From NCBI RefSeq assembly GCF_014279755.1, contig NZ_CP047951.1, positions 868,001-932,000 of the forward strand: a DNA stretch of 64,000 nt, written 5' to 3'. Below the pieces are notes generated by a model that saw only the letters and a program-made list of their open reading frames with translations, ran no database searches and was not told the origin of the DNA. Position numbers and translations under genes: made by a program. The first letter of the stretch is position 1. Each line of letters begins with the position of its first letter. Below are positions 1 through 64,000 of the stretch, piece by piece. Source of the stretch: Synechococcus sp. PROS-U-1 (lineage in GTDB: Bacteria; Cyanobacteriota; Cyanobacteriia; PCC-6307; Cyanobiaceae).

Positions 1-24
1 CAGCTCGAACCGGATGCCAGAAGC

Positions 25-1236
25 ATGCCCTATCCCTCTCCTCCCCGCAGCGCCTATCTCCACATCCCCTTCTGCCACCGGCGCTGTTATTACTGCGATT
101 TCGCCGTTGTCCCCCTGGGGGATCAAGCCCGTGCCGACCAGGGGCCTGGCAGTCGCTCCATCCGTGAGTACCTGACGCTTCTGCATCGCGAAATCGCCTC
201 CGCCCCAAGCGGTCCGCCCCTATCAACGGTTTATATCGGAGGGGGAACGCCATCGCTCCTGGGTCCGGATCAGATCGGTGCACTGCTCGATGCCCTGGCG
301 GAAAAGTTTGGGCTTCAACCAGGTGCGGAAATCACCCTGGAAATGGATCCGGCCACCTTTGACTGCGATCAGCTGTCCTCCGTCCTGGCTCGGGGCGTGA
401 ATCGCATCAGCCTGGGGGGGCAGAGCTTCGATGACGCAGTGCTCGAACAGCTTGGGCGGCGTCATCGGCGGCGCGACCTCCTGGCGGCGATCGACTGGCT
501 CCTGCAGGCCTGGCGCGACGGAGCTCTCCGGTCTTGGAGTCTCGATCTCATTCAGAACTTGCCAGGTCAGAGTTTGGCCGCGTGGGATACCCAGTTGGAT
601 CAGGCCATTGCCAGTCAGTCCCCCCATCTTTCGATCTACGACCTTTCGGTGGAACCGGGCACGGTGTTTGATCGCCAACGCGCCCTTGGTGCACTGAAGC
701 TTCCGGATGATGAGCTCGCCGTTGCGCTGATGGAGCGGACCACACAACGGCTTGCTGCTGCAGGCCTTAGCCGTTATGAGATTTCCAACCATGCCCTTCC
801 GGGCCATGCTTCTCGTCACAACCGGGTGTACTGGAGCGGTGCTGGTTGGTGGGGATTTGGGATGGGAGCGACGTCAGCGCCCTGGGGGGAGCGCTTGGCG
901 CGACCACGCACACGGGCTGCCTACGCGACATGGCTCGACAACCTGCCGAAGGAAACCGTCGCCAAGGCTGGTCTTCCACTGGATGATCAATTGTTGGTGG
1001 GGCTGCGTCGCCGAGAAGGTGTAACGCTCCAGGGCCTTGATGCCGATGCACTGGTGCGTCGCTGGTTGCCGTTCGTCGAGCGTGGATGGTTGCAGCAGCG
1101 GGCAGGGCGTTGGTGCCTCACCGACCCCGAGGGAATGGCTGTCAGCAATCAGGTGCTGATTGAGGTGATTCTGTGGTGGGAAGAGGTTTTGGAGAGGACT
1201 GGTAAGGCCAAAACCCAATCACAGCAATGGATCTGA
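25..1236 (+). CDS. hemW: HemW-like radical SAM protein (coproporphyrinogen III oxidase-like)
   Basis: A 403-residue radical SAM protein. The CxxxCxxC iron-sulfur motif is at residues 17-24, after the typical Y-x-H-I-P-F-C lead-in, and an SAM-binding GGGTPSLL motif follows near residue 72. HemN and HemW share this fold. The short N-terminus, starting just before the Cys motif, and the length near 400 favour HemW, a heme-binding chaperone-like protein, over the true oxygen-independent oxidase HemN, which is about 450 residues with a longer N-terminal arm. The ATG at 25 is the first usable start in the window. The gene runs into the sparse region downstream with no operon partner visible. The family call is firm; the HemW versus HemN distinction is inferred from architecture. 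Confidence 0.85.
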   Translation: MPYPSPPRSAYLHIPFCHRRCYYCDFAVVPLGDQARADQGPGSRSIREYLTLLHREIASAPSGPPLSTVYIGGGTPSLLGPDQIGALLDALAEKFGLQPGAEITLEMDPATFDCDQLSSVLARGVNRISLGGQSFDDAVLEQLGRRHRRRDLLAAIDWLLQAWRDGALRSWSLDLIQNLPGQSLAAWDTQLDQAIASQSPHLSIYDLSVEPGTVFDRQRALGALKLPDDELAVALMERTTQRLAAAGLSRYEISNHALPGHASRHNRVYWSGAGWWGFGMGATSAPWGERLARPRTRAAYATWLDNLPKETVAKAGLPLDDQLLVGLRRREGVTLQGLDADALVRRWLPFVERGWLQQRAGRWCLTDPEGMAVSNQVLIEVILWWEEVLERTGKAKTQSQQWI

Positions 1237-1711
1237 TCAACAAGCGGCTGCTGTTGCGACTGGTATCAGCGACTTGGGCGAGACACGTCTGTATGACTGC
1301 TTCGCGCAGCATGCCCATAAAAAAAGAGGTAGGCCCCTCAGCCCACCCCCAAACGACGTATTGAAGGCACCACTGCCTTCGGATCAATCTTCGCTGACTG
1401 GCGACCCCTCGTTGGGTATCAAATGCAGCGAATTAGGCATTAATTACTAGCCAGATCTTCTCAAGTTGGCTGTGAAGATGAACTGGGCGCCAGCACCACT
1501 GCAAGCGCTTGGGAGGCGGAATGTTCGCGGGTTCCCTCGCCCGCGTCTCCCCAAACGCATCAATCAGCCGGATCAGGTCTCAATAGCAATGTCTTATCAC
1601 TAGTAGGTGATCAGCATCGGAAGCCATCGAGAGATGCTCCCGCTTGAGACAAATTTCGACTGTTTCCCATCTGTTGCCTGGCGTCGCAGTGCATCACTTT
1701 GATCACGCAGA
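1237..1711. other. 475-bp stretch without a recognisable gene
   Basis: Only short frames of poor composition occur here, and none looks like protein. A GC-rich inverted repeat (stem 1526-1531 with 1540-1545, eight-base loop) and a weaker one near 1597-1612 are the only structures I see. The first could be part of a terminator for the upstream gene, but it has no T-tract. Confidence 0.5.
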
Positions 1712-1870
1712 TCAAGAGGGATCAGCCATCAGCTCTGAAATATTGGGCATGGGATCCGACTTCCCATCAGCAATTGCGCGAGCGCGAAGGTAAAACCAGC
1801 TCTCCGTATCGCCCTTGGCTTCCATGCTCTCCGCTATGGATATCCAATTGTTGATTTCAGCTTGATCCAT
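1712..1870 (-). CDS. Small hypothetical protein, 52 residues
   Basis: A short minus-strand frame starts with ATG at 1870 and ends with TGA at 1712. The product is acidic and amphipathic: it begins MDQAEINNW, has a central segment SWFYLRARAIADGK and a Met/Pro-rich DPMPN element. It has no membrane segment or signal peptide. The amino-acid composition looks like a real soluble protein rather than a shadow frame, and no larger gene overlaps it. From memory, similar small proteins occur in marine Synechococcus and Prochlorococcus, but I could not confirm this. No clear Shine-Dalgarno sequence precedes the start, which is common in cyanobacteria. Function unknown. Confidence 0.55.
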   Translation of the reverse strand: MDQAEINNWISIAESMEAKGDTESWFYLRARAIADGKSDPMPNISELMADPS

Positions 1871-1991
1871 AGGGAAGTAAATAAAAAATCTTCGGAACCG
1901 CTCAGAACCGGAGATAGTCCAACGGTCTGATGGCAGCTCTGCTTTCAGACGTCTGAAGCTTAAAAATCAAGAGCAGTCAACGGAGGTACGG

Positions 1992-2288
1992 ATGACCGTT
2001 GCCATTGCCCCATCAGTCGTGGCTGTTCGTACGGGCGTACCAAAGGGGTTCGGTGTTCGTGGATCCCAGCAACCTCGTCGTCAAGCTTGTAGCCCTCTTC
2101 CTCCCCTTCCGTCGCCGGCATTCTTGATCGTTGGCGGCGAGCATGTTGAGCTGTGGGACTGGTGGATGGGGCGGCTGATCTCCCTGTTTCAGAAGGCTGA
2201 CCTCCATACCAGCGTCATCACGTGGCTTAACGCCGATCAGGTGACAGATGTGATTTGGTCAATGGATTGCTGGTCTACGAGGCACTAA
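1992..2288 (+). CDS. Hypothetical protein, 98 residues
   Basis: This ORF is kept mainly because an excellent Shine-Dalgarno sequence, GGAGGT at 1982-1987, sits four bases before the ATG. The first half is rich in Val, Pro and Arg, including a PLPPLPSP stretch. The second half has a tryptophan-rich hydrophobic segment around residues 50-65 (ELWDWWMGRL) and ends in a short polar tail. I do not recognise the family. It is an orphan in a sparse region and could be a recently arisen or decaying gene. Confidence 0.4.
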   Translation: MTVAIAPSVVAVRTGVPKGFGVRGSQQPRRQACSPLPPLPSPAFLIVGGEHVELWDWWMGRLISLFQKADLHTSVITWLNADQVTDVIWSMDCWSTRH

Positions 2289-2390
2289 GGGCTTCAGCCT
2301 TCACTGTCGATCCAGGGTTTGAAATGAGTCGTCTGACGGATAGGCCGGCTTGTATCTCCTGCCTATCAAGGAACAAGTCGCCACAAGATC

Positions 2391-2501
2391 ATGGACACGA
2401 TGTTTTTCATTGGCATGAACATCGCTCTGCTCGGGTTGCTCGTCTATGGCCTCCTTACAGCCAGGGAGAAAATCAAGGCTGGCCGTAAAGAGATCATCTG
2501 A
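2391..2501 (+). CDS. Small single-pass membrane protein, 36 residues
   Basis: A 36-residue frame from ATG 2391 to TGA 2501. It has one strong hydrophobic helix, roughly residues 5-23 (FFIGMNIALLGLLVYGLL), followed by a basic tail (TAREKIKAGRKEII). By the positive-inside rule the C-terminus should lie in the cytoplasm. This layout is typical of small thylakoid or plasma-membrane subunits in cyanobacteria, but I cannot match it to a named photosystem, cytochrome b6f or NDH subunit. A purine-rich AAGGAA lies too far upstream to be a convincing ribosome site. Internal ATGs at codons 4 and 9 are alternative starts. Confidence 0.5.
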   Translation: MDTMFFIGMNIALLGLLVYGLLTAREKIKAGRKEII

Positions 2502-2805
2502 CGTATCAGCTCTCTGACTGATATGTCCCAGGCTCAAAATACCTTGCGTTTTTGCCGGCATCCCTCAGTCCACAACCGTCTCGGTTCCTTGCTTCACCAT
2601 CGGTGCCGTACCACCACGGCTGGCTGGAGGTACTGAGGCTAAGCGAATGTTTCGTCTGTGGGTCCGACGCTCCAGCCTGTTCAACCAGCTCGCTTGCAAC
2701 TCATTTGCAACCACATCGATTCTTCTGACAACTCAGCCACTCCTCTTCAGGCTTCGCATCAGTCAAAGCTGTTGTGCCGCAGTGCTTTTTAGGCTCTGAT
2801 TGGAA
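2502..2805. other. 304-bp gap before panB
   Basis: I see no convincing gene. A 48-codon plus-strand frame starting at 2647 (MFRLWVRRSS...) is Ser/Leu/Cys-rich and lacks a ribosome site. A partial inverted repeat, GTACC...GGTAC, lies near 2608-2633. No known RNA is recognised. Confidence 0.4.
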
Positions 2806-3615
2806 TTATTCATTGTCCTGGGTGTTTCCTGTGATGGGTGGATTTTGGTTCCGGGTCTGGTTGACCCACCCCTTCAACGCCTCGATGAACAGCTGTCGCC
2901 CATCCACGAGGGCCGGGCTGAACGGAGGTTGTTTGGGGGTGAGACCCAGCAGGTCTGCCGTGACGCGCACTTGACCATCGCAACCGTTGCCCGCTCCGAT
3001 CCCGATCACCGGGATGGTCAGCGCCTGCTGCACCCGGCTGGCCAGCTCTGACGGGACGTGCTCCAGAACCAGGGAGAAGCAACCCTTCTGTTCCAGAGTT
3101 CGCGCTTGATCCATCAGGCGCTCTTGGCTGATGGCGTCGGTGGCCTGACGGCGGTAGCCGAGACGATGCACGGCTTGCGGGGTGAGACCCAGATGCCCCA
3201 TCACAGGAATGCCCATCCGCACCAGCCGGTCGATCACGGTCACGACCTCAGGCTCCGCTCCCTCCAGCTTCACTGCGGCAGCACTCGATTCCTTGAGCAA
3301 TCGCCCTGCAGCGGCAACGGCGCGGTCTTCTCCGCACTGATAGCTCAGAAAGGGCAGGTCACAGACCAACAGGGGTTGATCGGCAGGCATGGATGCCAAT
3401 CCCCGGGCTACCGCCTGGGTGTGATGGAGCATCTGCTCCAGGCTCACGGGGAGCGTGGTGGCATGGCCGAGCGCCACCATGGCCAGTGAATCGCCGATCA
3501 GCACCACATCCGCACCTGCAGCTTCTGCGAGAGCTGCAGAGAGGCTGTCCCACGCGGTAAGCACGACGATGGGTTGGCCCTTCTGCTTGAAGCGGGTCAG
3601 ATCAGAAGGACGCAT
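2806..3615 (-). CDS. panB: 3-methyl-2-oxobutanoate hydroxymethyltransferase
   Basis: PanB transfers a hydroxymethyl group from 5,10-methylene-tetrahydrofolate to alpha-ketoisovalerate, giving ketopantoate, the first step of pantothenate and coenzyme A synthesis in the cytoplasm. The 269-residue protein has the usual family length and TIM-barrel layout. It opens with [29 protein letters not shown], containing the metal-binding Asp of the GDS motif. The conserved HLGLTPQ segment and the C-terminal [15 protein letters not shown] signature are also present. The gene is alone on its strand here, directly downstream of and divergent from the SRP RNA gene. Confidence 0.95.
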
Positions 3616-3620
3616 GCAGC

Positions 3621-3652
3621 TTGAGAATCCCTCGGGGGCTCATTGCTAGCAT
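3621..3652 (+). promoter_or_regulatory. Probable promoter of the SRP RNA gene
   Basis: An extended -10-like element, TGCTAGCAT, ends at 3652, about ten bases before the RNA. A TTGAGA at 3621-3626 could be a -35 box, but the 20-base spacer is long. It overlaps the start region of the divergent panB. Assigned by position and similarity to sigma-70 elements only. Confidence 0.4.
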
Positions 3653-3662
3653 TTAACCGACT

Positions 3663-3755
3663 CGGACCCATGCGGCTCCGACGCCCAAATCTGGTCAGGA
3701 CCGGAAGGGAGCAGCCACACGGGATGCTCAGGGCAGGCGTGGATTCCGGGTCACC
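3663..3755 (+). ncRNA. ffs: Signal recognition particle RNA, small 4.5S type
   Basis: The universal SRP RNA domain IV core is present: ACCGGAAGGGAGCAGC at 3700-3715, with the GGAAG-type tetraloop and the asymmetric internal loop that binds the Ffh M domain. The ends pair: GACCC at 3665-3669 with GGGTC at 3748-3752, and GC-rich segments inside them pair further (around 3680-3687 with 3731-3739). The length of about 93 bases matches the short bacterial form without an Alu domain. The exact ends are estimated from the pairing. Its protein partner ffh lies at 37.5 kb in the same window. Confidence 0.88.
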
Positions 3756-3787
3756 ACAATCAGAGCTTGAGATCTCTGGAAGGGCAC

Positions 3788-4897
3788 TCAAACCGAGTTG
3801 TCATCTTGCTGCTGGCGGCGGCGAAGGAATTCAGGGATTCTGGCGCCGTTCTCTTCGGGTTCAGCCTTTGTTGCCACGGCTGGCATGGAGCGGCTTCGCT
3901 CGCTGCGGTAAGGCTGCTTGTTCTCGAACCCGGTGGCGATCACCGTGACGTGAATTTCACCTTCGAGAGCTTCATCCACTACGGCGCCCACGATGATGTT
4001 GGCTTCTGGATCGACGACGTCATAGATGACCTCTGAAGCGGTGGTCATGTCCTCCAGGGTCATGTCCTTTCCGCCGCTGATGTTGATCACACAGCCCTTG
4101 GCCCCATCGATGCGTTCCGTTTCCAGCAGTGGGCTGGAGATCGCAGCCTGGGCGGCCTCGACGGCTCTGGAGCGGCCGGATCCAATGCCGATGCCCAGCA
4201 GTGCCGTGCCCGCTTCGGTCATCACCGAGCGAACGTCCGCGAAGTCGACGTTCACCAGGCCAGGGCAGGTGATGATGTCACTGATGCCTTTGACGCCCAT
4301 GCGCAGGACATCATCAGCGGTTCGGAACGCCTCCTGAAGTGGAGCACCGGCAATGGCTTCCCGCAGGCGGTCATTGGGGATCACGATCAAGGTGTCCACA
4401 TGCTCTGCCAAGCGAGCGATGCCTTCGTCGGCCTGACGCATGCGACGACGGCCTTCAAAACCGAACGGTTTGGTGACGATGCCGACGGTAAGAGCCCCAA
4501 CTTCCCGGGCCACTTCGGCAACCACAGGTGCGGCCCCAGTTCCGGTTCCACCGCCCATACCAGCGGCAATGAACACCAGATCAGAGCCCTGCAGTGCGTC
4601 GTGCAGATCAGTGCGGGATTCTTCGGCTGCTTTCTGGCCAATGGTGGGGTTGCCGCCGGCGCCGAGCCCCCGGGTCAGGGTCTGCCCCAGCTGCAGCCGT
4701 TGCTGAGCCTGAGACAGGATCAGGGCCTGGGCATCCGTGTTGAGAACGCTGTAGCCGACCCCTTCAAGGTCACTGAGAATCATGCGGTTGACGGCATTGC
4801 TGCCCCCCCCGCCAACGCCAATGACTTCGATGCGGGCGGACTGGCTGGGCTGGATTCCAGCTGCCGTGTAGGACCCTGAGCCGCTCACCATCTCCAT
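3788..4897 (-). CDS. ftsZ: Cell division protein FtsZ
   Basis: FtsZ is the tubulin-like GTPase that polymerises into the mid-cell ring. The 369-residue protein has the nucleotide-binding start [17 protein letters not shown] near residues 23-39 and the tubulin signature [10 protein letters not shown] near 118. It also has the T7-loop region NVDFADV, which completes the active site across protomers. A basic linker is followed by a C-terminal segment ending [12 protein letters not shown], resembling the conserved cyanobacterial tail that docks membrane partners such as ZipN. ZipN itself is encoded at 35.5 kb. The gene is the last of the minus-strand division/cell-wall cluster. The N-terminal 20 residues are poorly conserved, so the start could shift slightly. 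Confidence 0.97.
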
Positions 4898-5014
4898 CGC
4901 CGAGGCTGAACCGTTTGGTTGCGATGCATTATGTCCCTGAAGCCTGGTCCCGGCTTCAACAGATCACAAACCAAGCTCTGAGGTTGTGGTCTCCAGATTT
5001 TCAACGCTGTGGCC

Positions 5015-5860
5015 TCAGGGTTGTGTTTTCGCTTCCTTGGGGGCAGGTGGATTCGGCATCTGCAGTTCCGGACGCTCGGGATTGCTGAGATCAAGGCTGC
5101 CTTGTCGGGCCTGGCGCAGGTGCTCCGGCAAGGTCTTGTTCAGGTGGACGATCGTTTCGATTTGGGCGTTCAGAAGGGCTGGTTCGCCTCCGAGATCAAT
5201 CCTCCCAAGGCCGGTCGTGACCAGACTGATATGACCGTCGGGATGCAGCTCAACGGCTTTCAGCATTCCCTCGAAGCGATCCCGTTGTCGCAGCAACGCA
5301 GCGACTTGGTCGCGTTGTTGCTCGTTCCAGCCTCGCACCCAGATGTCGGTGATTGGCTGTGGTGACGCTTCGGTGACGGGCATCCATTGCCCCTTGGCGT
5401 TCAGAAGGCCCCGTTCTCGTCCAGTGGGACCCTGACGTAAAGCTTGGGCGATGGGGATCTGCGGACTCAGGCTGACGATGAGGCGTGCGGGCAACATCTG
5501 GCGCTCCACCCGCACGCTTTGCACCGGCAGAGACTTGATCAGTTGTTGTTCAAGTGCCCTGGGGCTGACCTCCAGCAGAGGGTGGGGAAAGTTCAAATCG
5601 GCTGCCTCAACCACTTGGTCCGTCTCAAGGGCAGCGCCACCCTTCACGATCACAGCTTCAGGGCCACGCAGGGTCCAGCCATGGCGCAGTAGGACCCACG
5701 TGAACCCGCCACTCAGAACAAGCAAGGCCACAAGGCGCCAGAGCTGGACCAACAGGGTCTGGCGACGCTGCCGGCGCAACTCCCGGCGGCGGGCCATCTG
5801 AGCAGAGATGGGCCGTTCAGCCGCTTTGTTTTTGGCACTGATCCGGCTCAAAGGTCGCAC
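5015..5860 (-). CDS. ftsQ: Cell division protein FtsQ/DivIB (POTRA domain)
   Basis: FtsQ is a bitopic divisome protein that links early and late division proteins. The 281-residue product has a very basic cytoplasmic N-terminus (ARRRELRRQRRQ), one membrane helix near residues 38-58, then the POTRA-type region with the pattern of forming a short beta element (VIVKGG), a helix and a Phe-Pro turn (NFPHPLLEV). The FtsQ beta domain follows, with PQIPIAQALRQ and TDIWVRGWNEQQRDQVAALLRQ. It lies between ddl and ftsZ as in many bacteria and overlaps the upstream hypothetical gene by 13 bases, which indicates co-translation. The C-terminal Pro-rich tail is non-conserved. Confidence 0.85.
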   Translation of the reverse strand: MRPLSRISAKNKAAERPISAQMARRRELRRQRRQTLLVQLWRLVALLVLSGGFTWVLLRHGWTLRGPEAVIVKGGAALETDQVVEAADLNFPHPLLEVSPRALEQQLIKSLPVQSVRVERQMLPARLIVSLSPQIPIAQALRQGPTGRERGLLNAKGQWMPVTEASPQPITDIWVRGWNEQQRDQVAALLRQRDRFEGMLKAVELHPDGHISLVTTGLGRIDLGGEPALLNAQIETIVHLNKTLPEHLRQARQGSLDLSNPERPELQMPNPPAPKEAKTQP

Positions 5861-6258
5861 CGTGCCCGTGCCATTAATTGCTCACCCCAGCTGCGAGCGC
5901 GGTCGGCGTCGGAGAAGGGAACATCCATCTGCAGGTCCTTTCCGATGAGCCGCAGCCGACAGCGTCCCTGGGATTCATCCGTGAGGGGGGCATCGCCGGA
6001 GGCCAGCGACATCAGTTCCACAAGCTCAAGCCTGCAGACGTCAAACGAGCCTTGATCTTGAAACTTGCCGGCCTCGAAGCTGCTCCAGTGCAGTTCCCCG
6101 TCTTTCAGTCGGGCACCACCGCAACCGTCCAACTTGGCCAGTTCCGAGCCTTCGGCCCAGCTCCGAAAAAGGTTTTGACGCCGCCGTTCCAGCCATCCAA
6201 GCGAGGCCAGCAGGACAAAGGCCAGCAAAAGTGGAAACCAGAGCAGTCCGTGGCTCAT
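5848..6258 (-). CDS. Conserved membrane-anchored protein between ddl and ftsQ
   Basis: A 136-residue protein with an N-terminal membrane helix at residues 4-22 followed by an RRRQ stop-transfer. The remaining ~110 residues are soluble and mixed charge, with no recognised motif; they contain three Cys (in GCGG, DVCRL and GRCRL) plus one near the end. It overlaps the start of ftsQ and follows ddl closely, so it is probably part of the same transcript. I suspect a role in envelope biogenesis or division from position only. I do not recognise a family. Confidence 0.7.
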   Translation of the reverse strand: MSHGLLWFPLLLAFVLLASLGWLERRRQNLFRSWAEGSELAKLDGCGGARLKDGELHWSSFEAGKFQDQGSFDVCRLELVELMSLASGDAPLTDESQGRCRLRLIGKDLQMDVPFSDADRARSWGEQLMARARCDL

Positions 6259-6281
6259 GGGTCAGGCGAAGGACGCTGTGT

Positions 6282-7334
6282 TCATTCTCCTGCTGTTTGG
6301 ATCAGTTGGTGAACCAACTGCTCGAGTGTTAAGCCACTGGCCTCCCAGAGCATGGGGAACATGCTCTGGGCCGTGAAGCCGGGCAGGGTGTTGATTTCAT
6401 TGATCCACAGCTGATCGGTTGCGTCGTCGTAGAAGAAATCAACCCGTCCCATACCGTTGACGCCTACGGCATCACAGGCCTGCAAGGCCTGTGAGCGGAT
6501 GCGTTCACTGACTTGATCCGGCAGAGGGGCAGGAATTAATGTGGTGCTGCGCCCAGCGGTGTATTTGGTCTCGTAGTCGTACCAGTCCGCATCGAAACGC
6601 ACCTCGCCGACCACGGACGCTTCCAAGCTGCGGCCTCCTAGCACCGCACATTCCACTTCCCTGGCGTTGACGCCTTGCTCCACCACAACCCTGGGGTCGA
6701 GCCCTGCTGCCTGGGTGAGGCCAGCCTCGAGTTCCGTGCGCGAACGCACTTTGCTGATGCCAACGGAGGAACCAAGATTGGCGGGCTTCACGAAGCAGGG
6801 GTAATTCAGTTCCGTTTCAATCCGATCCAGGAGTGCGGATCGACTGCTGGGCTCCCCGAGCTCGGATGCCAGAAGTGAGACATAGGGCACTTGAGACAGC
6901 CCGGCGCTGGCAAACGCAGACTTCATCGCCTGTTTGTCCATGCTCACGGCTGATCCCAGAACTCCAGCACCCACGAAGGGTTTGCCGGTCAGCTGGAACA
7001 ACCCCTGAATGGTTCCATCCTCACCATTGGGACCATGCAGAACCGGATACCAGATGTCCACCGCATCGCAGCCTTCAGGGAACCCTTGGAATCCTGAAGG
7101 CTGCGGTGGAGAGTTGAGGTCCGGCGCTGTTTCGGAGGCCAGGGTGGTCTCGGCAAGATCCGTTCCCCACCAGCGACCATCCCGGTCGATGTAAATCGCC
7201 AGCACGGTGTAGCGCTCTGTGTTGCGCCCGCTGCGCAGGCCGCGGACGACGGTCGCCGCGGATCGGATCGAAACGTCGTGTTCTCCAGAGCGGCCTCCGA
7301 AAACGAGCCCGACCGTGATGGGACTGGACGGCAT
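6282..7334 (-). CDS. ddl: D-alanine--D-alanine ligase
   Basis: Ddl joins two D-alanines with ATP to make the terminal dipeptide of the peptidoglycan stem. The 350-residue enzyme begins with [19 protein letters not shown], the family's N-terminal substrate-binding motif with catalytic Glu and Ser. It has the long insertion of the larger VanA/DdlA-like forms, the ATP-grasp region ([16 protein letters not shown]), and the metal-binding C-terminus ([10 protein letters not shown], then [12 protein letters not shown]). It is 51 bases downstream of miaB and just upstream of the small membrane protein and ftsQ. Confidence 0.95.
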
Positions 7335-7385
7335 GTCTGCTGCGACCCCTGAGCAGTGGGAGCGCCAAAGGTATCAGCGTTGTGC

Positions 7386-8780
7386 TCAGTGGGGCAGGGG
7401 GTTGCCGCTGAGTGAAAAGGAGCGCACCGCATCGATGCGCACCTGCACGAGATCGCCGGCTCTGTAGGCGTGACCATCTGGTCCGGTGGCGCTGAAGAAG
7501 GTCAGCCGGTTGGTTCTGGTTCGCCCCATGAGTTGCGATGGGTCCTTGGGGTTGATGCCTTCCGCCAGCACCTCCTCGGTGCGTCCGGCGTAGCGGGCAT
7601 TGGCCTTGCGGGCGCAGCGTTCCACCAAGGCATTGATTTCACGCAGGCGTTCCACCTTCACCTCCTCCGGCAGCTGGTTGTCCCAGTCGGCGGCCGGGGT
7701 GTTGGGCCGGGGTGAATAGGCCGCCGTATTCACCTGGTCGAAGCCGATCTCCCCGATCAGATCGAGGGTGCGGCGGAATTGCGCATCGGTTTCGCCTGGG
7801 AAGGCGACAATGACATCGGCGCTGAGGGAGGCATCGGGCATGCGCTCACGGATGCGGTCGATGATCCGCCGGTAGCGCTCCACGGTGTACCCCCGAGCCA
7901 TGGCCTGGAGCACGTCGTTGTCGCCGCTCTGGAAAGGAATGTGGAAGTGCTCGCAGAGCTTGGGCAGGTCGGCGCAGGCATCGATCAGCCGTTCGGTGAA
8001 GTAGCGCGGATGGCTGGTGGCAAAACGGATCCGTTCAATGCCCTCCACGTCGTGAACGTGGTGGAGCAGATCGGTGAGGGTGTGCTGGCGGCGACCCTCT
8101 GGCGTGATGCCCGGCAGATCACGGCCGTAGGCATCAATGTTCTGGCCGAGCAGGGTGATCTCCTTGTAGCCCTGGGCCGCGAGCCCCTCCATTTCCAGCT
8201 GGATCGCCTGGGGCAGCCGCGATTGTTCTTTGCCGCGCACGGAGGGCACCACGCAGTAGGTGCAGCGTTCGTTGCAGCCGTAGATCACGTTCACCCAGCC
8301 GCAGATGCTGCTGTCCCGTCGCGCGGTGGTGATGTCTTCAAGGATGTGGTGGTCTTCGGTGGCGACCACCTGCTGACCGCTGTTCACCTGCAGCAGCAGG
8401 GTCTCGAGGCGATTCGCGTGCTGCGGACCCATCACCAGATCCAGCTCCGGCACCCGCCTGAGCAGGGATTCGCCCTCCTGCTGGGCAACACAGCCCGCCA
8501 CCACCAGGGTGAGATTGGGATTGCTGCGTTTTCTCTGGGCCTGTCTGCCCAGGTAGCTGTACACCTTCTGCTCGGCGTTGTCCCGGATGGTGCAGGTGTT
8601 GTAGAGCACCAGATCGGCATCGAGTTCGGCCGACGCCTCCTGGTAGCCCATGGCCTCCAGGATTCCCGCCATCCGTTCAGAATCCGCCTTGTTCATCTGG
8701 CAGCCGAAGGTGGTGATCCAGTAGCTGCCCCGCTGGGGCTGGGCGGTGGCGTCAGTGGTGAGGGGGGCGGAGGCGACCAA
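7386..8780 (-). CDS. miaB: tRNA-2-methylthio-N6-dimethylallyladenosine synthase MiaB
   Basis: MiaB methylthiolates N6-isopentenyladenosine-37 in tRNAs that read UNN codons. It has three parts. The N-terminal UPF0004 domain ([15 protein letters not shown]) supplies the auxiliary cluster Cys residues. The radical SAM domain has the CxxxCxxC motif in [13 protein letters not shown]. The C-terminal TRAM domain ends the 464-residue protein. The order of Cys motifs and the GCQMN signature favour MiaB over the paralogous RimO (S12 methylthiotransferase). It leads the minus-strand cluster and is divergent from the epimerase gene. Confidence 0.95.
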
Positions 8781-8854
8781 GTCTCGAGCTCAAGCCTTCT
8801 CAGTGTGAGTCACAGCGGTGTTGTGTCAGTTTGGGGATTGGTGGTCGGGTGGTG

Positions 8855-9940
8855 ATGGGCTGGGCCCTGCAACGGTTTTCGCTCACCAAGGCTGTTCCCC
8901 TCACGATCAGCCGTGGCACCACAGCCTCCGTGGTGCGATTGGAACTCAGGCTTGACCGGGATGGGCTGATCGGTCGCGGCGAGACCGGTGGATTCGAGAC
9001 CGGTCACCGTGCCTTTGCTCTCGAGGCTGTGGAACAGGAGCTGCTTGCGCTGCTGCCGCAACTCGATGCGTTGGATCCCAGCCGACCGCAACGGTTCGAG
9101 CCCTTGCTGGCGCCCCTGAGTCCGCCGGCCCGTTGTGCCATCGATCTGGCCTTATGGGACTGGTATGGCCAACGGCTCGGCCATCCGCTGTGGCGGCTCT
9201 GGGGTTTGGATGCGGCCGAGGGGGTGGCCACCAGCGTCACCCTGGGACTGGCCTCTGAGGCTGCGGTGCTGGATCGTCTTCACCGCTGGTGGACTCAGCT
9301 TCCCGCGACGCGGGTCAAACTCAAGCTGGGGAGCCCCGATGGGTTGGACCACGACAGAAGCCTGCTGAAGGCAGTGGCCCAGGCCATCACGGAGCGATCC
9401 CAGCTGCAGGGTGTGGCGATTGAACTCCAGGTGGATGCCAACGGTGGCTGGACCCTGGAACAGGCCAAGCGGATGTTGGAGTCCCTGGCTTCTTTCAAGG
9501 TGGTCCTGTTGGAGCAACCCCTTGCTCCTGATCTGGATCCGGCGCGGGACACGGCAGGCTTCATGCAGCTGCATCCGCACTGTCCGATGCCTTTGGTGGC
9601 GGATGAAAGCTGCTGGGATTTGGAGGATCTGCTGCGTCTGGCTCCAGTAGTGGACGGTGTGAATCTCAAGCTGCTGAAGACCGGTGGCCTCACTCAGGCC
9701 CTGCTGATGGCCCAAGTGGCGCAGCGGAAGGGGCTGGATCTGATGGTGGGCTGTTATTCCGACAGCTCTCTACTGAATGGTGCAGCGGCCCAGTTGCTGC
9801 CCTTCATCCGTTGGCCCGATCTCGACAGCCATCTCAACCTGGTTGACGATCCATTCGCTGGGCTGGCGTTGCACGGTGATCAGCTGGTCCCTTCTTCGAC
9901 GTGCGGATTGGGGATTCGCCCCAAAGCAGACAGGCCTTGA
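8855..9940 (+). CDS. Enolase-superfamily epimerase (dipeptide epimerase / DgcA-like)
   Basis: A 361-residue member of the muconate-lactonizing subgroup of the enolase superfamily. The catalytic set reads clearly: KxK base in RVKLKLG, metal ligands in QVDANGGW, LLEQPL and VADESCWD, and the second base in VNLKLLKTGG. This is the pattern of L-Ala-D/L-Glu epimerases and of the N-acetyl-D-glutamate racemase DgcA. I use the ATG at 8855 rather than the upstream one at 8831, because conservation should begin at the barrel-capping strand. A DUF1611 gene follows 40 bases downstream on the same strand, the same pairing as dgcN-dgcA. The substrate (dipeptide or N-acetyl-glutamate) cannot be decided from sequence alone. 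Confidence 0.8.
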   Translation: MGWALQRFSLTKAVPLTISRGTTASVVRLELRLDRDGLIGRGETGGFETGHRAFALEAVEQELLALLPQLDALDPSRPQRFEPLLAPLSPPARCAIDLALWDWYGQRLGHPLWRLWGLDAAEGVATSVTLGLASEAAVLDRLHRWWTQLPATRVKLKLGSPDGLDHDRSLLKAVAQAITERSQLQGVAIELQVDANGGWTLEQAKRMLESLASFKVVLLEQPLAPDLDPARDTAGFMQLHPHCPMPLVADESCWDLEDLLRLAPVVDGVNLKLLKTGGLTQALLMAQVAQRKGLDLMVGCYSDSSLLNGAAAQLLPFIRWPDLDSHLNLVDDPFAGLALHGDQLVPSSTCGLGIRPKADRP

Positions 9941-9980
9941 GCTGCACTGCTATCGGTGTGCGTGAAAGCACGGCAGCTTT

Positions 9981-11063
9981 ATGAGCGGGATTCAGGCGCC
10001 GCCAGGATTTCGAGACATGCGGTTGGTGCTGCTCCAACACGGCTGTTTAGCCAGTCTCACCGGGAAGACCGGGCTGGCCATGCTGCGCCACCGTGCCGGC
10101 CCGATCGTCGCGGTGATCGATCCCGACCATGCCGGCCAGTCTCTGCAGCAGATCACCGGCATTGCGCGTGACGTGCCGGTGGTGTCGGATTTGGCCGCGG
10201 CTCTTCCCTACCAGCCGGAGGCTGCTGTGATTGGTCTGGCTCCCTCTGGAGGGAGACTGCCGGACCCTGTTCGTCACGATGTCCTGGAGGCGTTGCGCGC
10301 AGGCCTTCACCTCGCCAGCGGACTTCACACTCGACTGGCTGAGGATCCGGAATTGGGTGCAGCCTGCTGGCCAGACCGCTGGATCTGGGATCTGCGGCGG
10401 GAGCCGGAGGCTCTCGGTATCGGCCAGGCACGGGCTGCAGCGCTTCCCTGTCAACGCCTTTTGGCGGTTGGAACCGACATGGCGGTGGGAAAGATGAGCG
10501 CCTGCCTGGCTTTGCTGGAGGCGGCCCAGAGTTCCGGCATTCCCTCGCGCTTTGTTGGGACGGGACAGGCGGGAATTCTGATCAGTGGAGAAGGGGTTGC
10601 CCTGGATGCTGTTCGCGTCGATTACGCCGCCGGTGCGGTGGAGGCGGCGGTGCTTCGGGCGGCGGATGCTCTGCCGGAGCAGGGCCTCGTGCTTGTTGAG
10701 GGGCAGGGGTCGTTGTGTCACCCCGCCTCAACCGCGACCCTCCCCCTGTTGCGCGGAGCCCAGCCAACCGCCCTCTTGCTCGTGCATCGGGCTGGCCAGC
10801 AGACCATCGATCGACTGCCTCAGATTCCTCTCCCCGACCTCGCGGCCTTGGTGGCCACCACGGAAGCCTTGGCGAGTTGGGCACGGCCTGATGGCGCAGG
10901 CACTTCAGCCAAGGTGGCTGCCGTCGCCCTCAACACCGCACGCCTCGATGAGGATCAGGCCACGATCGAGGTTGATCGATTGAGTCAGACGCTTGGCTTG
11001 CCATGCACAGATCCCATTCGCTGGGGCGCCGAGCCTCTGCTCAAAGCCTTCATGAGTTTTTGA
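9981..11063 (+). CDS. DUF1611 family protein (DgcN-like, P-loop)
   Basis: A 360-residue DUF1611 protein. The N-terminal half is Rossmann-like (IVAVIDPDHAG, VIGLAPSGG). The C-terminal half is a P-loop domain with the Walker-A-like GTDMAVGKMSA and the family signature FVGTGQAGILISGEGVALDAV, followed by VLVEGQGSL. The DUF1611 member DgcN has been reported as a D-glutamate N-acetyltransferase working with the racemase DgcA. The upstream neighbour here is an enolase-superfamily epimerase, so the same function is a reasonable hypothesis. Spacing of 40 bases and the shared strand suggest an operon. Family membership is clear; the enzyme activity is inferred. Confidence 0.8.
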   Translation: MSGIQAPPGFRDMRLVLLQHGCLASLTGKTGLAMLRHRAGPIVAVIDPDHAGQSLQQITGIARDVPVVSDLAAALPYQPEAAVIGLAPSGGRLPDPVRHDVLEALRAGLHLASGLHTRLAEDPELGAACWPDRWIWDLRREPEALGIGQARAAALPCQRLLAVGTDMAVGKMSACLALLEAAQSSGIPSRFVGTGQAGILISGEGVALDAVRVDYAAGAVEAAVLRAADALPEQGLVLVEGQGSLCHPASTATLPLLRGAQPTALLLVHRAGQQTIDRLPQIPLPDLAALVATTEALASWARPDGAGTSAKVAAVALNTARLDEDQATIEVDRLSQTLGLPCTDPIRWGAEPLLKAFMSF

Positions 11064-11068
11064 AAAAG

Positions 11069-11142
11069 GGCGAGCGAGGGGATTCGAACCCCCGAATAGC
11101 GGCGCCACAAGCCGCTGCCTTAACCACTTGGCGACGCCCGCC
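11069..11142 (-). tRNA. tRNA-His (anticodon GTG)
   Basis: A complete cloverleaf reads on the minus strand: acceptor stem GCGGGCG with CGCTCGC, anticodon loop TTGTGGC giving GTG, and the T arm with GGTTCGAATCC. The base before the acceptor stem is G and the discriminator is C. The G(-1):C73 pair specific for histidine is therefore present and the G is encoded. The gene is convergent with the DUF1611 gene, whose stop lies 5 bases away. Confidence 0.97.
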
Positions 11143-11183
11143 GCGTCCGTGAGAATCTACCAACACGAGCCGCAGCCTGCCTG

Positions 11184-11615
11184 GTGTCCCCTTTATCGCG
11201 TCCGCAACGTGTGCCTGCCCTGGCGCTGTTGACGGGGGGTGTCGCCATGGCCGGCGTGCTGTCTCTGGTGTTCTCCAATCCCTCCCTGGACGACTACGAG
11301 GCCCATGCCGGAGCCCAGTTGGTCAAGTTGGGCACCAAGGAACTCTGTGACGCACCAACCCTGCCGATGGTGCTGCGTCTGTGGATTCGCAATTGCCCTG
11401 AATTGATTGCATCCCAACGGGATGCTCTGGCGGCGCTGGCCGGTCAGTTCACCACCCGTCGCAACCTGGTAGTGGCCAGCTTGTATTCCACCCGCATGGG
11501 AGGAAAGGAGTTGCTGCCGGGGCTGCGCCTGCCTGGCTTCGATGTGCTGACCCTTGGAGTGGCGGGACGTTTTGTGATTCTCAGAACCGACGCAAGCAAC
11601 GGTGCGCCGGAGTGA
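11184..11615 (+). CDS. DUF4359 family protein
   Basis: A 143-residue protein with an N-terminal membrane helix or uncleaved signal at residues 10-30 (VPALALLTGGVAMAGVLSLV), followed by the NPSLDDYEAHAGAQL motif that I associate with DUF4359. This family occurs mainly in cyanobacteria and has no assigned function. Two Cys residues (ELCDAP and RNCPEL) could form a disulfide outside the cytoplasm. The start is GTG. The stop codon overlaps the GTG start of the next gene (GTGA), so the two are translationally coupled. Confidence 0.7.
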   Translation: MSPLSRPQRVPALALLTGGVAMAGVLSLVFSNPSLDDYEAHAGAQLVKLGTKELCDAPTLPMVLRLWIRNCPELIASQRDALAALAGQFTTRRNLVVASLYSTRMGGKELLPGLRLPGFDVLTLGVAGRFVILRTDASNGAPE

Positions 11616-12892
11616 CGGACGCTCCGTCGCTTGAGTTCCAGCCGGGAAGCGGTGTCCTTGATGCTTGGGTTCCCCTTGGACTGCTTGATTTCGACCCTGC
11701 AACACCCGTGCCAGTCGTCGAGACGCAGGGGCTGACGCCTGTGCGTCTCGCCTGGCATCAGGGGCGCCTGTGTGAGCTGAAGCCTTTGACCACTGATCAA
11801 TCGCCACCGTCTCGGATGGTGCTGCCGCGATTGGTGGACTGCCATGTTCATTTGGACAAGGCCTACACCTGGCAGGACCATCCCAACCTCAGGGGCAGTT
11901 ATGGGGGTGCTCTGGACGCCAACCTGCAGGAGCACAACACGCGAACCGTGGGATCGGTTCTCCAACGCGGCGAGCGTGCATTGAAGAGGGCCTACGGCCA
12001 TGGTCTGCGCGCCGTGCGCAGCCATGTCGACAGTGGTGGCCCCGGTGCCGAGCCCAGCTGGGATGCATTGCTCACCCTTCAGCAACGCTGGCGCAGCCGC
12101 ATCGATCTTCAGCTGGTGGCGTTGGTGCCCCTGGCGTTCTGGGGGTCAGCTGAAGCGGATGCTCTGGCGCGTCGTGTGGCCGCCAGTGGCGGGTGCCTTG
12201 GCGGTGTCCTCACCCCTCCCTGTGGATCGGCTGAGGTGACGCATCAGTTGGAGCGCCTGTTGCGTCTTGCTGATCGTTACAGCTGCGGCGTCGATCTGCA
12301 TATCGATGAGGCCGATCATGGTCCGGCCGAGGGCATGGTTCAGCTTCTCAAGGCTCTGCGGCGCGTGCCGGTGCAGGTTCCTGTCACCTGCAGCCATGCC
12401 AGCAGTCTTTCGCTGCTGCCGGCGCCACGCCTGTTGCGGTTGGCAGAGCACATGGCGGCAGTACAGCTTCGCGTCATTGCACTGCCCCTCACCAATGCCT
12501 GGTTGCTGGCGCGATCGGAGGGTGCCACTCCGCTTCAGCGTCCGCAGGCCCCGATCCGTCAGTTGCAACGCTGTGGTGTTCCGGTGGCGGTGGCGGGAGA
12601 CAACGTGGCTGACCCCTGGTTCCCCGGAGGCGACTTCGATCCCTTGGCCCTGCTGGCCGCGTCGATGCCGTTGACCCAGCTGTTGCCCTGGCAGCGCCTG
12701 GGTCTGGCCCCCTTCACCACGGCACCGTCAGCGATTCTTCAGCTGGAGTGGGATGGGGTGCTGCGGGCCGGTGCTCCTGCCGATCTGATTTGCATCGAGG
12801 GCCAGGGATGGTCGGATCTGATCCGCTGCCCTCCGCAGCGCCAGGTTCTCGTGAAAGGCCACTGGCTGACGTCATCGGGCGCTAGACCCTGA
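11612..12892 (+). CDS. CodA-like amidohydrolase (cytosine deaminase family)
   Basis: A 426-residue metal-dependent hydrolase. It has the H-x-H pair in CHVHLDK near residue 78, a second ligand/catalytic His-Glu in DLHIDEADH, a third His in CSHASSL and the catalytic Asp in VAGDNVADPW. These match the layout of cytosine deaminase CodA, which uses a single metal and no carboxylated Lys. CodA-like enzymes also act on isoguanine, creatinine and N-isopropylammelide-type substrates, so the substrate here is open. The start is GTG overlapping the upstream stop. A flavin oxidase follows four bases later, suggesting that one pathway uses both. Confidence 0.75.
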   Translation: MTDAPSLEFQPGSGVLDAWVPLGLLDFDPATPVPVVETQGLTPVRLAWHQGRLCELKPLTTDQSPPSRMVLPRLVDCHVHLDKAYTWQDHPNLRGSYGGALDANLQEHNTRTVGSVLQRGERALKRAYGHGLRAVRSHVDSGGPGAEPSWDALLTLQQRWRSRIDLQLVALVPLAFWGSAEADALARRVAASGGCLGGVLTPPCGSAEVTHQLERLLRLADRYSCGVDLHIDEADHGPAEGMVQLLKALRRVPVQVPVTCSHASSLSLLPAPRLLRLAEHMAAVQLRVIALPLTNAWLLARSEGATPLQRPQAPIRQLQRCGVPVAVAGDNVADPWFPGGDFDPLALLAASMPLTQLLPWQRLGLAPFTTAPSAILQLEWDGVLRAGAPADLICIEGQGWSDLIRCPPQRQVLVKGHWLTSSGARP

Positions 12893-12895
12893 CTA

Positions 12896-14260
12896 GTGTT
12901 CAGCCACGTTATGGGTCGTGCCGAAGCCTTAATCGCCTTGCGGCAAGCCCTCAGCGCTGTTTCTGAGCTGGAGCTGTTGAGTGAACCGGCTGAGCTTCAG
13001 CGCCATTCCCGGGATGCCTTCGAGTACTCCCCCGTCCTCACGCCCCGGCTGGAGAGCTGTCGTGCTGAGTTGGTGGTCCGCCCCCGCACGGTGGAGGCCG
13101 TTGAACGGCTGGCTTCGGCTTGCGCTGAGCACCAGGTTCCTCTGACCCTGCGCGGCTCCGGGACCGGGAACTACGGCCAGTGTGTGCCTTTGGAAGGGGG
13201 CGTGGTGATGCTCACCACGGCCCTGCGTCAGATCCGATCGTTGGATGCGGCGACCGGGGTGGTGACCGTGGAACCGGGCTGTGTGATGCGCGATCTGGAT
13301 CAGGAGCTACGCCGGCATGGGCGCCAGCTTCGCTTGATGCCCAGCACCTGGCGTAGCGCCACCATCGGCGGCTTCGTTGCGGGTGGCTCGGGTGGCATCG
13401 GTTCCTTGCGCTGGGGTTTTCTGCGGGATCCAGGCCATCTGCTGGGGCTTGAGGTCGTGCCGCTGCGCGCGGATGCCCAACGCCATCAGATCGGTGAGAT
13501 GGACGCCGAAGCGTTGAACCATGCTTATGGCACCAACGGCATTATCACGGCCCTCAGCCTGGCCACCGCCCCAGCGGTCAACTGGCATCAGGTGAGTGTG
13601 GACTGCCCGGGCTGGGAGCAGGCAATCGAGCTGATGCACAGGATCGCGGCATCCGCTGTGGATCTTCATCTGGCCACCCTCCTGGAGCAGCCGCTGCTGC
13701 CGCGGATGCCCAGTTGGGGTGGCCCTGCCGTCCCTGCGCATCGGCTGCTGTTGCTCGTCGCGCCCGATGGGCTCAATAGCCTGCAACGGATGGCCCAGTC
13801 AGCCGGCGCCACCCTGCGGGATCTCGGGCCCGAGGATCTCTCCGGGGGCAATGGATTGCGCGAACTGAGCTGGAACCACACGACCCTGCATGTTCGTTCT
13901 TCAGAGCCAGGGTGGACCTACCTCCAAATGTTGTTGCCGCAGCCGGAGGCCCCGGCAATGGCGGCGTTGAAGGAGCGCTGGGGAGATGCCCTGATCTGGC
14001 ATCTCGAGCTGGTGTGCCAGCAGGGCCGTCCCCGTTTGGCTGCCCTGCCACTGGTGCGCTGGCAGGGGGCGGAGCCGCTGAACCGGTTGATGGACGACTG
14101 CAAATCTGCGGGTGCCGTGCTGTTCAACCCCCACGTGATCACGGTGGAGGATGGCGGCCTCGGCGTGATCGATGCTGATCAGGTGGCGGCCAAGCACCGC
14201 TTTGATCCGGCAGGTCTGCTCAATCCCGGCAAGCTGCGGGGCTGGGAGGAGCGATCCTGA
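12896..14260 (+). CDS. FAD-binding oxidase, GlcD / D-lactate dehydrogenase type
   Basis: A 454-residue flavoprotein of the FAD_binding_4 / PCMH family. The nucleotide loop TLRGSGTGNYGQCVPLEGGVV is near residues 80-100, the second FAD segment is LMPSTWRSATIGGFVAGGSGGIGSL, and the C-terminal FAD-oxidase domain ends with FDPAGLLNPGKL. Relatives oxidise 2-hydroxyacids such as glycolate or D-lactate. Members with this G-N-Y-G loop also include uncharacterised cyanobacterial paralogues. The GTG start is three bases after the amidohydrolase stop. The C-terminus is convergent with the pentapeptide gene, three bases apart. The substrate is unknown. Confidence 0.75.
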   Translation: MFSHVMGRAEALIALRQALSAVSELELLSEPAELQRHSRDAFEYSPVLTPRLESCRAELVVRPRTVEAVERLASACAEHQVPLTLRGSGTGNYGQCVPLEGGVVMLTTALRQIRSLDAATGVVTVEPGCVMRDLDQELRRHGRQLRLMPSTWRSATIGGFVAGGSGGIGSLRWGFLRDPGHLLGLEVVPLRADAQRHQIGEMDAEALNHAYGTNGIITALSLATAPAVNWHQVSVDCPGWEQAIELMHRIAASAVDLHLATLLEQPLLPRMPSWGGPAVPAHRLLLLVAPDGLNSLQRMAQSAGATLRDLGPEDLSGGNGLRELSWNHTTLHVRSSEPGWTYLQMLLPQPEAPAMAALKERWGDALIWHLELVCQQGRPRLAALPLVRWQGAEPLNRLMDDCKSAGAVLFNPHVITVEDGGLGVIDADQVAAKHRFDPAGLLNPGKLRGWEERS

Positions 14261-14263
14261 GGA

Positions 14264-14809
14264 TCAGCAACCGAGGCTGTCGAAGGTGGCGACTCCGGTG
14301 CTGGGGTTGATGCCATCGGCCTCGCGGCAGAGCCGGCGTTGATCATCGCGATCGAGCAGGGCATCGGTGAAGTCGGCCCCCTCGATCTGTGCATTGCTGA
14401 AGCTGCTTCCAGAAGCAATGATCCCGGTGAGGACGGCGTTGCGTAAATCAGTGGCGACGAAGTCGGCGCGATCCATCAGGGCATCGGAGAGATCAGCGCC
14501 TTGGAAATCCGCTTCGGCGAAAGCCCCCTGGGTGAGGATCGCCCCGTGCAGGTTGGCGCTTCGGAAATTCGCCCCACGGCCCACGGCTCCCGCAAAGGAG
14601 GTGTTGGCCAGGTTCTGGCCTTCGAAGTCTCCGTTGGTTTGGTTGGTGAGCGTGTAGTCCACTTTTTCCTGGAACAGGGCCCGGTCCTGCAGGCCCACCC
14701 CCGTGGAGGTGTCCAGGGCTTGGGCCGGAGCTCCCATGAGCAAGAGGGGCAGAAGAAGGCTCAGCAGCCAGGAAATTCGCAGCACAGTCCGCGCGCAAGC
14801 TGCGTTCAC
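14264..14809 (-). CDS. Exported pentapeptide-repeat protein (probably thylakoid lumen)
   Basis: A 181-residue protein. A signal peptide occupies residues 1-32 (hydrophobic core LLSLLLPLLLMGAPAQA, cleavage after AQA). Residues ~55-145 are pentapeptide repeats of the A(D/N)LXX type, such as ANFRSANLHGAILTQ and ADFQGADLSDALMDRADF, which form a right-handed square helix. The C-terminus has two Cys (RRLCREADG and DSLGC) with the NPSTGV motif seen in lumenal pentapeptide proteins of cyanobacteria and chloroplasts. It overlaps folC by four bases and is the last gene of the argD-folC run. The molecular function of this class is unknown. Confidence 0.85.
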   Translation of the reverse strand: MNAACARTVLRISWLLSLLLPLLLMGAPAQALDTSTGVGLQDRALFQEKVDYTLTNQTNGDFEGQNLANTSFAGAVGRGANFRSANLHGAILTQGAFAEADFQGADLSDALMDRADFVATDLRNAVLTGIIASGSSFSNAQIEGADFTDALLDRDDQRRLCREADGINPSTGVATFDSLGC

Positions 14810-16020
14810 TCTGCCGTTACAACGTTGCGAGCGAACAGGTCACCGATCAGATAGAGCGATCCGGCAACAATCGGCATCGGAGTTGGCCATCCATCGCTGT
14901 TGAGTTGGTGCAGCACGGTTTCAAGGCTGTCGGCTTCCTGCAGCTGGTGGCTGAGCCGGGGCAGATCCTGGAGCAGCGCTGCTCGGCACCAGCTCTTGTG
15001 GCCCGGTACTGGAAGAATCCAGGCCTGGTCATGGGGCTGTAGCAAGGCCTGGAGCATGGCGACAGCGTCCTTGTGGGCCTGAATGGCCAGGATCCAGACC
15101 ACACCCAGAGATTCGTCGCGCCACTTGTTTCGTTCCTGGGCCAGTTGCCGGGCGGCGGGTGGATTGTGGGCTCCATCAAGGCGAAGCTGATGCTCTCCCC
15201 AACGCACCGTCTGCAGGCGGCCGGGCCAGCGGGCTGCTGAAAAGCCCTCACGGATCACGGCTTCAGGCAGCGTCCAGCCCACCCCGCACAAGGCCTGCAA
15301 TGCACCCAGGGCCACAGCGGCGTTGCTTTGTTGAATCTCCCCCGGAAGACCCAGCTGCCATGACGGTGCCAGGGGCTTCACCCACTGCAGGTTGGCCTGC
15401 TGCTTCCGGCAGGTCTCCTCCAGGACGGCCTGCACAGCGGGATCTTGTGCCCCACTGATCACGGTGGCGTGAGGCGGGATCGCTGCTGCTTTCTCCATCG
15501 CGATGGCGGTGAGGTTGTCCCCCAGGTGTTCGCAGTGATCCAGCCCGATGCTGGCGACTGCAATGACGGGACGGCAGGGATGTGCTGTGGTCGCGTCAAG
15601 CCGTCCCCCCAGGCCTACTTCCAGCACCAGGAGTTCGCAGGCGCCCCGCTGAAACTCCACAAAGGCTGCGGTCACGAGCAGTTCAAAGGGCGTCAGCCGA
15701 TGCCGTGCGTTGAGGGGCTGCAGGTCCTGCAACTGGCATCGCAGCGTTTCCACCGCAATTGGTTCTCCTTGGATCCGGATGCGTTCGCACCAGCTCACCA
15801 GGTGCGGGGAGGTGGTGACTCCGCAACGGAGTCCGGCGGTGCACAGGGCTGCTTCCAGAAAACTGACGATGGATCCCTTGCCGTTGGTGCCGATCACCTG
15901 AATCGCAGGAACCGACTGACAGGGGTGATTGAGGTCGTTGAGGGCCGCCTGCATGCGATCCAACTGCAGATCCATGCCACGCAGGTCAAAGCGTGGGATC
16001 AGATCAGAGAGATCGTCCAC
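14806..16020 (-). CDS. folC: Folylpolyglutamate / dihydrofolate synthase
   Basis: FolC adds L-glutamate to dihydropteroate and elongates the polyglutamate tail of folates. The 404-residue protein has the Mur-ligase P-loop VIGTNGKGSIVSFLEAAL near residues 43-60 and the folate-binding TSPHLVSWCERIRI motif. It also has the central LEVGLGGRLDATTAHPC segment and the LDGAHNPPAARQLA element of the C-terminal domain. It abuts argD (stop and start adjacent) and overlaps the pentapeptide gene, so the three are probably co-transcribed. Confidence 0.93.
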   Translation of the reverse strand: MDDLSDLIPRFDLRGMDLQLDRMQAALNDLNHPCQSVPAIQVIGTNGKGSIVSFLEAALCTAGLRCGVTTSPHLVSWCERIRIQGEPIAVETLRCQLQDLQPLNARHRLTPFELLVTAAFVEFQRGACELLVLEVGLGGRLDATTAHPCRPVIAVASIGLDHCEHLGDNLTAIAMEKAAAIPPHATVISGAQDPAVQAVLEETCRKQQANLQWVKPLAPSWQLGLPGEIQQSNAAVALGALQALCGVGWTLPEAVIREGFSAARWPGRLQTVRWGEHQLRLDGAHNPPAARQLAQERNKWRDESLGVVWILAIQAHKDAVAMLQALLQPHDQAWILPVPGHKSWCRAALLQDLPRLSHQLQEADSLETVLHQLNSDGWPTPMPIVAGSLYLIGDLFARNVVTAE

Positions 16021-17202
16021 TCAGCTGAAGCTGGAGAGGGTCGCCGCCAGACGGCGCAGTAGTTCGCGGATCTCGCGCTTGTTGATGGTCAGAGGGGGCA
16101 CCATGCGCAGCACGGAGGGGCCGGCCGCCACCAGCAGCAGGCCGTGATCGATGGCGGCTTTTGCCAGCTGGGGGGCCGTCCAACTGCTGCCCTCCCGGAT
16201 CACGATGCCTTGCAGCAGGCCCCAGCCCCGCACGCTTTGCAGGTGCTCAGGGAAGCAGTGCACCAGCTCCTGGAGCCCGTCACGCAGTTGTTCACCTCTG
16301 GCTGTGACGTTGTTCAGCAGATCCCGTCGTTCGATCTCGGTAGCCACTGTCAATCCGGCTCGGCAGGCGAAGGGATTGCCACCGAAGGTGCTGGCGTGGT
16401 CGCCAGGTTCGAACACATCAGCCGAGGCATTCACCAGCAAGGCTCCGATGGCATGGCCACCGCCCAGCCCCTTGGCCAGGGTGAAGGCGTCAGGGGTGAT
16501 GCCCAGTTGTTCGTAGCCCCACAGGCGGCCGCTCCGCCCCATGCCCACCTGAACCTCGTCCAGGATCAGCAGGATGTTCCGCTGGGTACAGATCTCGCGC
16601 AAGCGTGAGAAGAACGCGCGGTTGCCTGGATTAACACCACCTTCCCCCTGGAGGGGTTCCACCAGCACAGCCGCGATGGAAGGGCCTGCTTGCTCATGGC
16701 TGTTGATCAGGGCTTCCAGGGCCGTCAGATCGTTGTAAGGGAAGTAATCAAACCCGGGCACCATGGGCTCAAAACCCTTGTGGTACTTGGGTTGACCGGT
16801 GGCGGTGACAGCAGCGAGGGTGCGGCCGTGGAAGCTGGCTGCCGCCGTGAGAATCACGGGTTGCTTGATGCCTCGGCGTTGATGGCCGTGTTTGCGGGCC
16901 AATTTGATCGCGGCTTCGTTGGCTTCCGCGCCGGAATTGCAGAAAAAAACGCTGTCGGCACAGCTGTGGTTCACCAGCCAGCTGGCGAGCTGCTCCTGTT
17001 CAGGAATCCGATAGAGATTCGAGACGTGTTGAAGGCGTCCGAGCTGTTTGCGCAGAGCTTGGTACATCGCTCTGTCGCTGTGGCCCAGTGTGCAGGTCGC
17101 GATACCAGCGACAGCATCGAGGTATCTCCGACCTTGTGTGTCTTTGACCCAGCAGCCCTTCCCTTTGGCCAAAGCCAGAGGGAAACGGCCGTAGGTGTTC
17201 AT
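16021..17202 (-). CDS. argD: Acetylornithine aminotransferase
   Basis: ArgD is a PLP enzyme that converts N-acetylglutamate semialdehyde to N-acetylornithine in arginine synthesis. The 393-residue protein has the class III signature LLILDEVQVGMGRSGRLWGYEQLGITPDAFTLAKGLGGG split over residues ~210-250, with the PLP Lys in TLAKGLGGG. The PLP-phosphate contact FCNSGAEANEAAIKLAR is near residue 95. The start is ATG at 17202 (MNTYGRFP). A longer open frame runs to 17283, but its first 27 codons are the tRNA-Leu gene, so they are excluded. Confidence 0.92.
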   Translation of the reverse strand: MNTYGRFPLALAKGKGCWVKDTQGRRYLDAVAGIATCTLGHSDRAMYQALRKQLGRLQHVSNLYRIPEQEQLASWLVNHSCADSVFFCNSGAEANEAAIKLARKHGHQRRGIKQPVILTAAASFHGRTLAAVTATGQPKYHKGFEPMVPGFDYFPYNDLTALEALINSHEQAGPSIAAVLVEPLQGEGGVNPGNRAFFSRLREICTQRNILLILDEVQVGMGRSGRLWGYEQLGITPDAFTLAKGLGGGHAIGALLVNASADVFEPGDHASTFGGNPFACRAGLTVATEIERRDLLNNVTARGEQLRDGLQELVHCFPEHLQSVRGWGLLQGIVIREGSSWTAPQLAKAAIDHGLLLVAAGPSVLRMVPPLTINKREIRELLRRLAATLSSFS

Positions 17203-17215
17203 CACAGCGGATGGA

Positions 17216-17298
17216 TGGGAGCCGGGGGACTTGAACCCCCAAGACCAGTGGCCGGCTGATTTTGAGTCAGCTGCGTCTACCAATTCCGCCAGGCTCCC
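17216..17298 (-). tRNA. tRNA-Leu (anticodon CAA)
   Basis: A class II tRNA on the minus strand: acceptor GGGAGCC with GGCTCCC, discriminator A, anticodon loop CTCAAAA giving CAA (reads UUG), a long variable arm and the T loop GTTCAAGTC. It ends 13 bases before the argD ATG on the same strand, so argD is probably expressed from the same transcript or from a promoter inside the tRNA gene. Confidence 0.96.
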
Positions 17299-17331
17299 GC
17301 ACAGGGATTGTATTGATTGAAGGGCCCCGTT

Positions 17332-18636
17332 TCAGGGGATGTTGCGCTTCACCTCAGCACCCACTGCGCTGAGCTTGCTTTCGAGGTCGTCGTAACCTCT
17401 GTCGAGGTGTTTCAGGCCAGCCACCTCGGTGATGCCTTTGGCGGAAAGGCCTGCCAGCACCATGGCAGCGGCTGCACGAAGGTCGGTGCCGGTGACAGGT
17501 GCACCGCTGAGCTGGGCCACCCCTTCAACGATGGCGGTGCTGCCCTTGAGACGGATGGATGCTCCCATGCGCTGCAACTCGGCGACATGCTGAAGCCGGT
17601 TTTCGTAGATCTTTTCGCTGATCACACTTGTTCCTTTGGCCGTGCACATCAGGGCCATGAACGGTGCCTGAAGATCGGTTGGGAACCCTGGGAAAGGTTG
17701 GGTGGTGATGTCTACAGCGGTGATCTCACCTGGTGTGACCGTGACGGACCTTCCATTGATGTCGATGGTGCAGCCGCAATCCCGGAGCTTCTGAATCACA
17801 GCACTGAGATGCTCTGGAATGACAGGTTCCACCACCAGTTTCGAGCGCGTGATTGCCGCAGCCATCAGAAAGGTTCCGGCTTCGATCCGATCAGGAATGA
17901 CCGGATAGTTGCTGCAACCCTGAAGCTGTTCCACACCTTCAACGGTGATCACCGGGCCACCGGCTCCGGTGACGCGAGCTCCCATGGTGTTGAGCAGGTT
18001 GGCCAGGTCCTGCACTTCAGGCTCCTGGGCGGCGTTTTCAATCGTTGAGACCCCTTCCGCCAAAACGGCGGCCATCAAGATGGTTTCCGTGGCTCCAACG
18101 CTGGGGCAATCGAGCACGATCTGTGCACCCGTCAGGCGTTTTTTGCTGCCCGGCACGGATGCCGTGACGATCCCGTGCTCGACATTGACAATGGCGCCGA
18201 GGGCTTTCAGACCGCGAATGTGTTCGACGACGGGACGTGCCCCAATGCGGCATCCACCGGGAAGAGGAACCCTGGCGTGTCCCAGTCGTCCCAGCAGAGG
18301 TCCGATGCTGAAGAAACTGGCTCGAAGGCTGTTGACTAGCTCATAGGGCGGGGCTGAGCCGCTGAGCTCAGCTGCGGTGAGGCGAATCCGGTCGGACCCA
18401 CGATCAACTTGAACCCCCAGGGATTCGAGGATGGCGCTCATGCCATCGATGTCAGTAAGGGAGGGGATATTGGTGAGCTCCACGATGTCCTGACTCAACA
18501 GGCTTGCCGTCATCAGCACCAGCGCCGAGTTCTTGGCGCCACTAACGCGGAGTGTGCCGCTAAGGCTGCTGCCGCCATTGACGTTCAAGCGCTGCTTGAG
18601 ACCCTCTTGAGACGCTTCTGCAACGGCCATCATCAA
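17332..18636 (-). CDS. murA: UDP-N-acetylglucosamine 1-carboxyvinyltransferase
   Basis: MurA transfers enolpyruvate from PEP to UDP-GlcNAc, the first committed step of peptidoglycan synthesis. The 434-residue enzyme has the N-terminal SGAKNSALVLM motif with the UDP-GlcNAc-binding Lys. The catalytic loop PGGCRIGARPVVEHI keeps the Cys that fosfomycin alkylates. The conserved FPTDLQAPFMAL segment and a C-terminal L-K-H-L-D-R-G-Y-D motif are also present. The first one or two Met codons of the MMM start are uncertain. Confidence 0.96.
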   Translation of the reverse strand: MMMAVAEASQEGLKQRLNVNGGSSLSGTLRVSGAKNSALVLMTASLLSQDIVELTNIPSLTDIDGMSAILESLGVQVDRGSDRIRLTAAELSGSAPPYELVNSLRASFFSIGPLLGRLGHARVPLPGGCRIGARPVVEHIRGLKALGAIVNVEHGIVTASVPGSKKRLTGAQIVLDCPSVGATETILMAAVLAEGVSTIENAAQEPEVQDLANLLNTMGARVTGAGGPVITVEGVEQLQGCSNYPVIPDRIEAGTFLMAAAITRSKLVVEPVIPEHLSAVIQKLRDCGCTIDINGRSVTVTPGEITAVDITTQPFPGFPTDLQAPFMALMCTAKGTSVISEKIYENRLQHVAELQRMGASIRLKGSTAIVEGVAQLSGAPVTGTDLRAAAAMVLAGLSAKGITEVAGLKHLDRGYDDLESKLSAVGAEVKRNIP

Positions 18637-18680
18637 TTGGCTGATCCCCGATAAGCGGAGTTTGCCAATAGTTTTTGAGA

Positions 18681-18716
18681 CCGTCTAGACGGCCGGCGTT
18701 CAAACTGGACAGTTTG
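18681..18716. promoter_or_regulatory. Two adjacent palindromes upstream of murA
   Basis: A perfect 12-base palindrome, CCGTCTAGACGG (18681-18692), is followed eight bases later by an inverted repeat, CAAACTGGACAGTTTG (18701-18716). Both lie in the 147-base gap between the divergent murA and tRNA-Leu(CAG). They could be repressor or activator sites. They do not match the LexA, Fur or NtcA consensus that I know. Confidence 0.35.
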
Positions 18717-18783
18717 CTGTCGAGCCGTTGGAGCCTGAGATCGGCGATGCCCTATGTTCTTTCGGTCGAAACTCGACACGCCA

Positions 18784-18867
18784 GCGGATGTGGCGGAATT
18801 GGTAGACGCGCTAGTTTCAGGTACTAGTGGTGGCAACATCGTGGGAGTTCAAGTCTCCCCATCCGCA
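18784..18867 (+). tRNA. tRNA-Leu (anticodon CAG)
   Basis: A class II tRNA: acceptor GCGGATG with CATCCGC, discriminator A, anticodon stem CTAGT/ACTAG enclosing TTCAGGT (anticodon CAG, reads CUG), a long variable arm and a T loop with GTTCAAGTC. No CCA is encoded. A small conserved gene follows 35 bases downstream. Confidence 0.96.
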
Positions 18868-18902
18868 CTAGTTTGTCGGAAGTCAAGCTTCTCCCGGCAA
18901 CA

Positions 18903-19151
18903 ATGATCGTTCTCAAGATCTCCAACGCCTCGGAGGTAGTCGCTTCCAAGGTTGGAAAGTTTATTGAGCTGCTGACCCCCGATTCTATTGATCACACAAC
19001 TGTGGAAGATCAGGTGATCAAGAAGCTGATTGAAAATCTTGCAGCGGAAGGGATTAAAGGCGAAATCGCAGCCATTAATGGGCTTGAACTTGAAGGTGAA
19101 AATCTGAGCGTTCACAAGGGATTGAACGTGCGCAAACACGCAGCGTTCTGA
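18903..19151 (+). CDS. Conserved small hypothetical protein, 82 residues
   Basis: A soluble 82-residue protein without Cys, rich in Ile, Leu, Glu and Lys (MIVLKISNASEVVASKVG..., ending LNVRKHAAF). The pattern predicts alternating beta strands and helices. The ATG at 18903 is preferred over the upstream in-frame start at 18873, which falls six bases after the tRNA-Leu. The codon use here is more AT-rich than in the neighbours. I believe the protein is conserved in marine picocyanobacteria but cannot assign a function. Confidence 0.7.
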   Translation: MIVLKISNASEVVASKVGKFIELLTPDSIDHTTVEDQVIKKLIENLAAEGIKGEIAAINGLELEGENLSVHKGLNVRKHAAF

Positions 19152-19204
19152 TTCGTTCTCTGGATTCCTCCTCACCCCTGATCAGCAGCCGACGCAATCC
19201 ATTA

Positions 19205-20011
19205 GTGAAGCGTCTTCGAAGCTTGGCCACCCGTGTTGGGCGTGAGGCCGAAGGTCTGTTGCTTCTGGAGGGCACCCATCTCTTGCAGGAGCTTCTGATG
19301 AGGGGTGGGTCACCTCTAGAAATCATCGCCACCGAGGTCTGGCTGCAACGGCATCCAGGGCTTGCCGAACGCTGTGCTCCGGTGCAATGGCGGATTGTCA
19401 CCGATGAGGTGTTGCGGGCAGCGTTGACAACGGTCACACCAGACGGCGTCGCCTGCTTGAGCCAACTGGATGGTCTGCCCCCTGTCCCCTCGGAGCTGGA
19501 CTTTGTCCTGGCTCTGGATCGCATTCAGGATCCCGGCAATCTAGGCACCTTGTTGAGGACGGCGCTTGCCGCTGATGTGAACGCGGTCTGGATGGGCGGT
19601 GGTGTCGACCCCCTTGGCACGAAAGTTCTGCGGGCGTCTGCTGGTGCTCTGCTTCAACTGCCGCATGAACGCTTTGGTCCCGGCGAAGACAAGGCAATCC
19701 CACAGCTTCAGCAGGCGCTGAAACAGCTGGTCGAGAGGGGATTGCAGGTGGTGGCCACTCTGGTGCCGGAGCAGACGAAGGGTGAGCTGCCTTCTCCTTA
19801 CTGGGATCTCGACTGGAGACGGCCGACGGCGCTGGTGCTGGGTACCGAGGGTGCAGGACTTCATCCGGATCTGCAGGCCTGCTGTACCCATGCCGTCACG
19901 TTGCCCCACAGCTCACGCGTTGAATCCCTGAATGTGGCGTCTGCGGCCGTTCCTCTCCTCCTGGAGCGGCGAAGAGCGACAATGACCGCCACATCGCAGC
20001 AGTTCGGGTGA
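19205..20011 (+). CDS. TrmH/SpoU-family RNA methyltransferase
   Basis: A 268-residue SPOUT-class RNA 2'-O-ribose methyltransferase. The N-terminal substrate-binding domain starts around RLRSLATR and the knot domain carries the three family motifs: LALDRIQDPGNLGTLLRTA, ALVLGTEGAGLHPDL and LPHSSRVESLNVASAAVPLLLE. The target (rRNA or tRNA) cannot be told. The GTG at 19205 is the only canonical start, yet the codons just upstream read LISSRRNPLVKRLR, the usual beginning of this family. Translation may therefore really begin at a rare CTG or ATT between 19151 and 19180. It overlaps lpdA by four bases. Confidence 0.88.
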   Translation: MKRLRSLATRVGREAEGLLLLEGTHLLQELLMRGGSPLEIIATEVWLQRHPGLAERCAPVQWRIVTDEVLRAALTTVTPDGVACLSQLDGLPPVPSELDFVLALDRIQDPGNLGTLLRTALAADVNAVWMGGGVDPLGTKVLRASAGALLQLPHERFGPGEDKAIPQLQQALKQLVERGLQVVATLVPEQTKGELPSPYWDLDWRRPTALVLGTEGAGLHPDLQACCTHAVTLPHSSRVESLNVASAAVPLLLERRRATMTATSQQFG

Positions 20012-21450
20012 GCGACGCCAGCTTCGACTTCGACGTCATCGTCATTGGTGCCGGCTACGGCGGCTTCGATGCCGCCAAGCACTCCGCAGATCATGGCCTG
20101 AAGACAGCGATTGTTGAATCCCGCGACATGGGAGGCACTTGTGTGAACCGGGGCTGCGTTCCCTCCAAGGCCCTGCTGGCCGCCAGCGGCAAGGTGCGGG
20201 AGCTGGCTGACGACAAGCACCTATCGAGCTTCGGCATTCATGCCGCTCCCGTGCGTTTCGAGCGGCAAAAGATCGCCGACCACGCCAATCAGCTCGTTCA
20301 AACCATTCGGACCAACCTCACCAAGACCCTGGAACGGGCTGGGGTGACGATCCTCAGGGGGCATGGCCGTCTCGAGGGCAGCCAGAGAGTCGGGCTGCGG
20401 GAACCCAGCGGTGTCGACAGGGTTCTGACCGCTAAGGACGTGATCATCGCCACGGGGTCTGATCCCTTTGTGCCGCCGGGCATCGAAACCGATGGCAGCA
20501 CGGTTTTCACCAGTGACGAGGCCATCAACCTGGAATGGCTGCCCCGCTGGATCGCGATCATCGGCAGCGGTTACATCGGCCTTGAATTCGCTGATGTGTA
20601 CACCGCCCTCGGTTGCGAAGTGACGATGATCGAGGCCATGGACAAGGTGATGCCCACCTTTGATCCCGACATCGCCAAGATCGCTGGGCGTCATCTGATT
20701 GATGGTCGCGATATCGATGCACGTTCCGGTCTGCTGGCCCGCAAGGTCACCCCAGGCTGTCCGGTGCAGATCGAACTGGCTGATTTCAACAGCCGTGAAT
20801 TGGTGGAGACCCTTGAGGTGGATGCCGTTCTGGTGGCGACAGGGCGTGTTCCCAGCAGCAAGGGCCTCAACTTGGAGTCGCTAAATGTAGAGACGAACCG
20901 CGGCTTCGTCCCGATCGACGACGCCATGCGGGTCTTGGTCAACGACCAGCCTGTTCCCCATCTCTGGGCCGTCGGAGATGTGACAGGCAAGCTGATGCTG
21001 GCCCACACCGCTGCTGCCCAAGGCACCGTTGCCGTGGACAACATCCTTGGCCATGCGCGTGAGATCGATTACCGCAGCATTCCGGCAGCCACCTTCACCC
21101 ATCCCGAGATCAGCTCTGTTGGCCTGACCGAGGCGGATGCCAAAGCTTTAGCCGAGAAGGATGGCTTCCAGCTCGGTTCCGTTCGCAGCTACTTCAAGGC
21201 CAATTCCAAAGCTTTGGCTGAGCTGGACAGTGACGGCCTGATGAAGCTGCTCTTCAACAAGTCCAGTGGTGAAGTGCTGGGGGCCCACATCTATGGCCTT
21301 CACGCCGCCGATCTGATCCAGGAGGTGGCCAATGCCGTTGCCCGCCGTCAGAGCGTGCGTCAGCTCGCCACCGAAGTCCACACCCACCCAACCCTCAGCG
21401 AGGTGGTGGAGGTTGCTTACAAGCAGGCTGCCGCCCAAGTAGCTGCCTGA
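20008..21450 (+). CDS. lpdA: Dihydrolipoyl dehydrogenase
   Basis: The E3 component reoxidises dihydrolipoamide for 2-oxoacid dehydrogenase complexes and the glycine cleavage system. The 480-residue FAD enzyme has the N-terminal dinucleotide fold [14 protein letters not shown], the redox disulfide [15 protein letters not shown], the NAD-binding [12 protein letters not shown], the second FAD motif LWAVGDVTG, and the C-terminal catalytic His-Glu in [11 protein letters not shown]. The GTG start overlaps the methyltransferase stop. pdhA (E1 alpha) is at 34-35 kb; the other E1 and E2 genes are outside the window. Confidence 0.95.
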
Positions 21451-21491
21451 TCCCGCGCACCCGTTTCTCGTTCAAGCTTTTCCCCTGTTCC

Positions 21492-22376
21492 ATGGAGATC
21501 CGCCGTCGTCCCCCCAACCCCAAGGTGCGGGTGGCCCATCTTGAATATGCGGTTCCTCACGATGACGAGGAGCCGCGTCACATCCTCGAAAAAATTGTCT
21601 GGGCAAAAGATCGTGAGATCGATGTGGCCCGCGACAAGGTCCCCCTGGACAACCTGAAGCAGCAGATTGCCAAGTTGCCTGCCACGAAGGATTTCCTGGG
21701 GGCTCTTCGGTCTGCCGCTAAGACACCGGCGGTGATCGCTGAGGTGAAAAAAGCGAGTCCCAGCAAAGGAGTGATTCGTGAGGATTTCGATCCGGTTGCG
21801 ATCGCCAAGGCCTATGCAGCTGGCGGTGCAAGTTGCCTGTCGGTGCTCACCGACAAGACTTTTTTTCAGGGGGGCTTCGATGTCTTGGTGGAGGTCCGCC
21901 AGGCGGTTGACCTTCCTCTGCTCTGCAAAGAGTTTGTGCTGAGTCCATATCAGCTGTTTCAGGCCCGGGCAGCGGGCGCTGATGCGGTGCTGCTGATCGC
22001 GGCCATCCTGTCGGACCAGGATCTTCGTTATCTCAACAAGGCCGCAGCGGCTCTGGACCTCACGGTGTTGGTGGAAGTCCACGACGCCACCGAACTGGAC
22101 AGGGTTCTCAGCATTGGTGGCTTCCCACTGATCGGGATCAACAACCGCGATCTCACCAGCTTCGAAACGGATCTGGGTACGACCGAGCGGCTGTTGAACG
22201 ACTTCAACGACCGGTTGAAGCAAGAGGATGCACTGCTTGTGAGTGAGTCGGGTCTGTTCAGTAGAGCTGATCTTGATCGGGTTCAGGCCGCCGGTGCAGC
22301 AGCGGTGTTGGTGGGAGAAGCCTTGATGCGGCAGCCAGATGTTGAGGAGGCTCTGCTTCAGCTCATGAATGGCTAA
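21492..22376 (+). CDS. trpC: Indole-3-glycerol phosphate synthase
   Basis: TrpC closes the indole ring in tryptophan synthesis. The 294-residue TIM-barrel protein has [20 protein letters not shown] near residue 80 and a [25 protein letters not shown] segment with the catalytic Lys and Glu. [14 protein letters not shown] and the C-terminal VSESGLF follow. The N-terminal ~45 residues are an extension typical of cyanobacteria ([13 protein letters not shown]). It is convergent with the Mrp operon: the stop codons overlap by four bases, with no room for a terminator. Confidence 0.95.
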
Positions 22377-23056
22377 TGCAGCTGGTTGGTCGTGAGAAAC
22401 CGCTGGATCATTCCCCATGAACCCAGGGTCACTTTCAGCCCAACAAGAATATTGAGGATGGGAAGCAATCCACCACTGAGGACAGCCCCGTACTCTCCGC
22501 TGGGCAGATTGAACCCCTCCAGCAGCAACAGGCTCAGCACGATGAAGATCAGCACAGCGCTTTCTTCAAGCGTCTCGGCGTGAATCCTGCGATAAGCCCC
22601 CGTTGCCTCAGCGGAGCCGCCGAACAAAAGCACAAGAGCGAGTGCAGTCCCTCCTGCAACTCCAGCGGCAAATCCACCACCTGGGCTCAAGTGACCTCGC
22701 ACGGCGAGTTCGACGGCGATCAATGTGTTGAGAACGGCGCCGAGGCGGAAGAGAACCACCGCCGCTTCGTCGTCGGCTGGTTTGAGATCGTGTTCGGCCG
22801 TTTCGCTGCTCAAGAGGTGATGCACGCCCATTGAGGCCAATGTGAAGACAATCACTTCGCCGACAGTGTCGTAAAGCCTGAGATCCAGAACGATGGGCGT
22901 GACCACGTTTGGTACGCCGAACTGATCCACCAGTGCATTGACAGAAAGCGGGGCAGGAACGACCTGTTCCATCCCTTGCACCAGTCCGAGCCCTGTGCTG
23001 GTCAGCGTGATCAGCAGACCGAGTAAGGCAAGTAGGGGGATGATTGACGCGATCAT
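22373..23056 (-). CDS. Mrp antiporter subunit B (MnhB domain)
   Basis: Last gene of the Mrp operon. The 227-residue membrane protein has an N-terminal extension with two helices and a periplasmic loop, then an MnhB domain. The MnhB hallmark [16 protein letters not shown] is near residue 125, followed by three more helices. Together with the adjacent DUF4040 gene it covers what other bacteria encode as the C-terminal part of MrpA plus MrpB. It overlaps the DUF4040 gene by four bases. Confidence 0.85.
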
Positions 23057-23559
23057 CGGCTTCCGAGAGAGGGATCCAGAATGAGATTCATCTCCCTGAC
23101 GGCGTGGGAATCACGGGCGGTGAGCTCGGCCAGTAAGGAGCTATGCCGGATGAGAACCGTGGGCTGGTTCTCATGGTTCCGGATGAAGGCTGCATGAAGG
23201 TCACCAGTTGCTGAAGACGGGGCGATTCCAATGAGTTCGAGACGCAGCCCCACCATGGAAAGAAGTCGTCTGAGCTGTTGCTCTTGCTCAGGGGCCATCG
23301 AGGCTTGGGGATGTTGGAGGAGTCGGAATGTGGTGGTGCTTTTGATTGCGACGGTATAGAGCAACGTGGAGAGCAACGTGCCCACAAGGGCTTCAGTGAC
23401 GGCCACATCTACAGCGCCATATGTGGCGAATAGCAGAGAAGCGAAGCCACCCAGACTGCTTCGTAAGACAAGGGCTTTCCAGGGATCGTCACAACGCACA
23501 AGGGCCAGGCCAATCAGGGGGATGCCCAGGAGGGGTGGGATGACGTAAGAGGGAGTCAT
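23053..23559 (-). CDS. DUF4040 protein (MrpA C-terminal-domain-like)
   Basis: A 168-residue protein with about three membrane helices in its first half, including the DUF4040/MbhD pattern FATYGAVDVAVTEALVGTLLSTLLYTVAIK. The second half is soluble, rich in Arg and Leu, and not recognisable. In standard Mrp systems this domain is fused to the C-terminus of the large NuoL-like MrpA; here it stands alone. I use the ATG at 23559. The frame is open to 23691, but that part is antisense-like Arg/Ser/Gly sequence overlapping mnhG. It overlaps both neighbours by four bases. Confidence 0.8.
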   Translation of the reverse strand: MTPSYVIPPLLGIPLIGLALVRCDDPWKALVLRSSLGGFASLLFATYGAVDVAVTEALVGTLLSTLLYTVAIKSTTTFRLLQHPQASMAPEQEQQLRRLLSMVGLRLELIGIAPSSATGDLHAAFIRNHENQPTVLIRHSSLLAELTARDSHAVREMNLILDPSLGSR

Positions 23560-23876
23560 CGGATGGCCTCCTCCTGCAGAACCCCGGTTTGAGGATCGGT
23601 TGCGTCCTCTGCTGCCAAGCGACTCAAAACGATGCTGAAGGTGGAATTCCACAGCACAAGGCTGACAAGACTGAGCAGCAGCAAGGGCCATTCACGGCTG
23701 CGGAGTAGCAGCAGGCCGCCCACGATCAATAGGGAGCCGATGGTGTCGGAAACCGTGAGGGCATGAAGTCGAAAGAAGATCGACCGGCGCAAGAGCAGGG
23801 GAATCGTTCCCCAGAACCAGAGCAAGATGCCAAGCCCAATCAAGCACCAGGCCAGAATGGAAAGGACCGTGTTCAT
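23556..23876 (-). CDS. Mrp antiporter subunit G (MnhG/PhaG)
   Basis: A 106-residue, three-helix membrane protein with the MnhG layout. The first helix is followed by RRSIFFRLHALTVSDTIGSLLIVGGLLL, which matches the family's hallmark R-x-HA-x-T-x-(S/D)-T pattern, and a third helix follows. MnhG is a small essential subunit of the multisubunit cation/proton antiporter. It overlaps the genes on either side by four bases. Confidence 0.88.
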   Translation of the reverse strand: MNTVLSILAWCLIGLGILLWFWGTIPLLLRRSIFFRLHALTVSDTIGSLLIVGGLLLLRSREWPLLLLSLVSLVLWNSTFSIVLSRLAAEDATDPQTGVLQEEAIR

Positions 23877-24127
23877 GGCTTGTCTCCCGCCCAGCGGGCC
23901 AGAAGAACGAGTCCGGCATCACCACTGATCAGGCTGATCACCGCGACCAAACCCAGCATCCAGTCATCTCGGATGACGGAAAGAACCAGAAGAATGACCG
24001 AAAGTCGAACGGACAGGCTGCCCAGGCAGGCGATCCGCGACATTCGGCAACTGGTTACGACGAGAGCCAGCGTGGCGAGGAGCGCAGCAAGCTCCATCAG
24101 ATCGAGGGCAAGTTCCGTTGGAGTCAT
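23873..24127 (-). CDS. Mrp antiporter subunit F (MnhF-like)
   Basis: An 84-residue, three-helix membrane protein beginning MTPTELALDLMELAALL. The R-x-S/ D-R segment (SCRMSRIACLGSLSVRL) and the third-helix GDAGLVLLARW match the small MnhF/PhaF subunits in position and layout, although identity is low. The ATG at 24127 overlaps the stop of the MnhE gene, as elsewhere in this operon; a longer upstream frame is rejected. Confidence 0.78.
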   Translation of the reverse strand: MTPTELALDLMELAALLATLALVVTSCRMSRIACLGSLSVRLSVILLVLSVIRDDWMLGLVAVISLISGDAGLVLLARWAGDKP

Positions 24128-24519
24128 GACACTTTCTCCAGGTGGGTTCGTACCGTGTCTGTACTGGTTCCCAAAACCAATGTTTTTGGGGTGAATGAGA
24201 CCATCACCAACCAGCCAAACCGCAGCATCGGGTCCCGCTGTGCCCATTGAGGCCAAGGATCCTCACTGATATCCGGTCGACTTCGGAGCCCTTGGAGCGG
24301 CAGGGTGAGGCCTTCCCGAATGCCTTGGAGTGTTGTTCCGGGAATCAGCCGGAGCATGGCGATCAGGTTGCCGCGGTTGGTTTTGCGGAGGGTTAGGGGC
24401 GGCAGCAGCAGACCAATGCCTAAACCGATCAGGACATTGAGCGTGCTCAGGCTGGCTGTGAGCAGGAGCCAGGCGACCAATGTTCCGGCGATCTGAAGCG
24501 GTGTTGTTGTTCGTTTCAT
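24124..24519 (-). CDS. Mrp antiporter subunit E (MnhE-like)
   Basis: A 131-residue protein with two N-terminal membrane helices (residues 10-45) and a cytoplasmic part. The cytoplasmic part carries the family's late signature SFTPKTLVLGTSTDTVRTHLEK, equivalent to the S-x-TPGT element of MnhE. The ATG at 24519 overlaps the stop of the mnhD-like gene by four bases. An open frame to 24765 is antisense-like and excluded. Confidence 0.82.
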   Translation of the reverse strand: MKRTTTPLQIAGTLVAWLLLTASLSTLNVLIGLGIGLLLPPLTLRKTNRGNLIAMLRLIPGTTLQGIREGLTLPLQGLRSRPDISEDPWPQWAQRDPMLRFGWLVMVSFTPKTLVLGTSTDTVRTHLEKVS

Positions 24520-26042
24520 GGCAGTGAAGCTCCCGTGGAGACGTTGCTGTTGATCGCAGTCCCCACCAGCAATGTGATGCCGATGGCCAGCACGATGGAT
24601 TTGAAATTTTCCAGATCGGGTGGTGTCCAGATCCGTAGTGCTGGCCGGATTAGTCGTTCTCCGACAACTGCCATGCCCAGCATGAGCGCCAGTTTCAGCA
24701 GGGAAGACGCACTCAGGCCGAGGGGCTGCTGTAGCACTAAGGGGAGAACAAAGAGTGCGATGCACAGCAACCAGATGCCGCGCACTCTGATTGCTGTATC
24801 CGTGCCCGCAAGCTGAGTATTTGGCAGGTCAGTGCTGAGTTGGCCGCTGCTCGCGTCTTTGGCTGATGGGCTCGGCCAGCGATCGGGTAGGAGCTTGAAC
24901 AAAACCAGTGCCGTGATCACGCCAAGCCAGCCCACCACTGCGGCTAGCGGCATGGGTAGGAGTTGGACGAGTGCAGTCTTGGCTCCGTAGCCCAGGCTGA
25001 GGGGGAGACCAATCAACGCAAGGCTGGCGAGCAGCATCGGCCAACCGAGGCGCCCGTGGATCCCTGTCTGTTGCAGGGTGCGGATGGACCGATGAGGGAG
25101 TCCGCCTGCGGCGAGAAAGAGAGCGGCTTTTCCCAGCCCATGGGACAAGGCATAGAGGCCGGCGACTGGGGGAACGATCAGTGCAAATCCCATTTGAGAC
25201 ACCGTGCTCCAGGCCAGCAGCCGCTTGATGTCGTTTTGCACCAGGGCCGCTACACCGCCGATCACAACGCTCAACAGCCCTAAAACCAGCAAAAGCTGGG
25301 CGGCCTGGACGTTGATCAGGCCAAGTCGGCTGAGGGGGGCGATGCCGGCTGTCACCACGCTGCCCGACAGAAGGGCTGAGATTTCTGCGGAGATGGCGGC
25401 ATGGGTTTTTGGCAGCCAGAACCCTGGAAGAAAGGCTTCTGACTTGATCAACAAACCAACCAGGATCAACAGGATGGCGACCCCAGGTGCAGTTGCCGCC
25501 GCGTCGATGGCAAATGATCCTGTCTTGGCGTAAACCACCAACACACCCAGCAGGAAGAGCAACATCGCCAGATCACCCAACATCAGGTAGCGGAAGGCAA
25601 CCCAGAGCGTGGCTCGACGCTTGAGATCCACCATCAGCAGGAAACTCACGATCGAGATCAATTCGATTGCGACGTAAATGCTGACCAGATCAGCTGCGAG
25701 GTAAATCGAGTTGAGGGCACCATGCAGCACCAACAGCAAAACAGGTTGAAGGTGATCGTTGTGCTGCCGTTGTTGTTGCAGGGCGATGGAGAGCAGCACA
25801 AGCGCGTTGAGAAGCACAAACGGAAGTTGCTGCGTATCCAGTTGGAGGGTGACCGCTGGATTCGTGCTGATGTTGAGGGGCAGGAGCGATGCGTTGGGCC
25901 CTAAAAAATTGAGAGCCACGCACAGGCTCAGTAGAGGCACCGCCCACAACAAAGGCCTCCCCAGCCTTGGGCTCAGGCCGGCCACAAATGCTGCGATGGC
26001 TGGAAGCAGCAACCATCCGATGACGACGCTGTTCACGGCCAT
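24516..26042 (-). CDS. Mrp antiporter subunit D (NuoM/NuoN-like ion-translocating)
   Basis: A 508-residue membrane protein with about 14 predicted helices of the proton-conducting NADH-dehydrogenase family. It has the key Glu in the helix around YVAIELISIVSFLL and Lys residues in LLIKSEAFLPGFWLPKTHA. The discontinuous-helix segment LLAWSTVSQMGFALI is also present. This is the only large antiporter-type subunit in the operon, since no full-length MrpA precedes it. It overlaps the MrpC-like gene by 10 bases and the MnhE gene by four. Confidence 0.88.
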   Translation of the reverse strand: MAVNSVVIGWLLLPAIAAFVAGLSPRLGRPLLWAVPLLSLCVALNFLGPNASLLPLNISTNPAVTLQLDTQQLPFVLLNALVLLSIALQQQRQHNDHLQPVLLLVLHGALNSIYLAADLVSIYVAIELISIVSFLLMVDLKRRATLWVAFRYLMLGDLAMLLFLLGVLVVYAKTGSFAIDAAATAPGVAILLILVGLLIKSEAFLPGFWLPKTHAAISAEISALLSGSVVTAGIAPLSRLGLINVQAAQLLLVLGLLSVVIGGVAALVQNDIKRLLAWSTVSQMGFALIVPPVAGLYALSHGLGKAALFLAAGGLPHRSIRTLQQTGIHGRLGWPMLLASLALIGLPLSLGYGAKTALVQLLPMPLAAVVGWLGVITALVLFKLLPDRWPSPSAKDASSGQLSTDLPNTQLAGTDTAIRVRGIWLLCIALFVLPLVLQQPLGLSASSLLKLALMLGMAVVGERLIRPALRIWTPPDLENFKSIVLAIGITLLVGTAINSNVSTGASLP

Positions 26043-26419
26043 GGTTCGACGACCTCGTTGTCGAAGTCATCAACACGAAGCAGCGGATGCTCACGGGCCA
26101 TGTGCCGAAGCAGCACCAGAGCCAGGGCCTCCACCGAAAAGCCGATCACGATCGCAGTGAGGATGACGCCCTGTGGAAAGGGATCCGCAATGTATGAATC
26201 GACAAATTGAGCATCCACAACGATGGGCGAGGCAACACCAGTTCTGGAGGCCACCAAAATGAACAAAGTGACAATGCCTGTTGCTGCGACATCGATGGCG
26301 AAGAGTTTGGAGAGCAGACTTCGTCGCAGCGTGAATCCGCTCAAGCCGATCAGCACGGTGATCACAGCCGTACCGATGGGGGCAATGGGTGACAGTTGCA
26401 CCACCGTCTCCTGGTTCAA
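26033..26419 (-). CDS. Mrp antiporter subunit C (NuoK-like)
   Basis: A 128-residue, three-helix NuoK/MrpC-type protein. Helix 1 (GTAVITVLIGLSGFTLRRSLLSKLFAIDVAATGIVTLFIL) is followed by the family's D-P-x-P-x-A(V)-I-L-T-A-I-V-I segment in ADPFPQGVILTAIVIGFSVEALALVLL. It leads the minus-strand operon C-D-E-F-G-DUF4040-B. The promoter should lie in the 67-base gap to the divergent nickel-transporter gene. Confidence 0.85.
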   Translation of the reverse strand: MNQETVVQLSPIAPIGTAVITVLIGLSGFTLRRSLLSKLFAIDVAATGIVTLFILVASRTGVASPIVVDAQFVDSYIADPFPQGVILTAIVIGFSVEALALVLLRHMAREHPLLRVDDFDNEVVEPWP

Positions 26420-26486
26420 CAGGATCGTATGGCACGAACAGCCTCACAACTGCTGATGCAGAATCGGGATATTCAGGCGGTTCTTT

Positions 26487-27155
26487 GTGCTGATTAGCCT
26501 TTTGACCGGCATTGCCGCCGGGGCCGTGCATGTGGTGGGTGGTGCTGATCACCTGGTGGCGATGGCGCCCTTCTCCCTGAACAAGCCTCTGTCGGCCTTT
26601 CGGCATGCCATGGCCTGGGGGGCCGGTCACTCCGCCGGCGTCGTGGTTCTTGCCCTGATCGCCATTGGCCTCAAAGACCTGGCCCACGTCGAAGCCATGT
26701 CGTCCTGGGCGGAATTTCTGGTGGGTGTGGCCCTGCTGGTGGTGGGAGCCCTGGCGGTTCGCACCGCGTTCGGGCTTGAACTGCACACCCATGAGCATCG
26801 TCATGACGGTTCCACCGAGCATCGTCACCTCCATCTGCATGTGCGCGGTGCCAGCAACCACCGGCGCCACGTTCACGCCTCCTCTGGACTCGGCTTGCTG
26901 CATGGCCTGGCGGGGGCCAGTCACCTGTTGGCGGTGATCCCAGCTTTGGCGCTGCCGCCCCATGCGGCAGTGGGCTATCTGGTGGCGTACCTGCTTGGAT
27001 CCATCGGCGCCATGGTGGCTGTCGTGTCTGTGGTGTCGTTCCTTACGGTCCGCAGCGGTGCTCGACTGATGCCTTTCCTCGTGGGTGGCACTGGAGCTCT
27101 TTCGATCGTCACCGGAGCCCTCTGGCTCCAGAAGACCTCACCGGCCTTGTTCTGA
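26487..27155 (+). CDS. NicO-like nickel/cobalt transporter with His-rich loop
   Basis: A 222-residue membrane protein with six or so helices. Helix 1 contains HVVGGADHLVAM, and helix 2 GAGHSAGVVVL gives the H-x(4)-D-H and G-H-S motifs of the NiCoT/UreH transporter superfamily. Between helices 3 and 4 lies a loop of about 40 residues with 13 or more His (for example HTHEHRHDG and EHRHLHLHV), a likely metal-binding site. sodX and sodN lie next to it on the other strand, so nickel supply to the superoxide dismutase is the natural role. The GTG start at 26487 follows no strong ribosome site. Its 3' end overlaps sodX by 18 bases, convergently. Confidence 0.82.
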   Translation: MLISLLTGIAAGAVHVVGGADHLVAMAPFSLNKPLSAFRHAMAWGAGHSAGVVVLALIAIGLKDLAHVEAMSSWAEFLVGVALLVVGALAVRTAFGLELHTHEHRHDGSTEHRHLHLHVRGASNHRRHVHASSGLGLLHGLAGASHLLAVIPALALPPHAAVGYLVAYLLGSIGAMVAVVSVVSFLTVRSGARLMPFLVGGTGALSIVTGALWLQKTSPALF

Positions 27156-27470
27156 TCCCCTGCTGGGGAGCCGACCCACCACCTCTCCGATCAGCAGGCT
27201 TGTCGCCACTGGTCCGAGTTGGCGGCTGTCGGTGCTTTCGGCTGGGTTGTCTCCCAGCAACCACAGCCCCGTGCTGTCCAACCTGTTCAGGCGTTTGATC
27301 AGGCGAAGGTTGGTGCGCTGCGGATGCCATGTCACGAGCACGGATCCCACGCGGAGAATGGGGTTCGAGCCCAGACGCCTGACCAGAACACGGTCTCCCG
27401 GTTGAAGGGCTGGCTGCATCGATCGTCCTTCGATGCGCAACAGCAGCCTTCGCCCACAAAAAAGCAGCAA
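27138..27470 (-). CDS. sodX: Nickel-type superoxide dismutase maturation protease SodX
   Basis: A 110-residue S26/S24-like peptidase that removes the SodN leader so that the mature N-terminus can bind nickel. The Ser active site is in EGRSMQPALQPGDRVLV and the catalytic Lys region in RLIKRLNRL; WLLGDNPAESTDSRQLGPV is the family's third box. No ATG start precedes the active site. The TTG at 27470 lies inside the terminator hairpin of sodN, and a TTG at 27440 is the alternative. Gene order with sodN supports the call. Confidence 0.88.
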   Translation of the reverse strand: MLLFCGRRLLLRIEGRSMQPALQPGDRVLVRRLGSNPILRVGSVLVTWHPQRTNLRLIKRLNRLDSTGLWLLGDNPAESTDSRQLGPVATSLLIGEVVGRLPSRGSEQGR

Positions 27471-27494
27471 CAGGTCCCGAAGACCTGCTGCTGC
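27458..27494 (-). terminator. Rho-independent terminator after sodN, overlapping sodX start
   Basis: On the minus strand a 13-base stem (27494-27482 with 27476-27464, one G-T pair) closes a five-base loop and is followed directly by six T (27463-27458). It lies 27 bases after the sodN stop. The descending stem and T-tract also form the first codons of the sodX frame. Confidence 0.85.
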
Positions 27495-27520
27495 AATGGA
27501 AGGGTTGGACCTGTTCGAAC

Positions 27521-27994
27521 TCAGGATGCGGTGACCCAGGCGTCGGAACGTCCCTTGGACTGCCAGAACATGCCGTGGATTTTTTCAACGGCGGCCATCA
27601 GCTCTTCTGCCTTGGCTTGATCGATGTTCACCTTGCAGGCGCTGCAGAGCTTGGCGGCTTTCCAGAAGGTGTCGTGCAGATCAGGGAAGGTGGCCAGATG
27701 GTCGGGCTTGAAGTAGTCGGTCCAGAGGATCAGCAGCTCTTTCTTGGTCTTCTGTGTTTCCTCTTCCTTGATGGCGACAAAGCGGCCGAAGGTGTTGTTG
27801 TAGGCGGCCAGGGCAGCAGCATCACCAGCGGCAGGGGCTTCAAGAGCCTTCAGCTTTTTGGTCATGGACAGCACTGCTTCGGCTGCTACACGAGCAGAAG
27901 CGGGGTCGTAAACACCACAAGGACCGTCGCAATGGGCTTCTGCCACGGGGGCAGGGAGTGCACATGCAAGGGCGGAAAGGGCCGTGCGCAGCAT
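27521..27994 (-). CDS. sodN: Nickel superoxide dismutase
   Basis: NiSOD converts superoxide to oxygen and hydrogen peroxide, sparing iron in the ocean. The nickel hook HCDGPCGVY is at residues 21-29. The His becomes the mature N-terminus after removal of a 20-residue leader ending AEA, and the two Cys bind nickel. The rest is a four-helix bundle of normal length (157 residues with leader), ending in the conserved tail IHGMFWQSK. The leader has a hydrophobic core (LSALACALPAPVAEA), so it may also act as an export signal, although the linked protease SodX is expected to cut it. Confidence 0.97.
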   Translation of the reverse strand: MLRTALSALACALPAPVAEAHCDGPCGVYDPASARVAAEAVLSMTKKLKALEAPAAGDAAALAAYNNTFGRFVAIKEEETQKTKKELLILWTDYFKPDHLATFPDLHDTFWKAAKLCSACKVNIDQAKAEELMAAVEKIHGMFWQSKGRSDAWVTAS

Positions 27995-28036
27995 CGGTTC
28001 AGAGCGGAATTGGCTTGGTTTGAGCCTAGCTTCCGC

Positions 28037-28636
28037 TTACTTCTTTACGTCGAGCAGTTCCACCTCAAAGATCAAGGTTGCATTGGGAGGAATCACCCCA
28101 CCGGCGCCGCGGGTGCCATAGGCCAGGTCGGAGGGGATCACCAGCTTGCGTTTGCCGCCCACTTTCATTCCGGCGACACCTTCATCCCAGCCTTTGATCA
28201 CCCGGCCAGCACCCAGAGGGAAGCTGAAGGGGGTGCCCCGGTCGTAGCTGGCATCGAACTGCTGTCCGTCCTCCAGGGTGCCGCGGTAGTGCACCACCAC
28301 CGTCTGGCCTGGACTTGCCTCCTCACCTGTACCCACCTCCAGCTCAGTGATTTTCAGACCACTGGCTGTGATGGTGGTGTCCGGAGCATCGAGGGGACCG
28401 CCGAGGGCCGAAGCGTCAGCGCGAGCGGAATCGTTGGCCATGGCGAACAGGGTTGGGTTGGGGTCGTCGGGGTCGAGTTCGAAGCTCAACGCCCGCTGGG
28501 GTTTCGAAGCTTCGGACCGAACGGCAGCCGGCTGCACGGAGGCGGCTGCAACGGTGGAAGGGGCCACGATCTGGCTGACCAATGCCAGGAGAAGGCAGGC
28601 CACGCAGACCGTTGTGCTGATGATGATGTCGCGCAC
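28037..28636 (-). CDS. FKBP-type peptidyl-prolyl cis-trans isomerase, membrane-anchored or exported
   Basis: A 199-residue protein. An N-terminal hydrophobic segment ([20 protein letters not shown]) acts as a signal or anchor, and a ~65-residue low-complexity linker follows. The C-terminal FKBP domain has [43 protein letters not shown] and the closing [11 protein letters not shown]...[14 protein letters not shown]. The active-site Tyr, Asp, Phe, Trp and Ile residues are present. It probably assists folding in the lumen or periplasm. Confidence 0.93.
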
Positions 28637-28687
28637 GGAAAGGCTTCTTTTGGTCTAATTCTGGCCTCCGGTCCGCTTCGCTGGCGT

Positions 28688-29017
28688 TCACTCAGGCCGG
28701 TTCATCTGCCGCAGCTGCTGCTCGAGTCGATCAATGCGTCCTCGCAGTTCATCCACTTCTTTCTGACTGGGAACGCCAAAATCTTGGAGCAGGTTGTCGC
28801 GATTTCTTTCCAGGTTGCGCCCCATCTGCTGCTCCAGTTCGGGCGTTTCACCCCGAAGTGCCTTGAGCACGTCATCCACGAGGGCGGAGGCTTCATTCGG
28901 ATCAAGCCGGCCACTGCTGACCCAATTCTGGGAGACGCCGCGCAGACGATCGGCGACGAGGGTGGTTGTCCCCAGGCCGCGGAGCAGCAACTGCTGAAGA
29001 GGATTCGCGGGATCCAT
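28688..29017 (-). CDS. Phasin-like coiled-coil protein, conserved in cyanobacteria
   Basis: A 109-residue soluble helical protein starting MDPANPLQQLLLRGLG. The middle, RLRGVSQNWVSSGRLDPNEASALVDDVLKALRGE, resembles phasin-family polyhydroxyalkanoate-granule proteins. The C-terminus is a heptad coiled coil (VPSQKEVDELRGRIDRLEQQLRQM), also typical of that fold. No polyhydroxyalkanoate genes are in the window, so a granule role is not supported by context. The ATG at 29017 is preferred; longer frames overlap the divergent lnt start region. Confidence 0.72.
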   Translation of the reverse strand: MDPANPLQQLLLRGLGTTTLVADRLRGVSQNWVSSGRLDPNEASALVDDVLKALRGETPELEQQMGRNLERNRDNLLQDFGVPSQKEVDELRGRIDRLEQQLRQMNRPE

Positions 29018-29070
29018 GGCGACAGGTGGGCGGGTCCGATCCAGGATGCCCCCGGCGGGGACTGCTGACC

Positions 29071-30486
29071 ATGGGCAATCACCAACTGCAGGCCGGATGG
29101 CGCGCTCTGTTCGGCGGCGTTCTGGCCGGAGTGGCTCCATCCCTGGGCGGGCCGCTGCTGATGGTTCCCTCTCTGGCCTTGCTCTGGTCCGTGGCTGAGC
29201 GCCCCCGTTGGGCTGCTGTCTGGGCCCTGCTGGCCGTTTTGATCAGCCACGGCTGGTTGCTGGCCCTGCATCCGCTCACCTGGATGGGAGTTCCCGCCTG
29301 GCTCAGCCTGCCTGTGGCGCTGTCCCTCTGGCTGGCCTGCGGCATCCTTGCCGCTCTGCTCGTCGCCGGCTGGTCTGTTCTGGCGCGACTATTACCTCGC
29401 CACTGGCCGTGGTTTTTGCGGCTGATGCTGCTGGCTGGGCTCTGGGCCCTGGCTGAGCTGGTGCTGTCGGGGTCACCGCTGTTCTGGATCGGCGTCGGCG
29501 GCACCACCCTGCCCTGGGACCGCCCCTTGGCGGGGGTGGCCCGCTGGTTCGGCTCCGGAGGGTTGACGTTGCTGCAGTTGTGGTGGGGCTGTTGCCTGCT
29601 GGCGCTGTTCGAGCAGCCCGCGGCTTGGCGACGCTGGGGTCTGATCGGATTGGCCAGCGTGCTGCTGGCCCATGGGTTGGGGAGCCTGCTGTTGTGGGCG
29701 CCGCCGCCGTCGTTCGGGTCCGTCGCAATGGGGGTCTGGCAGCCCGCTGTTCCGACACGAGAAAAATTCAATCTGGAGCGTCAACAAGCCTTGCCCACGC
29801 GGCTGGTGGATGCGATGCGTCAGCTGGAGAAGAACGACGTTGTCGCTGTGGTGGCTCCGGAAGGGGCTCTGCCTGCGAATTTTCTGGTGCCGCCGGAGGC
29901 TCCAGACATTCCCCTGATCAGTGGAGGATTTCGTTGGGTGCGAGGTCAGCAACGCAGTTCTCTGTTGCTGTACGAGCCGCCGGACCGGTTTCCCGTTCCC
30001 CTGGCTGATAAGCATCGTTTGGTGCCGATCGGGGAATGGATGCCCCCGCTGCCTGCCGGCCTGACGGCGGGATTGTCTGCGGTGGGTGGCTTGGCCCCTG
30101 GCCCGGCTCCCCGCACGATGGCCGTGGTTGAGCCCCAGGCTGCTGTGGCCATTTGTTATGAGATTGCTGATGGCCTGGCACTGGCACGCGCCGCTGCAAA
30201 TGGCGCGACCTGGCTCCTCGCGATTGCCAACCTCGACCCTTATCCCCGTCAGTTGCAGAAGCAGTTCCTGGCTCTGGCGCAGTTAAGGGCGATCGAGAGC
30301 GGACGCGATTTGCTCAGCGTTGGCAACACGGGGCCGAGTGCGCTGATTTCGGCTGATGGAAGGGTGGAATGGTTGCTTCCACCTGAGGCCCCCGGCGTGG
30401 CGCAGACCGTCATTCAGGTTCGTCAGCGCACCACGCCTTACTCCCGTTGGATCAGCCCTCCACCGAGCACGACTTCACCGTCGTAG
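29071..30486 (+). CDS. lnt: Apolipoprotein N-acyltransferase
   Basis: Lnt adds the third acyl chain to the N-terminal Cys of lipoproteins at the membrane. The 471-residue protein has about six N-terminal membrane helices, then a nitrilase-type domain. The catalytic triad reads Glu in [10 protein letters not shown], Lys in [14 protein letters not shown], and Cys in [14 protein letters not shown] 29071 ([10 protein letters not shown]) is preferred over the in-frame upstream start at 28966, whose extra 35 residues overlap the divergent phasin-like gene. The 3' end overlaps the convergent mnmA gene by 49 bases. Confidence 0.9.
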
Positions 30487-31589
30487 AAGACCGCAGCTTG
30501 TCCTGGGGTGATGGAGAACTGCTCCTCTTCAAAGGTCAAACGGCAGCGGTGGGGCCGCTCCCGTTGCTGATCTGCCTCGGTGGCCTCCAGGGGGACCAGC
30601 TCTGCATGCACCGGTGCACTGCGATAACGCACCTGAACCTCAATGTTTTGTGGGGCCTGGATGGGGTCGATTGAGACCCAGTTCACCGCGCCCACCACGC
30701 AGCTGTCTCGGCCCGCTTCGGCGCGAGGAGCGACGACCACCCGATTCATCGCAGCGTCAAGGCGGATGACGTGAAGCGGCTCTCGCCAGGCCACACCCAG
30801 TCCCTTGCGCTGACCAATGGTGAAGTGTTCGATGCCGTCGTGCTCGCCCACAACGGTTCCATCGCCCAGCACGATCTCCCCTTGGCGGGGTGGCAGATAG
30901 GCATCCAGGAACGCCCGCATGGATCCGTGGTGGTCCGCCAGGCAGAGATCCTGGCTTTCTGGTTTCTCTGCAGTACGCAGACCGTGTCGGGCAGCTTCGA
31001 GCCGCGTGTCGGGCTTTGTTAGTTCCCCCAAAGGAAAGACGATGCGTCCCAAGACCTCCTGGGGAAGGTCGTAGAGGAAATAGCTCTGGTCCTTGCGACC
31101 GTCGAGGCCCCGCAGCAACTGATGACGCTGTTGATCGCCCCCATGACGGATCCGGGCGTAGTGGCCGGTCGCGATGCGGGGCAGGTTCCGCTCTTGGAGG
31201 GCCCAATTGAGCATCGGTCCAAATTTCACCGACCGATTGCATTGGGAGCAGGGCAGTGGCGTGATCCCATCGCGGTAGCCGTTCACCAGTCGTTGGACGA
31301 TCTCCTGTTGGAACGTCTCCCGCGTGTCCACCACGTGGTGGGGAATGCCCAGCTGTTCACAGATGCCGGCCGCATCCACCAGTCCTTCAGCGCAACAGGC
31401 TCCTTTCCCGCTCATCAGCCAAAGGGTCAGGCCTTCCACCTGCCAACCCGCTTCCACCAGCAGCGCCGCTGTTAGGGAACTGTCGACACCGCCGGAGAGA
31501 CCAACGGCCACGCGATGCTCTCCAGGCCATTGCCTAAGACGCTCAAGAGCGGCCTCACCAGCGCGGGTTGTGGTGGATCCGATGGCCAT
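30438..31589 (-). CDS. mnmA: tRNA-specific 2-thiouridylase MnmA
   Basis: MnmA puts the 2-thio group on U34 of tRNA-Lys, -Glu and -Gln. The 383-residue enzyme has the PP-loop [16 protein letters not shown] near residues 28-43, the first catalytic Cys in [13 protein letters not shown], the [10 protein letters not shown] motif and a C-terminal beta-barrel domain ending with [17 protein letters not shown] 31589 is chosen; the frame is open to 31982, but the extra residues are antisense to nnr. It is divergent from nnr, with 48 bases between the starts. Confidence 0.94.
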
Positions 31590-31637
31590 GGGCGGCGCAG
31601 GGAGTTCTCTCCATAGTGAGGTCCCGGCAACCTGCGA

Positions 31638-33164
31638 GTGGTGTGGCCTCCCGCTGATTCCGATCATCTGCTCGTGGATGCCTCGTCCATGCGGGGTCTG
31701 GAACAGAGCCTGTTCGACAGCGGAATGCCCGTCGCCGCCTTGATGGAGAAGGTGGGGCTTGCGATGGCGTCTTGGCTCCTGGCGCGCAGCGACCTGCTGA
31801 GAAATGGAGTGGTGGTCTTGGTCGGGCCGGGCCACAACGGTGGCGATGGCCTGGTGGTGGCGAGGGAGTTGCATTTGGCTGGCATTGAGGTTTCGCTGTG
31901 GTGTCCCCTTGCCATTCGCAAGCAACTCACCGCTGACCATCTGCGCCATGGGGAGTGGCTCGGTCTGCGGCGCCTGCGTCAAGACCCGGATCCAGCCGAC
32001 GCAGCGCTGTGGCTGGACGCGATCTTCGGGCTCGGGCAGAGCAGGGCTCTGCCTGAGTCCTTCGAGGATCTGTTCCGGCGCCGACAGCAGTTGCAGCCTG
32101 GTGCGCTGATCAGCCTGGATGTGCCGTCAGGTCTTTGTTCGGACCACGGAACTGTGTTGGGGGAGCAGGCTGCTTGTGCTTCGGCCACCCTCAGCGTTGG
32201 CTGGATGAAGCGCGGGTTGTGTCTGGACCCAGCCCGTCCTTGGGTTGGGGCGTTGGTGCGGATTGATCTGGGGTTGCCGCCTGCGGTGATGGGCAACGCC
32301 GCTGCGGTCTTGCCGCGCCGTCTGCCGGTTGGAGAGGCCTGTACGGCCCCGTTACCAGCGCTGCCGCCCACAGCGATGAAGTACGAACGGGGCCGCTCTC
32401 TGGTGGTGGCGGGCAGTGATCGCTACCCCGGCGCAGCACATCTCGCGCTGCGGGGGGCCATGGCCAGTGGCTGTGGCTGCGTTCAGGCCGTTGTGCCGCC
32501 CTGTCTTCAATCGAATTTGTGGCAGGTGTTGCCGGAGGTGATGCAACTGGAGGAGGGGGTGATTCCAGACCGGCTGGATGCGGTGTTGGTCGGTCCCGGG
32601 CTTGGTAACCCCTCCCGGTGGTGGAACCAGTGGTCGGAGCAACTGCGCACCGTCGCTGGTTTGCTGGTGCTCGATGCAGATGGGATCAATGCCCTGGCGT
32701 CCAGTCCGGAGGGGTGGCGTTGGTTGTTGCAGCGTCAGGGCCCAACCTGGCTGACACCCCATGCCGCTGAGTTCGCGCGTTTGTTTCCTGATTGTGGCGA
32801 GGGCGATGCGCTTGAGAGGGTGATCGCAGCAGCACGCTGCAGCGGTTGTTGCATTTTGCTGAAGGGTGCGCATTCGGTTCTGGCGGATTCATCGGGTGCG
32901 GCAGTTGTGCTGACAGGCACGTCTCCTTGGGTTGCTCGCACTGGACTAGGCGACCTGCTGGCCGGTTTTGTGACTGGTTGGGGCGCCCAGGCCGTCGCGG
33001 CACACCAGCAGCCAGGGCTTGAAAGCTTTGTTGCCAGCACGGCTTTGCATGGTTTGGCGGCACGTCGTGCTCAATCAAGTGATGCTTCGGCGATTGCGGA
33101 TTGTTTGAAAATCCTTGCAGCGCGGTGTCAGAAAAAGCAAACAACGATGTTCAACAAAGTCTGA
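31638..33164 (+). CDS. nnr: Bifunctional NAD(P)H-hydrate epimerase / ADP-dependent dehydratase
   Basis: This enzyme repairs hydrated NADH and NADPH. The N-terminal YjeF/NnrE epimerase domain (residues ~10-220) has [25 protein letters not shown] and SLDVPSGL. The C-terminal ribokinase-like NnrD dehydratase domain (~235-490) has the late signature [10 protein letters not shown] and the preceding [13 protein letters not shown]. The length of 508 is right for the fused form. The start is GTG. The last ~15 residues are basic and Gln-rich, with no conserved match. A weak hairpin (33163-33184) spans the stop. Confidence 0.92.
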
Positions 33165-33338
33165 ACAAATGACTCTTTTTGTTCACTCGGCTTGCTTCTG
33201 TCCACAGAGCTTTTGCTGATTTTAAATCTTTCGCAAATCTGAAATGTTTCGATTTGCTGTTCTGAATCTGAAGGGTTGCTGAAAACACATCGACATTCTT
33301 TCTGTTCGTACGAAAGTCATCTCACTTCCGCAGCACCC

Positions 33339-34280
33339 ATGGTGTCCACCGCATCCAAGCCGCTGGAGACTCAACGTCGGCGCAGCAGCGACCCTGTCAG
33401 CTGGTACCTCGCCACCATTGGCAGAATCCCTCTTCTCACACCAGCTGAGGAAATCGAGCTGGGCAATCAGGTGCAAGCCATGATGGCCCTGACAGAAGAC
33501 GGCTCCCGCGAGTTTGCGGATGGAGAACTCACTACGGCGCAGCGTCGTCTCCTGAGGATCGGTCGGCGCGCCAAAGAGCGGATGATGAAGGCCAACCTTC
33601 GTTTAGTTGTCAGTGTTGCCAAGAAATATCAGGGCAAGGGTCTCGAGTTGCTCGACCTGATTCAGGAGGGCTCCCTCGGGCTTGAGCGTGCTGTTGAGAA
33701 ATTTGATCCCACCCGGGGCTACAAGTTCTCCACCTATGCCTTCTGGTGGATCCGCCAGAGCATGACCCGCGCCATTGCCTGCCAGTCGCGCACGATTCGT
33801 CTGCCGGTTCACCTCAGTGAGCGGCTCACCACCATTCGCAAGGTCAGTCTCGATCTCGCCCACAAACTCGGCGCTATGCCCAGCCGTGTGGAGATCGCTG
33901 AAGCCATGGATATTCCCTTGGATGAGCTGGATTCGCTGCTGCGCCAGGCCCTGACGACCAGCAGTCTTGATGCTCCTGTTAACGGAGAGGAGGGTCGCAG
34001 CTTCCTTGGTGATTTGATTGCTGATTCATCCCTCGATGAACCTCTCGACATCGTTGAGCAAAGGATTCATCACGAACAGCTGGGCCGATGGCTGAGTCAC
34101 CTGAGTGAACAGGAGCAGCATGTTCTGCGCATGCGCTTCGGGCTTGAGGGCAATGAACGTCACACCCTCGCCGAAATCGGACGTCTCATGGAAGTGTCCA
34201 GGGAGCGTGTCCGTCAGGTTGAGCTCAAGGCATTGCGGAAACTGCGCAACCTCACCCGTCGTCTTCCGAGCGGCATCTGA
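33339..34280 (+). CDS. RNA polymerase sigma factor, group 2 sigma-70
   Basis: A 313-residue, non-essential-type sigma factor. It has region 1.2 (SSDPVSWYLATIGRIPLLTPAEEIELG), region 2 with the core-binding LVVSVAKKYQGKGLELLDLIQEGSLGL and the -10-reading YAFWWIRQSMTRAI, region 3 (LPVHLSERL), and region 4.2 (LAEIGRLMEVSRERVRQVELKALRKLR). It lacks the long N-terminal region of the principal factor, which places it in group 2, of which marine Synechococcus have several. The ATG at 33339 is used. An AT-rich 170-base region precedes it and should hold its promoter. I cannot say which named factor it is. Confidence 0.92.
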   Translation: MVSTASKPLETQRRRSSDPVSWYLATIGRIPLLTPAEEIELGNQVQAMMALTEDGSREFADGELTTAQRRLLRIGRRAKERMMKANLRLVVSVAKKYQGKGLELLDLIQEGSLGLERAVEKFDPTRGYKFSTYAFWWIRQSMTRAIACQSRTIRLPVHLSERLTTIRKVSLDLAHKLGAMPSRVEIAEAMDIPLDELDSLLRQALTTSSLDAPVNGEEGRSFLGDLIADSSLDEPLDIVEQRIHHEQLGRWLSHLSEQEQHVLRMRFGLEGNERHTLAEIGRLMEVSRERVRQVELKALRKLRNLTRRLPSGI

Positions 34281-34299
34281 GCCGGCCTTGAGCCGGCTC
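34279..34299. terminator. Hairpin between convergent sigma factor and pdhA genes
   Basis: A perfect eight-base GC-rich stem (GAGCCGGC, 34279-34286, with GCCGGCTC, 34292-34299) has a five-base loop. It starts on the sigma-factor stop codon. The following bases are CTTAAAA, so the T-tract is weak. It could terminate the plus-strand transcript. Confidence 0.5.
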
Positions 34300-34325
34300 C
34301 TTAAAACTCAACCAGTTCAGCTGAA

Positions 34326-35417
34326 TCAGTCTTCAGCCCAGATGTAGCGCGTGAGTTCCGATGGGTCGGGCTCCGGAGCAGACAGGGCGAAGTCAACACA
34401 GTCCTGAACGATGCCGTCGATGTCCTTCTCGATCGCGCGCAGTTCATCGCTGTTCACCAGGCCTGCGTCTGTCAGATCCCGTTCCAGGGCTTTGAGGGGG
34501 TCACGCTTGGCCCAGAACTGCTTTTCTTCCTCCGCGCGGAGTTCGTCTGGATCAGCGAGGGAGTGGCCACGGAAGCGATAGGTGAGGCATTCCAACAGGG
34601 TCGGACCTTCGCCGGCCCTGGCTCGTTCCACGGCCCGTTGGGCTGCTGCCCGCACCGCCAGAACGTCCATTCCATCCACTTCTTCGCCGGCCATTCCGAA
34701 GGAACTGGCCTTGCGCCAGATCTCAGGGTCACTGGTGGCTCTGTCGTGCGCCATTCCGATAGCCCACTTGTTGTTTTCGACCACGAAAATGATCGGCAGC
34801 TTCCACAGCTGCGCCATGTTCATGCATTCGAAAAACTGACCGTTATTGCAGGTTCCGTCGCCAAAGAAGGCAGCTGTTACGGCGTTGCTGGAGGCATCAC
34901 CGAGGGCATCACGCTTGTAGCGGCTGGTGAAGGCAGACCCGAGAGCCACGGGAATGCCTTCCGCGATGAAGGCAAAGCCACCAAGCAGGTGATGCTCTTT
35001 GGAAAAAAGGTGCATCGAACCGCCACGACCCTTGCTGCAACCGGTCTCCTTGCCGAAGAGTTCGCTCATGACCTCGCGGGCGGGTACGCCGGCGCTTAAG
35101 GCATGCACGTGATCGCGGTAGGTGCTGCAGAACCAGTCGTGCTGACGCTTCATGGCACCGATCACACCGGTGCTGACAGCTTCTTGACCGTTGTACAGAT
35201 GAACGAAGCCAAACATCTTGCCCCGGTAGTACATCTCGGCACATTTGTCCTCGAAGCGCCTGCCCAGGGTCATGTCCCGGTAGAGGTCAAGACCGGTGTC
35301 CCGGTCAACGCTGGCCCGTTGTGCTGTGACCAGTTTTGAGAGCCGTTCGGCGTGGGGACCAGCAGTCGCAGTGCCAATCGGAGCGGAATCGACAGCGAGG
35401 TCCTGACCCATGTCCAC
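34326..35417 (-). CDS. pdhA: Pyruvate dehydrogenase E1 component, alpha subunit
   Basis: The alpha subunit of the thiamine-diphosphate decarboxylase that feeds acetyl groups to lipoyl-E2. The 363-residue protein has [29 protein letters not shown] at the start of the domain, a phosphorylation-loop-like [13 protein letters not shown], and GSMHLFS. The ThDP motif is [37 protein letters not shown]. The C-terminal [18 protein letters not shown] is also conserved. The first ~35 residues are poorly conserved, and ATG at 35411 is an alternative start. E3 (lpdA) is at 20 kb. Confidence 0.95.
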
Positions 35418-35506
35418 CTAATGGTTTGGAGTCAACTTTAAGGGCCAGCCGATGAGCGATGGGCAAAACCCCTGACACTGACTAAGATCCGCGTCTCCTC
35501 GCAGCC

Positions 35507-37474
35507 TTGCTGTTGGATCTGCCCATTGATCATTTCCGACTTCTGGGCGTCAGTCCATCGGCAGAGCCAGAAGCGATTCTGCGCCGGTTGCAAACCCGTT
35601 GTGACAGTCCACCAGACCAGGGATTCACCCACGAAGCGCTGCTGCAGCGGGCCGACTTGTTGCGTCGATCCGCCGACCTGCTGTCCGACCCCACCGACAG
35701 GGCCGACTACGAAGCGGCTTTGCTGCGCCTCAGTGAATCCCATCCCAACGGCACGGTGGGGTTGGATCTCCCCACCAGCAGTGAGGTGGCAGGGCTGATT
35801 TTGCTATGGGAGGCCCATGGAGCTGTTGAGGCTTTTCAGTTGGCACGTCAGGGCCTCCAGCCTCCTCAGGCACCGGCCCTTGGAAGTGGCCGTGAAGCTG
35901 ATCTGACTCTCCTTGCCGCTCTGGCCTGTCGCGACGCGGCGTTGGAGGAGGAGGAGCAACGTCGCTACGAGTCGGCCGCCCAACTTTTGATGGATGGAAT
36001 CCAGCTGCAACAGCGGATGGGCAAGCTGCCCGATCAGCAGCACTTGCTGGAGGAGGCCTTGCAGGCGCTCACTCCATTTCGGATTCTGGATCTGCTCAGC
36101 CGTGATCTTGGGGATCAGGACTCTCACCAACGGGGTTTGACGCTTCTCGATGAGTTGGTCGTGGCCCGTGGTGGTTTAGAGGCCGTCACTGATGAGGGCG
36201 ATCACCCAGGAAGCCTCAGTCAGGCCGATTTCGAATCGTTCTTCCACCAGATCCGTCGCTTTTTGACGGTGCAGGAGCAGATCGATCTATTCGGTCGCTG
36301 GTTTGAGGGTGGGACTGATGACGCTGGTTTCCTCACGGTTCTGGCATTGACCGCCGCAGGCTTCTCACGCCGTAAGCCCGAATTCCTGGAGCAGGCGCGC
36401 GATCGGATGCAGACGCTCGCCAATGCTGACCTCGACCCCATGCCGCTGCTGGGCTGCCTGGATCTGCTGTTGGGCAACGTCAAGGATGCGGAGCGGCATT
36501 TCGCCGTTCTGCGAGATGCGGAACTGCAGGCCTGGTTCTTGAACCATCCCGGTGATCGGCTTGCTGCGCAATGTGAATACTGCCGCGCATGGCTTGAGCG
36601 CGATGTGTTGCCCGGCTATCGCGATGTCGACGCCTCGGTGGCTGATCTGGATGCGTGGTTTGCGGATCGTGATGTGCAGAGTTACGTCGATCGTCTGGAT
36701 CGCAAGGCTTCGCGTCAGCCCGATGTTGAAGACATGCCCCTGGCCTGGTCCGCAGCGGCAGCTGCGTCCCTGGATTCTTCATTCGAAATGAATGAGGCTG
36801 ATCCTGAGACCGATTCCGATGCAGCGGAGTCTCCGCCATCGTTTTGGAGGCAAAGATGGATTCGTCCGGCTGCGGGGGGTCTTGTTGTGGTCGGCATCGC
36901 TCTGGGGGGTCTCGCCCTGGTCCGACGCAACTTGGATCAGGCGCCACTGATGACGGAAACGGCTTCGGAGAGTCCTGAGGCTGAAGTGGAAGCGGCCGTG
37001 GAGCTCGACGCTCCTCCACCGCCGCTGACCGAGGAGCCCGTAGCGAGCCTGAAGCCGGATCTTCGGCCTTCTGCTCCCTCTGAGCCGCTTGTTAGTGATG
37101 CGCCCACCGAAGCGGAGCTGCAGGCTTTGGTTCAGGGATGGCTCGATGCCAAAGCTCTGGCTTTGTCCGGTCAGCCGGCGGACCTTTCGATTGTGGCCAG
37201 GGATCCTCTTGTGAAGCGCGTGGAGCGTGAGCGGACAACTGACGAGGCTGCAGGGCGGTTGAAGTTGATTGATGCCTCAATCACGAGCATCGACGTGGTG
37301 GACCGGAAACCCTTGAGAATTGAACTGCGGGCCCAGGTGGCCTACAGCGATCGCCTCCAGGGTGCTGATGGTGCTGTCATCGACGAGACAGCACCGAGTG
37401 ACTTCAGCGTGACCTATGTCCTCGGGAGAGATGGCAAGCAATGGCGTCTGCATGCCTATATCCCTGGTTCCTGA
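35507..37474 (+). CDS. zipN: Cell division protein ZipN/Ftn2 (ARC6 family)
   Basis: This is the cyanobacterial ancestor of chloroplast ARC6, which tethers the FtsZ ring to the inner membrane. The 655-residue protein has a degenerate J-like N-terminus (LPIDHFRLLGVSPSAEPEAILRRLQTRC) and a long helical domain. A single membrane helix near residues 457-477 follows a basic stretch (FWRQRWIRPAAGGLVVVGIALGG). The C-terminal DUF4101/IMS domain (ALVQGWLDAKALALSG...WRLHAYIPG) is in the periplasm. No ATG fits: TTG at 35507, or TTG at 35513, must be used. Its partner ftsZ is at 3.8-4.9 kb. Confidence 0.9.
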   Translation: MLLDLPIDHFRLLGVSPSAEPEAILRRLQTRCDSPPDQGFTHEALLQRADLLRRSADLLSDPTDRADYEAALLRLSESHPNGTVGLDLPTSSEVAGLILLWEAHGAVEAFQLARQGLQPPQAPALGSGREADLTLLAALACRDAALEEEEQRRYESAAQLLMDGIQLQQRMGKLPDQQHLLEEALQALTPFRILDLLSRDLGDQDSHQRGLTLLDELVVARGGLEAVTDEGDHPGSLSQADFESFFHQIRRFLTVQEQIDLFGRWFEGGTDDAGFLTVLALTAAGFSRRKPEFLEQARDRMQTLANADLDPMPLLGCLDLLLGNVKDAERHFAVLRDAELQAWFLNHPGDRLAAQCEYCRAWLERDVLPGYRDVDASVADLDAWFADRDVQSYVDRLDRKASRQPDVEDMPLAWSAAAAASLDSSFEMNEADPETDSDAAESPPSFWRQRWIRPAAGGLVVVGIALGGLALVRRNLDQAPLMTETASESPEAEVEAAVELDAPPPPLTEEPVASLKPDLRPSAPSEPLVSDAPTEAELQALVQGWLDAKALALSGQPADLSIVARDPLVKRVERERTTDEAAGRLKLIDASITSIDVVDRKPLRIELRAQVAYSDRLQGADGAVIDETAPSDFSVTYVLGRDGKQWRLHAYIPGS

Positions 37475-37529
37475 TCTCTGGATCAACGCCTTTTTACGAT
37501 CACTGCACTGAAGGAAGGGCGTAGCGCCG

Positions 37530-39026
37530 ATGTTCGACGAGCTGTCAGCCCGTTTTGAAGACGCGGTCAAAGGGCTGAGAGGCCAGGATTCGATCAGCGA
37601 GACCAACGTCGATGGGGCGCTGAAGGACGTTCGTCGGGCGTTGCTTGAAGCGGATGTGAGCCTGCCGGTGGTCAAGGACTTCGTTGCTGAGGTCCGCGAC
37701 AAAGCCGTCGGCGCTGAGGTGGTGCGTGGGGTCAGCCCGGATCAGAAGTTCATCCAGGTGGTCCATGAGCAGCTGGTGGAGGTCATGGGGGGCGATAACG
37801 CGCCTCTGGCCAAGGCTGCCGAGGCTCCCACCGTCGTCCTGATGGCCGGTCTTCAGGGTGCGGGTAAGACCACTGCCACGGCCAAACTTGGTCTGCACCT
37901 CAAGGACCAGGGACGTCGAGCCTTGATGGTGGGAGCTGACGTTTATCGACCAGCGGCGATCGAGCAGCTCAAGACGTTGGGTGCTCAGATTGATGTGGAG
38001 GTGTTCAGTCTCGGGGCTGAAGCCAAGCCGGAGGACATCGCAGCAGCTGGCTTAGCCAAAGCGAAGCAGGAGGGGTTCGACACCCTGCTGGTGGACACCG
38101 CCGGCCGTCTCCAGATCGACACCGAGATGATGGAGGAGATGGTGCGGATTCGTTCCGCCGTGCAGCCCGATGAGGTGCTGCTGGTGGTGGATTCGATGAT
38201 CGGCCAGGAGGCTGCCGAACTCACCCGTGCCTTCCACGATCAGGTGGGCATCACCGGAGCGGTGCTCACCAAACTCGATGGTGATTCCCGCGGCGGTGCC
38301 GCCCTTTCGATCCGCAAGGTGAGCGGTCAGCCGATCAAGTTCATCGGCACCGGCGAGAAGGTTGAGGCGCTGCAGCCGTTCCATCCCGAACGGATGGCCA
38401 GTCGCATCCTCGGCATGGGGGATGTGCTGACGCTGGTGGAGAAGGCCCAGAAGGAGGTCGAACTCGCCGACGTCGAAAAGATGCAGAAGAAGCTGCAGGA
38501 GGCGACGTTTGACTTCTCGGACTTCGTGAAGCAGATGCGCTTGATCAAGCGCATGGGCTCGCTTGGGGGGCTGATGAAAATGATCCCGGGCATGAACAAG
38601 ATCGATGACGGCATGCTCAAGCAGGGGGAGCAGCAGCTCAAGCGCATCGAGGCCATGATCGGCTCGATGACCCAGCAGGAGCGTGAAAACCCCGACCTGC
38701 TTGCGAGTCAACCTTCAAGACGTCGCCGGATCGCCAGCGGCAGCGGCCATCAGGCTGCTGATGTGGACAAGGTGCTGGCCGACTTTCAGAAAATGCGCGG
38801 CTTCATGCAGCAGATGAGCCAGGGCAACATGCCTGGCATGGGCGGAATGCCAGGGATGGGCGGGATGCCAGGAATGCCCGGCATGGGTGGAATGCCGGGG
38901 ATGGGCGGGATGCCAGGAATGCCCGGCATGGGTGGAATGCCGGGTGGCGGTGGTCGCCCCGGTCGTGGTGGTCCACCGAAACGGCAGCGACCGGCCAAGA
39001 AGAAGAAGGGCTTCGGGGATCTGTGA
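37530..39026 (+). CDS. ffh: Signal recognition particle protein Ffh (SRP54)
   Basis: Ffh binds signal peptides and SRP RNA and delivers ribosomes to the membrane. The 498-residue protein has the N domain, then the GTPase G domain ([15 protein letters not shown] near residue 110, [22 protein letters not shown]), and the Met-rich M domain with [12 protein letters not shown] and the RNA-binding [11 protein letters not shown]. The last ~65 residues are built of GMPGM/GMGGM repeats ending in a basic tail. An AAGGAAGGG ribosome site precedes the ATG. The RNA partner is at 3.66 kb. Confidence 0.97.
38853..38942 (+). repeat. Perfect 45-bp tandem duplication in ffh
   Basis: Two identical 45-base units (38853-38897 and 38898-38942) encode a 15-residue repeat of the type [15 protein letters not shown]. 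They are preceded by a diverged, shorter copy from about 38829. The unit length is a multiple of three, so copy-number change would keep frame. Confidence 0.9.
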
Positions 39027-39105
39027 AGGCGGAACGGTATGGTGGTTGTTTGGCAGGCGTTTTGGCGCCGCCGGACCTCCACTTTTCCTTCACTCCAGGG
39101 CCACG

Positions 39106-39501
39106 ATGATCAAGCTCCGCCTGAAGCGGTTTGGCAAGAAGCGGGAAGCGAGCTTCCGCCTCGTGGCCTGCAACAGCACCTCACGTCGTGACGGTCGTCC
39201 CCTGCAGGAGCTGGGCTTCTACAACCCCCGGACGAAGGAAACGCGACTCGACACCGAGGCCATCCGTGAGCGTCTGGGTCAGGGCGCCCAGCCCACAGAT
39301 GTGGTGCGCACCCTGCTTGAGCGTGGCGGTCTGCTTGAAAAGACTGTGCGTCCTGCAGAAACCGTCGGCAAGGTCAAGCAAGCGGCCAAGCGAGAGGCTG
39401 ATGCTAAGGAAGCTGCTGAAGCCAAGGCCGCTGCCGCTGAAGAGAAAGCTGCTGAAGCTGCTGCTTCCGATTCCGCTGAATCCGAATCCACCGAGGGCTG
39501 A
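39106..39501 (+). CDS. rpsP: 30S ribosomal protein S16
   Basis: S16 sits in the 30S body and is needed for small-subunit assembly. Residues 1-85 are the normal protein ([24 protein letters not shown], then [14 protein letters not shown]). A further ~45 residues form an Ala/Glu/Lys-rich tail ([20 protein letters not shown]) ending in Ser/Glu. This is longer than the usual 80-90 residues of S16, and the tail is probably helical and solvent-exposed. The gene follows ffh by 79 bases. The ATG at 39106 is exact; the open frame upstream belongs to the ffh repeats. Confidence 0.97.
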
Positions 39502-39509
39502 TCATTCCG

Positions 39510-40505
39510 GTGTCTGACGACGGCGAACGCGGCCGTTTCGTTCTCGACCTGCCTGATCCCGATGCTGCATTGGCCTTGGCCGGTGAAGCAGAAACAACCC
39601 TGCATCGCCTCGAAGCTCTGACAGGAGCCTCCATGGTGTTGCGGGGTCTTCAATTGGTGATCAGCGGGCGGCCGACGCAGATCGAACGGGCGGCTGCGGT
39701 CGTTGAGCTGGTGCGCCCGATCTGGCAGGAGGGTCAGTCGGTCTCTCCGGTGGATCTTCAGTCGGCTCTTGGCGCGCTCAACACCGGCCGCGGCGATGAC
39801 CACGCCGCCATGGGGGAGCAGGTGTTGGCAAAGAGCCAAAAGGGCAATCTGCTGCGCCCACGCACCCTGCGACAGAAGAAATATGTGGATGCCATGGAGC
39901 GCCACGATCTCACCTTTGCGCTCGGCCCTGCCGGCACAGGAAAGACATTCCTGGCCACCGTTCTGGCGGTTCGGATGCTGACCGAACGCAAGGTAGAACG
40001 CTTGATTCTCACCAGGCCCGCTGTTGAAGCGGGCGAGCGGCTGGGGTTTCTGCCGGGCGACCTTCAGCAGAAGGTGGATCCCTATCTGCGTCCGCTCTAT
40101 GACGCCTTGCATTCCCTGCTCGGTGCGGAGAAAACCGGCGTGCTGTTGGAAAAGGGGGTGATTGAGGTTGCTCCGCTGGCCTACATGCGGGGCCGCACCC
40201 TCAGCGATGCCTTTGTGATCCTGGATGAAGCTCAGAACACAACGCCTGCCCAGATGCGCATGGTGCTGACCCGCCTCGGAGAGCGTTCTCGGATGGTGGT
40301 GACGGGAGACATCACCCAGGTGGATCTTCCCGCCACCGTGCAGAGCGGTTTGGTGGAGGCCTCCGATGTATTGGATGGTGTGGAAGGGGTGGCTGTCTGT
40401 CGCCTCACCTCGGCGGATGTGGTGCGTCACCCACTGGTGCAGCGGGTGGTCGAGGCCTATGCCCGACGGGACGAACGCAAGACAGCCAAGCCTCAGCGTC
40501 GATAG
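39510..40505 (+). CDS. phoH: PhoH family ATPase
   Basis: A 331-residue PhoH protein with an N-terminal KH-like RNA-binding region (LRGLQLVISGRPTQIERAAAVVELV). The helicase-like ATPase domain has Walker A in LGPAGTGKTFLA, Walker B in ILDEAQNTTPAQM, and VVTGDITQVDLP. The family takes its name from a phosphate-regulated gene, but its members are thought to act in RNA metabolism. The GTG start follows rpsP by eight bases, so it is probably co-transcribed with ffh-rpsP. Confidence 0.92.
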   Translation: MSDDGERGRFVLDLPDPDAALALAGEAETTLHRLEALTGASMVLRGLQLVISGRPTQIERAAAVVELVRPIWQEGQSVSPVDLQSALGALNTGRGDDHAAMGEQVLAKSQKGNLLRPRTLRQKKYVDAMERHDLTFALGPAGTGKTFLATVLAVRMLTERKVERLILTRPAVEAGERLGFLPGDLQQKVDPYLRPLYDALHSLLGAEKTGVLLEKGVIEVAPLAYMRGRTLSDAFVILDEAQNTTPAQMRMVLTRLGERSRMVVTGDITQVDLPATVQSGLVEASDVLDGVEGVAVCRLTSADVVRHPLVQRVVEAYARRDERKTAKPQRR

Positions 40506-40573
40506 GGAGATCCACACTCCAATCCCTTGCCACCGCTGGCAGGATGTGGGGAGTCTTTGGTGACCTGGTCAAC

Positions 40574-41305
40574 ATGCCAGCAAGCAGCAATTTCCAGGAG
40601 GCGATCCGTCAGGCGCAATCGAGCGCCCTTGTCGGGCCCAACGTTGTCAATAAAGCGCTGCCCTATGTCGGTGGCGGCATGGTGCTCACCTCGATCGGGG
40701 TGATCGGTGGTCTTTCGATGATGGCCACCCCGCTGTTCATGCCCCTGTTCTGGGTGGCCGTGATCGGCAACTTGGTTCTCTTCTTCGTCGCGCAGAACGT
40801 CGCGATGAAGGGGAACAACGCCACAGCCTTGCCGCTGTTGTCCATCTACAGCCTGATCACCGGATTTACCCTGAGCGGTCTCGTGGCCTTCGCTGGAGCC
40901 GTCGCCGGTATCGGTGCGGTCGGCACAGCCGCCTTGGCCACCGGCATCACCTTCGTGATTGCGTCGATCGTTGGTCGTCGCATGAGCGATTCCGTTGGTC
41001 AGGCGCTTTCCGGCGTGGTTGGTCTCGGCTTGATCGGCCTGATCCTGGCCATGGTCGTCCAGTTCGTTGGCGGCATTTTTGCCCCAGCCATGTTCCATGG
41101 CACCAGCTTTGAACTGATGATCGCGGGCTTCGGCACTGTGCTCTTCGTAGGCGCCGCCTTCGTCGACTTCTACACGATGCCCCGCTCCTACCGGGATGAT
41201 CAGTACCTAGCGGGTGCCCTGAGCATGTACCTCACCTACATCAACCTGTTCATCTTCATCCTGCGCCTGATCATCGTGCTCAACGGCGGTGGTCGTCGCG
41301 ATTGA
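40574..41305 (+). CDS. Bax inhibitor-1/YccA family membrane protein
   Basis: A 243-residue membrane protein with seven predicted helices and a BI-1-type C-terminus: VGAAFVDFYTMPRSYRDDQYLAGALSMYLTYINLFIFILRLI. The acidic residue pair of the family's pH-sensing calcium site may correspond to VDF and RDD. Relatives are calcium leak channels or modulators of membrane proteases. Its bacterial role is uncertain. The ATG at 40574 (MPASSNF) is preferred to that at 40544. A strong terminator follows at 41334. Confidence 0.82.
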   Translation: MPASSNFQEAIRQAQSSALVGPNVVNKALPYVGGGMVLTSIGVIGGLSMMATPLFMPLFWVAVIGNLVLFFVAQNVAMKGNNATALPLLSIYSLITGFTLSGLVAFAGAVAGIGAVGTAALATGITFVIASIVGRRMSDSVGQALSGVVGLGLIGLILAMVVQFVGGIFAPAMFHGTSFELMIAGFGTVLFVGAAFVDFYTMPRSYRDDQYLAGALSMYLTYINLFIFILRLIIVLNGGGRRD

Positions 41306-41333
41306 TCATTGTCGCCCACTCCAACAAGCCTTC

Positions 41334-41358
41334 GCCCCGGTCAAGTCGGGGCTTTTTT
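41334..41358 (+). terminator. Rho-independent terminator
   Basis: Six GC pairs (GCCCCG, 41334-41339, with CGGGGC, 41347-41352), a seven-base loop and six T directly after. It ends the transcript of the Bax-inhibitor gene and lies within the open frame that extends upstream of the sugar porter, so that gene must start later. Confidence 0.92.
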
Positions 41359-41422
41359 GTGCCCGGCGATACGGTTTCGATACCTTGCGGAGCAGCTGAC
41401 AGCAACGCATCGGATCGCTGCA

Positions 41423-42865
41423 TTGTGGGCAGTCCTCCGGTTGACTTTGGATCCTCAGGTCTCTGCTCCCGAGCTGAAGCGGCAAAGGCGGCGTCTGCGC
41501 TTCATCCTTCAGATCGCTGTTTCAGCGGCCCTTGGCGGTTTTCTCTTCGGTTATGACACCGCGGTGATCAATGGCGCTGTTGGTGCCATTGGAGAGGTGT
41601 TTCAGGTGTCGTCCGGAGACTTGGGTCGTGCGGTGGCATCGGCATTGATCGGTTCGGCCATCGGTGCCTTGGTCGCGGGCTGGTTGTCCGACAGGATCGG
41701 TCGCCGCCACAGCATGGTGGTGGCCGCTGCTTTGTTCCTGGTCAGTGCCATCGGCTCCGCGTTGGCGCAGACCCTGACCGGTCTGATTGTCTGGCGGGTG
41801 ATCGGTGGCCTTGGGGTCGGTTTCGCCAGCGTGTTGGCACCGGCCTACATCGCCGAGGTGTCACCTGCCGATCAGCGCGGCCGTCTGGGATCGCTGCAAC
41901 AGCTGGCGATCGTGGTGGGCATCTTTCTGGCCCTGCTGTTCGACTACGCGGTTGTGCTGTTCACGCCGGATCGCAATCCTGTGACCGTCGTGGGTCCTCT
42001 TGCGGCATGGCGCTGGATGCTGTTGTCGGAGGTGTTGCCCGCAACGCTCTATGGGGTGCTGGTGCTGGGGATTCCGGAAAGTCCGCGCTACCTCGTGCAG
42101 AAAGGCTTGCCTGAGCGGGCCCGTTTGGTGATTGAACGAACGTTGCACGAGCCTGCTCAGCAGGTGATCGCCAGGATCCAGCACAGCTTGGAGAACACCG
42201 ATCACGGACGTTGGACGGATCTGCTCGACGCAAGGACTCTGCTGTTACCGGTGGTCTGGACCGGCGTGATGCTGGCGATCTTTCAGCAGTTTGTTGGCAT
42301 CAACGTCATCTTTTATTACTCCAGTGTTCTCTGGCAGGCGGTGGGCTTCAGCACCACCGACAGTCTGATTGTCACCGTGATCACGTCGGTCACCAACGTG
42401 GTGACCACCTTCGTGGCGATCCTGTTCATTGATCGCATCGGTCGCAAACCTCTGCTCCTGATCGGTTCCGTGGTCATGGCCCTCACCCTGGGCTCGATGA
42501 GCTGGGTCTTTGCCGGGGCTGCTGTGGTCAACGGCTCCCCCCAGCTCGTGGGCATGGCTGCCGTTGTGGCGTTGTTGGCCGCAAACCTATTCGTCTTCGC
42601 CTTCGGCTTCTCCTGGGGCCCCGTGATGTGGGTGATGCTCGGCGAGATGTTCAACAACCGCATCCGTGCCGTCGCTCTGGGACTTTGCGCGATGGTCAAC
42701 TGGATCGCGAACTGGTTCATCGCCCGAACCTTCCCGCCGTTGTTGGAGGCGTCTGGCCCTGCCCTGGCCTATGGGCTCTATGCCACGGCAGCTGCGATCT
42801 CCTTCTTTTTGGTGCTGTTCTTCGTTCGCGAAACCAGTGGCAAGGAATTGGAAGACATGGCCTGA
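41423..42865 (+). CDS. Sugar porter, major facilitator superfamily (XylE/GalP-like)
   Basis: A 12-helix proton-coupled sugar transporter. Family signatures are present: GGFLFGYDTAVINGAVGAI in helix 1, the loop 2-3 motif GWLSDRIGRRHSM, GGLGVGFASVLAPAYIAEVSP, the mid-loop GIPESPRYLVQKG, the helix 7 sugar contact QQFVGINVIFYYSSVLW, the second half FIDRIGRKPLLL, and FSWGPVMWVMLGE. The helix 7 QQ pair fits monosaccharide binding. Possible starts are TTG at 41423, 41441 or 41447, since no ATG or GTG lies between the terminator and helix 1. It suggests uptake of an organic sugar by a phototroph. Confidence 0.88.
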   Translation: MWAVLRLTLDPQVSAPELKRQRRRLRFILQIAVSAALGGFLFGYDTAVINGAVGAIGEVFQVSSGDLGRAVASALIGSAIGALVAGWLSDRIGRRHSMVVAAALFLVSAIGSALAQTLTGLIVWRVIGGLGVGFASVLAPAYIAEVSPADQRGRLGSLQQLAIVVGIFLALLFDYAVVLFTPDRNPVTVVGPLAAWRWMLLSEVLPATLYGVLVLGIPESPRYLVQKGLPERARLVIERTLHEPAQQVIARIQHSLENTDHGRWTDLLDARTLLLPVVWTGVMLAIFQQFVGINVIFYYSSVLWQAVGFSTTDSLIVTVITSVTNVVTTFVAILFIDRIGRKPLLLIGSVVMALTLGSMSWVFAGAAVVNGSPQLVGMAAVVALLAANLFVFAFGFSWGPVMWVMLGEMFNNRIRAVALGLCAMVNWIANWFIARTFPPLLEASGPALAYGLYATAAAISFFLVLFFVRETSGKELEDMA

Positions 42866-42874
42866 AGCTTCAGC

Positions 42875-43396
42875 TCAGCCTTCCGCCACGGCATAGACGC
42901 TGTCTCCGATGGCTTGCTTCTGCTCGGCGTCGTATCCCCACTTCTCCAGGAAGGCGACGTCCTCACCGCGGTTGTCGAGCGCTGCGGCCAGCAGTTGCTC
43001 CAGACGCTCCTTCACCTCTGCAGGTTCCAGCAGCCTGAGCAGTTCAATGCAGCGAGTACTGACCCGTTCCGAGCCGGCCTGCTGAGCTGCATCTCCTGAG
43101 CGGCGGTGCTGTACGGCCATGGCGGTGCTCATGGCCAGATTGCGGACGCTGAGATCAACCACTCCATGGCCAGCGTTGCGCAGTTGGCCGACAACGGCGT
43201 CGGGCAATCGATCCATGAGCACACTGTCTCCCGCCAGGCTCACCACGAAAAAGCCCCGGGCACCATCGCGGCTGGCCACCATTTCACCGATGCGGTCGGC
43301 GAGCACCTCATCGCTGATCTCCTCGTGGTCCCATTGCTGCAGCCAAGCCGCAGTGATCTCCATGGCTTGCTGGAAGGTGGGCTGCTGAACCGCCAT
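42875..43396 (-). CDS. Conserved hypothetical protein, 173 residues
   Basis: A soluble 173-residue protein starting MAVQQPTFQQAMEITAAWLQQWD. It has the internal sequence GARGFFVVSLAGDSVLMDRLP, a conserved-looking helical core with SVRNLAMSTAMAVQHRR and ERVSTRCIELLRLL, and a C-terminus EKWGYDAEQKQAIGDSVYAV. The pattern (helices around one short beta unit) looks like a cyanobacterial/plastid family, but I cannot name it with confidence. ATG 43396 is preferred to the longer frame. It is convergent with the sugar porter (nine bases between stops) and divergent from era. Confidence 0.65.
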   Translation of the reverse strand: MAVQQPTFQQAMEITAAWLQQWDHEEISDEVLADRIGEMVASRDGARGFFVVSLAGDSVLMDRLPDAVVGQLRNAGHGVVDLSVRNLAMSTAMAVQHRRSGDAAQQAGSERVSTRCIELLRLLEPAEVKERLEQLLAAALDNRGEDVAFLEKWGYDAEQKQAIGDSVYAVAEG

Positions 43397-43458
43397 GGCC
43401 CGCTCGAAATCCTTCCCCCAGGCTATTGGGCGATTCAACGGCGGCGCAGACTTGGGAC

Positions 43459-44394
43459 ATGCACCCAACTCCGCTGCCAGAGGATTACCGCTCTGGCTTC
43501 ATCGCACTGATCGGTCGCCCGAACGTGGGCAAATCCACGCTGGTGAATCAGCTGGTGGGGGAAAAGGTGGCGATCACCTCCCCTGTGGCCCAGACCACCC
43601 GCAACCGCCTGCGGGCGATCCTCACCACGGAGGTGGCTCAGATGGTTCTGGTGGACACCCCTGGCATCCACAAGCCCCACCACTTGCTGGGGGAACGCCT
43701 GGTGAAGAGTGCTCGCAGTGCCATCGGTGAGGTGGATCTGGTGGTGTTGCTGCTGGAGGGTTGCGAGCGCCCTGGCCGGGGCGATGCCTTCATCGTGAAT
43801 CTGCTGCTGCAGCAGTCATTGCCGGTTTTGGTGGCCCTCAACAAGTGGGACAAGGTGGCCGCAGAGCATCAGGCCGAGTCGGAGGAGGCCTACAGCGCCC
43901 TTCTGGAGGAGACCAACTGGCCGCTGCACCGCTGCAGCGCCCTGTCAGGAGATGGCTGCAAAGAGCTCACAGCGGCGATGGCGGCTCAGTTGCCCTTGGG
44001 ACCCCAGCTCTATCCACCCGAGATGGTGAGTGATCAACCGGAGCGGGTGCTGCTTGGGGAACTCATTCGTGAGCAGGTGCTTCTCCACACCCGAGAAGAG
44101 GTGCCCCACAGCGTTGCCGTCACGATTGATCGCGTTGAGGAGTTGCCGGCCAAGGGCAAAGGGGGAGGGCGGACCGCAGTGCTGGCCACGGTGCTGGTGG
44201 AACGGAAGAGTCAGAAAGGAATCCTGATCGGCAAAGGCGGGGCGATGCTGAAGACGATCGGCCAGGGGGCGCGTCTGCAGATGCAGGTGCTGATCGATGG
44301 CCCGGTGTATCTGGAGCTGTTCGTCAAGGTGGTGCCGGATTGGCGAAGCAAACCTGCGCGTTTAACCGAGCTTGGTTACACGGGTTCTCAGTAG
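43459..44394 (+). CDS. era: GTPase Era
   Basis: Era binds the 3' end of 16S rRNA and helps 30S assembly. The 311-residue protein has the G1 motif ALIGRPNVGKSTLVNQLVG, the G2 effector TSPVAQTTRNR, G3 VDTPGIHKPHH, and G4 NKWDKV. The C-terminal KH domain has GILIGKGGAMLKTIGQGARLQMQ. ATG 43459 is preferred to an upstream start at 43426 that lacks conservation. A ~590-base gap follows. Confidence 0.95.
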   Translation: MHPTPLPEDYRSGFIALIGRPNVGKSTLVNQLVGEKVAITSPVAQTTRNRLRAILTTEVAQMVLVDTPGIHKPHHLLGERLVKSARSAIGEVDLVVLLLEGCERPGRGDAFIVNLLLQQSLPVLVALNKWDKVAAEHQAESEEAYSALLEETNWPLHRCSALSGDGCKELTAAMAAQLPLGPQLYPPEMVSDQPERVLLGELIREQVLLHTREEVPHSVAVTIDRVEELPAKGKGGGRTAVLATVLVERKSQKGILIGKGGAMLKTIGQGARLQMQVLIDGPVYLELFVKVVPDWRSKPARLTELGYTGSQ

Positions 44395-44984
44395 CGGCAA
44401 CAAGAACACAGCGCCAGTGGAGGGACCACTCCTCTGGCCTCTTGCTGCGCTCTGAGAGCACCAAGCCAACCAGCACCCGCAAGAGCACTGACACCAGCAC
44501 CGCCACTCGCGGTCTTGAGGTATCAGACCTTGTCCACCGAGTTCAGCATCCCCGCGGCGATGGGATTCCACATCCCTCAGATGATTGGTTTTTGCTGGCT
44601 ACCCACTCCCTCGCATGAGTGAAGCGGATATCGCCTTATGCGGATGTCGCATATCACTCGCCGATGTTCTCTAAAAAAGCCGCTTGGAAATCATTATTTG
44701 ATGGTCAGGAGCACGTTGGTCCTGAAAGCCGGGTAGAGCGAGGCCCGACGAGAGGGGTGAACCGCCCAATCCCCCCGTGTGGATTGGGCGGCCTCTTCTT
44801 TGCGTACCGCCTTTCGCTGGCATCTCCGTGCCGCTCGAGTTAAGCCTTTTCGTGCTCTGTCCCGTTATTCAACGAACCAAAGTGCCGAGTCCCGATTTGT
44901 TGCTTTTGGCGCCTTATTAGCGGTGTAAACCGGACTGCTTGGTTTGGCTGAACTTGGGTGCACGGGGGACCACAGAACAGCCGC
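44395..44984. other. 590-bp gap after era; no protein gene seen
   Basis: No frame here has convincing protein character. There is a direct repeat of GCGGATRTCGC (44624-44634 and 44640-44650) inside a 19-codon frame starting at 44615. A segment from about 44705 to 44800 is GC-rich and ends in a strong hairpin (separate entry), which makes an RNA gene plausible. The last 180 bases before gltS show nothing I recognise. Confidence 0.5.
44762..44791 (+). terminator. Strong hairpin, possible end of an unannotated small RNA
   Basis: A perfect 11-base stem (CCGCCCAATCC, 44762-44772, with GGATTGGGCGG, 44781-44791) has an eight-base loop and is followed by CCTCTTCTTTG. The pyrimidine tract is interrupted, so it is a weaker terminator than canonical ones. 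It is 370 bases past the era stop. The 60 bases before it (44700-44760) can form further GC pairs, e.g. CGGG with CCCG around 44730-44741. It could equally be a processed element of the era 3' region. Confidence 0.45.
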
Positions 44985-46214
44985 CTAGAGCTGGCCGATG
45001 AATCCGGGGATCAGGAATGCATTGACCAGATCCAGGAAAAAGGCAGACACCAGGGGAACGATCAGAAAGGCCCGCGTCGAGGCTCCGTATTGCTGCGTCA
45101 CCGCCGTCATGTTGGCCATCGCGGTTGGTGTGGACCCCAGGGCGATGCCGCCGAAGCCCGCGCAGATCACAGCTGCGTCATAGGTCCGTCCCATGAGCCG
45201 GAACACCAGCAGCAGGTTCACGGCCAGAGCGACGATGAACTGGGTCAGGAGGATCACCAATAGAGGCAGGGCAAGGCCGACCAAGCTCCAAAGCTGCAGG
45301 CTCATCAGGGACATGGCCAGGAAGATGCCCAAGGACAATTCTCCGATCAGATCGAGCGACGGCGATTGAAGGGGCCAGTGGAAAACAGCCCGTTCAGATC
45401 GTTCTGACGGCAGCAGATTTGAATACAGGATGCCCACCAGTAGGCAGGGCACAAACAGCGGCAGCTTCAGGCCGAGGGCAGCAATGCCACCGTTCAGCAC
45501 CGTGCCGGAGATGATGCAGATGTTGATGGCCAACAGGGCTGCCAGGAAGGAGGTCATGTTGATCTGCCTTCGTCCAGGCAACTGATCTCTCTCGCTGTTG
45601 GCTGGGTCACTTTGGTGCTGATCTGCAGCCGTTGAGGTCGGACAGGGAATCTGGAAACGATGGATCAGGAATTGGGCGATGGGTCCGCCGCTGGCACTGG
45701 CCAGCACCAGCCCAAAGGTGGCCGCCGCAATGCCGATTTCCATGGCACTTTCAATCTGGAATGTGTCCACAAAGCTGGGAGCCCAGGCAATCGTTGTGCC
45801 GTGTCCACCAATCAGTGACACCGTTCCCACGAGCAGTCCCGTGGCGGGATGCAGCCCCAGCAAACCCGCCATCGTGACTCCGATGACGTTCTGCAGCGTC
45901 ATGTAGCCAATGGTTAGGCCCAGAAGAATGAACAGTGCCGGCCCGCCTCGGAGAAGGTCGCTGAAACGGGCGTTCATCCCCACCGTGGTGAAGAAATAGA
46001 CCAGAAGAAAGTCCCGCGAATCAAGGTTGAAACTGAGTTCAGGTCCTCCAATGACATGCAGCAGGGTCAGGAGGATGGCCACAAGAAGACCCCCCGACAC
46101 GGGCTCTGGAATCGAATAGGTCCGCAACGCCTGGAGTTCGCGGTTCAGGCGTTTCCCCACGAACAACACCAGAAAACCGGTGGTGGTTGAAACCAGCGGC
46201 GAGAGTTCAATCAC
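44985..46214 (-). CDS. gltS: Sodium/glutamate symporter GltS
   Basis: GltS imports glutamate with sodium. The 409-residue protein has ten or more helices in two inverted halves. Each half carries the family's glycine-rich re-entrant loop: TVSLIGGHGTTIAWAPSFV in the first and CAGFGGIALGSTPTAMANM in the second. The central hydrophilic loop (about residues 190-225, ASPT/DQHQSDPANSERDQLPGRRQ) separates the halves. It is divergent from the dioxygenase gene. The DUF1611/epimerase pair at 9-11 kb might use related substrates. Confidence 0.93.
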   Translation of the reverse strand: MIELSPLVSTTTGFLVLFVGKRLNRELQALRTYSIPEPVSGGLLVAILLTLLHVIGGPELSFNLDSRDFLLVYFFTTVGMNARFSDLLRGGPALFILLGLTIGYMTLQNVIGVTMAGLLGLHPATGLLVGTVSLIGGHGTTIAWAPSFVDTFQIESAMEIGIAAATFGLVLASASGGPIAQFLIHRFQIPCPTSTAADQHQSDPANSERDQLPGRRQINMTSFLAALLAINICIISGTVLNGGIAALGLKLPLFVPCLLVGILYSNLLPSERSERAVFHWPLQSPSLDLIGELSLGIFLAMSLMSLQLWSLVGLALPLLVILLTQFIVALAVNLLLVFRLMGRTYDAAVICAGFGGIALGSTPTAMANMTAVTQQYGASTRAFLIVPLVSAFFLDLVNAFLIPGFIGQL

Positions 46215-46218
46215 AGCA

Positions 46219-46259
46219 AAGGAATCGACCTTTCAACTTCAATGTATGGACGATTCCTT
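46219..46259. promoter_or_regulatory. Nine-base inverted repeat between gltS and the dioxygenase gene
   Basis: AAGGAATCG at 46219-46227 and CGATTCCTT at 46251-46259 are exact inverted copies separated by 23 bases, in the 65-base gap between two divergent genes. It could be a split operator bound by a dimer or two dimers controlling both genes. Confidence 0.4.
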
Positions 46260-46279
46260 GAGCGCGTAATGTCGCGCTC
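46260..46279 (+). promoter_or_regulatory. Hairpin abutting the dioxygenase start codon
   Basis: A perfect seven-base stem, GAGCGCG (46260-46266) with CGCGCTC (46273-46279), has a six-base loop and ends on the base before the ATG. In mRNA it would cover the ribosome-binding region; in DNA it could be an operator half. No Shine-Dalgarno sequence is available outside it. Confidence 0.5.
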
Positions 46280-47182
46280 ATGCTTTCGCTGTTAACCCGC
46301 ACCAAGACCTTTCGGGATCCATGGGTGGGTCACCCTGGCCTGAACCGGCGCTGGCAGCTGCATCGACACCGCGTCCAGCTGGCGGAGACGCTTTGCCTCT
46401 GGAGACGTCTGCTTCGGCCAGTTCAGCTGGCCAGCCTGGAGCGGGATGGCTTTGTGGTGCTCGAGAACTTTCTGCCGCAGCAGGACTTTGATGCCTTGCG
46501 TGACGAGGTGGAGGCTGTGGTTAGCTCCGCGTCACGCTCGCATCCGGCACCAGACAACAACCGGCCTGGCTTTCACCCGAAACAACCCTTCCCTGGAGGT
46601 TTTGACCGTTTTGATGGTGGAACCCTCAACCGTTTTTTTCACATCGACCCCGAGCAGATGCCTCGGGCTGCTGCCTTTTCCCGCGATCAGCGGCTCCATG
46701 AGGGATCGCGCCAGATCATTGGCCTGCCCATGAATCCCCGCAAGCTGGACATCTACCTGACGGTGCATGGCGAGGAGACCCGCACGCACGATTTGCAGAA
46801 GGATCTGCATCGCGACACGTTCTTTCGTGCTCTCAAGTTTTGGTTCTTTCTGCGGCCGGTTCAATGGCAGGACGGACCCTTTGAGTACGTGCCGGGCAGC
46901 CATCGCCTCGATGCGCCTCGACTGCGTTGGGAGCAGGCCACGGCCACCGCTGCCGCTGAACAACGGCGGCAGCCGGATGTCTCCGGATCGTTCCGCATTC
47001 GTGAAGAGTCCCTGGCAGAGCTGGGCCTGCCCAACCCCGTTGCCTTGACCTGCCCAGCGAACAGCCTGGTGCTTGCGGATGTCTTCGGCTTTCACCGTCG
47101 TGGTGCCGCCGCCCAGGGACAGCAGCGGCTTGCGCTCTATGGCTGGAACCGTCCTTACCCCTTTCTCCCCATCGGCTGGTGA
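46280..47182 (+). CDS. Phytanoyl-CoA dioxygenase (PhyH) family protein
   Basis: A 300-residue Fe(II)/2-oxoglutarate-dependent oxygenase. The N-terminal helix and strand LERDGFVVLENFLPQQDFDALRDEV are typical of the family. The iron ligands are in DLHRDTFF (H-x-D) and the distal His in GFHRRGAA, with an Arg shortly after (QQRLALYGWNR) that can bind the oxoglutarate carboxylate. GPFEYVPGSHRL between them is the usual PhyH core. The substrate is unknown; PhyH members hydroxylate lipids, halogenated compounds or natural products. A bilin-lyase-like gene follows 21 bases later and may share the transcript. Confidence 0.8.
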   Translation: MLSLLTRTKTFRDPWVGHPGLNRRWQLHRHRVQLAETLCLWRRLLRPVQLASLERDGFVVLENFLPQQDFDALRDEVEAVVSSASRSHPAPDNNRPGFHPKQPFPGGFDRFDGGTLNRFFHIDPEQMPRAAAFSRDQRLHEGSRQIIGLPMNPRKLDIYLTVHGEETRTHDLQKDLHRDTFFRALKFWFFLRPVQWQDGPFEYVPGSHRLDAPRLRWEQATATAAAEQRRQPDVSGSFRIREESLAELGLPNPVALTCPANSLVLADVFGFHRRGAAAQGQQRLALYGWNRPYPFLPIGW

Positions 47183-47203
47183 CCCGGCTGAGAGAATGCT
47201 CTG

Positions 47204-47665
47204 ATGAGCGAACAAGCCTTTCCTCCGGAAGATCCTGCCTCCTTTCTGAACCTCTGCGACGGGGAGTGGATGAGCCTTCGCAGCTGCTTTGAGCTGGCTG
47301 CCGGAGGTGATGACGACTGGCATAGCAGTGAACGGGGTGAACTCACCGTCCGCTGCGTGGCAGAGCAGGGTGCTCTTGGTCAACTGCAGGTTCAGGCTCC
47401 TGGCGGGACCAGCAGCACTCTCACCTTTGCCGCTGATGGACAACTGATTCTTGATGGTGATGCCCCTGGAAACTGGCGGTTCTGGCCCGACGGCAGCATG
47501 GAGTTGAACCTCAGCCGGCCCGACGGGGTGTCTGTTCAGGAGAGGATTTGGTTCACGCGGGTCAACCTGCGCCTGAGAAGCACCACAGCCGTTGATGCGC
47601 AGGGAACACCGGTTCAGGGCAGTTTCTGCACGGACATCCGAAGGGTGTCCAAACCCGCGGCCTGA
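47204..47665 (+). CDS. CpcS/CpeS-type phycobiliprotein lyase
   Basis: CpcS/CpeS lyases attach bilins to Cys-82 or Cys-84 of phycobiliproteins. The 153-residue protein has the family's opening (ASFLNLCDGEWMSLRSCFELA) and lipocalin-like beta-barrel pattern. The late signature is ERIWFTRVNLRLRSTTA, ending FCTDIRRVSK. The length and the R-I-W-F and L-R-L-R motifs fit the S-type clade. Which phycobiliprotein it serves (phycocyanin, allophycocyanin or phycoerythrin) cannot be told. It lies six bases before the trmD-ispF fusion. Confidence 0.82.
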   Translation: MSEQAFPPEDPASFLNLCDGEWMSLRSCFELAAGGDDDWHSSERGELTVRCVAEQGALGQLQVQAPGGTSSTLTFAADGQLILDGDAPGNWRFWPDGSMELNLSRPDGVSVQERIWFTRVNLRLRSTTAVDAQGTPVQGSFCTDIRRVSKPAA

Positions 47666-47671
47666 GGCGGC

Positions 47672-48886
47672 ATGGCGCCCTATCGCCTTGATGTGGTGAG
47701 TCTGGCGCCGCAGGCATTTGCCCCTCTGCTGGAGTTGGGGGTGATCGGGCGTGCCTTCAAGGCGGGACTTGCCGAGTTGCACCTGCACAATCCACGGGAC
47801 TTCGCCACGGATCGCCATCGGAAGGTGGATGACGAGCCCTACGGCGGCGGCGCCGGCATGGTGCTCAAGCCGGAACCGGTGTTCGCGGCGATGGAGGCCA
47901 TCCCCCGCACCTCCCGCAGCCGGGTGTTGTTGATGTCACCACAGGGGCGTCCCCTGCAGCAGCAGGATTTGCAGCGCTGGTCCACCGACCACGATCAACT
48001 GGTCTTCCTCTGCGGACACTACGAGGGGTTCGACGAGCGGATTCGCGGCCTGGCGGATGAGGAGGTGTCGATGGGTGACTTCGTCCTCACCGGCGGTGAG
48101 CTGCCGGCGATGACGGTGATCAACGGTGTTGTTCGTCTGCTTCCCGGCACGGTGGGAACGGCTGATTCGCTGGTGGAGGAAAGCCACAGTGCACTCCTCC
48201 TCGAACACCCGCACTACACACGCCCCGCTGACTTTCGCGGCATGACCGTCCCCGATGTGCTGCGCAGCGGCGACCACGGTGCCATCGCTCGGTGGCGTCA
48301 GGAGCAGCGGGAGCAGCGCACCCGCGAACGGCGGCCCGACCTGTTGGCACGCTGGCAGGCCGCAACAATGGATGTCCCTTTCGACCCCTTAGACCTCGGC
48401 ATGGAGCTGCGCATCGGCAACGGATACGACATCCATCGGCTGGTGCCCGGTCGGGCCCTAATCCTGGGGGGCGTGAGCCTGGAGCATCCCGATGGTCTTG
48501 GCCTGGACGGTCACAGTGATGCCGATGTGTTGGTGCATGCCGTGATGGATGCGTTGCTCGGGGCCCTCGCCCTTGGTGATATCGGCAAGTATTTCCCTCC
48601 CACGGATCCCCAATGGAAAGGGGCCGACAGCTTGAAGCTCCTGGATCAAGTGGTGAAGCTGGTGAAGGAGCGCGGCTGGTCGGTGGTGAACATCGATGCG
48701 GTGGTGATTGCCGAGCGTCCCAAGCTCAAGCCGCATATTGCGGAGATGTGCAGCACGATGGCGGCAACCATTGGAATTGCCGCAGACGCGGTGGGTGTGA
48801 AGGCCACCACCAACGAAGGCTTGGGGCCTGAGGGACGGGAAGAGGGCATCAGTTGCCAGGCTGTCGCCCTTCTGCAGCGGAGCTGA
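47672..48886 (+). CDS. trmD-ispF: Fusion of tRNA (guanine37-N1)-methyltransferase and IspF
   Basis: One 404-residue frame contains two complete enzymes. Residues 1-~235 are TrmD, which makes m1G37 in tRNA: SPOUT knot motifs [15 protein letters not shown] and [26 protein letters not shown]. Residues 244-404 are IspF, which cyclises CDP-methylerythritol phosphate in isoprenoid synthesis: zinc ligands in [28 protein letters not shown] and [15 protein letters not shown]. Both parts have normal length, and the joint ([10 protein letters not shown]) has no stop in frame. ATGs at 48368 and 48401 could start a separate IspF, but I see no good ribosome site there. It overlaps nothing and has close neighbours on both sides. 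Confidence 0.93.
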
Positions 48887-48889
48887 ACC

Positions 48890-49330
48890 GTGCATCGACT
48901 CAGGCTTGTTTTGCTTAGGGTCATCGGACCTTGTTTGGCGCTGGTTCTGTTGTTGGGAGGGCTTTCGGAGGCACGTGATCAGGCATGGGCAGACCCTCAG
49001 GGGGATGGCGAGGTTGCTGTGATTGAGCACTTGCGGCTCCAGGTGCCCCAGAAGAGTCGTGAGGATTGGATGGTTGCGGAACGCGGCAGCTGGGAGCCTT
49101 GGCTGAATCAGCAGCCTGGATTTTTGGGTCGTGATCTGTTCTGGGATCCGGCAACAGAGGAGGGGACGCTGCTGATTCGTTGGAGCAGTCGTGAAGCTTG
49201 GAAATCCATTTCTCCTGCCGAGGTGGAGCGGGTTCAGGAGCGCTTCGAGACATTGGCCCGTGAGCAAACGGGAGACAACCAGGGCAATCCCTTCCCTCTG
49301 GTGTTTGAGGGGGAACTGTTGCCGCAGTGA
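48890..49330 (+). CDS. TIGR03792-family protein with signal peptide
   Basis: A 146-residue protein. The N-terminal signal or anchor (VIGPCLALVLLLGGLSEA) is followed by a small ferredoxin-like alpha/beta domain. That domain has EHLRLQVPQKSREDWMVAERGSWEPWLNQQPGFLGRDLFWDP and LLIRWSSREAWKSI, the pattern of a cyanobacterial family I know as TIGR03792, distantly like antibiotic-biosynthesis monooxygenases. No activity is known. The GTG start is three bases after the trmD-ispF stop, and the stop overlaps the larB start by four bases. Confidence 0.75.
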   Translation: MHRLRLVLLRVIGPCLALVLLLGGLSEARDQAWADPQGDGEVAVIEHLRLQVPQKSREDWMVAERGSWEPWLNQQPGFLGRDLFWDPATEEGTLLIRWSSREAWKSISPAEVERVQERFETLAREQTGDNQGNPFPLVFEGELLPQ

Positions 49331-50001
49331 ACACTCCTGATGCTCGCCTCGATCTGCGGCGCCGCCAGCGGTTGGGCATGGTCGAGGCCGTGTGGGGGGA
49401 ACACAAATCGGCAGATCAGATCATCGCCATCCTCGAGACCTTCGCCGCAGCAGGGGAATTGGGGTTTGTGACCCGGGTTGATCCCCCCAAAGCGGCACGG
49501 GTGTGCGAGGCATTGCCGGAGGTTGAGCTGCACCCTGATGCCCGCTGCCTGACGTTGGGCTCTCTGCCTTCTGTGCCACCGCCTCCCGCTGAGGTGGTGG
49601 TGCTGAGTGGAGGCAGCAGTGATCGCACTGTGGTGGCTGAAGCCGCTCTCGCCCTGCGTTGCCATGGCATCGGTGTGGATCCTGTGATGGACGTGGGCGT
49701 GGCGGGATTGCATCGGCTTCTCGATCAACTTCCCCGTCTTGAGACGGCGCGGATCCTGATCGCCTGTGCGGGGATGGAGGGTGCACTTCCGACGGTGCTG
49801 GCTGGTCTGGTCTCTCAGCCGGTGATTGGCGTCCCGGTCTCCGTCGGTTATGGGATCAGCGCAGGGGGGCGGACCGCTTTGGAAGGGATGCTCGCCAGCT
49901 GTGCCCCGGGTTTGACGGTGGTGAATATCGACAACGGCTATGGCGCCGCAATGGCTGCCTTGCGGATCCTGAAAGGATTCGATTCCGCCGAATCGCTTTG
50001 A
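49327..50001 (+). CDS. larB: LarB, nickel-pincer cofactor biosynthesis (P2CMN synthase)
   Basis: LarB carboxylates and hydrolyses nicotinic acid adenine dinucleotide to pyridinium-3,5-biscarboxylic acid mononucleotide, the precursor of the nickel-pincer cofactor. The 224-residue protein has an N-terminal region with RRQRLGMVEAVWGEHKS and a C-terminal PurE-like domain: VVLSGGSSDRTVVAEAALALRCHGI, ACAGMEGALPTVLAGL and PVIGVPVSVGYGISAGGRTALEGML. Length is slightly under the usual ~245. larC and larE are not next to it or elsewhere in the window. The GTG start overlaps the upstream stop. Confidence 0.9.
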   Translation: MNTPDARLDLRRRQRLGMVEAVWGEHKSADQIIAILETFAAAGELGFVTRVDPPKAARVCEALPEVELHPDARCLTLGSLPSVPPPPAEVVVLSGGSSDRTVVAEAALALRCHGIGVDPVMDVGVAGLHRLLDQLPRLETARILIACAGMEGALPTVLAGLVSQPVIGVPVSVGYGISAGGRTALEGMLASCAPGLTVVNIDNGYGAAMAALRILKGFDSAESL

Positions 50002-50005
50002 TTGC

Positions 50006-50143
50006 TCAGGCAGCAGCAGTTGGATCAATCTGGCCCAGTCGCTGCAGCTCGGCAGAGTTGTGGTCGCACTCCACGCGCTGCAGTGCATTCACAAGGGCAT
50101 CGAGATCAGCCCGAGCCAGCTCACCATCCTGTTGCCATTCCAT
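50006..50143 (-). CDS. Small acidic hypothetical protein, 45 residues
   Basis: A short minus-strand frame from ATG 50143 (MEWQQDGELARADLDALVNAL...) to a stop four bases from the larB stop. The product is helical and acidic, with one Cys, and has good protein-like composition. A TTG at 50194 would extend it by 17 residues. No larger gene overlaps it. It resembles short conserved helical proteins of cyanobacteria, but I cannot assign a family. Confidence 0.42.
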   Translation of the reverse strand: MEWQQDGELARADLDALVNALQRVECDHNSAELQRLGQIDPTAAA

Positions 50144-50262
50144 GGAGCGGGGGTCGGGAGCCAACGCCGGAAGTCCAAATTTGGTTATCAGCAAATTAAG
50201 ACTGATTCCTGAGAAGGAATACCCAGAAAACCTGGAAATCGGCGAAGAAAATCTTTAGTTCT

Positions 50263-51210
50263 TCAGAGGTGCTGCAGGTTGGGATATGCGGTGACGAGGT
50301 CATTGGCGCTGAGCACATCACCTCGGCCCTCCGGTTGCCAGATCACTTCAAGGGCCATGAGTTCAGTAGAAGCCGTGGAACCGAGAATGCGCAGGGTCTG
50401 GCGCAGATCTTCCCCGGTGTCGGCTCCACCGAGCTTTGCCGTTGCCGTTGACGCGACGAGAAGCGTCACGACGATGAATTCGTTGGTGGCATCTGCCTCG
50501 CCAGCGCTGCTGCTGGTGTCGCTCATTCGCTGACCACCGACATTGCTGGTGAGCTCAGCGTCCAGCTTGCTGCGCTCGTTCATGGAGAGGCGATTGAAGG
50601 TCGATTCAGCGGAACTGAAGGGAACGCTTCCACTCTCGGCATTGGCGTAGACCCAGAGGTCCGGTTGGCGCAGCAGAGCCAGGGTTGTTTCCTGAAGCAA
50701 CCTTTGGAGTCCGGCTGAACTGCTGGTGTCGGAGGAGGCAGCCAAAGAGCGCAGATCATCCTGCAGGGATTTGGCACTGGCCAGCAGCCCCACCTGCACC
50801 TGAATCATGTTCACGTTGCGCGGAATGGCTGGAGCTGCTGCAGCACCACCGATGGCTGGGGCACCGCCGCCGCCACGGACGGCGTTGACCAGCACACCCG
50901 CGATGGCCATCAGGATCAGCAGCCCGAACAGACCACCGCCACCGAAGCCGAAGATCGGAATGATGAAGGGGAAGCCCATTCCCCCGCCGCGGTAACCACC
51001 ACCGCGATACCCACCGCCGTAGCTACCGCCGCTGGATCGGGGCATCGAGGGAGCTCGGAAACTACCCCCTCCCATGCGTCCACCGCGGGCAGCATCGGCT
51101 GGTTGTGCCTGGAACAGGCAGAGCCCCACAAGCACAACAGGCAGCAGCAGTGATGCGAGCAGTCGTCGGGGTCGTGTCAACAGTCGGGGGGTGGCCACAG
51201 CAGCGCCCAC
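50263..51210 (-). CDS. DUF1517 family membrane protein (FLAP1-like)
   Basis: A 315-residue protein with a signal peptide (LLASLLLPVVLVGLCLFQAQPADA). A Gly/Arg/Ser/Tyr-rich stretch follows (GGRMGGGSFRAPSMPRSSGGSYGGG...), then a helix with IIPIFGFGGGGLFGLLILMAIAGVLV. The C-terminal ~190-residue DUF1517 domain has VQVGLLASAKSLQDDLRSLA, TLALLRQPDLWVYA and NEFIVVTLLVASTA. Plant homologues (FLAP1) affect photosynthesis under fluctuating light at the chloroplast envelope and thylakoid. The bacterial role is unknown. Confidence 0.85.
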   Translation of the reverse strand: MGAAVATPRLLTRPRRLLASLLLPVVLVGLCLFQAQPADAARGGRMGGGSFRAPSMPRSSGGSYGGGYRGGGYRGGGMGFPFIIPIFGFGGGGLFGLLILMAIAGVLVNAVRGGGGAPAIGGAAAAPAIPRNVNMIQVQVGLLASAKSLQDDLRSLAASSDTSSSAGLQRLLQETTLALLRQPDLWVYANAESGSVPFSSAESTFNRLSMNERSKLDAELTSNVGGQRMSDTSSSAGEADATNEFIVVTLLVASTATAKLGGADTGEDLRQTLRILGSTASTELMALEVIWQPEGRGDVLSANDLVTAYPNLQHL

Positions 51211-51228
51211 AGCATCGGTCTGGAGACT

Positions 51229-51447
51229 CTAGGAACCACCACCCACGATGGTGACGATCTCAAGGGTGTCGTCATCCTTCACCAGGATGCTGTCCCAACG
51301 GCTGCGGGGGGCGATGACCCCGTTGTGCTCGGCGACCACCAACTGGGGGTTGTTGGCCAGCTGGGCAACAACGGCCGCCAGGCTGGCGGGTTCCGGCGCT
51401 GGATCCAGTTCGCGGGTTTCACCGTTGACCATCAGGGTGAGAGGCAT
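51229..51447 (-). CDS. thiS: Sulfur carrier protein ThiS
   Basis: ThiS carries sulfur as a C-terminal thiocarboxylate for thiazole synthesis. The 72-residue ubiquitin-like protein has LMVNGETREL, NPQLVVAEHNGVIAPRSRWDSILVKDDDTLEIVTIVGGG. Unusually, a Ser follows the last Gly, so the C-terminus is not the free Gly-Gly(-Gly) that the chemistry needs. It is three bases after thiE on the same strand. Confidence 0.9.
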   Translation of the reverse strand: MPLTLMVNGETRELDPAPEPASLAAVVAQLANNPQLVVAEHNGVIAPRSRWDSILVKDDDTLEIVTIVGGGS

Positions 51448-51450
51448 GGT

Positions 51451-52509
51451 TCAGAACGTGGCGTGGTCCAGGTGCTGGAGCAGTTGCCGAGAGGCCTGCC
51501 CGACGTCATCTGCATGCATGATTGCGCCGATCACCGCCACGCGCTGGCCACCAGCTGCAATCAAAGCCGGGAGGTTGGTAGAGGTGATCCCACCAATGGC
51601 GAAGACGGGGCGTTGGCTGGTCGCCGTGGCATCACGCACCGACTCCAGGCCAACAGCGGATCGCTCGGGTTTGACTGCCGTGGAGTGGATGGGGCCGAAG
51701 CCGAGGTAGTCGATCGGCTCCTGCTGAGCTTGATGAACCTGATCGATGCTGTGGGTGCTGCGGCCCAGCAGACGCGCGGAACCCAGCAGAGCGCGTGCCA
51801 CCTCGCTGGGCATGTCCTCCTGGCCCAGGTGCACCCCATCTGCATCGACCGCCAGGGCCAGATCAACACGGTCGTTGATGATCAGCAGCGCCCCGAAGCG
51901 GGTGCAGAGCTGCCGGAGCTGCTGGGCCTCTTGCAGGCGTTCGCGATCGTTCCCCGCTTTGCAGCGGTACTGCACCATGCTCACCCCGTTCTGCAGGGCG
52001 GCCTGCACCCGATCGCTCAGGTCATCGCAGGGGGTTGTGATCAGGCAGAGGCGACAGTCCTGAAGCTTGGTGCGTCGCCTGGCCCGCAGGGTGGCGTTGA
52101 GGCAGGCCACCTCCAGGTCGTAGAGGCCGTAGCGGATCACAGCGGCTTCAGCGGCCAGGGCAGGGTCGATGTTGCGTCCGTACTCCTCCAGCACCCTCAG
52201 CGCTTCCTGCACCCGGGCGCAGTTGGCCGCCACCACGTGATCTGGGCTGTGGCGCTCGAGTTGGGCTGGATGCTCCAGTCCGGCGCCGGTGTCGGTGCTG
52301 GTGGAGCGGGCTTGCTTGTAGCTGTCGTGATGGAGCCGTCCCAGCCGTTGTCGCCAGTCCTTGAGGCGCACCACCAGGTCCTGCTGCTCCAGGCCGAAGC
52401 GGCACCAGTCCTCGACAACCCTCAGGCCTTCCCGAGCACGGTCGAGGTTGGCATCGATCAGGCGTGCCACTCGTGTATCCAGGGAGGTCTCGCTTGGGGT
52501 CGGATTCAT
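51451..52509 (-). CDS. thiE: Thiamine-phosphate synthase with N-terminal extension
   Basis: ThiE couples the pyrimidine and thiazole halves of thiamine. Residues ~150-352 are the TIM-barrel synthase: LCLITTPCDDLSD, VSMVQYRCKAGNDRERL, LLIINDRVDLALAVDADGVHLGQEDM, YLGFGPIHSTAVKP and VFAIGGITSTN. Residues 1-~140 form a helical domain (ARLIDANLDRAREGLRVVEDWCRFGL..., EALRVLEEYGRNID) found fused to ThiE in cyanobacteria, of unknown role. ATG 52509 is chosen over an upstream frame that overlaps the small membrane protein. thiS follows. No thiamine riboswitch is evident in the short leader. Confidence 0.92.
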   Translation of the reverse strand: MNPTPSETSLDTRVARLIDANLDRAREGLRVVEDWCRFGLEQQDLVVRLKDWRQRLGRLHHDSYKQARSTSTDTGAGLEHPAQLERHSPDHVVAANCARVQEALRVLEEYGRNIDPALAAEAAVIRYGLYDLEVACLNATLRARRRTKLQDCRLCLITTPCDDLSDRVQAALQNGVSMVQYRCKAGNDRERLQEAQQLRQLCTRFGALLIINDRVDLALAVDADGVHLGQEDMPSEVARALLGSARLLGRSTHSIDQVHQAQQEPIDYLGFGPIHSTAVKPERSAVGLESVRDATATSQRPVFAIGGITSTNLPALIAAGGQRVAVIGAIMHADDVGQASRQLLQHLDHATF

Positions 52510-52542
52510 GGCACCCTGTGGGCAACGGTTTCTGCGTCGGTC

Positions 52543-52662
52543 ATGGAGAACGGTGGTTCTGAAAGCACCATGCACGTTCTGGTCTGGGGAATCGTTCTTC
52601 TCGGTGGCATCGGCGTGTTCATCGTCTGGGGCCTGGTGAATGCCTATCCGACCGTGGCCTGA
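52543..52662 (+). CDS. Small single-pass membrane protein, 39 residues
   Basis: A plus-strand frame, ATG 52543 to a TGA at 52662, has a short polar N-terminus (MENGGSEST), one strong helix (residues ~10-33, MHVLVWGIVLLGGIGVFIVWGLV) and a NAYPTVA tail. The start is divergent from thiE, 33 bases away, and the end overlaps the ribF stop region by 19 bases. The size and layout resemble small photosynthetic-complex subunits, but it does not match PetG, PetL, PetN, Psb or Psa sequences that I know. ATG 52570 is an alternative start. Confidence 0.6.
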   Translation: MENGGSESTMHVLVWGIVLLGGIGVFIVWGLVNAYPTVA

Positions 52663-53633
52663 GAGCCGGTCTGAAGGATCTCGCGGGCTTGGGCTGCGTC
52701 GCGGCCGATCTGGCTGCTGAGCTCCTCGAGACCACTGAATTTGGTCTGGCCGCGTAGGCGCTGCACCGGCTCGACGCCCAGGTGCCGCCCCTCCAGCTCC
52801 AGGCTCTGATCCAGCAGGTGCACTTCCACGGCAGAGGGAGATGTGGGATCGATTGTGGGTTGGGGGCCAAGGTTCATCACGGCCGGCAGCCGATCGCCCT
52901 CTCCATCCAGTTGGGCCCAGGCGGCATAGACGCCAAGCCCTGGCAGGGCCTTGCGGCCATCCACCTGGAGATTGGCGGTGGGCCAGCCCAGTTCTCTCCC
53001 CAGGCCTCGGCCCCGAACCACCCGACCCTGAAAGCGGTAGGCCCTGCCAAGAAAGCCTTTGGCTGCCTCTAGATCTCCCTGCTCGAGGGCCGCGCGGATT
53101 CTGCTGCTGCTCATCCGGCCCTCACCGTCTTCAACGATGGGCACAACCTTTACCTCAACGCCCCCTCGAGCGGCGAGCCGTTCCAGCATCTCGGCGTCGC
53201 CCCGCCGCTGATGGCCGAAGCGGAAGTTGGTGCCCACCGCAATGCGCCTGGCCTGAAGGGTGCTCAATAGAACGGTTTTGACAAATTCTTCCGCACTCAG
53301 CTGAGCGAGCTCTCGGGTGAAGGGCACCAGCACGAGCTGCTGGATGCCAAGAGGGGCAAGCAGGGCGAGTTTTTCGCTCGGCAGATCCAGCCTCAGGCGT
53401 GCTTCGCCGAACAGCACCTCACGGGGATGGGGCCAGAAGCTCACCACCGAGGGAACTGCCTCCTCTGGGATGCCCTGGATGGCCTCATCGATCACACGCC
53501 GATGGCCCGCGTGGAGGCCATCAAAACTCCCCAGGGCGAGGGCTGTTGGCCGACGGGCCTCCTCTGGAGAGCAGAGCGGAATCAAGGAGGTGCAGAAGGT
53601 GCGCTTTGGTGGCAAGTTTGAACGACCGAGCAC
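52644..53633 (-). CDS. ribF: Bifunctional riboflavin kinase / FAD synthetase
   Basis: RibF phosphorylates riboflavin to FMN and adenylates FMN to FAD. The 329-residue protein has the N-terminal nucleotidyltransferase domain (LALGSFDGLHAGHRRVIDEA, GTNFRFGHQRRGD, MSSSRIRAALEQGDL). The C-terminal kinase domain has the Thr/Asn site ELGWPTANLQVD and GVYAAWAQLDG, then VMNLGPQPTID. The start at 53633 is six bases from the divergent DUF3611 start. The first ~30 residues are not conserved, so the true start may be a little downstream. Confidence 0.93.
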   Translation of the reverse strand: MLGRSNLPPKRTFCTSLIPLCSPEEARRPTALALGSFDGLHAGHRRVIDEAIQGIPEEAVPSVVSFWPHPREVLFGEARLRLDLPSEKLALLAPLGIQQLVLVPFTRELAQLSAEEFVKTVLLSTLQARRIAVGTNFRFGHQRRGDAEMLERLAARGGVEVKVVPIVEDGEGRMSSSRIRAALEQGDLEAAKGFLGRAYRFQGRVVRGRGLGRELGWPTANLQVDGRKALPGLGVYAAWAQLDGEGDRLPAVMNLGPQPTIDPTSPSAVEVHLLDQSLELEGRHLGVEPVQRLRGQTKFSGLEELSSQIGRDAAQAREILQTGSQATVG

Positions 53634-53639
53634 CAGGGC

Positions 53640-54200
53640 ATGGCCGACCGCCTCGATTTCCAGAAGTTGTCCTTCGGCGTGCGTCGGATGGGATGGATCC
53701 GGTTCTGGATTCAGGTGGTTCTCGGCATCGTTGTGGTGGGTGTTCTCCTGTTCAACAACATTGGTGGCAGCCTGGCCCGCAATTCCGAACGCGCTGTCGG
53801 GCTAGGGCCTGGCCTGTCGCTCACCTCGCTGGCCTTCCTCGTGCTGCTGTTCAGCCTCTGGCAGGGCTGGCTGATCGTCCGTGCCGGTCGGGCCATCGAC
53901 AGTGCTGCCCGACCCAGTCGGGGGGAGGTGGCACGGCTGATCAAGCGGGGGCTGCTGGCGGATCTGCTGGGCCTCACCTTCGCCACGATCGGCTATCAGG
54001 CCCTCGCCGGCAGTTTGTTCGTGCAGGCTTCGATGCAGACCCCCGGTATTGCCATCGGCGGCCGCGGCATGGCCGACAACCTGGCGATTACGTCATTGGA
54101 AATGCTGTCCGTGCTCAGCAACACCCAGGTGCTGTTCGCCCATCTGATTGGTGTGTTGTTCTCCCTGTGGCTGCTGCAACGGGTGTATCGCACGCAATGA
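53640..54200 (+). CDS. DUF3611 family membrane protein
   Basis: A 186-residue membrane protein with four helices. After MADRLDFQKLSFGVRRMGWIRFWIQVVLGIVVVGVLLF come GLSLTSLAFLVLLFSLWQGWLIV and the basic loop RPSRGEVARLIKRGLLADLLGL, with a last helix before the short C-terminus. This is the layout of DUF3611, found in cyanobacteria and plastids and close to plant Tic21-type proteins. Function in cyanobacteria is not established. An unusually compact divergent start with ribF implies shared promoter DNA. Confidence 0.82.
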   Translation: MADRLDFQKLSFGVRRMGWIRFWIQVVLGIVVVGVLLFNNIGGSLARNSERAVGLGPGLSLTSLAFLVLLFSLWQGWLIVRAGRAIDSAARPSRGEVARLIKRGLLADLLGLTFATIGYQALAGSLFVQASMQTPGIAIGGRGMADNLAITSLEMLSVLSNTQVLFAHLIGVLFSLWLLQRVYRTQ

Positions 54201-54636
54201 ATGGATCCCTTTGGCTCCGGTTGCCTCTTCATCAGTGAATCAATGCCTTAAGGCTTTGTCGTCGTTCTGATCTGGGGCGAGAGGCATCAGCTCGAGCCTC
54301 GATGATTGGGTTTGGTTGCAAGCCAAAGCTCTTCGCTTGACGTCTTGATGCGCAAATCTCGCTGAACTGTTGAAGGCTGAATTGGCTTGCGTCCAGGACT
54401 GTTTGAATCATCAAAGCAGTCACTTCTCAGTGATGCTGTAAGGCTTTCTCGCCACTCCTACCAGGCTTTAGGAAACTAAAGATAACTAATTATTCTTTAA
54501 TTTAATTTTTTTTCGCGTTCAGAGGAAATTGTTGTTTCACAACTAAGTTCTCAATGCGCTCCAATTGGAGTTGCGCCGTCAACGGTCTTTCGTGCTCGCA
54601 ATTGCTTGGCAAAGGCTTTCAGTAATTCTGCTTTAA
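54201..54636. other. 436-bp AT-rich upstream region of the linker gene
   Basis: No gene seen. Composition falls to AT-rich around 54480-54540. A CTTTAG-GAAA-CTAAAG hairpin (54466-54481, tetraloop type) is followed by an AT-rich run with eight T at 54507-54514. This could be a weak terminator or, more likely, part of a long 5' leader and promoter for the phycobilisome linker. A 63-codon minus-strand frame (54232-54423) looks non-coding. Confidence 0.45.
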
Positions 54637-55575
54637 ATGAACGCTTCCCTCTCACCCAAGTACAGGTTCGGCGCTGAGTCCAAGTCAATGGACGTTGGTT
54701 TTGCGTCGTCTCAGGCCCGCAGGGGGATGAGTCCAGCCGCTCTGACGAATGCCGAATATCTGAGGCAATCGTGTGCGCAGATGCGTATTGGTGTAGGTCC
54801 AAGGGACCATGTTGAGTGTCCGCATCGGGTGACGTTTGATCGTTTTTCCCCCTCAGATAGAGAGGCTCTGCGCGAGTGTATTGATGCCGCATACCGGCAG
54901 GTTCTGGGTAATGCACATGTCATGGCCTATGAGCGCTGTGATTCTCTAGAAGCAGAATTTGCCGACGGACGTCTTTGTGCTCGTGAATTTGTTCGTCGTC
55001 TCGCTAAGAGTGAGTTGTATAAATCCCGTTATTTCTTTAAAGTTTCTGCCTACAGAGGTATTGAGTTGAATTTCAAGCATTTGCTTGGTCGACCCCCTCT
55101 TGATCAGCAGGAAATTATTAGTTCAGCTGCGATCCAATCTGAGTATGGGTTCGATGGGCTGATTGACTCCATTATTGATTCTGCGGAGTATTCAGAAGTC
55201 TTTGGGGATAATACGATTCCTTATGTTCGATCGTTCACTTCTGCAAGTGGAATGTCGATGCAAAACTTTGTTCGCATTGCGGCTCTTGAGCAAGGTTTTG
55301 CAAGCAGTGATCGATCGAAAGGGGGCGATAGCTTGCTCCGTAGCAATCTTGCTGGCGGAGTATCCATGGCTATTCGTGTGCCGCCGGCGCCAGAATATGT
55401 ACAAATGTCTGCTGCGTGGCTGGGAGGTAAGCCACCCGCAAATTATGAAAAGCTGTGGCGTGGTTTGGCTCTCGTGGGTGGTGCTCACCTCGCTGGAATG
55501 CTCGTGAACGTGGTGTCACAAATGCTTGGCATTCACGCACTCGACCGAATCCCTGCAATGTTCCTTGGTCTTTGA
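54637..55575 (+). CDS. Phycobilisome linker with C-terminal membrane anchor (CpcL/CpcG-like)
   Basis: A 312-residue protein. Residues ~70-200 are a phycobilisome linker domain (PF00427 type): CIDAAYRQVLGNAHVMAYERC, AREFVRRLAKSELYKSRYFF, YRGIELNFKHLLGRPPLDQQEI and IDSAEYSEVFGDNTIPYVRSF. Residues ~272-296 are hydrophobic (LALVGGAHLAGMLVNVVSQML), followed by a short tail. A C-terminal membrane segment is the mark of CpcL (CpcG2) linkers, which hold rod-only phycobilisomes at photosystem I. The N-terminal ~65 residues are unusual. The gene is AT-richer than its surroundings and stands alone, so it may have a distinct history. The membrane anchor is my reading and untested. Confidence 0.8.
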   Translation: MNASLSPKYRFGAESKSMDVGFASSQARRGMSPAALTNAEYLRQSCAQMRIGVGPRDHVECPHRVTFDRFSPSDREALRECIDAAYRQVLGNAHVMAYERCDSLEAEFADGRLCAREFVRRLAKSELYKSRYFFKVSAYRGIELNFKHLLGRPPLDQQEIISSAAIQSEYGFDGLIDSIIDSAEYSEVFGDNTIPYVRSFTSASGMSMQNFVRIAALEQGFASSDRSKGGDSLLRSNLAGGVSMAIRVPPAPEYVQMSAAWLGGKPPANYEKLWRGLALVGGAHLAGMLVNVVSQMLGIHALDRIPAMFLGL

Positions 55576-55597
55576 CCTGACCTTTTCAGCCAATCCT

Positions 55598-55627
55598 GGG
55601 TGCAAGCCAATCAAGCGGCTTGTACCC
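55598..55627 (+). terminator. Hairpin after the linker gene
   Basis: An 11-base stem, GGGTGCAAGCC (55598-55608) with GGCTTGTACCC (55617-55627), with one G-T pair and an eight-base loop, lies 23 bases after the linker stop. There is no T-tract behind it, so termination would need a factor, or it may protect the 3' end of the mRNA. Confidence 0.45.
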
Positions 55628-55942
55628 ATGCCAAGCCAGAAACCTTGCCAAAACATCTGGCTGAAGTCTTTGTGAATGGCCTCTGACCTCTTCGCGAGCT
55701 GTGGACTTTCGGCTTAGCGAAGACGTGCTCCAGTTCAGTTGCTTTGTGCTTCGATCAAGTTTGTGTTGGCTTGTAGAGCCACATTCTTTTCCGAAAATGC
55801 TGAATATTTGAGTTGGCTTGGCCTCTGGAATTTTTTTGCAGAATGCTGTTCCAAACGCTTGTTTTTTTTGAGAACATTGTTCATTTGTTTCCCAGGCGCA
55901 AAAAGTGCCTGACTCCCATCCCTTAACTGTTTGAAGGTCGAT
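55628..55942. other. 315-bp AT-rich gap between linker and surE
   Basis: No convincing gene. A 49-codon minus-strand frame (ATG 55884 to stop 55735) is Lys/Asn/Gln-rich, as expected of AT-rich non-coding DNA. Runs of T occur at 55829-55835 and 55862-55869. The surE transcript reads towards this region, so its 3' end should lie here. Confidence 0.4.
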
Positions 55943-56752
55943 CTATCGCACCAGCTGATCGTTGAGCTTGAGATTTGGGAGGCCGCTGAGTGGCCCCCGC
56001 CAGAACAGGTCGGGCTGGATCGGAGTAAGTGAGGGGGAATTGGCATGAATCTGGGCCACATCGCTCGGCCAATCCCGGGGGCCTTCACCGGCTGACTCCA
56101 AATCCTGCACCGCTTCCCCGGCCAACCAGTAGTAGGCGCGGCCACGGGGGTCTTCCCGGCGGCTGAATTGCTCGTTGTAACGCCGGATCGAGAGACGAGT
56201 CCAGCGCAGGGCCCCCATGTCCTCTCTGGTGCAGGGGGGGATGTTGAGGTTGAGCAGAAGGTTTTCGGGCCACTGGTCCTCGATGGCCTGTTCACTCACT
56301 TCCAGGGCCAGGTCTGCGGCGGCTTGGAACTGACGCCATTGGAAGCAGGCACTGCTGACGGCAAGTGAGCGAATGCCTTCCAGGGTGCCCTCCATGGCTG
56401 CGGCAACGGTGCCGGAGCAGAACACATCTGTTCCCAGGTTGGGGCCGTGATTGATGCCAGACAGCACCAGGTCTGGCTTCTCCTTCACCAGTTCGAACAG
56501 GGCCAGCTTCATGCAGTCGGCAGGGGTGCCGCTGCAGGCCCAGGCGGTGACTCCGGGAGCAAACAATTCGTCGGCCCGCTCGGCGCGGATGGGGGTCTGC
56601 AGGGTGAGGCCATGGCCGGTGGCGGACCGTTCCTGATCCGGGCAGACCACAGTCACCTGATGGCCGCGGGCAGCAGCAGCAGCGGCCAGGGTTCGGATGC
56701 CGTCGGCGAAGACCCCATCGTCATTGCTGATCAGGATCCGCAGCGGGGTCAT
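55943..56752 (-). CDS. surE: 5'/3'-nucleotidase SurE
   Basis: SurE dephosphorylates nucleoside monophosphates, with roles in stationary-phase survival. The 269-residue enzyme has the N-terminal metal site [20 protein letters not shown], the [16 protein letters not shown] segment and [28 protein letters not shown] with the Asn and Ser ligands. The C-terminus is as expected ([18 protein letters not shown]). It is divergent from pheS. Confidence 0.94.
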
Positions 56753-56823
56753 GGATGCATTGGCACTGACGTGAACCTAAGCGGCCCCGCTGTTTACAGT
56801 CGGCAGCTGTCTGTCAAAGCCCT

Positions 56824-57831
56824 GTGAGCGCACCGGTCACCCTGCAGCAGCTCACCGATCAACTCGATGCCCTCGAGCAGCAGGCCGCCGCGGAGATCGC
56901 CGAGGCGGCCGATGCCGCTGCTCTCGAGCAACTGCGGGTCGGACTGCTGGGCAAGAAGGGGAGGATCTCCGGTGTGCTGGGTTCCATGGGCAAGTTGCCC
57001 GGCCAGGAGCGCCCCCTCGTGGGGCAGCGCGCCAATGTTCTCAAAACCCAGGTGCAATCGCTGTTGGGTGAGCGGCTTCAGGCCGTGAAGCAGGCGGCCA
57101 TGGCGGAGCGGATTGCCAAGGAAAGCCTGGATGTCACCGCTCCGGCTTCAGGGGTGCCAATGGGGCATCGCCATCCACTGATCACCACCACCGAAGAAAT
57201 CGTTGATCTGTTTCTGGGGCTTGGTTACAGCGTTGCTGAGGGGCCTGAGGTCGAGCAGGACCACTACAACTTCACCGCGTTGAACATCCCCGAGGACCAT
57301 CCAGCTCGGGACATGCAGGACACCTTTTACCTCGGGGCTGATCTGCTGATGCGCACCCACACCTCGCCGGTGCAGATCCGCCATCTGGAGCAGAATCCCC
57401 CGCCTGTGCGCATCGTTGCTCCTGGGCGTGTGTATCGCAGAGATGCCGTTGATGCCACCCACTCCCCGGTGTTCCATCAGGTGGAAGTGCTGGCCATTGA
57501 TGAAGGGCTGGATTTCAGCCATCTGCGCGGCACAGTGATGGCCTTCCTGAAGGCCTTCTTCGGCGACCTGCCGGTGCGCTTCCGGGCCAGCTACTTCCCC
57601 TTTACCGAACCCTCAGCTGAGGTGGATGTGCAGTGGCGCGGCCGCTGGCTGGAGGTGATGGGCTGCGGCATGGTCGATCCCGCTGTGCTGGAAGGCCTTG
57701 GGCTGGATCCTGAGCGTTACAGCGGGTTTGCTGCAGGTCTGGGGGTGGAGCGGTTCTGCATGGTGCGCCATGGCATCGATGACATCCGCCGGCTTTACAC
57801 GAGCGATCTACGTTTCCTCGAGCAGTTCTGA
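56824..57831 (+). CDS. pheS: Phenylalanine--tRNA ligase alpha subunit
   Basis: PheS is the catalytic subunit of the (alpha-beta)2 enzyme that charges tRNA-Phe. The 335-residue protein has the N-terminal coiled-coil ([34 protein letters not shown]). The class II catalytic core shows motif 2 in [10 protein letters not shown]...[23 protein letters not shown], the [18 protein letters not shown] element, and motif 3 [25 protein letters not shown] start. pheT is not in the window. Confidence 0.96.
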
Positions 57832-57982
57832 GGGGCAAATACTGTTTTTCGGAGGCGCTGACTCTGAAGCTTGAACAGAGAGGCAAGCTTCTCTCCGTTC
57901 CCTGCCCTCCTCGGTGATGTCTTCGACTTGCCGTTGGCAACCCTGAACAGCGTGTTTAAAAAAGAGATTTAGGGGAGAGTCG

Positions 57983-58594
57983 ATGGCACGTCTTGGGTGG
58001 CGACTGACGGCCTTAGCGACGGTCACGATTGTGGCGGGTCTGGCGCTGCATTTCGGCGTCTCTGGTTGGTCGTCAACGTCAGTCGCGGCAGGCATCGATG
58101 CAACGGGACGTAGCTCCCTGGTTCTCTTTTCGATGGCCTTTGTGGCTTCGAGTGTGCAACGCCTCTGGCCGTCATCCCTGAGTCAGTGGATGCTTCAGAA
58201 CAGGCGCTGGATCGGGCTGAGTTTCGCGTCGTCCCATGCGATTCATCTGGCCTTGATCCTTGCGATGTCTCTGGATTTTCCGGATCCATTCCTGAGTGAG
58301 CAGCCCGCAGGGAAGTGGCTGGTTGGGGGTGTGGCGTATCTGTTGATTGCCTTGATGGCCCTGACGTCGACGAATGCGGCCCAGCGATGGATGGGTATGA
58401 AGCACTGGAAGCGATTGCACGTGATTGGCTCCTATTGGATTTGGGCAGAATTCGCCCTCACGTATGTGAGCCATGTGAAGAAAGGGCCAGCTTATTTTTA
58501 TGCACCTTTTCTTGTGTTCACCCTGGTTCTCCTGCTGATCCGCTGGGTTGGTCACATCAAACCCAAAAGCCCCTTAAGCCTCGTGAGTGGATAA
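57983..58594 (+). CDS. Ferric-reductase-like transmembrane heme protein
   Basis: A 203-residue membrane protein with six predicted helices. Conserved His residues occur in helices of the ferric reductase transmembrane domain: SHAIHLALIL and KHWKRLHVIGSYWIWAEFALTYVSHV, which can bind two hemes. The lack of an FAD/NAD domain makes it like MsrQ or YedZ rather than a full NADPH oxidase, but no msrP partner is next to it. An AGGGGAG ribosome site precedes the ATG. The electron donor and substrate are unknown. Confidence 0.72.
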   Translation: MARLGWRLTALATVTIVAGLALHFGVSGWSSTSVAAGIDATGRSSLVLFSMAFVASSVQRLWPSSLSQWMLQNRRWIGLSFASSHAIHLALILAMSLDFPDPFLSEQPAGKWLVGGVAYLLIALMALTSTNAAQRWMGMKHWKRLHVIGSYWIWAEFALTYVSHVKKGPAYFYAPFLVFTLVLLLIRWVGHIKPKSPLSLVSG

Positions 58595-58620
58595 ACATTC
58601 AGGTCTCCCTGAATAAAAGC

Positions 58621-59541
58621 TCAGTCAAACAACCAGCGGAATCCCATCGAAACGCCGTTTTGTGTGGAGGAGTAGCCGTTGCGTCCGTTGTGGGCGGAGT
58701 AGTCGATACCGAAGTAGCGATAGGCCAGGGAAATCTGGGCGGAATTGCCCAGGGCGTAGGCCACACCCGCCTCGATGGTTCCTGACAGATCCTGTTTGCC
58801 ATTGAGCCCAAACCCACCGGCGTCCATGGCGAGGAAGGCTTGCCAGTCTTCGCCCAGAGCAAGGGTGGTGTTCATGCCAACGAGGGGCTGCACCCAGGTG
58901 TTGTGCCACGTCTCACTGGCTTCATCAGCAATGTCGCGTTGAAGTTGCCTTGAGGGCAGGATTCCTTCGACGGTGACGTCGTCTTTGAACGACACGTCCA
59001 TGTCCAATGAGGCGTCGATCAACCGCATCCCCGCGAAGCCAATGAAGCTCACCGAGCCTGGCGTCATCTTTGGCTTTTGAATCTCACCGGCGCGGTAGCG
59101 CAGGGCCAGATCAAAAATGGTTTGCTCGGTGTCGGTGACCGACTTGATCGTTCCTTTGGAATTGACCCGCCGCTGCGGCAGGCGCGGGTGGCGTTCGTTC
59201 TGAATGGGGTTCGAGCTGTTCCAGGCCGAGACCGTCTCGGATGTGCTGAAGCTGAGATGGTCCAGCCCCGCTTGCAGGCCAAAGCGACCTTTCTCAACAG
59301 CCACCTTGCCGCTGAACACACCGGTGAGCATGTCCAACACATCGCTGAGATCCAGCGTTTCTTTGGTGCTGTTGTTGTCCAGTGTGGTTTTGGAGTGGGT
59401 TTCCAGGGGGAAGAACCCGTAGGCCTCCAGATAAACGCGGGTGTCGCCGTCGTTCTCTGAGGCTTCCTCTGCGGGTGACGGCAGTGCAAGCGGAGCAAGT
59501 AAACAGGCGGTGGCGAGGCCAAGCAGTCGGTTGAGACGCAT
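58621..59541 (-). CDS. Exported beta-rich protein, probably an outer-membrane barrel
   Basis: A 306-residue protein with a signal peptide (LLGLATACLLAPLALPSPAEEA). It starts DTRVYLEAYGFFPLET, and strands repeat an alternating hydrophobic pattern (FGLQAGLDHLSF, IFDLALRYRAGE, SVSFIGFAGMRLID, ISLAYRYFGIDY). It ends in aromatic SMGFRWLFD, as outer-membrane barrels do. The late VEAGVAYALGNSAQISLAYRYFG resembles OmpA/OmpW-type barrels. Function unknown. ATG 59541 follows the NHL gene stop by 46 bases, so the two are likely in one transcript. Confidence 0.65.
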   Translation of the reverse strand: MRLNRLLGLATACLLAPLALPSPAEEASENDGDTRVYLEAYGFFPLETHSKTTLDNNSTKETLDLSDVLDMLTGVFSGKVAVEKGRFGLQAGLDHLSFSTSETVSAWNSSNPIQNERHPRLPQRRVNSKGTIKSVTDTEQTIFDLALRYRAGEIQKPKMTPGSVSFIGFAGMRLIDASLDMDVSFKDDVTVEGILPSRQLQRDIADEASETWHNTWVQPLVGMNTTLALGEDWQAFLAMDAGGFGLNGKQDLSGTIEAGVAYALGNSAQISLAYRYFGIDYSAHNGRNGYSSTQNGVSMGFRWLFD

Positions 59542-59587
59542 CGGGTTGTGGAACGGAAGAATCAGGCGATTGAGGACAACGAAGCCA

Positions 59588-61597
59588 TCAGCGTGACTTG
59601 CGCACAGGACCCATGAGGGGGTTTTGAACCGGTCCGGCAACGCCATAGGTCACAACGAATCCCTGGCCCCCTCCAAATGTGGAGGTGCGTCCCCTGTAGG
59701 TGGGGTTGATCACGACATCACCGTCGAACCAATTGTTGGCGCTCCAGAGATTTCCAGCGTCATCAACGATCACATCGGTTGTCATTTGAATAACGCCGCT
59801 TTGGTAGTTGTGAATCACATCCCCAGTGGTTTTTCCTGCGGGGCATTTGGCGGGATTGACGCCGCAGATGTGAGTCAAGCTTTGACCATATAAATTGCCA
59901 ACCCAGACGTTGTCATTCCCGTCGACGGACACACCCCAGGGGATATAAGCGGTGCCTTTGGCGATGTCTTGTTGGATGACTTCCATGTCGGGTGAAATCA
60001 ACCCAACCATGCCAGTTTGTGTGATGTTGGGATTGGCCAAAAGGTATTCAGCACCGGCCTCAAATTCCTCCATGATGGTCTTGGGTTGTGGTGCATTGGC
60101 GGGGATGTTGGGCGGCATTTTCGCGCCTGGAGGTAGTGCCCCTTGAGGGGAATTGGATTGCTGGGCAATCCACACGTGCCCTGTTGAGTCAACGGCAACA
60201 CCACGTGCCCCAAGGTTCACTTCGATCGTTTTGGCCTGATCAGGAGCGTCCCCTGGGAACACGGTGAGTTTGTTGTTGTAACTGCTGCTCACCCACACTC
60301 TGTTCTGCGCGTCAACGGCGACACCGAAGGGTGCTTGGAGGCCATCAATTGTGATTCGTTCCCCCTGGGTGTAATCGCCACCGGGGAAATGAATCATGTG
60401 GTTTGCGGTGTTGTCGGCAATCCATACATCTCCGTTGGCGGCTGTGGCGACGCCCTGAAGCTGACCCACTTCCCCATCAATGGTGGCTGGCCCGAGGGCT
60501 TTGCCATCTTTGAGGTCGAACACCCCGACCATGTTGTTGAACGCACCAACCCAGGCATATTTTTCTGAGACGCCGGTCCCCCAGCCCACACCGTTGATGC
60601 CTTGGCCGTTGTAACCGCTAATCGCTGGTGAGAGGGGTGTGCCACCGGGGCCGAAGTGGGTCACACCTCCGCCGATGTTGTTCACCACGCCGGATTGAGA
60701 TCCCGGCATCCAGTTGGTTCCACTCCACATGCTTCCTTTGCCGTCAAACATCAACTTCCCGAGCCCTAAAGCACCGCCACCGTCAAAAACCAGGGAGAGG
60801 GAAAAGCTTTTGGGTTGAAACAGCAAATAGGGAGCGGTTGCAGTTGTGCGCAGCTGTGTCGCTTTGTTGATCGGGTAAGAGCTTTGGAACAGCTGATAGA
60901 GCGCGCCGGCGTTCTTCCAGGGTTCACGGGCAATGGACGTCATTGCCGAGAGTGTGTTCTCTGAATTTGTCAGTGCTAGCAGCTGATCGCACGCTCGAGA
61001 TTGCGTCGGTTGCCCGCACAGAGCAATCAGATCTGAGAGCACATTCATCCGAGCTGCAGTCTCAGAATTCAGCAGGTTGGTGCTCTTCAGCAACGTTGCT
61101 CCAAAGCGTCCTGTGCTCTGGTCCACCAGGTTTTCCACTTGGCTCGATCCGATCGCTAAGGCGCTTTGGCTCCCTTCCAAAGCTGTGCCTTCAAGCAGCT
61201 GAGCATTGGGCCAAACCGAACCAACGGTAGTGAGCTCGTTGATGGCCACCTGCTGATGCTCATCTCCGCCGAGCACCGTGAGCATGGTGAGTTGGTCGGC
61301 GCTGGATCCGCCGATGTCGCCCCCCTGGGCCAAGAGGTAATGGACGACCCCTTGCGTTGCTCGAACCTCGACACTGAATGCACCGCTTTTGTTCGAGCGC
61401 TGGGTGCTCAGTTGTTTGGGGGATTGCCCGGCTTGGGTTTGCCAAAGGGTGATGGATGAGCCACTCACGGGCTGCCCCTTCAAGGAGATCTGTCCTTTCA
61501 AGGTTGATTGCCCTCGGGCTTCGACAGATCCTGTTGCTGTCCCAAGAGCCACTGCACTCAGGGCGAGGACCTGTCCAAGCGTTTTGAAGGCTTTCAT
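59588..61597 (-). CDS. Exported NHL-repeat beta-propeller protein
   Basis: A 669-residue exported protein. The signal peptide is residues 1-~27 (TLGQVLALSAVALGTATGSVEA). Residues ~30-110 form a carboxypeptidase-regulatory-like beta domain (GQISLKGQPVSGSSITLWQTQ). A helical middle part (residues 115-260) contains two Cys in LCGQPTQSRACDQLL. From ~300 to the end, NHL/propeller blades recur: GQLQGVATAANGDVWIADNTAN, APFGVAVDAQNRVWVSSSYNN, ARGVAVDSTGHVWIAQQ, IPWGVSVDGNDNVWVGNLYG and VIVDDAGNLWSANNW. A further Cys pair (HICGVNPAKCPAG) may form a disulfide. No catalytic family is clear. ATG 61597 is preferred to TTG 61606. Confidence 0.78.
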   Translation of the reverse strand: MKAFKTLGQVLALSAVALGTATGSVEARGQSTLKGQISLKGQPVSGSSITLWQTQAGQSPKQLSTQRSNKSGAFSVEVRATQGVVHYLLAQGGDIGGSSADQLTMLTVLGGDEHQQVAINELTTVGSVWPNAQLLEGTALEGSQSALAIGSSQVENLVDQSTGRFGATLLKSTNLLNSETAARMNVLSDLIALCGQPTQSRACDQLLALTNSENTLSAMTSIAREPWKNAGALYQLFQSSYPINKATQLRTTATAPYLLFQPKSFSLSLVFDGGGALGLGKLMFDGKGSMWSGTNWMPGSQSGVVNNIGGGVTHFGPGGTPLSPAISGYNGQGINGVGWGTGVSEKYAWVGAFNNMVGVFDLKDGKALGPATIDGEVGQLQGVATAANGDVWIADNTANHMIHFPGGDYTQGERITIDGLQAPFGVAVDAQNRVWVSSSYNNKLTVFPGDAPDQAKTIEVNLGARGVAVDSTGHVWIAQQSNSPQGALPPGAKMPPNIPANAPQPKTIMEEFEAGAEYLLANPNITQTGMVGLISPDMEVIQQDIAKGTAYIPWGVSVDGNDNVWVGNLYGQSLTHICGVNPAKCPAGKTTGDVIHNYQSGVIQMTTDVIVDDAGNLWSANNWFDGDVVINPTYRGRTSTFGGGQGFVVTYGVAGPVQNPLMGPVRKSR

Positions 61598-61725
61598 GGA
61601 CGTCAAGACGTTTTTTTTGGTCTAGGTAGAAAAAGAAATTTGCGCAGCGTTTCGATCCAGATCACGGACGGATGGGCGCCTGCCAAGTCCCATAAGCTGA
61701 ACCTGTTCTTTACTGGCTGCGATCA

Positions 61726-62634
61726 GTGCCCCGGATCGGACTGATCGTCAATGACGGCAAGCCGCAGGCGGTGCAGACGGCGGACACGATTCAGCAGCGC
61801 CTGGAGGCGGCAGGCCATGCCGTGGAGCGGGCCAGCAGCTCTGGGGGCATGGTGGGCTTTGCCAATCCCGATCAGCACCTGCGGCTTCGGGGCTACAGCG
61901 CCTGTGTGCCCGAGGGTTTCGACCAATCGATGGTGTTGGCCATCGTTCTCGGTGGTGACGGCACGGTTCTCTCCGCAGCGCGGCAGACCGCCCCTATCGG
62001 GATCCCGATTCTCACAATCAACACCGGTCATCTGGGATTTCTGGCCGAGGCCTATCTGGACGATCTCGACCGGGCCCTCGACGTGGTGCTCACCCAGCAA
62101 TGGACGATCGAGGAACGCAGCAACCTCGTGGTGAGTGTGATGCGAGGTGACCAGCGCCGCTGGGAGGCGCTGTCCCTCAACGAAATGGCGCTGCACCGGG
62201 AGCCGCTCACGAGCATGTGTCATTTCGAGATCGCCATCGGTCGCCATGCCCCGGTGGACATTGCTGCCGATGGCGTGATCCTCTCCACGCCGACGGGATC
62301 GACGGCCTATGCCCTCAGCTCCGGCGGGCCGGTGATCACGCCGGATTGTCCGGTGCTGCAACTCACCCCGATCGCACCCCATTCCCTGGCGTCCCGAGCT
62401 CTGGTGTTCAGTGACCGTGAACCGGTCACGGTGTTCCCGGCAACGCCGGAGCGCCTGATGATGGTGGTAGATGGAAGTGCTGGTTGCTACGTCTGGCCTG
62501 AAGACCGGGTTTTGATTCGTCGCAGCGACCACCCAGTGCACTTTGTTCGCCTCGCCGACCATGAGTTCTTCCAGGTGCTGCGCAACAAACTGGGTTGGGG
62601 TCTGCCCCACATCGCCAAGCCTGAGCGGGAATGA
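61726..62634 (+). CDS. nadK: NAD kinase
   Basis: NadK makes NADP from NAD and a phosphate donor. The 302-residue protein has the conserved [31 protein letters not shown] near residue 79-110, the [10 protein letters not shown] segment and [23 protein letters not shown]. The GTG start gives the usual beginning [15 protein letters not shown]. It overlaps the next gene by four bases. Cyanobacteria often have two NAD kinases; which of the two this is cannot be decided here. Confidence 0.95.
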
Positions 62635-63308
62635 TCGCTGAGCCGTTGTTGCTTCTTGCAGGACCTTCGGCGTTGTCCCTGGCGCCTCGTCTGGCCGCGT
62701 CGGGGTACGCCACTCTCGATTGGCTCAGCGCCGGGCCCTCGGCCCATGCCTCTGAACCCGGTGAATCCCCGGTGGCTGCCGTTCTGGCGGCCAATCAGGC
62801 CGCTTTGATTCAGGACCTGCGCAAACGCTTTGGGGCCATGCCGATCCTGCTGGATCTGGAACGCGACAGCGTTGAGGCGCGTGCTGCCTGTCTGGGATCC
62901 GGCGCGGACGATTTCTGGCTGTCGGACATCGGGCCCAGCGATCTGCTGCTGCGTCTGCGCCTGCACCGCACGATTCAGCAGCGGCTGGGCGAGCGTTCGG
63001 TGCTGCTTCAGCTGGATGATCTCAGTCTTGATCCCACCACCCGGATGGTGCGACGGGGAGGTCGTGTCGTGGCATTGACGGCCCGGGAATTCATGCTTTT
63101 GCAGGTGCTGTTGTGTCGCCGTGGCCAGGTGTTGAGTCGCGACCTGTTGCTCCAGGAGGTCTGGCAAGGAGAGCGTTCCAGCAGCAATGTTGTTGAGGTG
63201 TATGTGCGGTATCTGCGCCAGAAGCTGGAGGCAGACGGCGAGCGCCGTCTTCTGCATACCGTTCGCGGTCGGGGCTACTGCCTTGGCCAGGTGTTGCCGG
63301 AGGATTGA
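62631..63308 (+). CDS. OmpR-type transcription factor with a pseudo-receiver
   Basis: A 225-residue response-regulator-like protein. The C-terminal winged helix is intact: [43 protein letters not shown], and [35 protein letters not shown]. The N-terminal receiver fold is degraded. The acidic pair after strand 1 is replaced ([10 protein letters not shown]), there is no phospho-accepting Asp after strand 3 (VAAVLAANQ), and the Lys after strand 5 is missing ([12 protein letters not shown]). It therefore should not be controlled by phosphorylation. ATG overlaps the nadK stop, so it is translated with it. DUF192 follows. Confidence 0.88.
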
Positions 63309-63314
63309 GCGGGC

Positions 63315-63758
63315 ATGGATGCTCTGCCCCCTGAGCCTCCCCCTCAGTGGTTGCCGGTTGGCGCCCGTTGGTGTGTGGCTCCCCAGCGATGCATCGATCT
63401 CGAGGTGGCCCGCAGTTCGGAGCAACAGCGGCTGGGGTTGATGCGGCGGCCGGCCCTGCCGCCTTTGCGGGGCATGTGGTTCCCTTTTTCCACGCCTCAA
63501 CCGCAGCGGTTCTGGATGTTCAACACCCTCGCTCCTCTGGACATGATCTTTGTGCGAGATGGACGCGTGCTCGATCTGGTCCGGGCTGTTCCAACCTGTG
63601 CTGCGTTGCCTTGTCGCTCCTACGCCGCTGATGCGGATGGCAACGGACGGGCTGATTTCGTTGATGCGGTGATCGAGGTCGGTGCGGGGGAGGCTCAGCG
63701 GCTTGGGATTACCGTCGGCGACCCCGTTCGGATTGAGCCGGTCATGGCTTCGGATTGA
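63315..63758 (+). CDS. DUF192 family protein
   Basis: A 147-residue protein of the DUF192 family: QRLGLMRRPALPPLRGMWFPFSTPQPQRFWMFNTLAPLDMIFVRDGRVL, then CRSYAADADGNGRADFVDAVIEVGAGEAQRLGI and VGDPVRIE. The fold is a small beta-sandwich; no function is known. The N-terminus has no export signal, although many members are exported. The gene is six bases after the regulator and probably shares its transcript. Confidence 0.88.
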   Translation: MDALPPEPPPQWLPVGARWCVAPQRCIDLEVARSSEQQRLGLMRRPALPPLRGMWFPFSTPQPQRFWMFNTLAPLDMIFVRDGRVLDLVRAVPTCAALPCRSYAADADGNGRADFVDAVIEVGAGEAQRLGITVGDPVRIEPVMASD

Positions 63759-63765
63759 AGCCGCC

Positions 63766-64000
63766 TCAACCCGGCTTCGTTCCAGTCACGATCAAGGTTG
63801 GGTTCATCGGAGCCAGCCGAGTGCCGTCCCCCAGCGGTTGTCCTCGCCAGGCCTGCAGCTGTTGCACGCGCACCGCCAACCCAGCGTTCTCAAGCAGCCG
63901 CCGAACGCCGGCCAACGCTTCCACGCTCGCTAAGGGAATCACCACAACACCCCCAGACCTCAGACGCGCCAAAACCTCCTGCAGCAAATGCTCCCGTTGC
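63766..64000 (-). CDS. Precorrin-6Y methyltransferase/decarboxylase, C-terminal part (partial)
   Basis: The 3' end of a gene continuing past the window. The visible 78 residues are HLLQEVLARLRSGGVVVIPLASVEALAGVRRLLENAGLAV, then RGQPLGDGTRLAPMNPTLIVTGTKPG. The RLAPMNPT element and the SGG-x-V-V-I-P strand match the CbiT-type decarboxylating methyltransferase end of CobL in cobalamin synthesis. The frame is open to the last base. Whether it is the CobL fusion or stand-alone CbiT cannot be known from this end. Confidence 0.8.
   Translation of the reverse strand, partial: QREHLLQEVLARLRSGGVVVIPLASVEALAGVRRLLENAGLAVRVQQLQAWRGQPLGDGTRLAPMNPTLIVTGTKPG

Follow-up and report, generated by a model that had tools for sequence, protein, structure and literature searches.

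Can a phototroph feed a D-amino acid into L-glutamate metabolism? The question is raised by two adjoining genes of Synechococcus sp. PROS-U-1, one for an enolase-superfamily epimerase and one for a DUF1611 protein. Proteins of these families reportedly make up the DgcN-DgcA D-glutamate pathway (D-Glu N-acetyltransferase plus N-acetyl-D-Glu racemase), which Yu et al. are said to have described in ISME J in 2023. We analyzed the pair within a window of 64,000 nucleotides (the whole stretch of DNA under study) of this 2.58 Mb, single-contig genome. The first-pass annotation had read the two genes as a possible DgcA/DgcN pair of a marine cyanobacterium, with an Ala-Glu epimerase beside an unrelated DUF1611 protein as the alternative. 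We find that the pair is a diverged, racemase-first DgcN/DgcA-like module, widespread in cyanobacteria and not a marine oddity, which probably channels a D-amino acid into L-glutamate metabolism; the likeliest candidate is D-glutamate set free by turnover of the cell wall.

The epimerase ORF (forward strand) runs from an ATG at 8855 to the stop at 9940; a TTG sits at 8831, and residues are counted from the ATG. The protein belongs to the MLE subgroup, with the Pfam domains MR_MLE_N (4e-8) and MR_MLE_C (8e-27). Its catalytic set is complete: K155-x-K157 (KLK, 9317-9325), D194, E220, D250 and K272-x-x-K275 (KLLK, 9668-9679). In alignments, these residues are essentially invariant across 69 relatives, as are R20 (8912-8914; ISRG of the 20s loop) and D322-x-D324 (9818-9832; DLDSH, where the SH is clade-specific and replaced by GP in DgcA/YcjG). 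R20 occurs in 68 of these 69 and in each of the seven DgcA/YcjG sequences compared; the alignments showed no such Arg in epimerases of other specificity, e.g. 3jva, 3q45 and 2p88. By family knowledge, R20 points to an acidic side chain of the substrate, the carboxylate of which (Glu or Asp) it is predicted to bind. The DxD motif binds the free amino group in dipeptide epimerases. The AlphaFold (AF2) model (pLDDT 95.6) found its best fold match in 3iji/3ijq, an L-Ala-D/L-Glu epimerase with L-Ala-D-Glu. The hallmarks of such enzymes (enolase-superfamily catalytic set, Arg for Glu, DxD) are all present. The cut-offs of the curated models for them were nevertheless missed (PRK15129, 110 vs 343 bits; A_G_epim_Thtga, 79 vs 500 bits).

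After a gap of 40 bases (9941-9980), the DUF1611 ORF extends on the same strand from an ATG at 9981 to the stop at 11063. ORFs, Pfam and alignments thus bear out the arrangement given in the first-pass annotation. Both DUF1611 domains, DUF1611_C (2e-66) and DUF1611_N (4e-26), scored above the gathering score (PF07755 and PF17396; 223.8 and 91.6 bits). A Walker-A-like P-loop, GTDMAVGKM (10470-10496), contains G164, D166, G170 and K171, which are invariant in two DUF1611 alignments. Solved structures were matched with E values of 3e-98 (2obn) and 1e-40 (7xrj). For the AF2 model (pLDDT 95.2), Foldseek ranked 2obn first, followed by 7xrj ("N-acetyltransferase DgcN-25328"; TM 0.79/0.85) and 2g0t, and then by P-loop proteins (dethiobiotin synthetase/BioD, adenylate kinase, HypB, the N-terminal domain of Pta). 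A GNAT fold was considered and rejected, as none occurred among the best 50 fold matches. The first-ranked structure, Anabaena variabilis Ava_3511 (2obn), belongs to the same DUF1611 clade as the window protein (about 50% identity); it shows no difference of note and is a structure without assigned function.

How close is the pair to DgcA/DgcN? The same two protein families form a tight pair in both cases, and the best NCBIfam models for the two window proteins were DgcA (NF042940) and DgcN (NF041892). However, both equivalog cut-offs were missed, with 165 vs 400 bits for the epimerase and 225 vs 480 bits for DUF1611. The DgcN/DgcA reactions carry EC 2.3.1.312 and 5.1.1.25 (PMC11747546). The window DUF1611 has the fold of DgcN and its invariant residues: 30 invariant columns, including the P-loop, TGQ and EGQG, are common to the window clade and DgcN. 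Likewise, the epimerase agrees with DgcA and YcjG in fold, catalytic Lys and metal residues, R20 and DxD. In contrast, the signature DANE, KLDK, DLDGP of DgcA/YcjG is DANG, KLLK, DLDSH in the window epimerase (DANGG, KL[ML]K, DLDSH in its clade), the 50s loop reads ETGHRA instead of RYxE, and position 303 is D/E in the window clade vs G/C. Gene order also differs, as dgcN comes first in all annotated dgcN-dgcA plasmid pairs (Sphingobium, Pantoea, Ruegeria, Vibrio, Klebsiella). A LysR gene adjoins the pair in Sphingobium and Vibrio; none adjoins the window pair.

In the epimerase tree, DgcA sequences and E. coli YcjG formed one starred clade and the racemase-first epimerases, including the window protein, a separate one. 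3iji, L146 and L150 were nearer to the window epimerase than DgcA/YcjG, and the nearest characterized relative of the racemase-first clade was the Bacteroides L-Ala-D/L-Glu epimerase 3iji. The DUF1611 tree placed DgcN (7xrj and annotated dgcN) on a long branch as a clade with 100/100 support; the window protein groups with 2obn in a different clade of 45 rows. The trees have long branches and an uncertain root, but both window proteins belong to separate, well-supported clades and neither falls inside the DgcA or DgcN clade. In the strict sense, this is the placement away from the DgcA/DgcN clades that the first-pass annotation had named as evidence against its proposal, although the clades are homologous neighbors. 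A single clade of all DUF1611-paired epimerases without YcjG and 3iji was rejected (AU test, p = 3e-7). Therefore, either the pairing has several origins or the YcjG/3iji lineages have lost it. Note that E. coli YcjG (1jpd) nests within the DgcA clade and carries the DgcA active-site signature, so annotation of DgcA by sequence may be ambiguous.

To survey the phylum, 244 genomes were searched with each window protein. Both genes were found in 72 genomes and neither in 171; this DUF1611 type never occurred alone, and the epimerase did so once, in a genome of another class (G035). By our count, 67 of the 117 genomes of class Cyanobacteriia carry the pair and 50 neither gene; a cyanobacterial-type epimerase without DUF1611 was found in none of the 117. 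Fisher's test gave p = 7e-62 for co-occurrence with genomes treated as independent, a value that overstates independence because the genomes are kin. In 57 pairs the genes adjoin with the epimerase first and a gap of <300 bases, and in many loci the ORFs overlap by about 4-17 nt. Five pairs, of family f36, have DUF1611 first. Evolutionary distances of the partners correlated with r = 0.915 over 70 loci (best of 2000 permutations, 0.22). The nearest relatives are Synechococcus BS301-5m (L071) and Synechococcus MED650 (L072). "Marine" is thus plausible for the source organism; the trait itself is not confined to marine strains.

The pair is flanked upstream by the divergent genes miaB (7386-8780) and ddl (6282-7334) and downstream (11184-14260) by a same-strand row encoding a DUF4359 protein, an amidohydrolase resembling cytosine deaminase (its NCBIfam score stays under the cut-off) and a GlcD-like FAD oxidase. 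In Cyanobiaceae, the two genes are gained or lost as a cassette between miaB and DUF4359. Both are missing in G133, G135, G159 and G219. G219 and G135 retain ddl-miaB and DUF4359-amidohydrolase-oxidase, and G159 retains ddl-miaB and amidohydrolase-oxidase. In G133, DUF1611 is gone and all that the site (L166:6102-6194) retains of the epimerase is 31 residues of its N-terminus, which is evidence of joint loss. The amidohydrolase is core in Cyanobiaceae, being present in 14/14 relatives tested, with or without the pair, and is therefore no part of the module. The DUF4359, amidohydrolase and oxidase genes were all rejected as pathway parts, as these flanks persist where the pair is missing. Nitrogen control through an NtcA box was also rejected: no box was found upstream of the pair or elsewhere in the window, and those in 5/62 relatives were not convincing.

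These data leave little room for the reading that epimerase and DUF1611 are chance neighbors with unrelated functions. The genes do lie apart in five genomes (2.4 Mb in G011, on different contigs in the other four), but even these carry both; given the 72/72 co-occurrence and the joint absence in the four genomes above, we regard chance as highly improbable. Co-occurrence, adjacency, distance correlation and joint loss together rule against the "unrelated DUF1611" of the first-pass alternative. The pair is a self-contained module and one functional unit.

Racemase-first pairs also occur beyond cyanobacteria, in Flavobacteriaceae, Paracoccaceae, Planctomycetota, Armatimonadota, Myxococcota and others; no third gene in the neighborhoods of Flavobacteriaceae and others recurred regularly enough to reveal the substrate. 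Three MAGs labelled Fimbriimonadales, Verrucomicrobia and Planctomycetota (L092, L106, L119) contain a cyanobacterial-type DUF1611, reflecting either transfer or binning error. In the f36 loci L161, L162, L163 and L165, the DUF1611-first pair lies within a conserved cluster of nadB, nadA, a GAF/GGDEF/HD protein, DUF1611, epimerase, peroxiredoxin, GNAT, oxidoreductase and an MTAP-like protein (nadA named by NCBIfam in L161; names without family match are our reading of the sequences). A poribacterial DUF1611 gene (L145:3034-4143) has no epimerase nearby and sits beside a gene for a 3-hydroxy-D-aspartate-aldolase-like protein.

We next considered which substrate the module handles. DxD was rejected as a discriminator between dipeptide epimerases and DgcA, as it occurs in both, and since the Arg and DxD are common to the two, the sequence alone does not settle the substrate. 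L-Ala-D/L-Glu epimerases (Bacteroides 3iji/3ijq, E. coli YcjG 1jpd, B. subtilis YkfB 1jpm) resemble the window protein in fold, catalytic residues, the Arg for the acidic side chain and DxD. The epimerase could act on such dipeptides in muropeptide recycling, with DUF1611 serving elsewhere in the same route. This fits with 3iji/3ijq being the closest characterized epimerase in both tree and fold, with the conservation of R20 and DxD, and with the position of YcjG inside the DgcA clade, which brings the two activities close together. However, the window gene is tied to DUF1611, whereas a control search of E. coli gave no DUF1611 match although YcjG and S66 are present. Dipeptide recycling thus does not need DUF1611. 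S66 (LdcA-type) peptidases occur in 225/244 genomes whether the pair is present or absent, and still no cyanobacterial-type epimerase without DUF1611 was found in the 117 Cyanobacteriia genomes. We therefore consider a dipeptide epimerase unlikely. A link to muropeptide recycling via the S66 peptidases was dropped, these being near-universal and uninformative.

As a dipeptide epimerase needs no DUF1611 and the cyanobacterial epimerase essentially never occurs without it, we take as the simplest reading that the epimerase acts on what DUF1611 produces. To our knowledge, DgcN is the only characterized DUF1611 relative, which makes N-acylation of an acidic D-amino acid followed by racemization the best-supported mechanism. 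With moderate confidence, we favor a two-enzyme module that forms a subfamily of its own yet operates in the manner of DgcN/DgcA, acting on N-acyl-(D/L)-Glu and feeding arginine synthesis. Donor, direction and source would be as follows. DUF1611 would N-acylate an acidic D-amino acid, most likely by N-acetylation from acetyl-CoA; the substrate would most likely be D-Glu, either imported or set free as peptidoglycan turns over. Next, the epimerase would invert the acylated product at its α-carbon through the two-lysine enolate mechanism of the enolase type (K155/K157 and K272), with Mg2+ held by D194, E220 and D250 and the side-chain carboxylate by R20. The N-acetyl-L-Glu that this would yield is an intermediate of arginine biosynthesis, and its acetyl group would either be regained when ArgJ acts or be cleaved off by an M20 amidohydrolase. 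Genes for ArgJ, MurI and two M20 hydrolases are present in the genome. ArgJ of Synechocystis takes the place of ArgA and ArgE (PMC7133116), so N-acetyl-L-Glu could enter arginine synthesis directly.

The DgcN/DgcA-like reading is supported by the perfect co-occurrence, adjacency, cassette-like joint presence and loss, correlated distances and ORF overlaps; by DgcA and DgcN as closest NCBIfam models, the match to 7xrj (TM 0.79) and the P-loop, TGQ and EGQG common with DgcN; by R20, kept in the window clade, DgcA and E. coli YcjG; and by the ArgJ, M20 and MurI genes. Neighbors in relatives also fit: the C-terminal part of a phosphotransacetylase (Pta)-like protein, encoded immediately upstream in a gammaproteobacterial MAG (L148:1-594), a GltP-like symporter gene near the pair on the opposite strand in L133 (L137 has a homologue), and, downstream of the pair in a Paracoccaceae genome (L149:6236-7426), a weak match to a D-aminopeptidase of the DppA kind (136 bits vs a cut-off of 430). 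These, however, are single or few cases. Strict orthology with DgcA/DgcN was not supported (bits, trees, gene order, active-site signature), while one functional unit, the best family models and the 7xrj match agree with the first-pass annotation. Further points against are that both proteins lie outside the characterized clades, that tree and fold place the epimerase nearest to 3iji, that DxD, a free-amino-group binder in dipeptide epimerases, is invariant in the window clade, that a P-loop fold (BioD, adenylate kinase and HypB neighbors) does not alone indicate acetyl-CoA, and that MurI already interconverts D- and L-Glu.

The same two-step logic might instead serve another substrate or activation, such as D-Asp, D-Gln or D-isoGln, a non-acetyl acyl group or ATP-dependent P-loop chemistry. 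The clade stands apart and differs in active-site signature and 50s loop, which is consistent with this, as are the kinase/ligase-like neighbors of the P-loop fold. A second DUF1611 type is also relevant. This divergent type occurs in six of the 244 genomes, five of which also carry the first type (G203 does not). In 6/6 (L155-L160, from G231, G064, G203, G227, G099 and G169) its direct neighbor is a PLP protein similar to ornithine racemase (Orr), and the Orr-like racemase is restricted to exactly these genomes. Phaeobacter porticola (L067:3938-6189) has the same arrangement. As with the window pair, DUF1611 sits beside an amino-acid racemase with perfect co-occurrence, but the racemase is of unrelated fold and chemistry, and the DUF1611 is only about 29-34% identical to the window protein. 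Since the amino group must be free for a PLP racemase, DUF1611 cannot be a mere supplier of α-N-acetylated substrate to the Orr-like partner. Either the second type acts after the racemase, or the chemistry of the family is broader than D-Glu acetylation. A search of full-text literature returned no paper that, judged by title and abstract, dealt with this arrangement. Since R20 argues for an acidic side chain and the invariant DUF1611 residues are common with DgcN, we view another substrate or activation as possible but doubtful.

As a speculation that we would hold only loosely, DUF1611 may be a general "racemase-coupled" P-loop family with two unrelated obligate racemase partners (enolase-type and PLP Orr-type), the enolase-type module, in more than half of the sampled Cyanobacteriia genomes, salvaging peptidoglycan D-Glu as N-acetyl-L-Glu into the arginine pathway and bypassing free L-Glu.

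The D-Glu route through DgcN/DgcA has so far been described for marine heterotrophs and haloarchaea. If our favored reading of a DgcN/DgcA-like module is true, a diverged form of this route is present in 67/117 sampled Cyanobacteriia genomes, and phototrophs would have a means of reclaiming the D-amino acids that cell-wall turnover or dissolved organic matter supplies. The structure 2obn, released in 2007 without an assigned role, gains a candidate function, and the PLP-racemase-linked DUF1611 type makes a general role of the family testable. In picocyanobacteria, where the cassette is either cleanly present or cleanly absent, strains that naturally have it and strains that lack it lend themselves to direct comparison.
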